DNA of 64,000 bases from Parietichytrium sp. I65-24A (Eukaryota; Sar; Bigyra; Thraustochytrida; Thraustochytriidae). Below, piece by piece: positions 1 through 64,000 of the stretch. Where the stretch lies: the NCBI GenBank assembly GCA_012862575.1, contig BLSF01000003.1, positions 124,001-188,000 of the forward strand, read 5' to 3'. Both the position numbers and the translations under genes were made by a program. Below the pieces are notes generated by a model. That model was not told the DNA's origin, did no database searches, and saw nothing but the letters and a program-made list of their open reading frames with translations. Every line of letters begins with the position of its first letter. The first letter of the stretch is position 1.

Positions 1-1154
1 CTGCGTCAGCTGCGTCTGTTCGTTCGGTTTTATGCAGCGGGCACTGGACACGTAGTCTAGACCAGATTGTAGATGATGTCGAACGTACGACGTTTCTAGC
101 TAGCCATTCACGTCAGTTCGCTCGAACCTACTCGCGAAGGGCTGGGGCGAGGGCTCTCGTTTCCATTCCCAGGATCTGCGCGTCTGACCACGTCGTTCAA
201 GACCTGCACTGGAGAGCACATGCGAGTGAGCGTGTGAAAAGGAACCATGGCCGGTACGTCTGAACGTCAAGCGAGTGTGCGGTTTCGACGCCGCAGTCTA
301 CAGCGCGAGGCGGTTCTGTCGCCGTTCGCGGACTCGAGTCTGGATCTTGAACGCAGATATCCAGCCAGGCGGGCAAAATGCGCAAGGGTTTTTCTCGGAC
401 GTGCATTGGCTAATGAAGACGCCTCCAATTCGATCGGGACCCCGCCGACTGCCTCGAGCGAGCAGCGTACGAATGCAAGGCAGACGCGTGCGAACGCAGT
501 ATCGCCGTCAATCCCATATTCCCGGTGTCGTTTGCGGCATCGAGAAAGAGTTGAACTTGAAAACCAACCTCTTCGCAAGCGCATTCCACTACTCGTGTGC
601 CAACTCGCCGCGACTTCGAGGCCGATTCATCGCATTCATTCATATTCATTCTTCGATTTCTTCGATACAGAAAACAACCAACCAACCAACCTACCAACCA
701 ATCCATCCCAGTAAGTCCAGTCCGAGATTGTCTCATTTGGATGACAACGTTCTCTGTCGGTCGTCTCTTTCAGAACATTTTCATTGAACAATAATTGATT
801 CACATGGAACGGTACTCACTACTCGTTGCAGCGGAGACTCCTACCCGACACCGTATCTCTCGCCTAATACTCATCTCGGCTCGTAGGGAGACCAGCTAGG
901 GCCAGGAGCCCCGCAGCTGCGCACGGAAAGAGGAAGGAGAAGGCTAGAGAGGAAGCAGAGAGCGAGGACCCCAAGGAGAGTCCGCGGACGCAAAGTCAAG
1001 TCAGACCAAAACTTTCTGCCAGCGTTGAGGCGAGGCGGCACGTGGAGAAGGTTGCAGTCCTCGGCAGGAGATCGGCGGAGCGAGGACACCCCGCAGGTGG
1101 AGAAAGGAGAAAGAAGAAAGAAGAAAGAAGGAGGGGTGCTGGTGGTGCGGGGAG
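1..1154. other. Window edge, no gene recognised
   Basis: No frame here has recognisable family similarity. Several overlapping frames between 197 and 794 are low in complexity and end in a CCAA-type repeat near 670-710, so I regard them as chance. The purine-rich stretch from about 890 to 1150 leads directly into the OTU gene and probably includes its promoter and 5' leader. Confidence 0.5.
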
Positions 1155-2474
1155 ATGCGAATTGTTGTGCAGAAAGGAGCTGCGAGCAGCGGGGAGAGCC
1201 ATGCGAGGCGGGAAAGCGCGGAGAGCGCGAAGAAAGAGGGTAAGAAACGTCCGCGGGAAGAAGAGCAAGCGGGGGACAGTGCGGCAAAGTCGGTGATTGT
1301 CAAGATGCGAGACGTAGTGGGCGTCGTGTTGCGTGAGCTGAAACGCAGAGAAGGGCTGGAGGCGGTGCAAGTGAAAGGCGATGGGAATTGTCTGTTTCGA
1401 GCGGTAAGCAGGCAGATTTTCGGTGACGCAGACTGGCACCAGGAAATCAGACGCAGAGTGGCGGATTACATGCTCAACGAGAAGGCGCACTTCGAGAGCT
1501 TTGTGCCCGGGGACTACACAAAGTACGTGGAGCTCATGCGCCGCGAAGGCACGTTCGGGAGCAACCCTGAGATTCAGGCCATTGCGGAGCTGTATAATCG
1601 AACTGTTTTGGTGTTTTCGCCTCAGATATCCAGCTGCGCGTCTACTCACAGCGGCGGGTCTTCTTCCTCTTCAATCGCCCCGAGTCCTTCGGTTTCTTCT
1701 GCCTCGTTAACGGGCGCCTGTCAAACAGCTCTCATCAAAGCGGATCCTTCGATGCCCCCTCCGGTCTCGTCTTCGTCGTCCAGTTCATCCAACAGCGCCG
1801 GTATGGGCACGTATGCGGGGAGAAAGCGCGCAAAGCTGGAAAAACCTGATGGAGATGCAAGCGTGTTGTTGAATCTTGTCGAGTCAACGAGACCCATAAA
1901 CATCTTCCAGAGCTCCTACACTGGCTCCGACCCACCCATCCGACTGCTATACTCGAACGGCAACCACTACGACGCATTGCTTGATCCGTACGAGGCATCC
2001 ATAGGAGTGGGGCTTGGGCTGCCAAATTTTGAGCCTGGCAAGGTGGAGAAAGACCTCATTGAAGCAACACGGAAGAGATCATTGGCGGATTTCGTCTCAA
2101 AGAAGAGCTTGGGGGTGGATCCTTTCGACGCAGACATTGCAATCATGGATGCTGTCAAGCGCGAAAGTATGCGGGACTTCTTATCCCGGTCAGAAAAGGA
2201 CGAAGATTCACTCAAGGCCGCAATTGGTGCTAAAGAAGGCGATCAGGAGAGCTCGGACATGGAAAGTGTCCATCCGCCGGTCGTGCAAGAGCTCGTTTGC
2301 AACGGGTTTCCGCTCTCGCGCGTTCTAAAGGCATATCACCTCGCAGGTGACTCTTTCGACGATGTGCTAGCCGTCCTTTTGCATGACCATGGGGATGCTT
2401 CAGAGTCTACGACGCGGGAGACTTCTTCTTCCCAATGCAGAGACTCCTCTTCATCCTCGTCAAACCAGCTCTAG
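1155..2474 (+). CDS. OTUD5-like OTU-family deubiquitinase
   Basis: Predicted cysteine protease that removes ubiquitin from target proteins. Residues 73-80 hold the OTU catalytic motif with D76, G77, N78 and C79, and the catalytic histidine is H271 in NGNHYDALL. The stretch after the histidine (TIGVGLGLP-like, around 284-294) and the block FVPGDYTKY to AELYNR (about 116-149) match the OTUD5/DUBA branch rather than other OTU families. A Ser-rich insert of about 90 residues (158-247) splits the OTU fold. Residues 375-412 resemble a UBA-like helical module where animal OTUD5 has a UIM. The 439-residue model uses the first ATG at 1155. A second in-frame ATG at 1305 (residue 51) would remove only a charged leader and keep the whole domain, so the start is uncertain. 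Single exon. Confidence 0.88.
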   Translation: MRIVVQKGAASSGESHARRESAESAKKEGKKRPREEEQAGDSAAKSVIVKMRDVVGVVLRELKRREGLEAVQVKGDGNCLFRAVSRQIFGDADWHQEIRRRVADYMLNEKAHFESFVPGDYTKYVELMRREGTFGSNPEIQAIAELYNRTVLVFSPQISSCASTHSGGSSSSSIAPSPSVSSASLTGACQTALIKADPSMPPPVSSSSSSSSNSAGMGTYAGRKRAKLEKPDGDASVLLNLVESTRPINIFQSSYTGSDPPIRLLYSNGNHYDALLDPYEASIGVGLGLPNFEPGKVEKDLIEATRKRSLADFVSKKSLGVDPFDADIAIMDAVKRESMRDFLSRSEKDEDSLKAAIGAKEGDQESSDMESVHPPVVQELVCNGFPLSRVLKAYHLAGDSFDDVLAVLLHDHGDASESTTRETSSSQCRDSSSSSSNQL

Positions 2475-2800
2475 GCTTTGTCGCATTCCATTCCTCGGTT
2501 GCTTGATCAAGAGCATTGTAGATAATTGTAAAAAGGGAGAATATTATTTCATTGACTGATTGATTGATGGATTGATTGATTGATCAAGATTGACTGATGG
2601 ATGGACGGATAGATTCATCTTGAAAAACAACCTGATCGAACTACTGGGCTCTCAAAAGTAACTCTAGCAGCTAGTGTAGAGAACAAGTAGAAGAAGACAC
2701 ACTTTCAATTTTTATATCTTGGCAAGTCTGAGAAGTCTGAGAAGGCTCAAACTGGAGTACCGGCAGCTGGTCCGGCGAGCGAGATCGGAACAGACCGAGG
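2475..2800. repeat. Intergenic with TGAT microsatellite
   Basis: Between the OTU gene and the deaminase-like gene. Positions 2552-2584 are an imperfect TGAT tetranucleotide tract, with related GGAT/GGAC units to about 2610. It probably includes the OTU 3'UTR and the downstream promoter. No gene is seen. Confidence 0.6.
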
Positions 2801-3844
2801 ATGCGGTTGGTAATTGAGGAGAACCGCCAAGCCCTGGCCAAGTTTGCCTGCGAGTAGGTTGTCGGAGTGGTCTTTGTGTTGGCCTGCTCTTGTGGTCGTG
2901 GGAAGGGGCGCTAACAGAGGTCCTCGGAGGGGTGTGACGTGCGCAGATACGTTGTCGAGAAACTTGCAGCATGGTGCGAAAAAGCAGAGGAAAGTGGCCA
3001 AAAGCAGGTATTCACGCTGTGCCTATCTGGTCGCGGCAAGGTCATGTCTAGCGTGTTTGATGCTCTGGTGAAAGCTCACAAGGCCGGCGAAATTTCTTTT
3101 GCGAAGGTCGCAATTTTTGGAACAGATGAGTTTGTGCACGAGAACAGGTATGGGCCGAGCTCGCAACACTACTACTTTTGGCACAGGCTATTTAAGTTTG
3201 TCGACGTCAAGCGCGATCATGTGCATATCCTGGACGGATCTGCCACTGACTTGGACGCGGAATGCAAGGCATTTGAAGACAAGATTGCCGAATACGGTGG
3301 CCTCGACTTGGTAGTGACAGAGAGCGGCCGAAATGGCGAGGTTGGGCGGATTCCTCCCGGATCGTCCCTAGTAGGGCGCACAAGAATGAAAATGTTGTCA
3401 TACGACACGAAAGCTGACATCGCAGCTGAGCTATTTGACGACGATGTAGACATGGTGCCAAAAGCAAGCTTGACGATTGGAGTTGGCACCATGATGGAGG
3501 CCCGGGAAGTTGTAGTCTTATTTTCTGGCGTTCAAAAGTCAGTACCCTTGGAGAGATGTGTTGAGCAGTCCGTAAATCACATGTTCCCCATATCAGCGGT
3601 CCAGGAGCACAAATGTTGTTTGTTGCTATGCGATGAGGCTGCCACGATGGAGCTACGAGTTTCCACCGTCAAATACTTTAAGGGGCTGCAGGAAACGGCA
3701 AAGTTGACCGACATGCAAACGCACTCTGGCATACGAAAGAAGGCAGCGACAAAGTCAAAGCGGCCCGAGGAAGACGACAATCATGACTCGATCATCTCAA
3801 CATCAGATGCAAGGACGGCAAAGAGACCAAAGGTTGGCGCCTGA
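2801..3844 (+). CDS. Glucosamine-6-phosphate deaminase-like protein lacking catalytic residues
   Basis: Two exons: 2801-2853 and 2947-3844 (intron 2854-2946, GTAGGT donor, CTAAC near the acceptor), giving 316 residues. The spliced N-terminus MRLVIEENRQALAKFACEYV matches the start of NagB/GNPDA proteins, which supports the splice. Colinear family similarity runs to VSTVKYFKG. The general-base Asp is kept (GTDEF, family MDEY), but the loop that in active enzymes reads DGHIAFNEP is here NGEVGRIPP. Ungapped alignment to the family therefore changes D141 to N, H143 to E and E148 to P (E. coli numbering). The phosphate loop GLPTGGTP is also altered, to CLSGRGKV. The C-terminus adds about 40 residues with two basic clusters (KSKRPEED, AKRPKVGA) that look like a nuclear signal. 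I infer a pseudoenzyme, perhaps sugar-phosphate-sensing or nuclear. The family call is firm; the function is unknown. Confidence 0.82.
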
Positions 3845-4501
3845 ATACCTCGGATGGTGCGGGGCACGGAATTTCTCGCTATGTGAGGTAATGTGCAAAA
3901 TTCGACTGGCCCAACGAAAGTGATCTAGAATTCAGCAAAGCCGTACAACAATTCAAAAAAGAAAGCAATCACCAAGACACATAAAATCGATTCTATTTGT
4001 TTTGCTCTCTCTCTAAAGAAAAAAAAGACAACCAGTTTGTATCCCAACGCACCTGCACCGATACCTCTTCACCTAAACGCCCTATGAGTATTGCGTCTCC
4101 GTGCTCTACTCCGCATGCACATCTCCAATCTTTCCAACGAAAGAACCGAAACTCGCCCGTTTGTCGGCAGTCAACAGTCGCAAGCGACTGCAACAACCTG
4201 CCACTCTGTGCGCCAACTAATGCGGCACCTCAGCCATGTGGTAGAACTGGGGTCGTTACTCTATTTGAAATATATAAATGGGTCAAAGTCGAGAATTCGG
4301 GGAGATCATGATCCGCAATCAGGGTTGCAAAACGTCTGCACAACACGAGTAGAGCGCAAAACCCGCAATTTCACAGATCCGAAGAAATGAATTGCGCTTC
4401 GAGACAAAGCGCGAAGGGAAAACAAACTAGAACCAACCAAATGTAACCAATGAAAACAACTGTGCTATAACATCAGAGCGCCAACAATCCAAGCAACCCA
4501 C
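3845..4501. other. Convergent intergenic, no gene seen
   Basis: This lies between the stop codons of the deaminase-like gene (+) and RPL10A (-). It presumably holds both 3'UTRs. Short frames here have no family similarity. Confidence 0.6.
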
Positions 4502-5188
4502 TTAAAAGTAGATGTTGAATGCAGGGCCCATGGTGCTCTTGATGTAGACCACCTTGATGTTCTGCCAGTTCTTCTTGAGGAGGGAAGCCAAAAAGTTGAG
4601 GGAGATCTTGATGTTGGTCTCGTTGTCCTCCTTGCTGAGACCGACGTTTCCGACAGCAACGCTGAGGCAGAGCACCTTCTTCATCTGGAACTTGACCTGA
4701 GCCTTGACCTCGTTGACCTTGGCCTCGAGGGACTCGTTACCAACGACGGTTGGGAACTTTCCGGCACGGTTAAGACCTGGTCCGAGGAGACGAGGGATCT
4801 GCTTAATAAGCGCCTGGGAAGCGACGAAGGCATCGTACTTTGCTGCGAGTTTCTTCACGAGCTTCTTGTTCTTGTTGAGCTTCTTGAGGTCATCGACGGT
4901 CATGAATGGGTATCCCAAGTCCTTGGCCTGCTCGCAGTGCACCTCACTTCCGAGGACGCACACCTTCATGTTTGGGCGAGGGATCTGTGGGAGCGTGAAC
5001 GATCCTGCGAAGCGCTTGTCCTTTCGCGGGTCATAGTTCTTGAGGGTCACCTGGAGCTCGATGGTTTCGGTGAACTTCCTCTTCTTGCCCTCCTTGGTCT
5101 CGCCATTCAGCTCGATGCTCTTGCCGCTCGAGAACGCCAAAAGGTCGGTCAGCGCCTGGTCCAAGATCTCGTTGTTAACTTTTGCCAT
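4502..5188 (-). CDS. RPL10A: 60S ribosomal protein L10a (uL1)
   Basis: Cytosolic large-subunit protein of the L1 stalk, which contacts E-site tRNA. The 228-residue product is close to the usual 217 and is colinear from [13 protein letters not shown] to the C-terminal helix with [12 protein letters not shown]. Diagnostic blocks are [16 protein letters not shown], the [11 protein letters not shown] stretch, [28 protein letters not shown] and the [13 protein letters not shown] region near the end. The ATG at 5188 begins exactly where family members begin, and no intron is needed. As a ribosomal gene it should be strongly expressed. A small frame with zinc-ligand-like cysteines runs on the opposite strand just upstream. 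Confidence 0.97.
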
Positions 5189-5448
5189 CTTGCTTTCTCA
5201 AATGCTCTTCTGATTCGCGCAACACTTTCACAATGCCCTGCTTCTTCTGCAACTTGCACGCCACAGAGTTCGACGACTGGAGCCACTTGTGCAACTTTTG
5301 CGCAGGGGAACAAACGAACGACGACCTGTTCCCCCCCTCTCTCTCCACCCAATCCACCCAATCCACCTCATCCACCTCCCACCGCTTCGCTAGATACTGT
5401 TATGACTGCCTTACCGCGCTTCTAGGTGAACGAGAGAGTGGAGGCTAG
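5182..5448 (+). CDS. Possible small Cys-rich protein, divergent from RPL10A
   Basis: Weak candidate. The open frame overlaps the first codons of RPL10A on the other strand. From an internal ATG at 5233 it would encode about 71 residues starting [13 protein letters not shown]. The cysteines are spaced as in a zinc ribbon: CxxC, 13 residues, CxxC, then a later CYDC pair. Third codon positions over the first 30 codons are mostly C or G, as in the real genes nearby. Against it, the stretch lies where the RPL10A 5'UTR or promoter must be, the middle is TCC/ACC repeat, and I recognise no family. Confidence 0.22.
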
Positions 5449-8400
5449 GCAGCAGTAGGAGAGAGCTATGGCGGGGAAGGTGCTAGTGGGATGCTGGGCG
5501 ATGCGGTATGATGAGGAGGCTTAGCGGGGATGCTAGTGTAAGATAGTGGTGAAGGGCGTCTCCGGAACAAGGGGTAGGGTTAGGGCTTCGCTCCTCGCTC
5601 CTAGTAGTAAATAGTCTGTATATTATGCCCCGTATTATCTGGAGGTTAAGACTATCAGTAAGATCTCCTTTGCTCGCGAAGCTCGCGAACAGATCGTTGA
5701 TCACTGTATCGTTTACTGGATATCCTTTCATAACTTAATAGAAAGGTAAACCTTTTGTAAGGCTTTGATGATGTAAGCTACGGTACCGTGACGTAAAGAG
5801 CAGTCCGGGCTCCGTTATAGAAGGGGCTAGTCACTTAGAAGATCGCGCAGTTTCACTGTGAACTGCAGTTGAAATAGTTGTAATTGTTGAGATTTGTTGA
5901 GGTTGAAAGGTGTTGAAAGTGGCAATAAACATAGTGGCAAGTCAAAAACACACGAGCAGCTCATCGTCAGCTTACATTTCCAAACACTCCAACCATCGCA
6001 AGCCTAAGCAGCTCAGAGCAGAGAATTCAGAATTTAGAATTTAGAATTCAGCAAATGTGGCCTCAGCACTGCTATTCGTGTTGGAGCTCTCACGTCGAGT
6101 CGGGAAACTGCTGAATTCTGATTGAGATTGAGACTAACTTCTTGATTGAGACTAATTGTGAAGGAATGGAAAATGAAAAATGAAAAATGAAAATTGAAAA
6201 CACGGACGAAATAGACGTTGCTTGGAGATCTTCGTCCCCGGCATTCAGTGCGCGTACAGCTATGATATTCCAATAATACTTGTGCCTTTTTGTTGGTACC
6301 CTTGGAGGCGGGAGCGTGGCAAGGCAGTTGGATGTCGATCCGTCGCAAGTTGAGCTTTGGCATCTCTTTGGCAGTTCTGTTCTCCTTGTGGAAGCTGGTG
6401 TATACAGCACGCGATATCTCAGACTCATCCTCGCCTCTCTCTCTCTCTCTCTCTCACTCTCTCGCCATCTCTCGTCGTCGGAGTTCTGAGATACTTAGTC
6501 TGAGTCTGAGTTGGAGTCCGAATCATTCATACCGGTCGAAACGGCTCCTTCGGCACAGAAACCGTCCCTCCAACGCAGCGCACACCACCAGCACACTTTT
6601 TCGTTTCGTCGGAGCAGCGAGTTTTCCCTCTCAAAATCGAAATCGGTCAAACCTGCCCGCGGGCGCTAGTCCTCTCCGCCTACTGACCTACTGACCGAGT
6701 CTAGCGCGGTCTCTTCTGCCTTGTTCAATCAATGAAGCTTCTTCATGGCTCGCCTCTCTTGCATTTACAGTTAGTTGCAAATGATTGCAAGCAAACTTGG
6801 CGACTCGACATGAGGCTCGGAGTGGGTTTTGTTGTGGTTTACGAAACACTTGAGCTAGTGTGTTGGAAGTCAGCATCCAGCACCCCCCATAAAATACCTG
6901 CAGTACCTGCAGTGACTTGAAAAGCTCGGAAAACGGCACTTGGTTCACTTGGTCGACTTGGTCGTGTTTTCGATCCTTGTGCGACTTTTGCATACGTGTT
7001 AACCATACTTAGCCTGTGCGATGCCATGATGCACACCTGACTCAGTCGGACGCAGATGAACGCAGTTTTGGCAGTCTCAACGCGCCTCAAGGATCCTCAA
7101 GGCCTAGATATCGTTTGTTGTTTGACGGGCGTCGCGCTCTTCTCGAGAGTTTAGGTTTTTCTTCAAGCCTCTAAACACTATAAACATCTCCAAACCCTTC
7201 AAACGCACGGGCCTCGCACTTTAGAATGCTAGTGTAAACGTCAAGCGATACTACTGCGACCAAGTTCGATTGCAACTGGCTCAAATCGCGGGCAAACCTG
7301 CAGTCTCTGGATGTTAGTCCGAGAGCCAGCTGGTAGTCCTTTATAACGCAGATTGGTACGAAATGGATTCGCCGAGTCTGCTCATCAATTTTCCGGGCAA
7401 CACAATTTCCAGCACTAAGACTCCTTACCATAAATGGAGAGCCAGAGCCGCGTTGACAATTCATTCTGAATTCAACTGATTGACTGACTTGCAGAATGCA
7501 GAGTGTAAAATGTTGAAATCAGATATTGAATCGTCGTTTATCGATCAATAAGCTCGAAACGGAGAGAGCAAGCGAGGCGTTATCAGTAGTACTCTTGCTG
7601 ATAAAACGGTTGCTTGATTCGCTTTGGGGAGAGCTGGGATCAACTGCGCACGCCACTACCACAGGCATAGCCGGCGCTAGCTGCCAGAGCGTCGACCAAG
7701 ACTTTCTCATAGCAATTCTAAACTTTGAATGCTGACGCGGTCAGGATGTGTCCCTCGTTACAATACTCGTTCCAGTTTGGGCCTTTTGATCAAACATGTT
7801 CACATTTCAGTTGATCAAGAAGAATTGAAAGAATAAGCTTATGTTTCTAAAGCGCGGATTCTGCAAAGGGTCGAATGAATGAGTCGACCAACGAAACTTG
7901 CAGGCAAGTGTCGCGTGCTGGGACGCTGCCACAATGATAAGTTACTTACAAACCTTTTACACCTTTTACAATTCGCAGATTTTGGGAATCAACTAATCAA
8001 CTCCATACTATCCACACCGGTGGTATTATCTAGCGCTATTTTAGCTAATCTCTAGCTACTCACCAGTAACAACAGAAAGAGCCCGAACGGAAGGCCCAAA
8101 GTTTTTCCTAATCGTTTATTAAGACAGCTTCGTCCCTGGCCAGATGTACTGGGGGACTACGAATTAGTTAGACGAAGAACGTTCACTGCAAGCAAAAGCT
8201 GTCATGTTGAAGCGCAAGTGCAGCTAACCATTTTGGTAGAAGGTGTTAAGGAGGGCAACCCGCGCAGAGACAAACTAGAGCTAATTTAGGTACAGTCGTA
8301 ACTAAAGAGTAATTGTTGCAGTGGGAAATTCTTTCCGAGTAGTCTCTTGAAATTTCATCAACTCATCAATGATGTCGATCAACTCGATCAAAACTTGTGA

Positions 8401-9535
8401 ATGATTGAATGATGATCCTTTCTCAACTTGAGCTCATTTGAATCGAATAAATCGAATAAATTAAAACTTTCAGCTGATCAAGAATGGCAATGAAAAGAAT
8501 TTCAACAAACAAACCAAAGCGATGGAAGTTCATTTGTCGGATCTTACAGAGAAAGAGTATTCCACAGTTGCTGCTTTGCTTTTGGATTGACATGTGAATT
8601 GAATCTCTTCCTGGCTGTAAACATCTGTAAACTGCGGTCAACGAGAAGAAGAAGAAGAAGAAGAAGAAGAAGACGGGCAAGCTATGGCAATTTAGATAAA
8701 AGAGCTTAGATTGCAAGTCTTGAAGACTCTTCCAGGCGCAAGTAGCGAGTGCGAGTCTCGCGTAGCGGCAACGTTTCGCCAAACTGCTCCGATCGGACCA
8801 CTTTGTGAGAAGACCGTTCTAATAATTTCTCGGTCTGTTCCCGCCTGCATCTGCTTGTCTGTCTGCTTGGCTGCTTAGGATTGCTTATGTCTGCTTTTGG
8901 TGCTCGTAGCAAGTGCCTCACAGTCGGAACAGTCACGACGGGCAGGCATTCGCGGCGGTCATGGTGCGGTGTACTCTCAGTCAGTACTAGGACACGGCCA
9001 GGATGTGTCGTTGCAGTGTGGGCGGAAGGGCCAGAAGTGCCAGAAAGATAAGAATTCACATGTCAGTAAAATGGTGGAACAGGCATTTCATTTGTTTGTT
9101 TGCTTGTTTGTTTGTTTTTGTTTGTCGAGCGGCAATGGTTCACTGCCCAAATAGTCAACCGCAGTCCACGCCCCTTGATGATCATTGATTGATTGACTGA
9201 ATTTGATGAGAAAGTATTCCGGAAGTGAAGTGCATGTGCTTCTAGAGTGGGCTGAGTGGGGTGGACTTGTGGCATAGCAAGAGAGCCCTCCTACACGCTA
9301 GCCAAGCCGTCCATTAATGCTGAGCTCTCAGCTCTGTGTGGGTAAAGCGGACCAATTGGAACGGCAAGAGCTGGTAAGTGGGAGGGTGGGCGGGTAGGCG
9401 AGCAGTACGGTTACTCAAGCATTCACACCGCAATTGCTCAGCGGGTTCGACCGGGTGAGGTACTGAGTTGTGCAAATTCCAAATTCCAAATACCAAATAC
9501 CAAACGCCCAACTGGAGCTTTTCACTGAATCGAAA
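5449..9535. other. 4 kb intergenic region with simple repeats, no confident gene
   Basis: Many short frames but none with family similarity or sustained coding character. Simple repeats are a CT tract at 6434-6454, AATGAAA-type repeats near 6170-6200, a GAA tract at 8644-8673 and a TTTG tract at 9091-9124. Positions 6022-6050 repeat GAATTC-like units. The part from about 5480 to 5830 differs in texture (TAGT/CTAG-rich) and could be decayed mobile DNA, but no ends or coding domain can be shown. The last part, around 9478-9510, is a CCAAATA-type repeat that probably lies in the next gene's leader. Confidence 0.5.
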
Positions 9536-10906
9536 ATGACTGCCCAGGTACAATCAGAGAACAGCGCAGATATCGAAGACGGTATTTTCATCCTCGACCT
9601 CTTGCAGGACTCGGAAGACATCGGCCTGGAAGACCCTTTTGACGACTGCGCATCGACTTCGACCAGGTACCAAGACTTTTCGCAGTCGAGCTCGCTGGGA
9701 GCCAAGGTGAGCTCCATCAGCCCTGACCTCACCCCTTGCGTTGCGCCGCCACTTTCTTTGCCTAAAGCCATGGACCTCAACACCTTCGAGCCCCAGCCGT
9801 ACGGCGACATGGAGTTCTCCCCGGACGATTACCTGCTAGACTTCGAGCCGGACTTTTTCGAAGACGACGAAACTCCATCCAGGAAACGCTCCGCTGATTG
9901 CATCTCACAAGACGTGCATGACTCTAGTGACGACCTCAACATGCAACCGTTCTACACCGCCCCAGACCCTCACTCTTTGGACGCATACATCACCTATCAC
10001 GGCCTGCTCTCCAGGTATGTGGATTGTGATGAATTTGGCGAAATCGACTGCACGCGCTTCGAAGGAGAATTGCCGCCCACACTCAAGCAAGGCGACTTCC
10101 GCGAGCGGGTCTGCACACTGCTCGGTGCGTTCTGCGATTTGTCCACCACTGACGTTGCGTCTAGGTTTTGCGAAATCGCTCACTCGACGAGCGCACCAAC
10201 CGAAGCCAAGTTCGCGATCGGAGAACTTATTCTCGCCAACGTCGGGCGCAGCTCGAGCGCCCTGTTCGACGGAGACTTCATCTTGCACTTGTCAAAAGCT
10301 ATCTACGACCAAGCCACCACTCACGGACGCATTCTCCCTCTCCATCAGTGGGACAGTGACTCCCGTGCCAAAGTGGCAGCCAAGCTCATCTCTCTGCATT
10401 TGGACGAGAAGCTCACCTATGGCAACAAGTTTCACCGCATCCACTACCATTTCCGCAACCTGTTTACCCTCCGAGACATCGAGCTCGCAATCCTGGAGCA
10501 CTGCAACTGCGACAGTTGCATGTCCGACTGGAACCTTGCCGCTGTTGACAGATCTGATACGCAAAAGTTTCTCAAGCACTACGTTCGCGAACGCGCGGAA
10601 GCGCACCAAGCGTTGTTGGTCCTGCATCAAAAGTACGAATCCTCCAAAGCTTTCTTGAAATCTTTGGCGCAACAAAGCGGTAGCCTCTCCAAGTTCAAGT
10701 CTTGGGATGCTAATAGTGTGGACCTCATGCTCCGAACGTGCCACTCGCAGACACATTGCACTGTCTGCCAGGAGCAGCTGGCCGCTGCCGCGCGGGAAGA
10801 AGCAAAGAAGAGGCGTAAGACGAGCCGCTTTGGAAAGCCAGACCCTTTCAAGTATTTGACCGTGGACGCACGGATGGTTGACGCGAACGATCTGGCGCTT
10901 TGCTGA
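9536..10906 (+). CDS. Unrecognised acidic protein, 456 residues
   Basis: I do not recognise this gene. The frame is also open upstream to 9470, but that part is a CCAAATA repeat, so I start at the ATG at 9536 (MTAQVQSENS). Residues 1-125 are acidic and Ser/Asp-rich (DIEDGIFILDLLQD, FEPDFFEDDE), like an activation or disordered region. The rest is predicted helical with scattered Cys and His: a CNCDSC group near residue 323 and a C-x8-C-x2-C cluster near residue 400. A basic patch AKKRRKTSRFGK near 430 could be a nuclear signal. Strong codon bias and continuous opening make it a real gene. A regulatory nuclear protein is possible but unproven. Convergent with the SET gene, 272 bp away. Confidence 0.72.
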   Translation: MTAQVQSENSADIEDGIFILDLLQDSEDIGLEDPFDDCASTSTRYQDFSQSSSLGAKVSSISPDLTPCVAPPLSLPKAMDLNTFEPQPYGDMEFSPDDYLLDFEPDFFEDDETPSRKRSADCISQDVHDSSDDLNMQPFYTAPDPHSLDAYITYHGLLSRYVDCDEFGEIDCTRFEGELPPTLKQGDFRERVCTLLGAFCDLSTTDVASRFCEIAHSTSAPTEAKFAIGELILANVGRSSSALFDGDFILHLSKAIYDQATTHGRILPLHQWDSDSRAKVAAKLISLHLDEKLTYGNKFHRIHYHFRNLFTLRDIELAILEHCNCDSCMSDWNLAAVDRSDTQKFLKHYVRERAEAHQALLVLHQKYESSKAFLKSLAQQSGSLSKFKSWDANSVDLMLRTCHSQTHCTVCQEQLAAAAREEAKKRRKTSRFGKPDPFKYLTVDARMVDANDLALC

Positions 10907-11178
10907 GGAAGCAAGGATCGGCTAATGTGCCGGATCTGTTGTCTGTAGAATAGCCACACCCCCTCTGTACATACCAAACCTTTTCATTATAGCTATAGCA
11001 TCTGGAGTCAGCCTCCAGCTGAGTATTTAAAAGTAGAACGAAAGATAAAGCTGTCTAAAAGTTTCATGCTCTTGTTGCTTATACTTTTTGGTTTCGACAT
11101 CGATTGCCAAATGCCGTACAGCGTCAGGCTACTTCAAAAAAATGGCACGAACAACCCAAGTACATTTCTCGGAGTTCA

Positions 11179-12228
11179 CTAAGCGTTTACGGAGAGGAAC
11201 TCACCGTAGTTCATGAAAAGCTCCTCCTCTGCTTCTACTAGCCGAGTCGCAGCAACTATGACTTGATTCTCAATGCGTCTCATCTCGCAATTCACCTTGG
11301 CGGCGAGGTCACTGTGGTTTATGAAGCACACGCCAGGAGACTGATATGGGCGAATTTGGCCTTTGGCGTCTGAAGGGTCCAAAAACAGGTTCTCGGACAG
11401 CTGCATGACGTAAAATCGCATCGACGGGTGTTTAAGCAATTTCTCCTCCTTTTCAGAGAGAGACAGCAGATTTCCGATGAATTCCCCTAAATAAGAGCCC
11501 GCTGCCAAAGGCACGCGAGCAAAAGCACCAAGCCCTGCGCCGTCCACCGTAGATGGCTTGGCACATAAGCGGTCTTCTGCTCTCAAAACCACAGACTCTC
11601 CCGACTGAATATCCCGCGTTGCGCACACCATTACTGTGTTGTTCACGAACGGACTTGATTTCAGGCGACAATTCGCTGTGCTGCAATGCTTCTCCTCGGC
11701 AAAACGCACTCCTTTGCTGAGACCGTCAGCATCTTCCATCGCTGGGGAGCTAAAGCAGCACACCACTTCGTTGCAATCAAGCTTCCTTGTGGCCTTCAAA
11801 GCATTGCAGCTTGCATCGACCTCCAAGCCCAGAAAAATCCCGCTACCAACAAAGAGCCAATGCCCTCTGCCGTAACTGACGAAAAGCTCCTCATCCTTTT
11901 GAATCGCTCGCGATGCAATGACAAACACCCTCTGCCCTCTTGTTTCAAATCGCACATTCAGCCTGCTTTTATCCACGTGATCGTTTATGAATTTGGCTTC
12001 CGATTCCCCGTCTATGTGCCTGTTGAAGCTCACTGCTTTAAGATACGTTCTATTTCGAAGGACTTTGGCCTGCGCGAGAGTAAGCACCCGCCCCGTGTAT
12101 TCAGCCAACACCTGCCCTTCAGAAAGGTCTTGCGCCGCGAACAACCCAGTCCCAGCTTGTGCAATACTCGACGGTCCCGGTCGAACAACCATTTCGTCCT
12201 CCTCATTCCCACAAGTTCCTTCACACAT
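11179..12228 (-). CDS. Tandem SET-domain protein
   Basis: Predicted protein lysine methyltransferase-like protein of 349 residues with two SET domains. SET-1 (about 14-122) has GTGLFAAQDLSEGQVLAEYTG, a degenerate NHS motif (INDHVDKSRLN, 81-91) and a terminal ELFVSYG. SET-2 (about 218-345) has GAGLGAFARVPLAAGSYLGEF, an intact INHS (303-306), and ELFMNYGEF with Y341. The segment between (150-216, with HCSTANCRLKSS and TRDIQSGESVVL) looks like the C-terminal half of a third, decayed copy. No pre-SET or post-SET cysteine cluster is seen. SET-2 may be the active unit. Histone or non-histone substrates cannot be told apart. The start ATG at 12228 is the only one ahead of SET-1, but a 5' exon cannot be excluded. 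Confidence 0.75.
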   Translation of the reverse strand: MCEGTCGNEEDEMVVRPGPSSIAQAGTGLFAAQDLSEGQVLAEYTGRVLTLAQAKVLRNRTYLKAVSFNRHIDGESEAKFINDHVDKSRLNVRFETRGQRVFVIASRAIQKDEELFVSYGRGHWLFVGSGIFLGLEVDASCNALKATRKLDCNEVVCCFSSPAMEDADGLSKGVRFAEEKHCSTANCRLKSSPFVNNTVMVCATRDIQSGESVVLRAEDRLCAKPSTVDGAGLGAFARVPLAAGSYLGEFIGNLLSLSEKEEKLLKHPSMRFYVMQLSENLFLDPSDAKGQIRPYQSPGVCFINHSDLAAKVNCEMRRIENQVIVAATRLVEAEEELFMNYGEFLSVNA

Positions 12229-13222
12229 TGCGCGCCTCGGAGTCGTTTCCCGAGTACGACTTGTACGTTTTGCACGACCTGCACGACCCCGCCGTTTCGC
12301 GAAAGCGTCTGTTGCGTCTCTGCCACCAGGTCTTCGCGTAATGAAGCACCTAATGCATAATGAGCCGTCCTCAGTCTCGACTTGCCCCGCCTATATGGTA
12401 CGCTCGGGCCCGTAAGGCGCCACAGTTCGAATTTTGACACTTTCCTCGCCCGAGCAAGTCGAGCAAGTATGAAAAAGTATGAGCAAGTATGAGCAAGTCT
12501 TGTGTCAGCGCAGGGACGTATCGCGTCACACAGGCGGTCTGTGTTTCGTGCTTCTCCACTTCCTCCACCCTATAGTGTCCATGGAGTGAGTCTATAGAGT
12601 TGTAGAAGTCTGTATTTGTTTATGATCGAAAGAATCGAAAGCTTCAGAGATCTTCGGAGAACAAAAATTAAAAGTAAAACAAAAACTACGAAAACAACCA
12701 ATCTTTTCGTGTTCACTCGTATTCTGTGATCCGCGTTCTTACCAAGCCGCTTCCTTTCGATTCGCGATGTCAACAACGCGCGTCAATGGTCAATCGAATG
12801 TCACTGGATACATGTACTATGTCTTCCTATTCTAGTTACAGGCCAGATTTGGAAATGATTTTGGAAGTTGTAAATGAATGAGTGACTGTTCGTTCGCATA
12901 CGATTGCGACTGAGACTGAGCCTGAGACAGAGCCAGCGTCAGAGAGACAAGCCTGAGTTGCTCTAGTTGCTCTGAGATACTGGATTGATCGACTGTGACT
13001 CTGCACTGCGAATTGCGACTTGCGACTTGCGACTTGGGAAGCGCCACTGTTCGTACGCTCCTCCCCGCCATAAAGAGACAGACGACTGAGGACATAGGTC
13101 AGAGTTCGGAGGACAGGAGACGGCTCGTGGCAAAGTATCTATCTATCTGTGGGGCACCCACGGCACGGGCGGCGATCATACGGGCCGGGAGCGTGGATAT
13201 AGGTATCTGAGCGACGGGAAAA
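12229..13222. promoter_or_regulatory. Divergent intergenic between the SET and SYLF genes
   Basis: About 1 kb separating two divergently transcribed genes, so it should hold both promoters. It contains GAGCAAGTAT repeats near 12470-12500 and TGCGACT repeats near 13005-13035. No convincing gene or defined promoter element is seen. Confidence 0.45.
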
Positions 13223-15344
13223 ATGTCCTCGAAAGGCAAAATGAGCGAGCGACTGGAGATGCAGGGCGGCGTGCACAAGGCGTACAAGGTGCTGCTCAAG
13301 CTGATCAATCCAAAGTTCGTGAAGAAGGACAAGTCCATCCCGCTGCGGGTCATCAAGAATGCCCATGGTATCGCGTTCGTGACGACCATCAAGGCTGGGT
13401 TCGTGTTTACCGGCACGGTCGGGACAGGCATTGTTATTGCGAGGCTGGAGAATGGGGAGTGGTCAGGGCCCTCGTCCATCGGTACTGGAGGCATGGGCTG
13501 GGGAGCTCAAATTGGAGCGAGCTCCACCGACTCGGTGTTGATTCTCAACACGAAAGGCGCTGTCAAAGCATTCGCGGGCAAGGGGCAAGTAAAGTTTGGT
13601 GGCAATCTTTCAATTGCCGCTGGCCCGGTAGGGCGTGACGCTGGTAAGTGGGAAAACGTTTAAATCTAATGGCACGACATGATATTTTCCGCGGCTAACG
13701 GGCATTCTGTAATCGTTGACTCGACTGGACGCAGACGGGTCCGTCAGTGCTGGAGATGGTGGAGTTGCTGCGGTGTACAGTTATGCGCACTCTCGCGGGG
13801 CCTTTGCCGGGCTCTCTCTTCAAGGGTCTGTGATTTTCTCCCGCGATAAGGATAATGCGGCCTTTTATGGGCAGAAGGTTTCCCCAATCTCAATTTTAAA
13901 CGGGACCGTCCCACCGCCAACGGACAACGAGGATCTCAACTTGCTCTATAAGACCCTCCGAGTCATCGTCAACTCCGAGACTGACAACTTTGAGTACCGT
14001 GATTCCCGAACAGGCTCTCTCAGAAATTTTGATCAGATGGACAGTGAAAGGAGCTTCCATGACACTCCCTATCAGGCTATGAGCGACGATTTAGGCCCCA
14101 CTACAACCACCACGGCCATGGCGTACCCCGCGCAACAAACTCAAAGTTACTACGGAGACGTTGCATATGCCAAGGCCGATACTTATGAACCTCCCTCCGC
14201 AGCTACCCCAACGTATACCTCCGACACATCAACTTACAACGCATCACCGTCTGCAAGTACCCCGAGTTTGAGCGCTCTACCAGAAGGGTGGCGCGAACTT
14301 AAAACAGAAGATGGCCAGGTGTATTACTGGAATGAGAGGGACAATGTGACACAGTGGGAGAAGCGTAAGTTGAGTCGCATTCCCATCGCCATAGCTGCTG
14401 CAGTTTTCTTTTCTCTTTCGATCGAATCAGGTGCACTAACTAGCTAACTGTGACTCTGCATCGACACTCTAGCCGCCCCACCTACTCCTCCTCCAAGTCA
14501 GCCCGTTCGCGCTCCTGCTGCACCTGCACGAAGTTCGTCCATCCGCATGGAGACTGCCTCGCCAGCTTCAGCTCAAAGCTACAGCGCCGCGCAGGCTTAT
14601 AACGGCACCGCAAATGGCAACTACAATGGCGGCGCTTCTCAGACTAGTTACGGAGCTGCAGAATCTTCAGCGTCTGGCTGGGGTGGGCAGCAGACCTCTC
14701 CGCAGAGCCAGTATCCGTCCCCCACTAGCGAGTCCGGAGCGGGCGGATACCAAAACGAGCTTGCCAGCGCGCTCTCGAGCCGGATGTCTCTGAAACCTAC
14801 GGAGCCGAGAACTTCACAGCAGTCATCGCCCGTTTCTGCGCAGCAACAGGAGCTTGCGAGAGCCTTGTCAAGTAGACAAGTTCCAGCGATACCTTCTGCG
14901 TCGACGGGTGCGCCATCACAGCATGCGTCACCAGTTTCGGCGCAGCAGCAAGAGCTTGCAAAGGCTCTGTCCAGCAGACAGATCCCGGCTGTTCCGTCTG
15001 CGGCAGCATCCTCCTACAGCGCCCCAGCTCCGCAACTCTCCACTAGACCGTCTTATCGTGCGCCTGCCCCGCTTCCAAGTGCGACTCCAACTTCGCCAGC
15101 TTACCCGCAGCGTGCAGAGGCGTTCAGCACATCTGTTGCTGCTGCGCCCGCTCCCTCTGCCGAACCGAATTACACCTACAATGAGGTCTGCGCAAGGGAG
15201 ATTAGTGGAATGGACGTAACAAGGTTGGAGGATTATTTAACAGACGCTGAGTTTTCGCGCATATTCAAGATGGACCGCGCAGCTTTCAAAGGTCTTCCCA
15301 AGTGGAAGCGGGACAGAATGAAGAAGGACGTGAATCTCTTTTGA
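13223..15344 (+). CDS. SYLF-WW-villin headpiece protein
   Basis: Three exons: 13223-13643, 13735-14364 and 14473-15344 (introns of 91 and 108 nt, GTAAGT donors, CTAAC branch-like sites), giving 640 residues. Residues about 20-200 are a SYLF/Ysc84 domain (phosphoinositide and actin binding): IKNAHGIAFV, GFVFTGTVGTGIV, GGMGWGAQIGAS, PVGRDADGSVSAGDGGV across the first splice, and FAGLSLQGSV. A WW domain sits near 322-351 (LPEGWRELKTEDGQVYYWNE and a later TQWE). A Pro/Ser/Ala-rich linker carries three copies of a QQELAxALSSRQ unit at about 444, 474 and 508. Residues 590-640 are a villin headpiece (TRLEDYLTDAEF, LPKWKRDRMKK, C-terminal LF), an F-actin tail-piece. I infer an adaptor linking membranes or Pro-rich ligands to actin, as in endocytosis. 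Known SYLF proteins usually carry SH3 or FYVE partners instead. Confidence 0.9.
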
Positions 15345-15692
15345 GCGAGAGGACCCGAGGCAACTAGAAGAGTCCAATGATAAAGTATACATATATCTAA
15401 TCTATCTACACAGGAAAACAAAGGCGGCTCGGGCCGAATGGGTTCGGGGAACGAAGATCGTAGCTTAACGGAATCAAAAGTTAAAATTTCCGGTCTTTTG
15501 AAGCCTGGATCGAGACAAGCGGGTCAAAGTGGGGCATGGAATATTTCCCAGAAAGGAGTACTAGAGAACCGAAAATACACACAAGGAGAAAAAAAAATAG
15601 AGATTAGAGAAACAACTTTAAAACCAACATTGCCAAACTGCACATGCACCTGCCAGACTAGGCAAAGTGCGGAAGGCAGTACGACTATAACT
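15345..15692. other. Convergent intergenic, no gene seen
   Basis: This lies between the stop codons of the SYLF gene and the TKL kinase gene and holds their 3'UTRs. An open frame at 15438-15839 runs into the kinase gene on the other strand and has no family similarity. Confidence 0.6.
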
Positions 15693-18600
15693 TTATCCAC
15701 TTTTCAATACGTCTTCAAGCAAAATACTCAGCCTCTCAACTACTTCTGTGGCGGAAGGCCTGCGCTCGGGCTCAAACTCCCAGCAATCGCAGACGAGCTG
15801 ATTATACTGGTCATGGAACTCCGACACAGGCTCGGGTAAGGTGGGGCGATCGCCCTTTTCAAGACAATCGACATATTCGTCTTCAACAATTCCAGCAAGT
15901 GGGTTCTTTTCCGAGGTAATGAGCTCCCAAAGAATAATTCCGAAACTAAAGATATCACACGCAATGCCGTAACCATCTTCAGTATTCATCAGCACCTCCG
16001 GAGCAATCCAGCCGCTGGTCCCGACTTTGGAGTGGATCCCAGTCTTGCCTTTGTCAACGCGAGTAGAGATTCCGAAATCGCCAATTTTGAGGGTGAAGTC
16101 TTCGTCGACGAGAAGGTTGTCCGATTTGAGGTCACGATGGGCAACCGAGGGCGTGCGGCTATGAAGATATTCAATCCCACGTGCGACATCTAAAGCCATT
16201 TTGATCTTCATCGAAAACGGAATCTGAAGCCACACTGAATCGACTTCGCGAAGCTGCCGGAGGCTGCCGCGGGGCATGAGCTCGTACATGATCATCAGAG
16301 ACGTATGGCCGTGCTCTTGATCTGGCCGTGGAGCCTGGTCAATGTACACACCGAGAATCTGCACAATGCTTTCATGCTGCAGCCCCACTAGAACAGAGAT
16401 TTCCTCCTGAAAAATTTCAAAGACCCGCTTTGTTACGAGCCGAGCCGTGAACATTTTCACTGCAACTTTGAGAGCGACAAATTCAAAAAGATGGCGACCC
16501 GGCTGCTCAGTGGACGGAAGTGCAGACACAACCGACATTCTCGGGTGCGCTCGTCGAGCACTTTGCGAAGGATCAGCGGTGCTCTGACGAGGCGAAGTGT
16601 CGTCGTGCTTGTGTTCATAGCCTTCCCAAGCAGGCACTGGCTCCGGAGGCGGAGTGCTGCCGCTCTTCAGACTTGAGTCGGAACCACCCGAACGTGGTTT
16701 CACTTCAGAGTCCGATCCACCGCGCGATCCAGAGGCCGAGGAAGTAGAATCTACAGCAGAGTTTGCTGCCGCTGCGAGCGCGGCAGCAGCAGCGTAAAAC
16801 TCCATACCCTGCTTGGACGACGCAGCAAGTGAGTTCTTGCGCATGCGCATCCACGAAGCGCGGGTGCTAACTACAGTAGACTTTCGACCGCTGCCCAAAT
16901 TGGACCCCGGAAGCTCTTCGAGTTTGCACAGCAGTAGCCCTTCACGAACCCTTGCTGTGCGGCCATCTCCAAGAACCCTCTTGCTGAGGATGATAAGGTC
17001 CTCGTCATCCACGATTCGCGCACCGAGCTTGGTGGCCTCCTCGGTTAGCATGTGCAGCAAATGCGCAGAATGCGTAAACTTTTTCATTTCACCAGACTGC
17101 GATAGTTGCTTGTGCAGCTTGGGGACTGCGGACTTTCTTAGCATATTTCGCCCAGCAGTGAGTTGCTGCGCCATCATTGCAGACATCATGGATTGCTTTC
17201 GGCTCTTAAGCTCCTCCATGGTTGGACCGCTGCCGAATCCGGCCTCGGCTTCTTTTTGAGCCTTTCGTTTTGAGCTACTGGAGGTGCGAGATAGCGAAGT
17301 GCCGTGCTTTGAGTGACTCTTGCGCCGACGCGGCGGCGATGCAGAGTAGTCCTCTTCAGTTTCGTCCTCGCTCTTCTCCTGAGAAGAGTCATCGTCGTCT
17401 TCGTCATCATCGGAGGACGACTCTTTAAGAGTTGGGCCGAGATCCGTGTTCGTGCTAATCTTTCGAAGATTTGTGTACATGGGCATTCTAAACTGCTGTT
17501 GTCGCTCTCTCATTGCCAAAAAATCTTCGATTTGGCGTCTTCGACGCTCCACCAAACCAATTTGATTCATTTCACGAGTCATATTTGCTTCCACGCGACG
17601 AGCGCTTTGCTGTGCGAGTTGAATGTACAGCTCGTCACCACTCACCAAGCTCATTTCGGTAAGCGTTTTATCGTCTCCATTCATCTCGCGAGCAGTGACC
17701 TGCGACGAGGCCTTCCTGATGATGGCCTGGAGGTCCGCCTCAGACCGGACCGAGACTTGGGACTTGATGAGGGATTGCATCACATCGCGATTGTCCCTGC
17801 GTTCTACTTGCATGACGACGACTTTATCTGGGCGCCAGTTGTAGGACGATGCGATCCTGGACTTGAGATCGCCTAAAGTAGCCTTCGGGTCGATGCGGAT
17901 CATGAGCGGAGTGTTCATGTGCCGCATGGTGCTAGCAGCCAACTTCTTTAGTGTACCCCCGCTGCCTGATCCGATCGTCACCGTGAGAATTATCTTTCCG
18001 GCATCTGAATAAGCCACCAAACGACTCACCAGAGAATCTTCCGACAGATCGGCCCGGCTTCTCGCTTCGATGTACACGTGGTATTTCAACACCTGGGCAA
18101 TGATTGGGCGATGATGCAGCAAGCGATAAGACATGGACGGCAACATCGATGTCTGGTCGAGTGGCAAGCAAAACGACATGAGAACGAATTTGGAACCACC
18201 GGCTTTAAAAGGCTTCTTTTCTGGTTCGACTGTCACGGAGTTGGAGCGAAATCGACCTGTACCTTCAATGTTCTCCACATCAACTCGTGCGTAAATCCAG
18301 TACAGCCAGCCTGGCCGAAAATCGGTGCTGCCAAGAATGTCCTCTGAGCCAAACGCGTCGATACCGCCTCCACCACTGGCAAGCAGCACGGGCACGGTCG
18401 TGGCGTTGTCTCCTACTCCATGGGCAAGGACTCTGTCGCGATCTTTTTCTTCCACAGAAGCCGCGCGAGAAGCCCGTCTGCCCATCCCAGGAAATGTCCT
18501 CGACTTTGGGGACGACGCAGACGAGAGGAGTGAGTCAGGCTCGTGATAACCAAGCACCATCCACGTCAGATCTTTCGTTGCTGTGTCGTGGCGAATGGTG

Positions 18601-19415
18601 TTCCAGGTGTTTAAGAGCGATTCGTTTTCTGAGATAAAGTCAATTGGCAGCGCTCGGTTCAGCTCTGGCAATCTCAGGTTCTTGATCTCTCCAGACCGCC
18701 TACGCCGCGACCTATTTCGCGGCCTCTTCGACATCTTTCTGCGCGAAATCTCCGAAACACCCTGGACATTGTGTATGACCACGTCTGCGTGGAGAATGTC
18801 GGCGAGCTTAGAAAGCACGTTTGAATAGGCCATGGTGGCTTTCAACGACGAGACGTTTTTTTGTCCAGTGAATTGAAATGCAAATGCAATGTGCTCTGGC
18901 AGTTGCGCAGCCTTCTCATCATCGTCAGACATCGTCATGATCCCGATGAAAAAGCGAGGAGACACGTCCTCGTTTGCAGCCACAATCTCCTCCACTCGGC
19001 CCAGCAAAGTGGCGTACGTGCGGCCTTCCTGCAAGATCGCCAGCTTCTCGTCCAAGTTCTTCTTTGTGGCACTGGCGGCGACTGATGCCGAGTCCGACTT
19101 GCTCTTGGCCAGCAAGTTGCTCTTGGAAGACGAGCTCGTCAAAAAGCTTCGCTTCGGTTTCCAAGAAGACATGTTTGGCATGCCTTTCCGCAGAGGCGTC
19201 GGAGTTTGCTGCTGCTGCTGCTGCCTGGCCACCGCTGACACCGCTGACGATCCTGGCGCCGCCCCAACCTCGAACCAATTCTCCACAATATCATCTCCGC
19301 TCTTCAGCCGTTCTTCAAACTCTTTGCCAAGTTCTTTCACCCTGTTCTCCGTGCCCGAATCCAGCTTCAAATCAGCCTTTTGCGAGCTCTGCCGTCTAGA
19401 CAGAGAGAGCCTCAT
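15693..19415 (-). CDS. Large TKL-type protein kinase with split N-lobe
   Basis: 1240 residues, single exon. The C-terminal kinase domain has catalytic Lys K987 (VAVK), HRDLKSDN with D1095, DFG at D1113, GTSGWIAPEV, and TKL-like helices to ERRPSATEVVERL. The glycine loop seems to lie much earlier, at about 816-823 (LGDGRTARV), so roughly 150 residues of Ser/Gly/Ala-rich sequence are inserted between strands 2 and 3 of the N-lobe. Residues about 502-602 resemble a ubiquitin-like beta-grasp (IRIDPKATLGDLKSRIASSY ... SGDELYIQL). An acidic-basic linker (660-730) follows. The N-terminal 500 residues are not recognised. The role may be MAPKKK-like signalling, but substrates are unknown. The ATG at 19415 is followed by a Ser/Arg-rich leader. 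The catalytic call is strong; the split-loop reading is inference. Confidence 0.88.
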   Translation of the reverse strand: MRLSLSRRQSSQKADLKLDSGTENRVKELGKEFEERLKSGDDIVENWFEVGAAPGSSAVSAVARQQQQQQTPTPLRKGMPNMSSWKPKRSFLTSSSSKSNLLAKSKSDSASVAASATKKNLDEKLAILQEGRTYATLLGRVEEIVAANEDVSPRFFIGIMTMSDDDEKAAQLPEHIAFAFQFTGQKNVSSLKATMAYSNVLSKLADILHADVVIHNVQGVSEISRRKMSKRPRNRSRRRRSGEIKNLRLPELNRALPIDFISENESLLNTWNTIRHDTATKDLTWMVLGYHEPDSLLSSASSPKSRTFPGMGRRASRAASVEEKDRDRVLAHGVGDNATTVPVLLASGGGGIDAFGSEDILGSTDFRPGWLYWIYARVDVENIEGTGRFRSNSVTVEPEKKPFKAGGSKFVLMSFCLPLDQTSMLPSMSYRLLHHRPIIAQVLKYHVYIEARSRADLSEDSLVSRLVAYSDAGKIILTVTIGSGSGGTLKKLAASTMRHMNTPLMIRIDPKATLGDLKSRIASSYNWRPDKVVVMQVERRDNRDVMQSLIKSQVSVRSEADLQAIIRKASSQVTAREMNGDDKTLTEMSLVSGDELYIQLAQQSARRVEANMTREMNQIGLVERRRRQIEDFLAMRERQQQFRMPMYTNLRKISTNTDLGPTLKESSSDDDEDDDDSSQEKSEDETEEDYSASPPRRRKSHSKHGTSLSRTSSSSKRKAQKEAEAGFGSGPTMEELKSRKQSMMSAMMAQQLTAGRNMLRKSAVPKLHKQLSQSGEMKKFTHSAHLLHMLTEEATKLGARIVDDEDLIILSKRVLGDGRTARVREGLLLCKLEELPGSNLGSGRKSTVVSTRASWMRMRKNSLAASSKQGMEFYAAAAALAAAANSAVDSTSSASGSRGGSDSEVKPRSGGSDSSLKSGSTPPPEPVPAWEGYEHKHDDTSPRQSTADPSQSARRAHPRMSVVSALPSTEQPGRHLFEFVALKVAVKMFTARLVTKRVFEIFQEEISVLVGLQHESIVQILGVYIDQAPRPDQEHGHTSLMIMYELMPRGSLRQLREVDSVWLQIPFSMKIKMALDVARGIEYLHSRTPSVAHRDLKSDNLLVDEDFTLKIGDFGISTRVDKGKTGIHSKVGTSGWIAPEVLMNTEDGYGIACDIFSFGIILWELITSEKNPLAGIVEDEYVDCLEKGDRPTLPEPVSEFHDQYNQLVCDCWEFEPERRPSATEVVERLSILLEDVLKSG

Positions 19416-19505
19416 CTTTTTCTAGAATTTAGGTCACAATCTCACACAATCTCAACTTGCACAAAAGGATTTCCCGCAAAGACGAGATACTTGGACTTGT
19501 ACTTG

Positions 19506-19538
<33 letters not shown>

Positions 19539-21912
19539 TTCTTATGCCTCCTTCGCCAATTGGCCAATTGAACCTTGTCACCTTCCAATTGGCGCTCAAT
19601 TCCGTTTCCCACACCAGCCGCGCCCCCGCTTTCCGCGCATAGATATCTCTCCCACTTTCTTTGCACACTTTTTTTCCCGCCTGTGCGCTTGTGCGCCTGT
19701 GCGCCCGGCCGCCTCCCCACACAGACCTGGTGTGACCGCCACTGCTAGGTGTTAACGGTAATCACAAGTAGCCCGCAAGTGGCCGCGCTCCCCGCAGCTG
19801 GCGCGCACACCTTTCCAGTCCGCGCGACCTTACGAGGTTCCTTAGCTGCGCCTAGTCTTCTCCGGAGTGGCAAATGTCGGTTTGCACGGGGTGTGCTATA
19901 GCACTGTCTAATCCTCCGATAGGACCTTGCGGAGGTTACTGTTCTGTATAGATGAAGGGTAACCAAGGCAGGTAGGGGTAGTTAGATAAATGGGTAGAGT
20001 GAGAAAGCGGGTTGGGCTTGTACATGGAACGTCCTAAGGAGCGCAAAAGACGCGAGGGTGTTAGCGATTTTGCTACTAGGTTGATTAAGAAGGTGTGAGT
20101 TCTATTGTTCCAGGTAGCTGGGAAGCGGATGAAGTACAGGGTTCTACTGTGAAGGGTAGCCGTGCGGTAGGGACGCGAGTGAAGACCTGGAAAAGTGCAG
20201 TTTCCACTACTACTGTGACTACTAGTTGGGGCCAACGGAAGTGGTACTAGAGTACTAGCAGATGCGTCTGTGAGAAGAAGTGGGGTGGAAAGAGTGGAAA
20301 GAGTGGAAAGAGCTGCGAGCCAGAAGCTACAGTTCCCAAAACCAAAACCAGGTCCATTTCCCTTCTTCACTTTCTATTCTTCCTTTCTTCCCTATTTCAT
20401 TTCGCATTTCACATTTCACAATTCGCATCTCACAATTCACATAATAAATGGTCAATCTACTAGTAATTTAAAAGCCAGAGGAAGTTGGTATTTTTAGAGT
20501 GCAGAACAGAAAATTCGAGCTTGCTCGTAAACGCGATTGTGTGATTGATGATAGATTTCATGCAAGAAACCAATAATGCCGAAGCTTTGTCTTCTCAGTA
20601 ATCAGTGATCAGAATTGGGAATTGAGAATTGAGAATTGAGAATTGAGAATTGAGAATTGAGAATTGAGAATTGAGAATGAGCAAGTCAGTCAGATGCGGA
20701 CACGACTGAATACGATAGGTCAAAGAGAGCACAGCCTGAAAGCGCTGCTGAGGACACAATCGTGCGCTCGAGCTTCAAGCGATCAAAGAGATGTTACGTG
20801 CAATGGAGCCTGGTGAGGGATTGATCGGCGTCAATCTGTTAGTTGCTCTTGCGTCCCTCGCCAGTCCTGTCCCAAGGATTAGCATTTTCTTCCCGATGAC
20901 GCCCTCTACTGCGCTTTGTTGTTAGGTGTGAGTTGCGTGAGACTCGGAGCCTCTGACTCCGAAGTTTCTGATATGTGAGGCATGCGACTCCCTGCTTTCA
21001 TCAGCCAAGTTCTTCCAAGCCTTAGAACAGCAATCAGTCGACCTGCCGATCAGTGTGAGGTGAGGTGTCATTCACGAAATCTATCGTTACCGATTTCCAG
21101 AAATCAGAGTTTGCAGAGTCCCAACATATCCCAACATCCGGCTTTTGCACGAGTCCTAGTCATTACCGGCCCTCTTTGGATATCTTTCTCACCAATTTCC
21201 GTCCAGAAACCGCCAGCAAGAGAGGCTCCGAAACTTGGGAGCAAGGATGCTCTGAATGTGCCACAGTTGCCACTGTTGCCATAGCACTTGATCTGTTCGC
21301 CACACCGTGCAGCGTGACATGCTGCACGCACAGTGGCGATAGTGGCGTACCAATCTTCGCTGCTTTGGTAAACCTGTCTAGGGTCAGGGTTGGGACGATA
21401 GATAGAGGACGGCCGCTCCAAGGTGTGCGCTCAAGTTGAGTTTCCTTGTTGATTTGATTGAGATTGATGTTGAGATTGAAAGTTGGCAGGAAAAAACATT
21501 GAACAACGGAGCAAAAGATGTCGATTGACTTTCAACATGGCGGCGCCATGTCGACCTCGTCTTGATACGTTTATATGTGTGTTTTTTCTTGCTTGGACGG
21601 TCAGTTTCATATTATTTCGTGAACGAAATGTCGCATTCCTGTCATTCCTGACAGGATTTCCGAAAGAGCAGCATGAGCTCTTGAAGAATTGTTTCATTTT
21701 GACGTACTTACATCGGCGCAAATGAACGCACTTCCTGCGCGTCGTTCTTCGAGGTCAAATGACGCACTTTCTTTTCATTTTTTTCTACTACTTGTGAAAT
21801 TAACTCGCGCAGCACTTCAATACGGACGCGGACACATGCTTCTTGCTTCAAATGAGAGCACAATAAATAAACAACCTGGCGCTGGTGAGATCTGTCGAGA
21901 AAGTCAGTTTCA
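19416..21912. repeat. 2.5 kb intergenic with several tandem repeats
   Basis: No frame looks like a gene. Tandem repeats are a CT tract at 19505-19543, three copies of GTGGAAAGA at 20285-20311, TTTCACA-like units at 20398-20445, and eight exact copies of the heptamer AATTGAG at 20620-20675. The stretch 19740-20280 is rich in TACT/TAGT words and may be decayed mobile DNA, but I see no domain or terminal repeats. Confidence 0.55.
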
Positions 21913-22551
21913 TCAGATTTGCGATCGGGTTTGGAAGCAAATGACAAGCGCCGTGGCTTTTGAGTCGACGGAACGAATCAAAAGCGGGGCCACAGCTTCT
22001 GCGCTTTCCAAGATAGTAATGTGCTTTGCGTGTACATCGACGGAATCTCCCAAGCCCGGCTTTGGCCCCGACTTCGAGACGCTCAATTTCCCATCGCAGC
22101 ACAGGATAACCAGCGAGCTGTCACCTTCCGACACCACCTGAAACGGTTCGGATCCCGGTTCCAGGACAACCTTGGTCACCTTGGCGCTGCATTTGTCACG
22201 GCGAGTCATCACATTAAAGTCCACAGTGGGTCCGTTCTCCAATGTGCAATCAACCGCGGTCTCTCCTGCGAAAGAGAAAGGCTCAAACAGTTCCAATTCC
22301 TTGTCCTCGAAGCTTTCGTCGCCATTCTTCAGCTTCAGCTTCATCCCGCTGCCTTCCAGAAGACATATCGTCCTGTCTACTCCACGGAACTCGGAAAAAG
22401 GTCCAGCCACATCCACATTCGCTACGCTCAAACGCCACGAAAACTCGTCAAAGCCACTTGCAGGCGGATACACCGCAACTTCGCGAGTCACCCCGCCGCC
22501 GTTCTTCCACGGCACGCGAGTCAGTGCTTCCAAGTCGATAACCCCCTTCAT
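21913..22551 (-). CDS. HutD/Ves-family cupin-like protein
   Basis: 212 residues when started at the ATG at 22551 (MKGVIDLEALTRVPWKNGGG). The frame is open for 19 more codons upstream, but family members start here. Diagnostic HutD features are VPWKNGGGVTREVAVYPP, the FSWRLSVANVDVAGPFSEF stretch, GVDRTICLLEGSGMKLKL and the EPFSFAGE block. HutD is found with histidine-utilisation operons in bacteria, where its biochemical role is unclear (a small-molecule-binding cupin is suspected). No hut genes are nearby. The eukaryotic copy may be an old bacterial acquisition, which is inference. It is divergent from the Ctf18 gene, 456 bp away. Confidence 0.82.
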   Translation of the reverse strand: MKGVIDLEALTRVPWKNGGGVTREVAVYPPASGFDEFSWRLSVANVDVAGPFSEFRGVDRTICLLEGSGMKLKLKNGDESFEDKELELFEPFSFAGETAVDCTLENGPTVDFNVMTRRDKCSAKVTKVVLEPGSEPFQVVSEGDSSLVILCCDGKLSVSKSGPKPGLGDSVDVHAKHITILESAEAVAPLLIRSVDSKATALVICFQTRSQI

Positions 22552-23007
22552 GTCTCTCCTTCTTTCACCTATATTTATGTCCTCGCCGCGTACACCTCGC
22601 GCTGTCACTCACAGTCAATAATGCTTACTCAACTATTCTTTTCGCAAGTATCCACTCTGAGTTGGACGTGTTTTGTTGTTGTTTTTGGAAAGCGATCTCC
22701 GCACTCACACCCCATTCCATCTATTACTCGCGCCACCACCTTCGACGTCTTCCATTACAGGACTTCATTTACACCCTACTGACGCTAGCTGCTCATTACC
22801 TAGGACCCATAGCTGGCCCACATAGCCACATAGGTAGGAGTAGGAAAATCCCCAAATTCAAAAAATTTCAAATTTGCCTCTCCAGAACAAGTAAAGGGAA
22901 GAGGAACAAAGGGGTACGCGAGGACACTTGGCGTACGCTATAGTTGTGCACAGTCCGCGGATAACGGATAAAGTAGTAACGTAATAACTTCTAACGGTTA
23001 GAAGAGC
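22552..23007. promoter_or_regulatory. Divergent promoter region, HutD-like / CTF18
   Basis: 456 bp between two divergent start codons, so it should carry both promoters. No defined motif can be called. Confidence 0.45.
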
Positions 23008-25845
23008 ATGGCGGACGAGTGGGGCGACCTGGACGATCTGCTCGCGGAAGAGGCAGATCTGTTCCCGGGAGACAACGAAGAGGAGGAAGAGGACGCAGAA
23101 TACGAAGAGTTTTTAAGGTCACAGGGAAATGATGGCCGACAACAGCAAGTATCAGAATCGGAGAATGGCCAATTGAACCAATTGAACCAATTAAATCAAT
23201 TGAACCAAGCAGCGAGTCAATGTTCTGTGCAGAGCAAGGACAATGAAGAATGTGGTGGACTTGTGGGCAATGGAGAGAATGCAAGGACGTCTATGGCGCT
23301 GGAGAGCTCGGATGAGGACAGCGATGCGGGAGGGATAGATGGAGGGGAACCGAATTTGGAAAATAACTCTGATCTGCCACAGCGAAGAAATGTTAGTCTT
23401 CTGGAGCGTCTCAAGGCAAGGCAACGAATCAGACAGGAAATGGCGAACGCACAAAGCATTCATCGAGCCGAAATGAACGACTTTGTGTTCTCTAGGCCTG
23501 GTCACACAGTTGGCGGGGACATTGGCATCACGTTGCCTGGCGGAGATAGGCGATACATTCTCGTCGATACGTTTAGGGACCCTTACCACCCGAACAGCTT
23601 GCTCGGCTCTTCAGTCGACACGAGTGGGATGCACGGATCGACACAACTTTTAGAGCGCCCAATCTCTGAGTTGATGCAAGAGATCGAGGAAGAAGGGTAC
23701 CAGAAGGCTCTTCGCGAAGGGCGCCTTGACAATTTCGAGCGAGAGATGTTGGGAGACGACCTTGATGACGACCTGGCTGCCGATGCAACCAGCAAGGAGC
23801 TCGAAAGACTATCTGGAGAAGAAGGGTTACAAAATAGCTTGTTCACTCAAAAGTACTCCCCCAAAACCTTCTTTGACCTCGTCAGCCACGAGAGAAACAA
23901 CAGGGAGGTCTTGCGCTGGATGACCTCCTGGCACGATTTCGTTTTCAACAAGAAGCAAGGTACTCGACCAGACAAACTTGTCATCATGCTGTGCGGACCT
24001 CCTGGAGCGGGTAAAACGACGCTAGCACACATTGTGGCCCAACATGCAGGCTATCATCCTGTGGAAGTGAACGCCAGTGACGAGCGCACCGGGCCAGTCT
24101 TGGTGAACCGCATCCGAAGCGCTATGGAGATGCATTCCATGTTCGTGAGTGACAAGCCAAACTGTATCATTCTGGACGAGTTTGAAGGAGTCGCTAATCA
24201 AGGTGAGGAGCGCGGCGCGGTAAATGCACTAATTGAGATGCTCAATGCGCCACTGTCAAGGAAGAAAGGAGGCGACGATGGAGATTCCCCCGTTTCAGCC
24301 AAAAAAGACGTCTTCCCCGTCACGAGGCCGATCATCTTGATTTGCAACGACCCCTACGTGAAGGCCCTTCGCCCGGTCAGACGAGTTGCGAAAATGGTGT
24401 GGTTCAAGTCAGTTGGCCGCACGCGGATCACGCAGCGGTTGAAGGAGATTTGCGAGAACGAGAAAATCCTCTGCGCTCATGGCTCTCTCGAGCTGCTCGC
24501 AGACTCTACAGAAAACGATATTCGAAACGCCCTGCACACGCTGGACTTTCTAGTCCGCAACTCCCGACCCGATAGTAGTGGTTTGAGGCTGCTGCGAAGA
24601 GAAGACGTGGAACAGCTTTGCCAAAACGAAAGGGATCGTGCTTCGGACTTGTTTCGCACATGGCGGCTGCTCTTTGCCTGCGATCGTTTCACGCACTTGA
24701 AACGCAGCAAAAAGTTGCATCTCCAGCAACAACCTGGTGCACTCCCCACGTTCCGAAAGTTGACCTTGGCTGAGCGAGATGCAGCAGAGGTGGCCGGATT
24801 TATGCGTACACTGGAGGGACACATGTCAGAGTTCTCTACTTTGCTTGACGGTGTGCACGAAAACATGCTCGAACAGAAACTGCAGAACAGTTCTCTCCAA
24901 AACGCTTCTGACATCCTGCAGATTATCGAAGAGTGCGACATCTTCGCAAACCACGCTCGTTCTCACGGCCATTTTGAACTCAACAAATACCTGCCAACGC
25001 TAGCTTGCAATTTGCGCCACAAATGCAAGACAGAAGTGAGGCCGCAGCAGCTACGTTTTCCGCAGGCGTCTGGCCAACTTGCTCGTACATTGGCAGAGAA
25101 CAACGAGGTCCTCGAAATGGTTGCAGAGGGCGCTGTCATCGGAGGCTTGAAAAACCGGCGCACTCTTTTGCTGGATATTATTTCGCCCCTGCTTGACTTG
25201 ATTAACCCCCACGTGCGGGCAGTGCCGTGGAACCTCTTGAACGCTCGAGAAAGAGTGTCTGTGCAGGCCACAGTGGACGGTCTCAACTCCATGGGGCTCT
25301 CGCTCGTACAAGTATATGAAACAAATGAGAACGGTGCCACCAACCCATTTCAGCGAGCATCGTACCGTCCCGAACCGAGAATCGACAAGCTGGTGACGTT
25401 TTCAGGTCGAAAGCCTTTCGAAGACGGCCACCGACAAATGCCGCCATGGGCGACTTGCGGAATTATTGCTCACCGAATTAAACTTGAGCGCATCAAGTCT
25501 GGGTCTGTGCTTCGCAAAAGCTGCGCAAGTTCTTCTGCTGGCGCGATCGTTTCTCAAAAGGTGCGAACTGGGATGCTCGCCAAAGCAGCGGAAGATTCCA
25601 AGAGCCGCGAGAGACTAGTAGAGAGGGTTGCTACAGACTTTTTCGGCCGTCCAATTAATACTAACAAGCGCGTCCAAGCCCCTGTGGACCATTCTGCAGA
25701 TGCCCAAGGCGAATCTTCAGTGGCGGAAGATGCGGCGCCTGCAATAAAAAGAAAGAAGAATGGCGCAATCTCCTATAGGTTCAATGAAGGACTCACTGAC
25801 GCTGTTCGCCGGCCAGTGTATCTGTCAGAGTGGCTTTCGCATTGA
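23008..25845 (+). CDS. CTF18: Ctf18, alternative RFC clamp-loader large subunit
   Basis: 945 residues, single exon. Ctf18 replaces Rfc1 in a clamp loader that handles PCNA and supports sister-chromatid cohesion and replication-fork checkpoint signalling in the nucleus. The Walker A motif is GPPGAGKTT at 330-338, preceded by the family block KYSPKTFFDLVSHERNNREV. Walker B is IILDEFEGV with D390 and E391, and VNASDERTG precedes it. SRC-equivalent residues and a sensor region follow (PIILICNDPYVKALRPVR). The acidic N-terminus (residues 1-40) and a QLN repeat at 55-68, encoded by a CAATTGAAC repeat at 23170-23207, are disordered-looking. The C-terminal part carries the Ctf18-specific RLLFACDRF, the YLPTLACNLRHKCKTE stretch, and a basic tail before RRPVYLSEWLSH. 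Length and order match the family. Confidence 0.95.
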   Translation: MADEWGDLDDLLAEEADLFPGDNEEEEEDAEYEEFLRSQGNDGRQQQVSESENGQLNQLNQLNQLNQAASQCSVQSKDNEECGGLVGNGENARTSMALESSDEDSDAGGIDGGEPNLENNSDLPQRRNVSLLERLKARQRIRQEMANAQSIHRAEMNDFVFSRPGHTVGGDIGITLPGGDRRYILVDTFRDPYHPNSLLGSSVDTSGMHGSTQLLERPISELMQEIEEEGYQKALREGRLDNFEREMLGDDLDDDLAADATSKELERLSGEEGLQNSLFTQKYSPKTFFDLVSHERNNREVLRWMTSWHDFVFNKKQGTRPDKLVIMLCGPPGAGKTTLAHIVAQHAGYHPVEVNASDERTGPVLVNRIRSAMEMHSMFVSDKPNCIILDEFEGVANQGEERGAVNALIEMLNAPLSRKKGGDDGDSPVSAKKDVFPVTRPIILICNDPYVKALRPVRRVAKMVWFKSVGRTRITQRLKEICENEKILCAHGSLELLADSTENDIRNALHTLDFLVRNSRPDSSGLRLLRREDVEQLCQNERDRASDLFRTWRLLFACDRFTHLKRSKKLHLQQQPGALPTFRKLTLAERDAAEVAGFMRTLEGHMSEFSTLLDGVHENMLEQKLQNSSLQNASDILQIIEECDIFANHARSHGHFELNKYLPTLACNLRHKCKTEVRPQQLRFPQASGQLARTLAENNEVLEMVAEGAVIGGLKNRRTLLLDIISPLLDLINPHVRAVPWNLLNARERVSVQATVDGLNSMGLSLVQVYETNENGATNPFQRASYRPEPRIDKLVTFSGRKPFEDGHRQMPPWATCGIIAHRIKLERIKSGSVLRKSCASSSAGAIVSQKVRTGMLAKAAEDSKSRERLVERVATDFFGRPINTNKRVQAPVDHSADAQGESSVAEDAAPAIKRKKNGAISYRFNEGLTDAVRRPVYLSEWLSH

Positions 25846-26449
25846 GTGCAAATGTTTTTGAAGCAAGAGGAATGTAGATGTAGTGCCACTCTAAATAAAA
25901 GGAATGAAACAGTATGGTGACGTAACATGATGGATCCGAGTCGCCTTCTCCTCTCCTCCAAGCTGAAGGATTTGGAATATTTAAGAATCGAGAACTTACT
26001 TTCACGTGGAGGATTTGAAAATCCGCGGAAACCTTAGCATCGATCTAGTTTGTCTAGTCGTCACGAGTTTCACGAGTGGCAAAAGCAGAAAAGGAATTGT
26101 CTGATGCACAGCGCAGCGCACAATAGATTGCTATTAAAAGTAATAAGTTTATTTCGATTAAGAGAATGATTATAACGTGACGTTTCAATTGCAAAGCTCT
26201 AGGCAAATGCAAACTCCAAGTTCGACACAACCAGTCCCCCTAAGTAGCATACACCTCACAGTGCGTGATCTTAATTTTTGGTCAGCATGGCGGAGAACAT
26301 GTTTCAGGAACTTTTGATCGTCTTTGTGATTGACTAAGAGACAAGACCGGAGAAAAGAAAAATACACAGACTCAAGTAACCGCGGCTTCCGGGACCAGGG
26401 AATATCCCGACTCATACATAGTGGGAACGTTGTCCACCGCTCGAAGCAC
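25846..26449. other. Convergent intergenic, no gene seen
   Basis: This is the 3' flank shared by CTF18 and the phosphoglycerate mutase gene. The short antisense frame at 26185-26493 overlaps the mutase C-terminus and is taken as chance. Confidence 0.6.
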
Positions 26450-27298
26450 TCAGTATGGAGCACAGGTTTGATGTAGCTCATAATCGCGATCAATTGCCCC
26501 GACGTGCTCTGGGAGCCCGGACTCGCTCATATGATCATAGCGATACAAGAGTGGAACACCGGTTGGCGCTAGTAGCTTGCAGTTCTCAGGATCGGACTTC
26601 TCCTTCTTCATTTCGGCGTTGAAGGCATCGAGGTCCATGGCGTCGAGAAACTTAATAAGGGCGCGGATGGCGAAACCATGGCTGCAAAGAAGCACATTTT
26701 TCTGCTCCTTGAGCAACGGAAGGATTTCTTTCTCGAAGAAAGGCACAACGCGATTGTACACATCTTCGGTGGACTCCCCGTTTTCTCCGGGAAACTTTGT
26801 AGAAAAGTCATTTCGCACCTTGTGGAGGAACTGGTTCGAGTATTTTAAAAGGTGCTCCGTCGATGGCATTCCTTGTAGTTCTCCAAAGTGTCGTTCATTG
26901 AGGGCATCGCTGCAAATCATGGGCATCACTGTATTATCCGGGAGGTTCGACACTGCCTTCATGCCCGCTGCGTAGCTGCCATGCCTATCAGCAACAATCG
27001 GTGTGAGGAGGCTGCTGTGTTTGCTGAGCGCAATCATTGCAGTATTTGTCGCCCGCGACAAATTACTGCAGAACACTACATCTAGTGGCACATTTCGCAG
27101 CCTATCGCCAACGTCTAGCGCTTCCTTGATACCTACCTCTGACAGCGCCACATCGTTGGACCCTGCGTAGCGCCAAACTCTGTCCGGCTCCTCCGGCGAG
27201 CGATTCCACATGGACTGCCCGTGTCTCACTAGCACTAAGAGCCCTTTTGAATGCTCCATCCACTTGAGCGGGCCATCTTCAGGCGTCGCGTCGGACAT
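26450..27298 (-). CDS. Phosphoglycerate mutase, cofactor-dependent (histidine phosphatase fold)
   Basis: 282 residues when started at the ATG at 27298 (MSDATPEDGPLKW); the open frame begins upstream only with GTG. It interconverts 3- and 2-phosphoglycerate in glycolysis, or is a close histidine-phosphatase relative. The phospho-acceptor motif is LVRHGQSMWN with H26. Family blocks ALSEVGIKEA, the FCSNLSRATNTA stretch, LNERHFGELQG with E135 and the second histidine LLCSHGFAIR with H207 are in order. NERHFGELQG and the GENGESTEDVYNRV region favour true dPGM over broader phosphatases. The C-terminus ends in TCAPY, without the family's usual long flexible tail. Pyruvate kinase and SNF1 lie further along the same window but are not physically linked. 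Confidence 0.9.
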   Translation of the reverse strand: MSDATPEDGPLKWMEHSKGLLVLVRHGQSMWNRSPEEPDRVWRYAGSNDVALSEVGIKEALDVGDRLRNVPLDVVFCSNLSRATNTAMIALSKHSSLLTPIVADRHGSYAAGMKAVSNLPDNTVMPMICSDALNERHFGELQGMPSTEHLLKYSNQFLHKVRNDFSTKFPGENGESTEDVYNRVVPFFEKEILPLLKEQKNVLLCSHGFAIRALIKFLDAMDLDAFNAEMKKEKSDPENCKLLAPTGVPLLYRYDHMSESGLPEHVGAIDRDYELHQTCAPY

Positions 27299-29343
<2,045 letters not shown>

Positions 29344-30390
29344 ATGGCCCTCGCGAGAAGGCGAGCGAGTGCGAGTGCGAGTGCGGTGTCCGCACTAGTT
29401 GACGGTTTCGGCCGCGCACACAATTACCTGCGGGTGTCGCTGACGGAGAGATGTAACTTGCGGTGCACGTACTGCATGCCGGAAGAAGGCGTGGCGCTGA
29501 AACCGCAAGAGGAGATGTTGTCGAACGAAGAGGTGGTGAGAGTGGCAAAGTGCTTTGTGGAGAACGGCGTGGATAAAGTGCGGCTCACGGGGGGCGAGCC
29601 GCTGATTAGAAGAGACATCGAAGGGCTTTGCAGAGATTTGAAAGGGCTGGGACTGCGAGATCTGGCGATTACGACGAATGGGATATTGTTGAAGCGCAAA
29701 TTGGACACGCTGGTTTCGGCAGGGGTGAATTTGATGAATATTAGCCTCGACACGCTTGTGCCTGCCAAATTCGAGCTGATTACGCGGAGAAGAGGTTTCG
29801 ATACTGTACTGGAGTCTATACATCGAGCGAGAGAGAACCCTGGGCTCGATCTAGTCAAGCTCAACTGCGTAGTGAAACGAGGCGTCAATGATGAGGAGAT
29901 AAACGATTTTGTGGCGATGACGGAGCACTTTCCAAATTTTGAGGTTCGATTTATTGAGTACATGCCTTTTGAAGGAAACAAGTGGAAGTCAAAGTCTATG
30001 CTGCCTTACTTTGAAATGGTGGATATTATTCGGAAAAAGTACCCCACGTTTGAGCGCACCAAAAACCTGGACGGTGCCAACACAGTGTCGAAATCATGGC
30101 AAGTGCCAGGTTTTGCTGGTCGGGTGGGGTTCATTTCCTCTATGAGCGATCATTTTTGTGGCACCTGCAACAGACTTCGCTTGACAGCAGACGGCAATCT
30201 CAAAGCCTGCTTGTTCGGAGAGGACGAGATATCGCTGCGAGATGCCCTCAGGCAAGGCGCTTCAGACGAAGACTTGGTTTCGCTCATGGCACAAGCTGTG
30301 AGCCGTAAACACGAGAAGCTTGGAGGTCACGACAATCCAGAGTCCATCGCAAACGGGAAGAACAGGGCCATGGTCCTTATTGGAGGCTGA
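29344..30390 (+). CDS. moaA: GTP 3',8-cyclase (MoaA/Cnx2/MOCS1A), radical SAM
   Basis: First step of molybdenum-cofactor synthesis: converts GTP to 3',8-cyclo-dihydro-GTP; in eukaryotes it is mitochondrial. The 348-residue model starts at the ATG at 29344. The radical-SAM cluster is CNLRCTYC (C37, C41, C44), then LTGGEPLIRRD, TTNGILL, the GVNLMNISLDTL region and FIEYMPFEGNKW. The C-terminal second 4Fe-4S site is present (FCGTCNRLRLTADGNLKACL). The protein ends MVLIGG, and the GG terminus is needed by the family. The first 25 residues are rich in Arg, Ala and Ser (MALARRRASASASAV), which fits a short mitochondrial presequence. The frame is open upstream to a TTG at 29281. No MoaC is fused or adjacent. 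Convergent with the SNARE gene. Confidence 0.95.
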   Translation: MALARRRASASASAVSALVDGFGRAHNYLRVSLTERCNLRCTYCMPEEGVALKPQEEMLSNEEVVRVAKCFVENGVDKVRLTGGEPLIRRDIEGLCRDLKGLGLRDLAITTNGILLKRKLDTLVSAGVNLMNISLDTLVPAKFELITRRRGFDTVLESIHRARENPGLDLVKLNCVVKRGVNDEEINDFVAMTEHFPNFEVRFIEYMPFEGNKWKSKSMLPYFEMVDIIRKKYPTFERTKNLDGANTVSKSWQVPGFAGRVGFISSMSDHFCGTCNRLRLTADGNLKACLFGEDEISLRDALRQGASDEDLVSLMAQAVSRKHEKLGGHDNPESIANGKNRAMVLIGG

Positions 30391-30636
30391 TTTGCGCGTT
30401 TCAGCTTGCGTCTTCATCTCTCACGATGTTCCAAGAAATGTTCCAAGAAAGTGTAAATATCCAGTCAAGTGAAATGGTACTCACGCTATAAAAAGGCGTT
30501 GTTTGCTTCTCCTTTTTTCGTTTTTGTACACAACTTGTTTGTCTAATAATGTATTCGACTAAAAAACCGAGTCTTCATGCTGAGGGGGTGAGAATAAGTC
30601 GGATTGCGTCCTATTTATACATTTTACGGGCGAAAA

Positions 30637-32640
30637 CTATTTTATCGCTTTTGTGATCTTTAGCATCCCAGCGTTACCGCGCTCTACAGCGCTGGACGTC
30701 CGCTCTAATTGTTCATTCTGTACATCGAGCTCATCGGCCATATGGCTCGCGATGCGCAGATTAGACTGCATTGTGCGCGCAGTTGCTTCGGAGATATCTT
30801 CAGGCCTTGACCTCTGGCGCTCTGCAAGAATCCTAGCTTGTCTCTCTTCCTCTCGGTCCCTCATTTTCATTCGTGCCTCGAATTCTTGCGCAAACCTAGC
30901 AGATTCTGCGGCTTGAGTCTTGGGTCCCCAGCTCATCATATTGCGCAAAGCACCACTTAAATAACCTGCCCGATTGATCCTCTCCGAATACGCAGCGATA
31001 TCGCCAACCGTGGAGGCGTTCTTTTCAGAGCTAACGATTTGCTCTCCTTGTTGAGTTACCCGTTGAAACGACTCGCTCATAATTCCATTCGTTTCGACGG
31101 TCGTTGAATAAATACTATGCCACAGCTCATCGCCTTCGTCAAGTGGCGCGCCCGCGTTGGAACGCGGGGCGCGCAACAAAAGTTCGTCGGTATGCGGTCT
31201 TTTGGCGTAGTTTGAGAGTTTGGCTGCAGGAGTGCCAACGAGCATGCGCACCCAAAGCCTCCTGCGAAAGACTGACCCGCGCTTCGGCTCAACGTACCAG
31301 TTCTCTGCATTTATGGCAGAGCCATATTCCCAGCCCCCCAGATCTGTGTCAGGCCGGTCAATCACTGGAGCCCACTTTGTCGAGGCCCATTCCCACTTGA
31401 CATTTTCCTTCATTTCGCGCTCGTGAATCTCGGCAACTTTGTCCTCAACCTCAGAGGAAATTCCTGATGCGCCATTTCGCGCAGCTGCCAGAATGACCAC
31501 ACGAGCTTCTATAGCACTCATGTTGCTTGCAGGGGATGCCCCCTGCAACTCATCACCAAACTCGTCCCGCCAAATGCTCTCTCCCCAATTCCTCTTCACG
31601 TATGACCAAGACTGCATTTCCCAGGCAGATACTTCCAGGTCATACTCCCCAGTCTGCTTTTTGCGAACTGCCAGCAACGCTTTTACTCGGCGCGTTTCGG
31701 CATTAATAGAGCGCTTCTTGACAGCTGCAACGCCCTTTCCAGCGACCGTGCCTACCAAGCCCCCAGCTGCCGCGCCTATGGCGATTCCAAGTGGCCCGCC
31801 CACTATGCCAATTAGCCCCCCGACCGCCGCCGTCCCAAACCCAGCTTTGGCCGCACCAGTGCCAGCCTGGCGCTTGCGATATGTACTGAGCTCCTGGACA
31901 CCATCGACAGCTTTAGCCAGTGAATCCTCGGTGTTCTCTTCAAGGCGGTCAAAGTCGTCTTGCTGCACTTCGATGAGGGCGCCGACTTCGCTGGCAATCT
32001 CGCGAACCATGGTGGCTGTTCTCGCCACGTTGCGCAACTCGGCGTGTTCCATCTCGCGCGACTGCTGCTCGTCGTACTCGCGTAGGACCAGCTGTGCCCT
32101 GCTCTCTCTGTCCCTGTGCATTTGCATCTGAACCTGCATCTGCGAAACGCGATCAACATCACTCGGCTCTGTATTCTCGCCGTCCATTCCATTTGCAACG
32201 CCGCCCCCCTTGCCACTTGCAAGCTGCCTCTGCCGTTGCCTTTCCTGGCTCTGCTGCATGGCCTGTTGCTTATGATGCGAAGCAGCCACCAACCGCCCAC
32301 GCTTGACCGCCGCAGCAAGCCTTTGCAGCACTGCTTTCACCTGCAGCTTCCGCTCGTAGTCGGCCCTGAGCTTCTTCGCGAATGGCGCATCTTTTGCATC
32401 TCGAAGCGCCTGGCCCAGCGCCGCATGAAACTTCTCGTCCGCGTCAGCTAACAGCCGCGCCGCGTTCTCGCCCGCTGCCACCAGCTCTGCTGCTTTGGAG
32501 TTGTGATTTGAACTCCCGTTGGTGCCACAACTTGTTCGGGAAGCGCGGCCCCCGCCGAGGCTCTCGAGAGCTGCGCTGGCACTCGTAGCTGACTGCGAAA
32601 GGCGCACGAGGTCCACCAGCTGTACGCGGAGGGACTCCAT
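30637..32640 (-). CDS. Three-SNARE (Qa, Qb, Qc) plus dysferlin-domain protein
   Basis: 667 residues from the first ATG at 32640 (the frame is open to a GTG at 32742). Residues 1-120 are helical, Habc-like. A Qa motif at about 199-256 aligns without gaps to syntaxin: HAELRNV, then ALIEVQQDDFDRLEEN with zero-layer Q226. A Gly/Ala-rich hydrophobic stretch (262-306, glycine-zipper-like) could be a membrane hairpin. Residues 335-467 look like a dysferlin module: SAWEMQSWSYV (N part), then WEWASTKW, GWEYG and RRRLWVRML (C part). Residues 505-566 fit a SNAP-25-type Qb helix (TQQGEQI, Q531), and 618-667 a Qc helix (MADELDVQNEQLER, Q641) ending the protein. Known Q-SNARE sets are split over two or three proteins; here all three seem to sit in one chain. 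I infer a membrane-fusion role needing only an R-SNARE partner. Qa, Qc and DysF-C are convincing; Qb and DysF-N less so. Confidence 0.82.
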   Translation of the reverse strand: MESLRVQLVDLVRLSQSATSASAALESLGGGRASRTSCGTNGSSNHNSKAAELVAAGENAARLLADADEKFHAALGQALRDAKDAPFAKKLRADYERKLQVKAVLQRLAAAVKRGRLVAASHHKQQAMQQSQERQRQRQLASGKGGGVANGMDGENTEPSDVDRVSQMQVQMQMHRDRESRAQLVLREYDEQQSREMEHAELRNVARTATMVREIASEVGALIEVQQDDFDRLEENTEDSLAKAVDGVQELSTYRKRQAGTGAAKAGFGTAAVGGLIGIVGGPLGIAIGAAAGGLVGTVAGKGVAAVKKRSINAETRRVKALLAVRKKQTGEYDLEVSAWEMQSWSYVKRNWGESIWRDEFGDELQGASPASNMSAIEARVVILAAARNGASGISSEVEDKVAEIHEREMKENVKWEWASTKWAPVIDRPDTDLGGWEYGSAINAENWYVEPKRGSVFRRRLWVRMLVGTPAAKLSNYAKRPHTDELLLRAPRSNAGAPLDEGDELWHSIYSTTVETNGIMSESFQRVTQQGEQIVSSEKNASTVGDIAAYSERINRAGYLSGALRNMMSWGPKTQAAESARFAQEFEARMKMRDREEERQARILAERQRSRPEDISEATARTMQSNLRIASHMADELDVQNEQLERTSSAVERGNAGMLKITKAIK

Positions 32641-34501
32641 CTCGTCAATGTGTACTGAGTACCGCGCTCGAACGGAAGCAAGCACCTGTGCTCCCGCGCA
32701 AGAACGCTGCAAGAACGTTTTCCAGACAACTATCAACCGCACGCCGCCTACTTTTCAACCTCACAAGTCTCCCTGCTCTCCTGCTCTCCTGCTATTCTGC
32801 TATTCTGCTATTCTGCTCTGCTACAACTTGAAGGTCCTCTCTTTCCGTCTCCTGTTCTCCTCTTCGATTGTCTTTCGCTCCTTGCAATGACTGAGGGACC
32901 GCGACAAGTCACTCGCACTCGAGGACCTTTGTGGAGACTGTGTACTTGGTAGACGGAAAGCTTATGGCACTTGGCAAGTGCTTGGCATGCTTGGCCTTTG
33001 GCCAGTGTCCTCCTAAGCTCTTCTTCTATCTGTGCCTGTTTGTGTTTTGAGTGTTTTGTTGATTTGTTTTTGTTTCTGCGAAGACCATGCCTTGCCTCGC
33101 GCCGCCATGGCAAGCAATGCGACGAGTGCAAGAGTTGCGCTGTCGCCGAGGCCAAGTTGGCTGTCCATGGATCAGGATCAGGATCAGAGCATGAGAGTGA
33201 GAGTTCATCATGAAGGTGGTCGGTCGTCAATACCTGATTCTGAGTTCTGGACTGCCCTTTTGTTTTCCATTGAAATTGATCCATGGTTCACTGCGATGGT
33301 GAAGATGGTTCGTTTGCAAGTTGCTTGCTCTTACAATTGTCCGGACAAGATGAAATCGGAGCACGGCTTGAGATTGAGACTCCGCAGACTTCCAGGTGCT
33401 GATGATTCCAGACAGAGCTGCTCTTGAGCATCGCGCTTTTTAGAACAATCCACAATGCATTCTCTCGGCAAGCATCGTCCAAGACGCTTTCTTCGCGTCG
33501 AAACATGTCGAATCCGCGCGTTCGTCCATCCCATTCTGCCTTTCTTCTTTCGCGAACATGTCATCATAGATTACCATCTCGTTCAACTCGCCCATCATCC
33601 CACCAAGTTCCTTTCCCTCGTTCCTGAACATTCATCGAGTCCTTCGCCCAGCACGAGCAAGTTCCTTGTTCTCTTTAAGACCCAACATCCTACCACTACC
33701 TACTTAATAATGTTAACCATAGTGTCCATCACCCCTGCTTTAAAACATCAACCATAGCGCTAGCTTAAGCATGCTGCTAGTCAGTGCGGGTGCACACCTC
33801 CAAGCGTGAGACTGACAATGAGAGAGGTGAATGAGATGAGACAAAGTGCAAGTGAAAGCTTTGAAAGCGAAACAGAAGTGGAGAAGGTGGAGAATGGAGA
33901 GCGAAGAAAGAATAAAAGAAAACTTGGTGGACTGGTTGTTCATTGTACAAAGTTTGCGCAGTACTGAGTACTGAGCGCCACAGTGGAGTGACTACAAAAC
34001 TGAATTCTGTGTTTCTGTGTTCACTGAGTGAAAAATAAACTAGAGCTCTATCTTAGTAGAGTGCAGAGCTCCAAGGAGGACTCGCATTCACAACAATCAC
34101 TCAGACAGTGAGCAGCCAGCGTGCAATGCGTGTTGATGCGTGTTGGCTGGGAGAGCCAAAGTAGCTCAAGTGCTCACAGTCTGATCAGCACACAACTACT
34201 CAGTAAGTTACCTGGCACTCACATGGTGTGCAAGCGGCAAGTGAACGAAAGAGCGAGGGTACAGTGAGTAAGCTGTCTCAGGCCGGTGTTAGATGTGCAG
34301 CCGAACAGAATTCTCCTCTCTGACCTCTCTGAATGGGATCATGATGTTACATCTCAGAGCTCATGCAAGCCACAGCTTTGCCGATTTGGAGGAGTTGGAA
34401 GAGTTGGAGACCAGCGCGCAAAGCGCCCACACGTGCTCGAGTTGCGGCTGACCGGGTGAAGCAAGTGAAGGAGGTGGAGGCATAGGGGGAGGAGAGGAAG
34501 A
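32641..34501. other. 1.9 kb intergenic, no confident gene
   Basis: It starts with the SNARE gene promoter, including a CTGCTATT-type repeat at 32772-32821, and ends with the promoter of the small membrane-protein gene. A frame near 33100-33150 contains CDECKSC but no complete domain. AT content rises slightly around 33700-34050. No gene can be supported. Confidence 0.5.
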
Positions 34502-34986
34502 ATGTCGGCTGTGGACAGCGCCAAGCAGGCGGCGAATGCGGGGGCAACGACGGTGAAGAGGATGTTTCGCAACACGAGCGAGTTCGTTTCGGAGCTGACG
34601 CTCAAGCAGGCGCTTATTATCGCGGGAGGAGTGGTGTTTGTGGTGATCCTGTTCTCCAACTTGCTGATTGGATTCTGGCAAAAGTACCTGCCGAGCATGC
34701 TCATTACGCTGATCAAATTCATGATCTACGTCCTCATACCTTTTGTAGCCGCGAGCGGCATCGTGTTTGGGATGTGGCTCGAGCGGCGGTACGAAAAATA
34801 CGTAAGTTCTAAATCGCCATTTGGTGAATCGAGTCATTTGGGTAAAGAAACGAAACAAGAAGGAGCGACCCACCAAACTAAAACCTCTGAACTATCCTTG
34901 AACAACAGGATGACCTCCACGACTGGGTATCTGACAAAGTGGATCAGCTTTCCAGTGGCATCAGCTCAATCAAAAAGAAGATGTAA
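34502..34986 (+). CDS. Small two-helix membrane protein
   Basis: Two exons: 34502-34801 and 34909-34986 (107-nt intron, GTAAGT donor), 125 residues. Without splicing the frame runs on to 35260, but the spliced end is short, charged and amphipathic (DDLHDWVSDKVDQL ... IKKKM), which is more protein-like. Two hydrophobic helices are visible: ALIIAGGVVFVVILFSNLLI (about 37-59) and LITLIKFMIYVLIPFVAASG (about 66-90). The N-terminal 30 residues are polar and Ala/Thr-rich, and the C-terminal tail is lysine-rich (KKKM), perhaps cytosolic. I recognise no family. The convergent protease gene is 253 bp away. Confidence 0.6.
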
Positions 34987-35239
34987 AAGCTTTAAGATTT
35001 GGCATTTGTCGCGTGTGAATTATTCTCTATTTGCGCGGGCCGCGTTGCGGATGTGCATGTCAACACACAAAGCATCGCGCCCCGTCTTCCAGTCCTTGAG
35101 ACTGGCAGTCGTTTGTGCACAACTTTTGTCACATCACCCACTCTCTGAGTACAAGAGAAGCTGCTTCATGTCGCTCTCTACTTTTACCAAAATTAAAGAA
35201 AAAAAAAGGGGAAATGAGCAGACGTTGACCAAATCTTCA

Positions 35240-37912
35240 TCAGTAAAAGTCTGCCCGTGAAGGCGGGTCCTGCCTTCCACGGCGAAATATTCTGGGAGGG
35301 TGCAGCACCAGAAACACAATTGTCGCAACAACGGCCCCTGCGACGGAGCCCCCGATAGCCGCAGACCTTGCCTCAGGATCCTTGATTCCAAAATTCTGCG
35401 CAATAGAATCTATGTAGCCAGACGATGTGTCGTTAATTGTGTGCACTTCTTGGTCCAGCTGCGGCGGCCAAGGGCTCAGCTCCAGTTCGTCCGGGGTACA
35501 CTGATAATTAGGCTCTTGCAGACACTTATTGAGACAGTCCTGTGACGTAAAGTCAACTTGGCCAATAGTCATTTCATCAATGGTCACGTTCGCACAGAGG
35601 AATTCGCGTGGCAAAACGATATGATCCGGAATATCCTGGATGCCGCCGCTCACAGAGGCGAGGATGCGCGCCCTCTCGGGTAGTGAGTCGAACTGCACAT
35701 CGTCTTCGCTGTTGAGTTCAAGCCTGTAGGTTGTTTTAACATGATGATCCCAAATAAAGGTGTCATGCATTCGCATGCTGAAGGCATTAAACGGGTTTCT
35801 GTTGATGACAGACACGAAAGTGCCTTGAATCTTTATTCGACCGTACGTGTCCACGGGCTCGTGCGATGAGGGAGAAGGGTATACTTGCAACGTGGTGTGC
35901 ACACCCGTAGTCACATAGCAACTTATTTTGCAAGGAGCGAAAAACTCCAAAATGCCATACTCGAAGAATACGGTCTCGGCCTGATGAAGCCCGCATTTCA
36001 GTTGGGCATTGCTTTGCACTCTGAAGATGGACGTCAGGGAGGACGATACGTTCCCTGCGCCACTAAATCTCATCGTGCCACCGCTCTTGACGACGATCTC
36101 GCCAGTTGTCACAGTAAGCATGTTGTGGAAGGTGGTCGCAGTCTCTCCGTCTTCAGAGTCCAGTTGCCGCCCAGCAGATCTAGGCACAATCTCAATCTTA
36201 GCACCATCATCTACTCGGACGTAACCGAAGTCACAATATGGTCCCACTGTGAGTACGGTGCCGTGCCCAGTCACTAACAACATTGCATTCTCCGCAAAAG
36301 CCCACACTTGATCTTCTCTTAGGCAAATGGTGCTTGAGGTGGATATGTACATAGCGATATTGTCTTCAAAATTCTGCTGAGAGGAAGCCCATGGTTTCGC
36401 AGGATTTGGTGTATAAACTTTCTTGTCGGGGAACTGGGTAGTGTTCGAGATGAAGAAATAGCCATCCTCTGTTTGGGTGTCATCATGAGTCACCTTGGGA
36501 GTCGGAGACGCGGTCGGCCCCCGTGTTGTCGGCGATGCGGTAGGTGAGCGGGTCTTTTCGCCAAGATTGTACCCGTTCTTTTGAGCGGTCGCGCAAGTGC
36601 CACAACAGTTGCTTGGGGAGGAGTGATAGTCCATGTCGTCATCGTTGATGGAATTACAAATCGAACGCGCGACTCCGAGGCGGGACTTTTCGTGGTCGAA
36701 GATCATGTCAAAACCAGCCATTGTGATAGCGCCGATCACAAATCGGCTACCCCCACTCAGCAAGCCGACACAGTACGCGTTTTGAGCCGAGAGGAACATG
36801 TATGACGAGCTCGGCACGCAGATACGAACGGTATCCCCTTTCGACTCTGCGTTTTCGAATTCAAACTCGATGCTTGGAAAAGTCTCCAACCACTTCTTCA
36901 TGTCAGACTTTCCGTAGCCATCGGGAGGCGCAAAGCAGCCCACTGAATCCCGCTTGTCCATGCTTAAGGCGGAGGGAGGGTTGTGGATACCCACGCAATT
37001 TCCAGGCTTTGCGCAGAAGGCGTTCAGACGCTCCTTGATGGCAGAGTGAATGGTGCGGGGGACATATGTAAAAGTGGTTCCGCTATCCACGATCGGGATG
37101 GGGATGTTGCCTCCAGAGACTTTTTCGCCCCCCACGTACATGTCCAGCACCTTAACATTGTAAAATTCTCTAAACTCCATCGGAAGCCACTGAGGGGGCT
37201 CGAGATGCCTCGTTTCGTCAAACCCACCGACACCGAGTACGCCGACGGTGTTGGAGAGACAAAGCGAAAACATGTCCTTCTCTAGCTTGTGATGCTCGCG
37301 CAAATCCGCCAGCAATGTTCCGGAGTTCCCCGACATGCCAATGATGCCGTCTGCTTCTTGCTTCTGAAACGCCGACGCGAAGGAGTTGCAGCATCCAAAC
37401 TTGTGCCTGACACCCTCCTTCTTCACGTCGCAATCGTCCCCGAGACACATTGCGTCCATCACAAAATTGCCCCGATTGCACGACCCCTCCGAGTAGCACT
37501 GCGTGTACGTCGATGACAGCAGCTCGGCTGCGGGTGACATGGAGGTATCGAAATGATGATGGTCCCCACAGTTGCATCCTTTGCATGGCACCGCGATCGT
37601 ATAGCTCCCCGTATCTACAATCACACTAAACACTTGCGCCGGGTCCCCAATTTTCAGATCCGACCAATACACTCCATCAGGCTCGCGCTTTATCTCCGTA
37701 AGCTCTTTGAACCCTGCATTCTCCAGCATCCGCGACCGCTCTGCGTCGTGTCTTCGTCGCAGAGGGATCTCCAGAAATCCTTTCTCCAACTTTCGCCTTT
37801 GCGCCGACCCACCTTCCTCTCTGCTATCTACCATTCCCGCAGCCTGCTCTCCGCTGACCGCCATCGCCAACACCGCCGCAGCGGAGAGCGCCACGCACGT
37901 GCGGACCCGCAT
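35240..37912 (-). CDS. Membrane-anchored pepsin-like aspartyl protease with large ectodomain
   Basis: 890 residues from the ATG at 37912. Residues 1-22 are a signal peptide (MRVRTCVALSAAAVLAMAVS). The A1 peptidase domain has both catalytic motifs: DTGS at D100 and DSGT at D276, with Cys pairs between (CKGCNCGD, CNSFAS). After the protease a Ser/Pro/Thr hinge (SPTASPTTRGPTASPTP, near 480-500) leads to about 350 residues rich in short beta-like repeats (TVLTVG, VRVDDGAKIEIVP, GEIVVKSGGTMRFSGAG, GRIKIQGTFVSV), resembling a right-handed beta-helix. A single membrane helix near 849-870 (AGAVVATIVFLVL) is followed by a short basic cytosolic tail. I infer a cell-surface or endomembrane protease, type I topology. 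The domain after the hinge is inferred from repeat texture only. Confidence 0.88.
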   Translation of the reverse strand: MRVRTCVALSAAAVLAMAVSGEQAAGMVDSREEGGSAQRRKLEKGFLEIPLRRRHDAERSRMLENAGFKELTEIKREPDGVYWSDLKIGDPAQVFSVIVDTGSYTIAVPCKGCNCGDHHHFDTSMSPAAELLSSTYTQCYSEGSCNRGNFVMDAMCLGDDCDVKKEGVRHKFGCCNSFASAFQKQEADGIIGMSGNSGTLLADLREHHKLEKDMFSLCLSNTVGVLGVGGFDETRHLEPPQWLPMEFREFYNVKVLDMYVGGEKVSGGNIPIPIVDSGTTFTYVPRTIHSAIKERLNAFCAKPGNCVGIHNPPSALSMDKRDSVGCFAPPDGYGKSDMKKWLETFPSIEFEFENAESKGDTVRICVPSSSYMFLSAQNAYCVGLLSGGSRFVIGAITMAGFDMIFDHEKSRLGVARSICNSINDDDMDYHSSPSNCCGTCATAQKNGYNLGEKTRSPTASPTTRGPTASPTPKVTHDDTQTEDGYFFISNTTQFPDKKVYTPNPAKPWASSQQNFEDNIAMYISTSSTICLREDQVWAFAENAMLLVTGHGTVLTVGPYCDFGYVRVDDGAKIEIVPRSAGRQLDSEDGETATTFHNMLTVTTGEIVVKSGGTMRFSGAGNVSSSLTSIFRVQSNAQLKCGLHQAETVFFEYGILEFFAPCKISCYVTTGVHTTLQVYPSPSSHEPVDTYGRIKIQGTFVSVINRNPFNAFSMRMHDTFIWDHHVKTTYRLELNSEDDVQFDSLPERARILASVSGGIQDIPDHIVLPREFLCANVTIDEMTIGQVDFTSQDCLNKCLQEPNYQCTPDELELSPWPPQLDQEVHTINDTSSGYIDSIAQNFGIKDPEARSAAIGGSVAGAVVATIVFLVLHPPRIFRRGRQDPPSRADFY

Positions 37913-38578
37913 CACTGAGTGACTGAGTGAGTACCTTTTCGACCGTTTCTGAATTCTACAAAGCAAACCAAACGCCTGTGCGCAGGGATGCCTTCTGTCA
38001 GTCGCACCGAGGCCCTACGCCTGCGGTTAATTACACGCCTAGCAGTCACCTGCCTCTTTTGATGTTCGCTGTCGCGCACACTCACTCTCACTCCCACTAT
38101 CTCTCTCTCTCTCTCTCACTCACTCTTCGCGTTCACTCACTCACTCACTCACAAATGGCTTTGCCCTTTCACTCACCGACACATTCACTCACTCCCTTCG
38201 CTAGAGGCCAGCGTAGTCTGGACGTAAGAGTGCGAAGGGATCGAGCGTGTGGCAGATATGGCTACCGTATTTGGTAGATGTGTCTCGTGGGGATGGGTGG
38301 GGATGCTAGAGTTTAAAGGAGGCCGTTGCAGTAAGAATCGGGTTGGAAAGGTGATATGAAAGCTCTAGTTATAGGGAGAAGCTCTGTCAGACTAGCCAGC
38401 AGCGGTCACTGTTAGCCGGCATCTGCAATGATATGATTGCAAGTGAGAGAATAGAAGCAAGTGTGAATTTGTAAAGATTTTTTGTGAAAAAGGTGAGTAG
38501 GGTGTGAGATACGCAAGAAGAATTTTTGAGTAGCGGCGAGAAAAAAAAAACTGAATATCAACAACGGGTCAGCACAGC
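37913..38578. repeat. Intergenic between protease and H15-SWIB genes
   Basis: The left part is the protease promoter or leader, with CT and CTCA tracts at about 38100-38152. The right part should hold the H15-SWIB 3'UTR. No gene is seen. Confidence 0.55.
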
Positions 38579-39802
38579 TTAGTGGTATCGAAGATTCTCA
38601 TTGTCGTCGTCACGGTCGCCGTCTCCCTGGTAATGGACGCCACCACCTTCGTAATACTGCTGCTGCTGCTGCAGGCCGTCTCCACTGGATTCTGCTGGCT
38701 GCGAAAGGTGCGGCGAAAGCATGCGGTTCATATCAAACATACCAATCTTCTCGCTGCGAAAGATGTGCCTGAAGGCATCGTCACAAATGATTTCCTTCTT
38801 GTTGTTCGGGTTCTGCAAGCCACGCTCTTTAATGTACTCCCAAAGCCTTTTAACAACGTCTGTTCTTCCCATGGTGTGAGCCCCGCACACCGCTGCAAGT
38901 TCTTGAGACAAGGCAAGAGGTTTGCTGAGACCACCTGCACCACGCTTGCGTGGAGGGCCTTCCTTCTTCTTGTTCTTCTTCTTCTTTTTTTTCTTCTCCT
39001 CCTTGACCTGCCCAGCAGCCTGTCCCTGCATAGCGGCAGCTTCTTGCTGCATGCCATGTGCACCTGCCGCATGGTGACCCATGGCGTTTCCGGCTCCAGG
39101 TGGGAAGTACCCCTGCTGCACGAATGGCATGTTGGCGTATTGACCCATTGGGAACTGCTGGTGCATGTTGAACTGCTGCTGTTGCTGCGGGTGGCCCTGC
39201 TGATGGTGCGCGCCGCCCTGCTGGTGCTGAGGATGGCCGCCGTGTTGTCCCATCTGTTGCTGGGCATGCGCACCGTACATTCCAGCGCGCATATCGGGGG
39301 CTTGGGTCTGGCTGAGTTTGTATGAGTTCTTGTCTTGCGTAAAAAGTCCTTGCTGCACACCTTGCTTGACAGCTTTGCTCACTGCGGTCTTGTTCGCAGC
39401 GTCGTTGAAGTCAATGTGGTACTTTTCCGTGATGCACTTTTTGATCGCTTGCAGGGAGGCGCCCTTGCGGCTTCCGAGCGAGCCAATGGCCTGGGTCACC
39501 ATATCTAACATACTCGGCTGACCACCTGCGGGCTGCTGTTGCTGCAGAGCCTGCATGTTTGGCTGTTGCATGCCATGCTGGAACCCGCCCTGCATGACCT
39601 GTGGCATCCCCGCCATGTGCTGCATGCCCGGCTGCATGTGCTGCATGTACGGGTCTATGCCTCCGAGCAGGTTCGCGTTCAACATCTGATGCTGCTGTTG
39701 TTGCTGCTGCTGCTGCTGCGGCATCATCCCCTGTTGCTGCTGCTGCGGCGCCATTCCTGCTGCCGTCTTTTTCTTCCTGCCGCGCTTCGCACCGGTCGAC
39801 AT
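38579..39802 (-). CDS. Linker-histone-fold (H15) plus SWIB domain protein
   Basis: 407 residues from the first ATG at 39802 (the frame is open to a GTG at 39859). The N-terminus is basic (KRGRKKK), followed by poly-Gln/Met-rich sequence. Residues about 95-167 are an H1/H5 globular-type winged helix: PSMLDMVTQAIGSLGSRKGA, SLQAIKKCI and a VKQGVQQGLF-type helix. A Gln/His-rich linker and a lysine run follow (K8-type, before PPRKRGAGG). Residues about 291-367 are SWIB/MDM2: LSKPLALSQELAAVCG, VVKRLWEYIKERGLQNP and EIICDDAFRHIF. SWIB domains occur in SWI/SNF subunits and in organelle proteins; with H15 this suggests a nuclear chromatin factor that binds DNA. CTG/CAG repeats encode the Gln tracts. 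Confidence 0.87.
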   Translation of the reverse strand: MSTGAKRGRKKKTAAGMAPQQQQQGMMPQQQQQQQQQHQMLNANLLGGIDPYMQHMQPGMQHMAGMPQVMQGGFQHGMQQPNMQALQQQQPAGGQPSMLDMVTQAIGSLGSRKGASLQAIKKCITEKYHIDFNDAANKTAVSKAVKQGVQQGLFTQDKNSYKLSQTQAPDMRAGMYGAHAQQQMGQHGGHPQHQQGGAHHQQGHPQQQQQFNMHQQFPMGQYANMPFVQQGYFPPGAGNAMGHHAAGAHGMQQEAAAMQGQAAGQVKEEKKKKKKKNKKKEGPPRKRGAGGLSKPLALSQELAAVCGAHTMGRTDVVKRLWEYIKERGLQNPNNKKEIICDDAFRHIFRSEKIGMFDMNRMLSPHLSQPAESSGDGLQQQQQYYEGGGVHYQGDGDRDDDNENLRYH

Positions 39803-41214
39803 CTTGCCGTCCGCTCTCGTACCCGTTTTCGCTGCCTTCCGAGCAAACGCTCCCAACACTCACCACTCAACAACTCAATCACACTAAGTCGGCAGTCGAC
39901 TGTGAGTTCAAGGTCTCAAGTGTCTCAAGGTCTTGTCTGCCTCCTCCGCTCTTTGCTCCTCGGGTATGTAACCCTTTTGCACCTATGTATCCGCCTTGGC
40001 AGATGGCAGATTTTTTCCCCCCCTCCGCGGAACGAAGAGAATGAGGTATGCCTTTCACTCGAGTCTCCTCTCTCTCTCTGTTTCTCTCTCTCAATGTCTC
40101 TGCTGCGTGTGATTCTCTCTCTCTCTCTCTCTCTCAGTCACTCCTTTTGCGGTCTCTCTTTCTCAATTTCTCAATGCGAGTCGAGTTGGGCTCTTCTTCA
40201 CTCTCTCTTTGTCTCTTTATTTTTTTTTCCCCTGTGCCAGGTGTTCCGGTCGTTCGTTGATGGGATTTTTCCCCTTGGCCCGCGTGAAAGGGGCGTTTTT
40301 TTCCCCTGCGGCAGGTGCGGTGAGGAGGCCTATGTGTAGGTAGGCGTGGTTAAGAGGAAAGGAGGATGAATCCCCCTCTGAAAAACAAGCTGGCGGGCTT
40401 CAGAGGATGCCTTCGCACTGCCTCCCAAGAGTTGTCTCTCTCAGTGCGATGGAATGAGAGATGACAGATGGCAGATGGCAGATGACAGAGGGCGGCGGTT
40501 GTTGTTTTTGCCTCTCGTGTTAGTGGTCTGTCTTTGGAATGCTTCTCTCTCTCTATCTCTCTCTTGCTCTCTGTGGCTCTTGTATGGGTGGACTCTCTCT
40601 TTCTCTCTCTCTCTGTGTGATGGATGGGGAATGGATGGATGGGTGTGCGGCTCTCTCTCACTCCCTTCCTCTCTCTTTCTCTCTCTCTCCTCTGCGCCCC
40701 TCTCTGCGCCTCTCAGTTAGGAGACTGCTCCCACACTCTGGTTGTCTTCTCTCTCAGCCCCCTGCTTCCTTCCCTCCTTATCTTTCCTTCCCCTCTCTTT
40801 ATCTAACACTAGCGGGACTGGTAAAGTGACTCCTCCTTTTCATTCTCAGAAAAGCATCTCAGTATGGTTTATACTATCTGTATCGGTATGGCGCTGGGAA
40901 GGTGGGGGGCTTGTGGCTGACATTGTTGTGAGTCTACTCTCCTGGACAATTAAGGGTTCTATAGTCTTTACTACAGCAAGTGAAATTGTCCAACGTCGCT
41001 GGAGTCAATGTCGACAGTTCATTTTGGAGAAGCTCCGCACTCTTACTGATCGAAGGCGATATCCTACATATCGGGTAATAACAACAGGGATAATAGTGTA
41101 TAAGTTCTGAATAAGAACGGACGCAGGTGGCAATTCAGAGAGTTCTTCGCCGAGCGGGGAGGCGAACGGTGGTGGCCACCTCACGGAAGAACCTAGGCGT
41201 TGTCTAGGGGGGAG

Positions 41215-41250
41215 ATGTCGGCGCCTGTCGTAAACTCTTTCTCCGAGAGG
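41215..41250 (+). mobile_element. Possible LTR retrotransposon 3' end (polypurine tract and LTR start)
   Basis: A polypurine run (GGGGGGAGA) is followed directly by TGTCGGCGCC, the arrangement at the 3' end of copia and gypsy elements. Frames upstream carry only faint RNase-H-like similarity, and no second LTR or target-site duplication was found. Treat it as a decayed fragment at most. Confidence 0.22.
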
Positions 41251-42229
41251 CTGGCCGAGTACTACTGGGTTAACTAATCATTCCTAATGTTCATCGCACC
41301 CTGCTTGGCTGACTGAAGTCAACTTGCAAGTTTGACAACATCTAGGCTCACTCACTCAAAATAATAATGAATTATTCTCAAATGGTAGTTGTAGATCTTT
41401 CTAGGACTTCATTCTCCTCGGTGACTAGCCCTGGTATACCATATTCACTAGTGAGTGAGTACCAGTGTATATGGTATATGAGGCTCATGGCACATCTGGA
41501 ATCAAATTAGAGGCGATTGGATTTTGTCGAGACTCTGACCACTCTTATTAATAGCAGTATTTATTCAACTAAGAGTGATAAATAATAAATATCTATTGTC
41601 ACTAGGACCGGGAGAAAGGCCGGACGCTTGAATGGAAAGCAACTCATAATCCTTGGTAGCTCCTATACTGATATTATAAGCTATTGGGATATTCATCTAG
41701 TCAATCATCCTACCACTAGGAGGAGCTATGAGATCTTGGAAACTCAGCGAATAGGACACATCTGCGCAGTGATGCACCTGCTCTCAAGAGCATTTGAAAA
41801 GCTTTCAAGTCTAAAGATCCGAAGTGAATATTCGTCACTCATCAGATATGGTACAATTGAGCTTTGATTATGCAATGACGTAATCATTTTGATTGCGGTT
41901 GTTGCCTTTGGAACAATGCTTGTTCTTTTTTCCCTGCAAGTTTTTTTCCCCCTGACCAAAGTCCGTAACAGTGTAGAAAAAATCGCAAGTTGAGATTTTT
42001 CGATGCCCCTCGAAACCCCTGGAGGGGATTCTGCAGAGGGGACGGGGGTAGTGGGCAGTTTCCTGCATATTGTGAAGCCTAATATAGGCTGTCATATCTT
42101 ATAGCTTCTGTGCGTCAGACTCTTGTCTATTTGCCGACGGCCCCCCCTTCTCGGCGAAACCCAAGCTAAATCTGGGGGTTTATGCTGAGCGTTTCACCGA
42201 TGTGTGGGGGCAGTGTACTAGTTAGTACT

Positions 42230-42920
42230 GGGCACTTTTATTTCAAGTTTGTATGTGCCATTTTTTAAACTTTTTTGAAAAATTTCTTGATAATTATTTT
42301 TCCATTTCACTCACCTTTTTTGAAGCTTTTGATTCTCACGTTTTTCAGTTCAGGAAAAAAAAAAGTTAAAAACTTCACAGAGACAGAGACAGAAGACCTC
42401 TCAAATGTCTTAGGCCGCTGATAGTCTTTTTACTGGTTTGAAATTTTTGATCGGTTAGAGGCTAGGCGGAAAAAAAAAGAAATTTTTTCCCCCCTCGACA
42501 GAATAGCGTTAATTAGGGAGTTCTATTCCAAAGACATTTCGTTCCCAACAACTTTTTTTTTCTTTTTTTAGTAACAAACTCGCAGTCAATTAAAAAAAAA
42601 TTAAAAAAATCAAAATTTTGAATTGCACAGGGAGCCAAAATTGCAGGAAGTGAAGGCCCTCGTCTTTGGAGTTTAAAGATTTTTTTAAAAATTTTCATGT
42701 TGATGTTTTGCACATCTAGAACCCAAATATATCTCTATTTTTTTCCCCTCGTTAAGACTACATTATGGTATAGTATAACGACGCGCTTTATGAATTATCG
42801 TACTAGTATTTTTTTTGCAAAATTTCCAAAAAATTCCTCTGAGAGTACTGTACTGTGGTGAAAATTCAAATTGATACATTTCTGAGAAGAATGAAAATTC
42901 AAAATTCAAAATTCAAATTT
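42230..42920. other. AT-rich block in a gene-poor region
   Basis: About 700 bp with long T and A homopolymers and much lower GC than the flanking genes. It has no coding capacity. It could be an origin, a matrix-attachment or centromere-like element, or just decayed DNA. Nothing here decides between these. Confidence 0.45.
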
Positions 42921-43380
42921 TTCTTCACTGTGAGAACTGTGAGTGTGCAGTGAGTTTGGGTTGTTAGTCCATAATACTCGTTCTTGTTCTTGAGAATGTT
43001 ATCCCAAATTGACACCAAGACACCCTTGAAGATGGAGCAATCGAAAGAACGGTTCTGAATTTGGGCAAGACTTCGGCCCGGGAGTGAGCTGTGAGCTGTG
43101 TTATGCAAGCACAGAATTTGGAGCTGCATCGCGCTTGCGCAGATTGAGTCCGAGTTATCTCAATCTTCAGTGAACGGGCAAGTAGATGAAAGGCCCTGCG
43201 GCCATTTCCGCGTTCAATCTGACCCCGGGTTCTGCCGGTGAATAATCGTCAACAGAAAAGATGGAGGAGTGGCCAAGACGATCAGGAACACAATTTAATT
43301 TCAGTACTACTTAAAAAGTCACTTGAGCATGAGCATCGATCACAGCAAAGCAAGCAAAAGGCGGCCTCGATCGGCCGAGA

Positions 43381-45507
43381 TTAGGATGGGGTCAACTTGA
43401 GCTGAATTGAGTGGCCGCTGTTGCATCCGACGACGCAAAACTGCTGCAGCGGCATCTTGACCACCCCCTTGTAGGACTCGATTTTGTCACCAAACACAGT
43501 GACTGCGGACGCCCCGACGATGCTGAAGGCGGCTCCCACGGTCACGCGTTGCACAAAGTCATCTCGCCAGAGATAAATACTGACCGGAACGGGACCGCCG
43601 TTGATCGCCACTTGGACGCTCTTGAAGTCGTAGGCCATTTTCAAGAATTGGGTGATTCCTTGAAAATACTTTTTCAAGCCCCCGGGGCCCTGAAACCCTC
43701 GCACGACTTCTGCTCTACCCTCGTTGTGAACAAACTTGAACTTTGGCACTTTGACGCTGTCCGCGGGAATGAACTCGCCGATGGCGCCACTGACCGGTTC
43801 GAAGCTCCATTGAGTGTACAACACCCCTTCCAAAGTTTCCGAGTGCACCAAATAGCAAGCTCCGCGGCGCTCGGCTCCCTCGTTGCCCTTCGTCCGCTGT
43901 AAGCTGCTTTGGAGCTTTTGAAGAGTCTTCTGCTCTCGCGCCTTCTTGCGCAACTTCTTTTTCAGAGCCTTGGAGCGCGCCTTCTGCTCCTCTGCAGTGA
44001 GTTCTTCACTAACAGGTAGAGGAGATGCCTTCTTATCCACGGCCAGGGTGTCTGGGGCGCGTGAAGGCGAGGCTTCTTTCTCTTTTACTTCCTCTTTCGC
44101 ACTCTCCTCCTCGACACCTGGAGCTACAATAATTGCGACTTCGTCGAACTTTGGCCGCGAAGACGGCTTCCGTCTCGGAACGCACGGCTCGACTACAGTC
44201 TCCTCTTGAGTCTCCTCTTGAGTTTCGTTTACAGCGCTAGCAGATTGCTTGCGCGCTGTCTGCACTTCCTGCTCCAGAACGTCCGGGACGTCTTGGGTCC
44301 CTTCGCTCACGGCGCTTCTGGACCCGCTCGAACGTCTCCGAGTCAAGCTCAAACGCTTGCTTAGGCGTTTCAAAAGGTTCTCTTTCGGCTGAGTAGAAGC
44401 TGCTGCTGCAGCTGCTGCAGCTTCGCGCATTCGCTGCAGCTCTTGCTCCGCGGCCCGAGCGCGCTCCTCGGCTTGCAGAGCCTTGTTGCGCAGCTCTTCT
44501 ACTTTATTCTGGTGCTGATCTGACATGATCTTCATCAGCTCCTTTTCACGCTTTCGGAGCTGCTCGGTACGAGCAAGAACGTCGGCGCCTTCCTCCGCTT
44601 TGGCTTGCAGCTCCATCCAGATCTGCAGCTCCTCAAGACCCGCGTTGCTCTGCCGTTTCTTAGACATGTGCGAGCCAGCCCTCATTGGTCGCAAGCTCTT
44701 CGGGCCGGATGCGAGTCCAGTGCGAATGATCTCTGCCTTCTTTCTCTGAGTGCCTGCCTCTTGCTCTCGGCCGATCGACTCGAGGTAATCTCCAAGAGTC
44801 TCGAGGGCATTTGCCACGGTTTCGTGCATCTCTCCGTTGGAAAGAGTCCACATCCTCACCGCTTGGCGCAGAAGCTGCTCTACTCCCTTGTGCTGATCAT
44901 TTTTGATTAGGATTGCGGCGCATCTTTCTAGTAGATGCCCTTGATTCTTCATCTCTTGCATGACATGTTGCACCCAGGCCTCCGCTTCTTCGCCACTCTG
45001 CGCCTTAATCTTGATAGTCTTAGAGCTTGTTACGAGAGAGAATTGGCTCGAGCCACGCCGAGAGTATCGCAGCGTTTCGATATCTACCAAGTTGATGACC
45101 TCCGAGGTCGGTTTCCCAAGCGGCGCTGCGCTAGGCATTGGCGAAAAGTCGTCATCCTCATCTTTACTAATTCTAACACGGCCCTCTTCCAAGCACACAA
45201 ACTTGACGGCCCAGCCAAAGCCCCTCGAACCCTTCACCTTGAGGAAGCCCTCCATTCGGACAGCTCGCCCGCCGGCAAGCAGGATCGCTAGAGGACTGGA
45301 CGGAACAGTGTATACGTCCGAGCCGCTCGTAGATGTGCCCGTGCTCGCAGTACTCAAACGCTTCGGGTTCATGGACTGTCTGTCGCTTAGGCGGCTCTTC
45401 ACTGTCGAACTTGACCCGCGTGCTGGGGGCATCGACGGCCCATTTCTGCTACCCGGCCGCGCCGATATCCGCTTCGCAGCCGACGCTATTGACTGCACGA
45501 TCTCCAT
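43381..45507 (-). CDS. PH-domain protein with helical repeats and coiled coil
   Basis: 708 residues from the ATG at 45507 (MEIVQSIASAAKR); the open frame to 45702 begins only with GTG and includes no domain. Residues about 85-185 are a PH domain (MEGFLKVKG start, FKFVCLEEGR-like strands, INLVDIETLRY, and the closing helix EEAEAWVQHVMQEM), suggesting phosphoinositide or protein binding at membranes. Residues about 190-270 resemble TPR or kinesin-light-chain helices (LLRQAVRMWT, VANALETLGDYLESIGREQE). A coiled coil (about 285-375) ends in a poly-Ala stretch. Basic and acidic disordered regions follow. The last 150 residues (GACYLVHSETLEGVLYTQWS ... HSIQLKLTPS) look like a compact beta-rich domain I cannot name. 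I infer a membrane-associated adaptor. Confidence 0.8.
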   Translation of the reverse strand: MEIVQSIASAAKRISARPGSRNGPSMPPARGSSSTVKSRLSDRQSMNPKRLSTASTGTSTSGSDVYTVPSSPLAILLAGGRAVRMEGFLKVKGSRGFGWAVKFVCLEEGRVRISKDEDDDFSPMPSAAPLGKPTSEVINLVDIETLRYSRRGSSQFSLVTSSKTIKIKAQSGEEAEAWVQHVMQEMKNQGHLLERCAAILIKNDQHKGVEQLLRQAVRMWTLSNGEMHETVANALETLGDYLESIGREQEAGTQRKKAEIIRTGLASGPKSLRPMRAGSHMSKKRQSNAGLEELQIWMELQAKAEEGADVLARTEQLRKREKELMKIMSDQHQNKVEELRNKALQAEERARAAEQELQRMREAAAAAAAASTQPKENLLKRLSKRLSLTRRRSSGSRSAVSEGTQDVPDVLEQEVQTARKQSASAVNETQEETQEETVVEPCVPRRKPSSRPKFDEVAIIVAPGVEEESAKEEVKEKEASPSRAPDTLAVDKKASPLPVSEELTAEEQKARSKALKKKLRKKAREQKTLQKLQSSLQRTKGNEGAERRGACYLVHSETLEGVLYTQWSFEPVSGAIGEFIPADSVKVPKFKFVHNEGRAEVVRGFQGPGGLKKYFQGITQFLKMAYDFKSVQVAINGGPVPVSIYLWRDDFVQRVTVGAAFSIVGASAVTVFGDKIESYKGVVKMPLQQFCVVGCNSGHSIQLKLTPS

Positions 45508-46821
45508 CTCCTTCCAACCTTTCCTTTCGGTCTTCCACACTGCACCAGACAGACACACAGACAGACAAAATACGTGCCAACCAGTCTTGCCGCCAACTCG
45601 GTTCGAGCTTCTCGACTTGCAACTCTGTGCGCAGGCACCCGCCGCTTCTTCGGCCCCTTCCGGTCTTCCAGTCGCACACGAGGCGTGAAGGGAGAATGGC
45701 ACAGACGTGTACTAAGTACCGCTCGGCAAGCCCGTGGCGAAGGTCGAGTGACTTTGCCCCTTGGCAGATCTGTGCAATATGTGGCACTGTGCCACTTTCT
45801 CTCACTTCACGCGCTCGGGCTCGGTCCCTACCTCCCCTTACTACCACGCTCTCCACTCTCTCTATACAAACAACTCGAACTCGCAGGCAGCACTACTGTA
45901 CCGGTCAACGCCACCATCTACCAAGTTGTAAGTTATAAACCAGGAGTTAGAATCATGTGCTCACAGCTCTCACAGTGAAAGAATGCTTCTTGCACCTGGT
46001 CAAGACTCTCACAGACTCTCACTGGCGCAAGAGTTAATGAGAGTGCAAGTGCGAGTTGAATGCCAATGTAGTTTGAAGTAATCAGTCTACAGCCCGAGTG
46101 CCACGGGAACTTTTCCCTCACAGCAGCCGGCAAACCCAATTTCTTTTCTTTCTTTCTTGTTGTTGTTAGAACGCATGCATACATGAGTTGCTTCAACTTT
46201 TGGTCATAAAACTGGAAATTACGAAAGCCAAGGCAAGCCTGCCTTTGTCAATCGATCGAATATCCACTGACTGGCCGTGCGTTGTGCTGTGCTGTGTGCT
46301 GTATGCTTGTGCGCTGCGTGTGTGTGTCTCTTGATCCTGATCTTGCTGTGCAATTAGTGCAGCTTCAAGTTGGCCCGTGTCACACGAAGTAACTAACTGC
46401 ACAGCCTAGCGGCCGCTGAACGGCTGCTATCAACAAAGCTTCACGAGATCTGGCTATGGCGCGGGACTAGTAGCTAGCCGAGGCGTGTCTCGTTTCCTTC
46501 CTCGGGAAGGGTAGTGCACACTAGGAGAAGTGGAAAGCGAAGGCAGATTGTTGGCTCGACAAGCCCGGCCTCCCCCCTTCGCTTGCCCGGCAAGTTGCAA
46601 GGGAGTTCCGTGGGAGAGGGGGCTTTGACTTGCAATTCTCAGCTGCACCATCGATGTCTCTCTATTTCGGATACTCGGGTTTCAGTTGTTTTCTAGGCTC
46701 GGTTTCTTTACCTTCCCTCCTCATTTCTTTCTTTCCTTCCTTACTCTCACGCTGTCCTGGGGGTCGGCTTGTACCACGATTCAGGCGCATGTCTCTACAT
46801 GTGTGAACACTAACTCAAGCT

Positions 46822-47428
46822 ATGCCTGCCGAAGAAACCTCGCCGGAACCTGATTTCGCAGGATTGGTTGAACGAGGTGAAAGGCGGAAGTGTACAGTAA
46901 GTCACTCCATCGTGCATCGTGTGCGAGAGATTGCGCCTTTATTGCGCCACGACCACACGCACGCCCCTAGCTCGGCCCTACGCGCTGTGTTTCGGAACGA
47001 ATGACCAGCTACGAAGGAGGGGGGAAGGAGGAGGAGGAGGCGGAGGAGGAGGAGGGGTCACGACTTTGGTGGCGGTCACGAATTGACGCCTTCTAGTGGC
47101 TTTCCCAGTTTCCTTTGTCCAAAAAGCCCAAGCCATCTGTGTTGTGCACGACCAGCGTCGAGTACGTCACATGTCAATTTCTCTCTTTCCCCCGCACCCT
47201 TTCAAACATCTCACCAGCCGCGCTAGAACACGGGCTTGGGAACGCCTAGGTCAACGGGGTCTCGAACCCCGTTTCGCAAAGCCCAAGCCTCGTTCCCTTG
47301 CCTCTTCAGCGAACACGGTCGAAACTGGGCTTTCCACATTCTCTCCAAAGTCAAAATCCAGATCAGAATTCAGAATTCAGAATTCAGAAAATTTTGATAA
47401 ATTGCTTTATTTTCCATTTTCCACGTAG
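46822..47428 (+). CDS. Possible spliced small gene, unrecognised
   Basis: Weak candidate. An ATG at 46822 opens 25 codons (MPAEETSPEPDFAGLVERGE ...) that run exactly into a consensus GTAAGT donor at 46897. A pyrimidine-rich acceptor ending CCCAG at about 47110 restores frame with FPLSKKPKPSVLCTTSVE. From there the frame either stops at about 47249 (about 71 residues in all) or, if a 56-nt intron from a GTACGT donor is removed, continues through RARTRAWERLGQRGLEPRF to a stop at 47428. The first donor and the protein-like composition are the only evidence; no family is recognised. Confidence 0.25.
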
Positions 47429-47656
47429 CGCCAAAAGATTTGCAATTGCCTGACCTTTCGTGCACACTCTTGCCTTACCGTTTACGCTGACCCACGGGTA
47501 ACCCTTCCCAGGTTTAGTCACTCTCGTAGCCACGCTGCTATGGCCGAAAGAGGGCAAAAGTGTTGCGCGCGCACAATTCACAAGTTCAGTAACGTCTAAG
47601 GAGCTATTATTGGTGCTGAGTAATGGCGGAGTGTATTATTGGTTCAAATGATGTAG

Positions 47657-48074
47657 AGTCTTAGTCGATCTGGAGAGGTGGAAGGAAAAGAGCGACAAGC
47701 AGGCTTACAGTGCTATAGTTGGAGCGAGACTTGTCCCGCCAGATTCCTTCCTATCTATCCTCCTTGTCGAGACGGTTCTGGCAATACTCACAGTCAGACA
47801 GTACCTAAGCGAATGGGACAAGATTCTCAGCTCGAATATAGCCGAGACATGCATGGAGTCATGCTGTCTTGTCGCAAGGTGGAAATTCGAAGCGGTCAGA
47901 TTGAGCAGTTTGATCCTCCACGTCGCTACAATGGATGATGCCATGGTGCCATTCTCTTTTATCGCACTTTTCTCTGGATTTGATACAGTTGAGAGCCCTA
48001 TGAAACAGCTTAATGGCGTTGCAAATGTGCGAGGCATGTTCCTTTTTCCTCTTGACTACGTACTTCCATAACAC
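47657..48074 (+). pseudogene. Open frame of unknown origin, possibly gag-like remnant
   Basis: About 138 codons are open in one frame without a clear start. A stretch near its beginning (ERWKEKSDKQAYSAIV) loosely recalls copia Gag (UBN2) proteins, and a hydrophobic middle (FLSILLVETVLAILTV) follows. The resemblance is too weak for a firm call. It could equally be chance or a lineage-specific gene. Confidence 0.15.
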
Positions 48075-48277
48075 CCTAACAACGAAAACGTTGAGACTTC
48101 CTATAGATGTGAAAATGTTTCCCAGAAAAGTCGAAAACTTGACTGCTCAGGATTGAACCGTTCGAAAGTATTTTTTTAAGGAAATGAGCACTAGGTATAG
48201 GGCTCCGAAGAATGAAAACATATCCTTCCTCAAATTGTCAGTCAGTCAAGAGATGTCGCGGCGAACTGGAGAGGAAA

Positions 48278-50056
48278 TTACACCCGCCCGACCCACTGCG
48301 GAACTTGCATGAGACGCATAACGCTTCCCTGAGAATGCACAGCGACTGCACGCTCGCCTTCTTTGGCAATTCCCCACTTGTGCGCGTACTTGATTCCGGT
48401 GCTGATCGCTTCTTGGACATCCATGCCCTTCGGGATTGCTAACACGCGAATGCCATAGGAGAGGTTCAACTGTCTTGCGACCTCCTGGTTGCTCGTCAAG
48501 CACAGAATGCATGCAGAGGGACGATATTTTGCAGCAATCTTTGCAGAGATCCCGGTCTCGCTATAAATCAACAAAAGCTTGGCTTTCTCTTCCTCAGAAG
48601 CTACCACAGCCGAGTAGATCAAGTTTTCACACAATGGCTTGGTCTTTTGAAACTCGGCATCGCTCTCCAAGGCTCTCCTGATTGCTTCTGTGCCTTGGCG
48701 GCTATCTACAGAGTACTCGGCTGTTTGGCAAATTTTGCTCATGGTCTCCACGGTGAGGGAGGGATAGAGCCCATTGGCGGTTTCACCCGACAACATCACC
48801 GAGTCACACCCATCCAGCACTGCGTTTGCAACGTCTGCGCACTCTGCTCGTGTTGGCCGGGGAGTTCGAGTCATGGAGTCGAGCATTTGGGTTGCGCAAA
48901 TCACTGGCTTCCCCTTAATCTTGGCTTTTGAGACGATGAGCTTCTGGGCCAAGAATACGTTTTCTTGAGGAATCTCGATCCCCAAGTCACCCCGAGCCAC
49001 CATCACACCGTCTGAAGCATCGATGATCTCATCAATGTTTCGCAGCCCCTCGCTATTTTCGATTTTGGAGATAATGTTGATACCAGGCCCGACAAGCCGG
49101 CGAATTTCTTCAACGTGCTCGCGCTTGCGAACAAATGAAGCAAAAATAAAGTCCACGTTCTGCTTGCGAGCAAACTGCAAGTCTTCGATGTCTTTCTTGG
49201 ACACAGCAGGCAGGTCCAAGTCTACGTTGGGGATATTAACACCCTTTCTGGACCCTATTGTTGCCGAGTTGCTCGCGACACACTCAACGATATCCGACCC
49301 ATCCTCGTCCTTCGAGAAGCCGGTCACTTCCAAGCACAACAAGCCGTCGTCGATGAAAATTTGTGAGCCAATCTTGACTGTTGTGCGGAGAGACTCGTAG
49401 TCGACGAAGAAAAGCTTCTCGCTCATCCGAGTTCGCCACTTTGGGTTCACAGTCAAGTGAATTTTTGCCTTGCTCACGATTGCGATTGGCCCCTTCACTT
49501 CGAAGTCTCCGAGACGGATCTCTGGCCCTTTGGTGTCCAGTGCTACACCGCACGAGACATTGACTTGGTCCAACAAAGGGGTTTGCTGCTGATCGCGCAC
49601 TGAGACGCACTCTCTGAAGGTCTTAATAACGCGCTCATACAGCTGATGATCGCCCTGTTTGTATGTTTTGACAAATTTGTTGAGTACGCTGTCAGTTTAG
49701 CTATTTGACCCCTTCGGAACGGCGCAGACAAGAGGCAACTTACGTGGCTGCAATTTATACGCATAACGTTCATCCCCGACTTGAGGAGTGAAGAGATTCC
49801 CGGCTCGTCCCATGTGGCCGGGCCAACCGTGCACACAATCTTGGTGCGTCTGTACTTGGCGAGGTTTGGTTTCAAGGGGCTCTACACCAACCGACAAAGT
49901 TCCAGCACATTGATACCTTGCACGTCAGCAAACATCTTCTCCACTTTTTGCCTCTCACATCCGGCAGAAGGTGCCTCACGAACAACTTACCAAGGTAAGG
50001 ACCTTCTCCACCGAAGTCGTAGACACTTTCCGTGCCAGCCATCCCGCGCGCCTCAT
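48278..50056 (-). CDS. PYK: Pyruvate kinase
   Basis: Last step of glycolysis, PEP plus ADP to pyruvate plus ATP. Three exons on the minus strand: 50056-49991, 49881-49744 and 49654-48278 (introns of 109 and 89 nt, GTAAGT donors), 526 residues. Exon 2 gives RRTKIVCTVGPATWD and GMNVMRINCSH, joined to GDHQLYERVIKTFRE of exon 3, a perfect family match across the splice. Exon 1 is needed because an in-frame TAG, which is the acceptor itself, sits directly before exon 2. It supplies MRRAGWLARKV ... VEKVLTL, joined to SPLKPN. In-frame ATGs at 50074 and 50092 could lengthen it by 6 or 12 residues. Key motifs are DTKGPEIR, the active-site ISKIENSEG and MVARGDLGIEIP, and RPTRAECADVANAVLDG. Probably cytosolic. 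Confidence 0.93.
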
Positions 50057-51819
50057 CCCCCCAGTGCTGCTCATCGTTGTCGTCGCCAGCATTTCCCGCC
50101 AAACCCGTCTCACCCACCCGCTTCTCCCAGCGCAGTGTCTCTCGGCACTCCGCTCTTCCGTTCGCCGTTCGCCGTTCCTGCCTCTTGCAGACCAAAACGG
50201 GATATCAGCAGAGCTCCAAGCGCGACCCTAACCTGACACCGACCTGGCCGGCCTGTCTCAGGACCTTGAAATCAGAACCCCGACAAGCTAAAGCTAAACG
50301 CTGCAAGTCAGTTGCTTCACTGTTTGACTGTTTGTTTGTTTGTTTGTTTGTTTGATTGCATTGCAGATGTTGCATCCAACCCTTCTCCTTGCACAGAGGC
50401 AACGTAGCCGCTACCGACTCGAGTACTGTGCCAGTACCGATAAGCTCGTTCACCATGCTTCACGCTGCAGTAACCGGCACCGTAGAGACTGCGGGCGACC
50501 GTGGATGCTAGCGTTGCGGCTGGTTGCAGAGGAGCAGGGGCCAGTTGTTCGTGCTGTTCTTTTGTACTATGGTAGTATGCGACGGTCACCTCCCGCACAT
50601 GTGACACATGTGACGCACCTTTTCCACCCTGATACCATCGTCGCACATCTTTGCCAACGAGGCCAACGAGGTCGGCGAAGGGGTTGTCTTGTCGAGGTGG
50701 AGCAGATTGACAACCGTCTCGAACATGGCCAACTTGACCTTGGATTTTCCTTTTCCCTTTTCCCTTTTGCCTTTTGCTTGCTTGCTGCTTTTTGCTACTT
50801 GCCCATGGGCGCTATGGGCGCTATGGGCACCGTGTGTGGTTGGTTGGCTGGCTAGCGATGCACTACGTCTCCGCTGCAGTAAACCTGGCAAAGCAAACCT
50901 GCTCGATGACGTCGCTGCTGTCCGCCTGCTGCGGTTGCAATCGACACGATCACGATGTTGACTGACCGATTGACCGATTGCTGATTGACTGTGACTGACT
51001 GACTGACAGGGAGGAAAACTCGAAGGTCTGTCTGTCAAAGGCCGTCGCGCAAATGGACTCGCTGTACCCGGTGCACATCGCCAGCATGGTGAAGAGATGG
51101 TCTGGTACTTGTACGCGCGTGTCTCTCACGCAAAATTGCGAGAGCGGTACTGGCACTCGTGTGTTCTCAGAGACTTTTCTTTCCGTTCGTGTTCAGGTTT
51201 GTGAAACGAACGCATCTCACTTGCTCGCACATTGCGCCTGACTGTGAATCTGACAGCAAAGAAGAAATGGAGGGAGACAAGAGAAGTTTCTCTTACCGGT
51301 GGGTACTCGAGTACCGGGTATCTGATAAGTGTAGCAGAACAGGCAGAACGAAACAAATTGAAAAAAGTGCAGTGCAGTGTACGTACCGATACGTGTACAC
51401 CCGCAGCAGGCACCATCGATGCAGTAAATTACCGGTACCCACAGTCAGTACTGTGCACGCAAATACTCTGCTCTGCAAGCCCAGTGAGGTCTAATTTGTA
51501 GGCGATGTGGTGTGCTGCCCGTCGCATCCCGTCGCTTTCGCTCTCATGATGTCGCCGTGGCGGCAGTCAACTGAGCACTGGATGAATTAGCGCAAGTTCT
51601 GACAGTGATTTTTTTTAATAGTGAAATTCTGAATTCCGGTTTTGCACGTTCCTGGCTTTTGGGACCCTTAGTCCACTTGCCAAGACGCGGTAGTGCAAGA
51701 GTGCGCCTCGATGAGAAAGAGGGTTCTGGCGGTGCACTTGGCAAGCCTGTGGAAGAACGGTATCGGAGGGGAGACTGGCGTGACGGGCACGTTGGCGGAA
51801 ACAGCTGCGAAAGTTCGTG
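50057..51819. other. 1.8 kb intergenic with possible unassigned exons
   Basis: Lies between pyruvate kinase (-) and the first SNF1 kinase (+). A TTTG tract at 50333-50356 ends in an acceptor-like TTGCAG. A short run with coding-like codon use follows an acceptor-like GACTGACAG at about 51008 (EENSKVCLSKAVAQMDSLYP). On the minus strand, segments near 50690 and 50400 also look protein-like. I could not assemble any of these into a gene. Confidence 0.35.
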
Positions 51820-53583
51820 ATGTCGTCTCCTTCGCGGACGAGGAGCAAGATGCGAATGCGGATTGGAAAGTATTTGCTGGGGAGGACACTGGGTATTGGT
51901 GCGTTTGGCAAGGTAAAACTTGCAGAACATGAGCTCACTGGTCAGCTGGTGGCCATCAAGGTCTTCAACAAAGCAAGAGTTCGCGCGCAAAACATGGAAG
52001 AAAAGGTTCACAGAGAAATTCAGATTCTGAAGATGTTTGTGCATCCTCACGTTGTTCGTCTGTACGAGGTGATCGAAACGCCTACAGATATTTTTCTTGT
52101 CATGGAGTATGTACCCGGGGGTGACTTGTTCGATTTCATCGTGTCCAGGCAGCGTCTATGCGTTGATGAAGCCAGGCATATTTTCCAACAAATCGTCTCG
52201 GGGGTGGCCTACTGTCACAGCCTTGATGTTGTGCACAGAGATCTTAAGCCTGAGAACGTGCTCTTCGGCACGGACCGCAATATTAAAGTGGCTGACTTTG
52301 GTCTCTCAAACGTTTTGCGGGACGGCGAGTTCCTTCGCACAAATTGCGGGTCTCCGAACTACGCCGCCCCCGAGGTTGTGTCCGCAAACCTGTACGCTGG
52401 GCCAGAAGTCGACGTCTGGAGTTGCGGGGTGATTCTCTATGCGCTTCTTTGCAACTTTCTCCCGTTTGACGAAGACTCCATGCCTGCTCTCTTTCGTAAA
52501 ATCAGAAGCGGACAATACACCCTCCCTTCTTTTCTGGACGACGCTAGCCGAGATCTGATCGTGCGCATGCTGGTCGTGGACCCGACCCAACGAATCAAAT
52601 TTGAGGAGGTTCGAAATCACCCTTTCTTCCTCAAAGCGTTACCAACCTATTTGGCCCTTCCGATTACGCAGCAGACGATCGCATCGAGTGTTGGAGATGA
52701 CATTGAGGAGGCTTGTGTGAAGGATATCCTATGCTTGAATCATCCTTTCATCAAAAACAATGGAAGACTCGGAGTTCTTGCGGCGATACGCTCCGAGCGC
52801 CAGACGTTCATCAAGGTCATCTACCACCAATACCTCGATAAAAGGAAGGCTGAACTACAGGTCGCCAAACAATGCGCGCCAGCAAAGCAACTGGTCTTTG
52901 AGAACCGGGAAGAAGGACAGCACAATCCATTTTCACCTGTTCTGTGTGCTCCAAGCTCTGCCCCTGCTTCCGAATTCCGCTCTGGAATTATGCCTTCCTA
53001 TTTGGACTCGCCCTCACTCACATCTCCATCGCAAGCAAAGGGTTCTCAGCAAAAGTCTTTCTCTGCCGGAGCAAGCACCACCCGGCCGAGTATAAACTCG
53101 GACTTTTGGCACGCGCGCTCTGGGCCCCGCTTACCAACAAAAAATTCAAGAAAGGATTCTTTAGAACACCGAGCGCGGCCAGCAAACCGTATGAGAAAAT
53201 GGTTCGTGGGGATTCAGTCGAGAAAAGACTCCGAAGTGGTCATGGGAGAAGTGTTTCGGGCTCTCAAAACCTTACGTTCACAGTGGTATTTTGCGCCAAG
53301 CAATCCTTATCGCGTGACCTTAAGGTGGCGGCCGTCATGTGTTGCGCCAATTGATGATGATATTCCCGACAAATGGGTGTACATGGCACTGCAACTCTAC
53401 AAAGTCCAAGATTCCATTTATCTGCTCGACTTTCAGCGAGTCGGAGGGTTGAGCGACTCGTTTTCATTCATGCGCCTGAGCTCTCTACTAATCAGTGCAC
53501 TTAAAGCTACGTCCAAAGCAGCTAACACATCAGCCGGGATTCTTGCGGCTGTGCAAAAGCAGAAGCCTCCACATCCCCGGTGA
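51820..53583 (+). CDS. SNF1: SNF1/AMPK alpha-type protein kinase, paralogue 1
   Basis: Catalytic subunit of the SNF1/AMPK energy-sensing kinase, 587 residues from the ATG at 51820. Kinase domain: GIGAFGKV loop (25-32), K47, catalytic D141 in HRDLKPEN, DFG D159, and activation-loop FLRTNCGSPNYAAPEV with phospho-site T174. Animal and plant AMPK alpha read RTSC here, so the residue after T is N instead of S. A UBA/AID-like helical region follows (about 290-350, VKDILCLNHPFIK). The Ser/Pro-rich linker is poorly conserved. The C-terminal alpha-CTD, which binds beta and gamma subunits, is clear: WFVGIQSRKDSEVVMGEVF, RALKTLRSQW and LQLYKVQDSIYLLDFQRVGG. A second, better conserved copy follows 1.3 kb downstream on the same strand. 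Confidence 0.93.
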   Translation: MSSPSRTRSKMRMRIGKYLLGRTLGIGAFGKVKLAEHELTGQLVAIKVFNKARVRAQNMEEKVHREIQILKMFVHPHVVRLYEVIETPTDIFLVMEYVPGGDLFDFIVSRQRLCVDEARHIFQQIVSGVAYCHSLDVVHRDLKPENVLFGTDRNIKVADFGLSNVLRDGEFLRTNCGSPNYAAPEVVSANLYAGPEVDVWSCGVILYALLCNFLPFDEDSMPALFRKIRSGQYTLPSFLDDASRDLIVRMLVVDPTQRIKFEEVRNHPFFLKALPTYLALPITQQTIASSVGDDIEEACVKDILCLNHPFIKNNGRLGVLAAIRSERQTFIKVIYHQYLDKRKAELQVAKQCAPAKQLVFENREEGQHNPFSPVLCAPSSAPASEFRSGIMPSYLDSPSLTSPSQAKGSQQKSFSAGASTTRPSINSDFWHARSGPRLPTKNSRKDSLEHRARPANRMRKWFVGIQSRKDSEVVMGEVFRALKTLRSQWYFAPSNPYRVTLRWRPSCVAPIDDDIPDKWVYMALQLYKVQDSIYLLDFQRVGGLSDSFSFMRLSSLLISALKATSKAANTSAGILAAVQKQKPPHPR

Positions 53584-54867
53584 CCGATGAGCCAAGCGCC
53601 TCGAAGTTCATTAACTTGTCTTGATTGAAAACTAACTACCTGGAACCCAGTTGGGAAGCACATTAAACCTCGAAACTTGAATCCCGTACACGCGCACATC
53701 CAATTCTTTTCGACATATAGCGCTACACAACTTGCACAACTTCACAATCAAAGCAATTTGTTTCTCATCGGCGGCTTTCAAGTTGAACTCTTGTGCGTTC
53801 ACGCTTGCTTAATGCTCGAGTAGTGGTGCTACCCTTTCACTACCCCTTTTGTTCTATCTATAAACAAAAAGCAGGTTGGCTAGCTAACTAGTAACAGACT
53901 ATAGCGGCATTTACATAGCCTTAAGTAGTACTGTACTCAGTACACTGTTGAATAGTGTCTGATGCCCATCTGAAATGAGGTCTATCATAAGCACTCTTAC
54001 CTTAAGATCTCTTATCTGATATTACCTGAAGGTGGGCGTACCAGCTGCTAGGCTCTTGATAGGAGTTCGCAGTTTGATTAGTATCTTGACCACGTCCAGT
54101 CCTTAGCTGCCCGCGCTAGTGTCCACAGCTGTATTCTACCTTCACCGTAGCAATCCGCCATAGAAGTAACGCAAGTACTACACGCCTTCCTGCCTCACAG
54201 CACTACGGTTACCTCTATGCGCCTCCTACCGGCAGGGAAATTCCGTCTTGGGTCAGAACGCGCTCGCCCAAGTACGTCGCAGGGAGAAAGAAGAAGGAAG
54301 AAGGAAGAAGGAAGAAGTTTCCCGTCGGAAAGAGGAAGGGGGTAATTCGCCGACAAGTGTCCGCGCGAGCAGTACTCGGCCATAGTCGCTTCTCTCTCGG
54401 AGAGAAAGGCGAGTGGGGGGCAGGGGGCACGGGGCACGGGGGTTTGCTGCTGCACGGCGGAATTCGACCGCGGATCGGACCCTCGCGAAAACGCCGAGCC
54501 CTCGCGTGGGAGGGAAGAAGGGAGGAGAAGTGAGAAGAGAGAAGAGAGAGAGAAGAAGAAGGGAAGAGTTATTTTGCCGAGAGCGCGAGCGGCGCGGCGG
54601 CGTCTCCAAAGTTGTCATAGCAGAGTTGTACGAGATCGGTGAATTGCATAAGAAAGGTGTCTTTCACGTGTTGGTGATAATTATTGGCTTATATATATAT
54701 ATATATATATATCGGAGGCCGCGGAAAGTATATTATATATATATATATATATCGGAGGCCGCGAAGAGGCCAGAAGTCTGGCCATTTTGTCATCGTCGGA
54801 GCAGATTGTGTATTGTGTCTAGTCCAGGTGGTAAAGGAGCTTGTGTCGGTGCGGTTTTGTCGTCAAG
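53584..54867. repeat. Intergenic between the two SNF1 paralogues, with TA repeats
   Basis: TAGT/CTAG-rich sequence at 53870-54060 has no gene. GAAGAAGGAA tracts lie at 54290-54320 and GAGA tracts at 54525-54570. Two copies of a unit made of a TA run followed by TCGGAGGCCGCG sit at about 54690-54764 (CGGAGGCCGCG at 54713 and 54753), inside the second kinase's promoter or leader. Confidence 0.6.
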
Positions 54868-56727
54868 ATGTCCGCGCCGGCGACGAGGAGCAGCAGCACG
54901 AGCAGCGGTGGCTCGAGGTCAAGGAGCGGGAGGCCATCGAATGTGAGTAGCAGAATGCGCGTTCAGATCGGGGAGTATTTGCTTGGGAAAACGCTGGGGA
55001 TCGGCTCGTTCGGTAAGGTGAAATTGGCGGAACATGTAATTACTGGCCAACTTGTGGCCATCAAGGTGCTAAACAAGGCGAAGATCCGCACGCTAGATAT
55101 GGAGGAGAAAGTGCGCCGGGAGATTCAAATTCTCAAGATGTTCGTTCATCCGCATATTATTCGGCTGTACGAGGTGATCGAAACCCCCACAGATATTTTC
55201 CTGGTCATGGAGTACGTCTCCGGCGGCGAGCTTTTCGACTACATCGTCTCCAAAGAACGTTTGCATATTGACGAGGCAAGACAGTTTTTTCAGCAAATTG
55301 TGTCCGGGGTGGCGTACTGCCACAGCCTTAATGTTGTCCACAGAGATCTCAAGCCCGAGAACTTGCTTGTGAGCGCAGACAATAACGTCAAAGTAGCTGA
55401 CTTTGGCCTTTCAAACATTATGTACGATGGTGAATTTCTCCGCACAAGCTGCGGATCTCCAAACTATGCAGCTCCAGAGGTAATATCGGGAAATCTGTAC
55501 GCTGGACCGGAAGTGGACATATGGAGTTGTGGTGTTATTCTGTATGCTCTTCTCTGTGGCTCCCTTCCCTTCGACGACGAATCCATTCCCAGGCTTTTTC
55601 GCAAGATCCGAAATGGGCACTACATACTCCCCTCTTTTTTAGACGAGGCTAGCCGAGACCTGATTCCGCGCATGTTGGTCGTAGATCCGACTCAGCGGAT
55701 AAAGTTTGAGGAAATACGAAATCACCCGTTCTTCGTCAAAGGGCTGCCACCGTACTTGGCGCTTCCCGTATTGCAGCAGACGATCGCAATTAGCGATGGA
55801 GACGAAATCAATGAGGAGTGTGTGAATGAGATTCTTCGGTTGAATCACCCCTTTATCAAGAAGAACGGAAAGAAAGGCGTTATTGCGGCGATTCAGTCCA
55901 AGCGCAAGACGTTCATTCAGGTTATTTATAATCTATATTTGGATCAAATGCAGACTCGGATTCGTGTCGCCGAGCAGCGAGCCTCAGCGAACAAGAGACT
56001 TGTGGAAGAGGCGGGGCTGCACACAATTGCTTTCTCCCCTCCGAATGCTCCAAAGTCTGCTCCTTCAGGCGCAAACTACATTGATCCCGTGAAACGATGG
56101 GCTGAAAATCTTCCAGCGAGTCCGCGGTCTTCTAGATATGCACCTTCCTCGGTTCCTGGAAACGCTCAGCAAAAGGCATCATCCGTAGGGACAAGCTCGG
56201 GGCGAGCTGGTAAAGATGGCGAGGTGCCACAAGGGGGTCCAGGCTCGAGCGCGTCGGGGTCATCTGTGGGACAGAATTCCGCGCGGCATCGATCGCGTGC
56301 CTCAAGTCGCATGCGAAAGTGGTACTTGGGTATTCAGTCCAAGAAGGATCCTGAACTGGTGATGAGCGAAGTGTTTCGAGCTCTCAAATCCCTGCGGTCT
56401 CAGTGGCACTACGCACCTAGCAATCCCTACCGGGTGACCTGTAGGTGGCGCCCCTCTTGCCTTGCCGTGATCGATGAGAATGTCCCCGACGAGTGGGTGT
56501 ACGTCTCGCTGCAGCTCTACAAAGTCCAGAACTCCATATACCTGCTTGATTTCCAGCGAGTCGGAGGGATTAGTGGTTGTTTCTCATTCATGCGTTTGTG
56601 CTCTCTTATCATTAACGCGCTCAAAGCCCCTTCTGGAGCGCCACAAACTCCAGGCGCGAGTACCCCAGCAGGAGCGCTCGCGACGCTGCAGCAACAACAA
56701 CAACAGCAACAACAGCAATCTCGATAG
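54868..56727 (+). CDS. SNF1: SNF1/AMPK alpha-type protein kinase, paralogue 2
   Basis: 619 residues from the ATG at 54868 (the frame is open to a TTG at 54841). Same architecture as paralogue 1: glycine loop GIGSFGKV (44-51), K66, HRD D160, DFG D178 and activation T193 in FLRTSCGSPNYAAPEV, identical to the AMPK alpha/SnRK1 consensus. UBA/AID-like helices and the alpha-CTD (WYLGIQSKKDPELVMSEVF, LQLYKVQNSIYLLDFQRVGG) are intact. A Ser/Ala-rich N-terminal leader (30 residues) and a C-terminal run of Gln are extra. The consensus activation loop suggests this is the conventional SNF1 alpha. Tandem position and similarity over the full length point to local duplication. Beta and gamma subunits are not in this window. 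Confidence 0.95.
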   Translation: MSAPATRSSSTSSGGSRSRSGRPSNVSSRMRVQIGEYLLGKTLGIGSFGKVKLAEHVITGQLVAIKVLNKAKIRTLDMEEKVRREIQILKMFVHPHIIRLYEVIETPTDIFLVMEYVSGGELFDYIVSKERLHIDEARQFFQQIVSGVAYCHSLNVVHRDLKPENLLVSADNNVKVADFGLSNIMYDGEFLRTSCGSPNYAAPEVISGNLYAGPEVDIWSCGVILYALLCGSLPFDDESIPRLFRKIRNGHYILPSFLDEASRDLIPRMLVVDPTQRIKFEEIRNHPFFVKGLPPYLALPVLQQTIAISDGDEINEECVNEILRLNHPFIKKNGKKGVIAAIQSKRKTFIQVIYNLYLDQMQTRIRVAEQRASANKRLVEEAGLHTIAFSPPNAPKSAPSGANYIDPVKRWAENLPASPRSSRYAPSSVPGNAQQKASSVGTSSGRAGKDGEVPQGGPGSSASGSSVGQNSARHRSRASSRMRKWYLGIQSKKDPELVMSEVFRALKSLRSQWHYAPSNPYRVTCRWRPSCLAVIDENVPDEWVYVSLQLYKVQNSIYLLDFQRVGGISGCFSFMRLCSLIINALKAPSGAPQTPGASTPAGALATLQQQQQQQQQQSR

Positions 56728-57222
56728 AGCCTTTTTGCGCGTCTCCATGTTTTTTTTAATCTCGGGGACAGCGTTGGGCACTCGGCGAGCGCCCCAGTAA
56801 TATCTACGATTTGTAAAATCCTGTTCTCTTTCGAATTGCAATGACACCTCTATTTACCTTTTTTCATCTTGTGCATTCACTAAACAGCCGCCTCTTCTCT
56901 TGTGCATCGTCAGGCTTAGCACACAAACTGTACCAGAGCATCCAGAGCAGAGAGCATGCACCACCTCTCGCTATACCTCCCTGGCTGCTATCGATACCGG
57001 TATTGTACTAGACAGGACACTGCCAAAATGTGTGACCGTGACGGCGCTAAAAAAAACGGCTATTTCTATTTCTCTACATAGCCCGGAAGACCAAGCTATC
57101 AAAATTCTGAACTCTGAACTGATTATTCTGATGTTCGTGGTGTACGCGTACTCCCTGTCAGCAGTCACGGTCTATGTGAAGCAACGTGTCGTGACCGAAA
57201 AAGAAGACCAAGGGAGAGAGAG

Positions 57223-57253
<31 letters not shown>

Positions 57254-57384
57254 ATCTGTGTGACGGCATCATAAACGCTCGTTGGAGCGCGAGGAGCTAG
57301 CTGTTCGGCGTTGTGTTGAGGGCGCAAGTTGCGAAGACTTCAACGCTTGAGAGAGCGAAATGAGACGGTGAGCAGTGCGAAACC
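56728..57384. repeat. Intergenic with GAGA/GAAA tract
   Basis: Between the second SNF1 gene and the helical-repeat gene. Positions 57216-57254 are an AGAG/AAAG purine tract. A frame at 56900-57274 has no family similarity. No gene is seen. Confidence 0.55.
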
Positions 57385-60300
57385 ATGTCCAAGTCGAAAC
57401 GTCAAGGCGCAGCGGAACAGACGCAGCTGCTCTCGAAAGCTCAGGTATTCCTCGTGCAGGACCCTTCTGGGTTCCAATCTGTGCTAAAGGAGAGAGAATT
57501 GAGGCTCGAGAGGTGGCTGAAAGGATGCGAGGTTAAGCAGGAGAAGGAGATGGCGACGATGGCCAAGTCGGGCTCCGCCAGAACTGTTTCCCCGTTTCAA
57601 CAAAGGCCGTCTTCGCCGCAAGTGGACGAGGGCAAACAGGAAATTGTCAGGAGAGGTGAGCTGAGCCTCACGAGCAAAAGCCCATACAAAGGATTTCGGA
57701 ATAGGGCGCTTAGTATTTTAAAGCAAAAGCAGGACGCAAGAGACAATAGTGATGAGGAAAGTAGCGATCAAGCTGTGCCTGCAAAACTCCACGGGCTGAA
57801 TGGTGCTCTCAACAAGTGGATTCCTATTCAGAACGATGTTGACCTAAGCCGTGTTGTGAGTATATGGTCTGCTTCGGAAGCAAACCAGCAAAAGGCAAAG
57901 GTCGCTAAAATTGGCAACGAGGTATTTAGATTTTGGGACAAAGAGGACGAGATGCAAGATGACTTTAAATGGGCAGTTCAAGCGGTGTGGGAGCTTATGC
58001 AGAATTCGGAGAACCATGGTAAGTTGAAGTGGATCCCAACGCAAAGTGGAAAATTCCTCCTTGCTGCAGTTGATTAAAAGTGAATGGGAATTAACAACTA
58101 TGTATCAAAAGATCCTCTTTTTGGAGTCGATGTGTCCACGTCCACGTGTTTAGAGAGGCTGGAGGCAGTTGTCGCTCAAATTGGGAATGGGAATTTGCTT
58201 GGAGAGGGGAGCACCGTCTCGATGGCAGCGTTTCATATTTTGCTGGCGATTTCGCAGAACACAAGATGCAAAACCCGAGAGGTTTTATTCGTAGAGATGA
58301 ACGGCGTTTTAAGATTTTTGAACGGCCTGCAGGAAGAGCGGTTGGATCAAATCGCCTCAGAAGCCCCGACGCTCTTTCGTACAGATTCTCTCTTGCAGTT
58401 GATGTACCACGGGCTTCTCGTGAACAGCGCGTTGTTGTCTGAAGGAAAATTGGCTGCGTCTCACTCCAGGATATTCATTTTCCTGGCTCGAAACGCGGTC
58501 GACATAGGGTTGAGGCAGCGTGCTCTTGTCATCTTGCGCATGCTGCTCGAGCCGTCCAACATTGAGAATCTCGTCCACGCGGACAAAACATACGACGACA
58601 CGAAGCGCTGGAGTTATGCACTGTGCTCGTTGGCGAGTATGCTTTCCACACACGCCCAAAGCCTCGATCTGGAGTCACTTATTATTATTGTGGAAATTCT
58701 CACCTCAAGCGCCTGCAATTCATCTATTGGTCCCATGCTGCTCGGGTATGACTGCAACACGTCCCTCAACGCGGGCAACAACCTGCAAGTAGTCGGTTTG
58801 AGTATCCTGTATCATCTGCTTCAAACGTGCGAGCCATGTCTTTTGCTTGCTAACGATGGGCAAAGTTCAAATACGCGAAGTATTGGCGAGTATCTCACCC
58901 TCCGGATTCTGAGCGCAGTCCGTGAAATTCTCAGTGTACATATTCAACTCTGTTATGCCGTCCCGTTGGCTACAACGCAATTGCTGTGGAAAACTGTTCT
59001 GCGTCTCTTCTATGAGACGGAGTGCGTTCGGGAAAGCTCCCTTGTCACCTTGACGCACGTTGCGATGCTGGAAAACGCTGTGTTGATACTGCCCAAAGAC
59101 TGTGTGTCACAATTTGCATCGGTGTTTGCACTGTACACAGAGGGAAACGAAGCGCTGCGACAAGGGAAGAGGAGGGTCAAACAAATGAAGCAGGGAGGGT
59201 ACTATTACTACCTGGCGTTTACTTTGCAGATACTGAGCAACACCAGAGAAGGTTGCTATTTCATCGCCAACGAATTGGACGGAATTCGTGGGTTGTGCAA
59301 ATTCCTCGGTGCGTTTAAAGGGACCTCCGTTCAAAACATGTGCTCGGACACTATTTTGCGATACACTTCGTTCATTTCAAGGCCTGATTTACACACGCAA
59401 CCAACAGTTTGGATAAAAAGAGGAAATCGAACGTTGTCCTTTTTCGAAGAAGAGGAAGTATTGTGGAGTCGCGCCTTCGACTCCATTGTGTACGACAAAA
59501 TTCTCGGAACGTTCGGTATCCTCCAGCTCCCCGCTGCGTTTAGTGCGCGAAGGAGAAGTGTCTTGGAAAAGCGGTTGCACGAGTCAAGTCTTCTGCGGAG
59601 ATCGACTCATACTTCAATATCTAAAGACGAGAACGACGCTCTCATGGATGCCATGGAAGAACTTGAGGCCAGCATCAGCCCAGCTGTGACGCAAATTAGG
59701 AAGGTTCTAACCATCGAGGAAACGTCTGCGCACATGAAGGTGTTGTGCGACTTCGTGTACCTCTGCACCGAAAAGGCACAGTACACTGTTGCGAACAAGC
59801 TTATTCAAGCGGTTTGGAGCGCGATACGCGAGCCAGAGGTCGCCAATGTGGTATCGGAGATCCATACCTCTCCTCTTATAGACGCTCTCGCAAAGTTGAT
59901 GACACGGGACATCATTTCAACCGTTAATTTGTTGCAGGTGCTGTACAATATTTTCTCTCTGAGCTCCACGACGGTTGTAGCTGAAGGCGCATTATCAACG
60001 CTTCAACAGCTTTTCAAACTCACGAGCGGTTTGTCCCTGAGGGCAGCATTGGACATCAACCCGCGAAACCAAGAAAAGGTATTCGAGCTCATGGATTGGC
60101 TGGTCAAGATGCTGTGGTCTATGTCAGCGACGGGAATCAATCTCAGTCTCGAGCCGCGCTTGCTGAGCCTTCTTTACGGGGCTTTATTCAACGACGGGGT
60201 TCAAAAGGTTCATAAAAGAATATGCGCCAGCGTAGTGTTTGAGCAATGTCTACATCACAGGGCCAGTCTATTTGAAGGAATGGCTGCTGCGCTCAAGTCT

Positions 60301-62424
60301 GTGACTCCAAGCGGCGACGGCGACGGCGAGGACAATGACAAGCAAGTAGGGACAACGGATACAATCAATGAGGAAGAATACCTTCTCGACTTCGTGTTAG
60401 ATTGCGTAGAGGCAGACGACGTACTCCTCCGTGGAATCGGCGCATTACTCTTTTCCCGGGCCAAATTTTCTGCTGAACGATTGATACAGTTTGAAGCTTG
60501 TGGAGGCGCGCATCGCCTGTTGGAGCTCGTCTGGCAGCGAAAGTACACTCACGTCCGGATCAACGCTTTGTTTGCATTGCGAACGCTCTGTGCCAGCTCG
60601 TTTGTCCAAGTCCAGCTTGCAAAGTACGCAATCGTGCCACTCACAATTCTCGTCAAGGATTTAAGCCTTGTTCAGGCTCACGGCGCGGAAACCCGGGAGC
60701 TGTCTGATGACGTGGTTCCGGAAGGCGAAGAAAACGAGAAGAAAGAAGAAAGCTCAGTGAAGGCAGGCCAAAGGAAGAAGAAAGGCACAAACGGAGGTAT
60801 GTCCCAGGCTGCTGACGACCACGCCATCGTGTTCCCTCGCCGACGCGACAGGCGCCATTCCTTGTCGAGTGTTTCGAGCGTTGCCTCAGGCCACCTTGCA
60901 ACGGAGCTGACATGTTTAGAGCCAGACAAAGTTGAGCAGCAGGACGCTGACGTTGACGTTGACGACGCGGACGCAGTGAGCACCGGTTCTGCGGACCCCG
61001 CAACAGGTCAGGCTGACAAGGTAGAGTTTACGTTGTTAGCGAAAATATTGAACGAGTTGGCCCAGAACACCAAGAATCGGACCTCTCTCTATGAAGCCGA
61101 GTTGATCATGCGCAACCAGCGCACGGAATTGAACTATGATACTTTCCGATTCCCTTGGCTTGGCAGCGACGACCAAAGTAGATGCTCTGCCGGTGACTTT
61201 CTTGATTTTAGGCCCGAGTATTTGATGCCAAATAGTAGGCGTTCCGTGCGCACAATGGCGCTTAAACTGAATTTCGCCAAGTGGCTGGAAGATGAATTTG
61301 AACTGGAAAATAATACCGCCGCGGGGTCTACGCTCCACAAGCGAAAGAACGCACTCAACAGAAGGAGCGCTTTGGGACAGAATGAACCAAAAACTGACGT
61401 GACCATGTTTCGCGAGTTGCGCAAGCCTGCACGGGCACTGTGGAAGCCCGCAATCACGACTGACATGGACTGTTGTACGAACGATGGCCGCGAGGGCACC
61501 AGCCCTAGAGCCCCTTCTGCTGGGAAGCTTTTGGGACAGAGCCAGCGATGGTCGCCCAGGGTAAAACACATCAAGGTGAAGTCGGAAGAGGGTGCTACAG
61601 AGACACGTTCAGCAAGGGGGCTCCTGACTGACGACAAGATTGACGACTCCAGTAGTCAGGCCCAGCCTGCCGCACCAGAGCCGAGCGAGCAGGAGATGGC
61701 CCTGGCGCTAAAAGACGAGGCAATTTCTCGTAGGAGGCAGCAAGTTCTGAGCCAGTATGGTATTTCCACACGGTCAAAAGGATTTCGGAGCGACAGCTTG
61801 CAGCTTGTGATAAACGAAAATAAGACCATCTCGTTTGGCCACGACCCTCACAAGCCGATCAAACGCGTACCCGAGGTCGGGAGTGCCGTGTGTGTCTTTC
61901 GACACGCTCCCGGATCGAAGGTGTACGAGGATCTTGGAATGCGACCTTTTGAGGCTCGAGACGGGGAGCATTCATTCTTTGTATACAGCAAAATAGAGCA
62001 AGACCTTGAGCTCCCAAAGGGCTACCCAGTTCCGCTGCCGCCCCAGATTCCCCAGGTTCAGCAATCATTCAAGTACCTGATCGAAAGGGAGGCCCTGTGG
62101 CTCTTGGATCAAACTCCGAAACAGCTAAACGAGATCCCGGCTTCGATGTTATTTCTTGTGGAAAGTCAGCTCAAGAGCCTGACAACTCTATTCGCTCTAG
62201 ATTACAGGGGCCCCAAGCTGTCTTGTTTTGCTCTTAATCTGGATGCGGGCAAACTTTGGAACGATCAGGGCGAGTTGTATGTGCATCCGCTTCCGATCGT
62301 TGTCTTCTCTCCGGAGTTGGTGCAATCGGTTTCTTCCGCCCAGATCACCGAGAGTAGCCAGGATCTCAAGCCAACTCAGAAAAAGAAGGGCAAGCGAAAG
62401 AAGCAGCGTCAGTCCGTGGCTTAA
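57385..62424 (+). CDS. Large armadillo-like helical repeat protein, spliced
   Basis: Two open frames, 57385-58077 and 58084-62424, are joined here into one 1648-residue gene by removing a 93-nt intron (58019-58111, GTAAGT donor, AAAAG acceptor). The splice turns SENHG into SENHDPLFGVD and removes both the first stop and the in-frame TGA just before the second ATG. Residues about 220-1020 are long helical repeats of armadillo/HEAT type (for example ILYNIFSLSSTTVVAEGALS, and the ALFALRTLCASSFVQVQLAK repeat). A charged low-complexity stretch (1030-1120) follows. The last 450 residues include a compact region (KAISFGHDPHKP-like, SAVCVFRHAPGSKVYEDLGM) I cannot name, and a Lys-rich end (KKKGKRKKQRQ). 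Probably a scaffold for protein interactions; cellular role unknown. Confidence 0.72.
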
Positions 62425-64000
62425 GCTCTACTCTTTCTTCCTCGATGATATGTGTTCACAAGCTGCAACCAGAACACAGAAAAACCAGCAATTTGGTATC
62501 CCACGGACGAAACAAGCCACCAGTCTCGTCTGGCTTCATCTCTGGTCGCCTATCGTTGACCGTCTCTTCATTTCACACGGAACTCTATTGCTTCAAACAC
62601 GCTGATTTTCTCTCTCGCCATCCGCTTTTATTTTTTGTTTCTGTACAAAGCACATTTGATTCGCGCTCCAAACCTCACAAAGCAAGCTCCTCTCTAACAA
62701 AACCACAAACGTGTGAAAGAGAGTCGCCGAATAGAAACCGCGACGTCACCTTTTCCCCTCTGGGAAGCACATTTCTGCTCAATCTGTTGTGAATTCTGTT
62801 TTCTGAATTCTGAATTCTCTAAAAATGCATACTGGTACAAGCTGAAAATATTTCCTGGAGTGACGTCTCCGAAAGTTGAATGAATATTATTTTGATTGTG
62901 TTGCTGAGGCTCAGAGTGAAAAGGAAGAGAAGGGGTCGTGCGCAGCATCCTCCCAACTCCTTTCCAGCAGCTGCAGTTGCCTTAAATGTTGACTTGACAA
63001 AGACAAAGAGCTCTTGAAGAGCAAAGAGCGAAAACAAACTCTCCGTCACAGTAAACCCACTTTCGCTTTGCGTTTTCATTTTCGTTTTCATTTTCACATA
63101 CTCTTTATTCGCTTCGACTTCTTTTTTTCATCTCTTCTCTCCTTCACAGCCATTCCCTGACTCGCTTGGGAGAAAGAAGAGCCACGCACAACCAGCACCA
63201 CCGCCTCTCGTTCCACACGTTCTGCGACTCCTGCGCCACTGAGGGAACGAAAAAGGTCGGAGCAACCCCGAGGCCCTGACGAGGATCAAAAACCACACAA
63301 GTTGAGTGCGATCAAAAGCAAAATCGCAATGGGTTTTGGTACCGTAAGAACAAGTTTGGAGTGAGGGGTGGTGTGTCATCCAGTCCTCACTTGCGCTTTA
63401 AGTTGTGGCTCCTCCCGCCTGTCGCAATGGTAGCATTGCTGATGTTTCTGGAAAGGCTCGCAGCTGGTGGCGAAGACATCTGATGCTTCAAATGAAGGGG
63501 CTAGGAGCTCGAGAGAGAGAGGCTCTGAAGAAGGGCCTTGGTGCTACAGCTACACAGCCAGCATTGCCAGCGCGAAGATGGAAGGCTTGTTGCGCGGTGT
63601 GAACGAGTATTGCTTTTTCTTTTGCTGTTAGCACCGGTACTGCGAGGTGCTGAGGCCTCAATGCTTTGGTTTGCGCCCAGCTTTCGAGAGTCCCCACAAC
63701 GCTCGATACTCTTTCGCGACCCATTCCAAGCTCTGAGTTTTCAATTTGAGATTTTGAGATTTTGAGAATTTGAGAACAGCCTGTTCGACAAGGCCAGCTA
63801 TTCGACTCTTGTAATACTTGCAATGTCCGGCAAAGCCTAAGCCGAACTCTTGCTCGCGCTGTGGCCGACTGCCGTCCTAGCTAGCTCCTCGAAGGCGATG
63901 ATTACTGCGAGGCTAACTTACTGCGAGGCTGGTGCGAAGTGGCCAAAGTTTCAGAGCACAGGTTACACCGATAAGTTACCGCTATATTTCCAACACCGTG
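62425..64000. other. 3' flank to window end, no gene seen
   Basis: It contains AATTCTG repeats at 62793-62818 and CATTTTCGTTTT-type repeats near 63070-63095. Short frames have no family similarity. The right edge of the window may cut a gene, but nothing here indicates one. Confidence 0.5.

Follow-up and report, generated by a model that had tools for sequence, protein, structure and literature searches.

A candidate natural single-chain t-SNARE with Qa and Qc SNARE motifs, a DysF domain and a probable third SNARE-like helix

A SNARE complex is built from two to four proteins, and its Qa, Qb and Qc helices normally come from two or three separate proteins. Can one natural polypeptide supply all three? 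The question is raised by a locus in a 64-kb window (the whole stretch of DNA analysed here), where a sequence-only reading had placed Qa, Qb and Qc motifs and a dysferlin (DysF) domain on one chain. The frame and coordinates on which that proposal was built are borne out by the open reading frame and its translation at 30637..32640, since 667 codons run without interruption from 32640 to 30637 on the minus strand. From the N-terminus, the product consists of a probably helical region, a Qa motif, a glycine-rich stretch, a DysF domain, a motif centred on Q531, a charged linker and a Qc motif. The features are as follows.

30637..32640, minus strand: complete coding sequence in a single open frame, 667 aa and a stop codon
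32266..32640, minus strand: N-terminal region, aa 1-125, compared with a Habc panel
31873..32046, minus strand: Qa SNARE motif, aa 199-256, Q226 codon at 31963-31965; from HMM, profile, PDB and layers
31720..31857, minus strand: glycine-rich hydrophobic stretch, aa 262-307, 46 residues, putative hairpin; from hydropathy
31651..31719, minus strand: conserved basic segment following the putative hairpin, aa 308-330; from conservation
31231..31650, minus strand: DysF domain, aa 331-470, with a stack of W416, W418, W423, W437, R459 and R465
30958..31131, minus strand: second SNARE-like motif (aa 504-561), putatively Qb, Q531 codon at 31048-31050; from profile, scan and layers
30802..30915, minus strand: charged variable linker, aa 576-613, 24% mean pairwise identity, in a position like that of the SNAP-25 linker
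30640..30801, minus strand: Qc SNARE motif, aa 614-667, Q641 codon at 30718-30720; from HMM, profile, PDB and layers

The protein gives a single match at E <= 0.001 in its own genome (42.5 Mb), and a search of about 5.8 billion proteins revealed seven relatives of 640-718 aa with an identical order of parts. They are 42-47% identical to this protein in an alignment of seven, with local alignments spanning 87-100% of the query. Two protein searches scored the 8000 candidates sharing most words with the query, and a search with the DysF region scored 450; among the candidates scored, the alignment search and the DysF-region search returned this same family only, the latter adding one member, and distant relatives may escape such searches. 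Because seven relatives share the order of parts, the long frame is no accident of assembly or annotation, and the single frame is also found in two relatives from transcriptome sources.

The sequence-only reading had taken the DNA for that of a red alga and had proposed a search of other red algae for orthologues of the same order. A red-alga origin is rejected on the relatives, and the host is probably a labyrinthulomycete. Only one relative has a name and a secure placement, Mucochytrium quahogii of the Labyrinthulomycetes, which is also present in MMETSP and EukProt sources. Another, P0007, comes from MMETSP and carries the label "complete". One record, assigned to the dinoflagellate Durusdinium trenchii, lies on a 3.3-kb contig and is a suspected contaminant, and the remaining relatives are metagenome proteins. 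One relative, P0008, does not start with Met and is probably 5'-incomplete.

Q226, Q531 and Q641 are invariant in all eight sequences, over which mean pairwise identities were computed. The three motifs that hold these glutamines (58% for Qa, 55% for the Q531 segment and 50% for Qc) exceed the linkers (18-24%). Conservation is highest in the hairpin stretch (73%) and in the basic segment that follows (74%). The short stretch after the Q531 segment reaches 61%, the two DysF halves 53-54%, the DysF middle 38% and the N-terminus 26-37%. The N-terminal region is probably helical and scores 16.2 against the Habc panel, with a mean of 10.3 and a maximum of 16.7 in 60 shuffles.

Are these motifs SNARE motifs, and of which class? 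In plain Pfam scans the family reaches no curated cut-off: Pfam SNARE gives E=0.24 for this protein and at best 0.037, in four of seven members, all under the cut-off, and the locus is absent among the 14 matches listed in a Pfam SNARE search of the genome. A whole-length family profile finds dysferlin in the PDB at E=0.001 and SNAREs at the same places as the segment profiles (Vam3 0.054, SNAP-25 0.83, Syntaxin-1A 0.86), in 13 rows where unrelated proteins score like the SNAREs. Class-specific comparisons were made as well. HMMs were built from panels of Qa, Qb, Qc and R motifs (mostly known sequences, with SNAREs of this genome added and the zero layer anchored by hand) and run on the eight proteins, with 2000 locally shuffled copies as controls. 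The family profile of each segment was compared with the panels and with 177,635 PDB sequences, keeping rows to E=10; these rows repeat few proteins, so that row counts are not independent. Finally, the family alignment was scanned without anchoring in 102 overlapping 58-residue windows with five SNARE profiles, and 100 column-shuffled controls per motif were scanned with the same five.

In the unanchored scan there are three peaks, one per motif, each with its zero layer in register. The Qa peak stands at 44 (maximum of its shuffled columns 21.4) and the Qc peak at 35-37 (19.0). The Q531 peak, at 20.7-21.5, exceeds its own shuffles (16.9) and is level with the top control from the Qa columns; it rises to 23.5 when STX17 is in the panel, the shuffle maxima applying to 20.7-21.5 only. 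Off the motifs, the maximum is 13.3, reached in the N-terminal region with the Qb profile. Values of 27-28 off the peak tops belong to the shoulders of the Qa and Qc peaks. Of seven registers compared, the canonical one gives the 15 non-zero layers their highest mean hydropathy in all three motifs (2.30 for Qa, 1.15 for Q531 and 2.03 for Qc). An R-SNARE element was sought within the protein with the same tools and none was convincing: the R HMM is at noise, and the R profile scan gives a bump of 14.1 at Q531, within its shuffles (16.3), and at most 12.1 in other windows.

By these comparisons, the Qa motif belongs with the syntaxins, as had been proposed from its gapless alignment. The Qa HMM gives 13.1-21.1 bits at the Q226 site in all eight sequences (best of 2000 shuffles 11.3), and the profile-profile comparison matches the Qa panel at 96.4%, without gaps and in register, with other classes at 9.3% or less. 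The match to the PDB is weak. SNAREs occupy 14 of 16 rows, but the top row, Syntaxin1 at E=0.011, sums two stretches of which one lies outside the SNARE motif and neither is significant singly (E 3.7 and 5.8). Clean Syntaxin-1A rows have E=0.10-0.64, and the non-SNARE rows are a farnesyl pyrophosphate synthetase (0.046) and a viral spike fragment (6.8). Layer -3 holds Ala in all eight sequences and Phe in 16 of the 17 Qa proteins of the panel, STX17 being the one without it.

The C-terminal motif groups with SNAP-25 types, and the proposal of such a Qc at the very C-terminus was upheld. Q641 sits 26-29 residues from the end in all eight proteins, where the Qc HMM gives 7.2-20.0 bits (best shuffle 7.2, with seven of the eight above it and one equal). 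The segment matches the Qc panel at 94.6%, followed by Qb at 43.9%, and SNAP-25 fills 19 of its 21 PDB rows; the top one (E=0.0013) is the sum of two stretches, and where a chain holds just the Qc helix, E is about 0.012-0.017. Its C-terminal layers are regular, and the layer hydropathy of its N-terminal half is 1.40 in the canonical register vs 1.39 at a shift of minus three. Among the 189 stop-to-stop frames of at least 100 aa in the window, this is the only frame with a Qa score (E=1.5e-5, against 0.63 for the next frame) and with a Qc score (E=6.2e-5, against 7).

The middle motif is the difficult one. A Qb profile score at noise had been named beforehand as the outcome that would count against it, and in single sequences the score is indeed at noise: at the Q531 site the Qb HMM gives at most 0.1 bits in the five of eight sequences where the site is listed and leaves it unlisted in three, and its best match is the Qc site in seven of the eight proteins. 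The family profile nevertheless lies above shuffles and is SNARE-like. Its top PDB row is 5buz, named "SNAP receptor-like protein", at E=0.0039 in one stretch with the glutamine aligned. We take 5buz to be Vam3, a Qa. SNAREs make up three of the six rows, two of them being the same molecule. In the profile-profile comparison, the segment matches Qa at 57.7% (35.9% without STX17), SNAP-25-type Qb at 24.9%, all Qb at 9.9% and R at 2.3%; the match is in register but spans no more than its N-terminal half and the layers just past zero.

The layers of the Q531 motif show the same division. Those from -7 to 0 are W/L, I, T/S/A/N, T, M/I/L, S/T, V/A and Q, and those from +1 to +8 are I/V, S/A/T, A, V, A/T, S/A/T, N/D/H/E and G/S/A. 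Layer hydropathy in the N-terminal half is 1.25 vs 1.14 in SNAP-25-type Qb; in the C-terminal half it is 1.06 vs 2.78, and a shift of +3 gives 1.10. The motif Q531-G-x-Q is invariant in all eight sequences, and Q531 and Q641 are separated by 106-115 residues in these proteins; the corresponding glutamines of SNAP-25 are 121 apart. These data suggest that a third SNARE-like helix is probably present at Q531, SNARE-like in its N-terminal half and of either Qa or SNAP-25-type Qb class. The "likely Qb" of the sequence-only reading thus survives as a SNARE-like segment that fits Qa as well as SNAP-25-type Qb.

The hydrophobic stretch after the Qa motif had been described as membrane-like with a glycine zipper, which fits the hydropathy windows starting at 266-286. 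It is long enough for a hairpin, and a hairpin would be needed because a single pass would keep the DysF domain and the two C-terminal motifs from the Qa motif. Following directly on the Qa motif, this putative glycine-rich hairpin is most likely the membrane anchor, and the suggestion that the protein is tethered through DysF would have to be revised. The stretch also weakly matches C19orf12 (E=0.0017, in five of seven members) and DUF1269 (seven of seven).

DysF-C signatures had been noticed between the motifs, and the family profile of the region finds dysferlin (E=0.00012) and TECPR1 (E=0.018) in the PDB; the N-terminal half of the domain can also be recognised by eye. The Trp/Arg stack of TECPR1 comprises W116, W118, W122, W138, R159, R161, R165 and R167 (PMC10476172). 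When this list is mapped by hand onto the family, six of its eight positions are invariant in all eight sequences, the position of R161 is R or K, and that of R167 is Leu. The stack and the overall pattern are those of dysferlin, TECPR1 and Pex30, but the ferlin, beta-propeller or Pex30 context is missing here. The domain is more likely a lipid-binding module, and the DysF domains of Pex30 and dysferlin are described as binding phosphatidic acid (PMC12101078). TECPR1-type binding of sphingomyelin would be ruled out by Arg454, invariant in all eight sequences, at the position that a mapping by hand assigns to the exposed, sphingomyelin-binding Trp154.

The genome also encodes ordinary SNAREs. 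Over the cut-off are 3 of 14 matches listed for Pfam SNARE, 5 of 10 for V-SNARE_C and 7 of 10 for synaptobrevin (R-SNARE). Judging from translations, frames L002, L003, L004 and L006 are of Qa type and L005 and L012 of Qc type. A separate SNAP-25-type Qbc was searched for with a partial Arabidopsis SNAP33 query, and none of the three matches listed is convincing; the best (E=0.06) overlaps the ordinary Qc locus L005. This query has low sensitivity for short motifs, and the present gene is itself not listed by it. Leishmania is reported to lack proteins with two SNARE motifs (PMC1626469).

What, then, is this protein? The original observation stands for the Qa motif, the Qc motif, the hydrophobic stretch and the DysF domain, and a natural Qa and Qc on one chain is already unusual. 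Our preferred reading is that it is a natural single-chain t-SNARE, known so far from labyrinthulomycete-type sequences, and we give this a probability of about one half (0.52) on the sequence evidence. The claim of a whole t-SNARE on one chain is favoured by three SNARE-like segments with invariant glutamines in the order Qa-Qb-Qc, by linker lengths compatible with a fold-back like that of SNAP-25, by the lack of a convincing R segment in the protein, by the presence of R-SNAREs in the genome and by the single frame in the two transcriptome-source relatives. It is weakened by the irregular C-terminal layers of the Q531 motif and its noise-level Qb HMM scores, by the Ala at Qa layer -3, by the weak PDB values for Qa and by Pfam scores under every curated cut-off.

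Since the C-terminal half of the putative Qb element is weak, a two-helix contributor and a brake or tether remain live rivals. The protein could contribute Qa and Qc only, with a separate Qb completing the bundle and Q531 marking a helix that has diverged or is no SNARE at all. The Qa and Qc motifs are distinct where Qb is not, both in the HMM and in the profile-profile comparisons, the Q531 motif is irregular past layer +4 with no preferred register in its C-terminal half, and the V-SNARE_C matches show that ordinary Qb-type SNAREs are at hand in the genome. Yet Q531-G-x-Q is invariant, the segment is as conserved as Qa and Qc, it beats its own shuffles and its best PDB match is to a SNARE with the glutamine aligned, and we consider this explanation unlikely, if still a serious one. 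Layers +7 and +8 of the Qb segment are polar or small, which could also mean that the protein is inhibitory or tethering, binding R-SNAREs while its Qb layers block full zippering, so that it caps, tethers or proofreads. The Ala at Qa layer -3 and the additional membrane contact offered by DysF would suit such a role. The Qc C-terminal layers are regular, however, the Qa motif adjoins the hairpin as in fusogenic syntaxins, and the sequence has no sign of inhibition, which makes this role rather improbable.

A further alternative is a DysF-hairpin protein of membrane contacts or membrane shaping, whose generic coiled coils happen to resemble SNAREs. The hairpin and the basic segment after it are better conserved than any other part of the protein, which is in its favour, as are the weak hairpin matches to other glycine-zipper families (C19orf12, DUF1269), the weak Pfam SNARE scores and the combination of a membrane domain with DysF, which recalls Pex30 as described in PMC12101078. 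Generic coiled coils are not expected to give class-specific, in-register Qa and Qc matches that withstand controls, nor to carry invariant glutamines exactly at the zero layers, and we regard this explanation as very improbable.

The proposed single-chain t-SNARE can be compared with natural and engineered proteins. The Qbc proteins SNAP-25 and SNAP-29 also have a Qb-like motif, a linker and a C-terminal Qc, and the Qc is SNAP-25-like here; the difference is that here they are fused to the end of a Qa protein that has a membrane hairpin, and that the Qb element is weak and irregular. An engineered syntaxin-SNAP-25-synaptobrevin chain, L-SNARE, is described in PMC6130971 as assembling and being dismantled by NSF in repeated rounds, and linkage in this order should therefore be no obstacle. 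Like the present protein, it has several Q-SNARE helices on one chain, syntaxin before SNAP-25, but it is man-made and includes the R-SNARE (PMC6130971). The sc-t-SNARE of PDB 9y5f/9y5g/9y5h, compared by chain name alone, is also man-made and likewise has several Q-SNARE helices. Among the titles and opening lines of abstracts listed by searches of open-licence full text, a scope that leaves subscription papers and preprints mostly outside, we found no natural example of such an arrangement. It would also be the first SNARE known to us in which a DysF module is built in.

Free t-SNARE acceptors mis-assemble, so that their formation before the arrival of the R-SNARE is hard to study. If the reading is correct, a one-chain acceptor would fix the order and stoichiometry of the helices and would show the evolutionary constraints on linked helices. 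It would also hint that the functions of hairpin Qa, Qbc and DysF proteins share one pathway.

How might such a protein work? Tentatively, with odds somewhat short of even, we suggest that a protist lineage joined three elements in one gene, a Qa with a hairpin like that of STX17, a lipid-sensing DysF domain and a Qbc resembling SNAP-29, to make a self-contained acceptor for one R-SNARE, with zippering coupled to lipid and a probably autophagic or endolysosomal role. The hairpin would dip into the membrane and return, leaving DysF and both C-terminal motifs on the cytosolic side together with the Qa motif. The Qa, Qb and Qc helices could then coil around one another if the Q531-Q641 linker folds back the way it does in SNAP-25, and the acceptor would take one R-SNARE of the partner membrane and zip toward the membrane. 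By analogy with Pex30 and dysferlin, DysF would bind a lipid, phosphatidic acid, and thereby place or gate the acceptor. The endolysosomal role is a first guess, made because a hairpin Qa with a SNAP-25-like half resembles the pair of syntaxin-17 and SNAP29, which acts in autophagosome-lysosome fusion.

The likeness to syntaxin 17 appears to be one of anatomy. In both proteins a Qa motif without Phe at layer -3 is directly followed by a glycine-zipper-like hydrophobic stretch, a putative hairpin here, beyond which DysF and two further motifs continue in the present protein. The targeting of STX17 to autophagosomes is ascribed to motifs in the membrane domain that resemble glycine zippers (PMC10968809). 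When the hairpin is included in the family profile, STX17 comes top of the Qa sequences compared with it, at 27.6 bits (best of 300 hairpin shuffles 22.3), in a comparison where only seven targets have the membrane part. The hairpin alone matches STX17 no better than shuffles, and the Qa motif alone gives STX17 8.0 bits vs 21.1 for STX16 and 21.2 for L004, so that orthology with STX17 is rejected on the motif alone. When the 42.5-Mb genome was searched with the motif and hairpin of human STX17, this locus came first among the three matches listed (E=0.0027, 26% identity over 24-125 of 144 aa), followed at E=0.011 by an ordinary syntaxin.

The 42.5-Mb genome (G000) that contains the window holds, at a locus that we call L022, a frame in which an R-SNARE motif stands at the C-terminus, together with ankyrin repeats and a FYVE zinc finger, and is followed by merely a short tail.

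G000:C24:401250-401399, minus strand: L022, R-SNARE-containing frame, Pfam synaptobrevin match

This frame has 789 amino acids in all, 561 of which were translated and inspected, and its R-SNARE motif matches the synaptobrevin profile above the cut-off (E=3e-7). L022 is a second case, in the same genome as the SNARE gene, of a SNARE motif fused with membrane-targeting modules. Among the rows of the PDB search, entries 9y5f, 9y5g, and 9y5h are solved chains that carry the names rv-SNARE/sc-t and sc-t-SNARE, the latter, to judge by its name, an engineered single-chain t-SNARE.

Several other frames were identified in the window, by Pfam matches or by eye.

29281-30390, plus strand: MoaA/MOCS1-type radical SAM frame (Radical_SAM E=1.9e-31)
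35240-37966, minus strand: pepsin-type aspartyl protease, large frame (Pfam Asp E=4.3e-30)
51817-53583, plus strand: protein kinase frame 1 (by eye)
54841-56727, plus strand: protein kinase frame 2 (by eye)

The radical SAM frame and the SNARE gene lie tail to tail, separated by 246 bases. In the 908-residue protease frame the Asp domain spans amino acids 100-434, the long C-terminal half had no Pfam match, and a hydrophobic segment, judged by eye, lies close to the end. The two kinase frames, which we take to be of AMPK/SNF1 type, are adjacent and, by eye, highly alike; they look like a tandem duplication.
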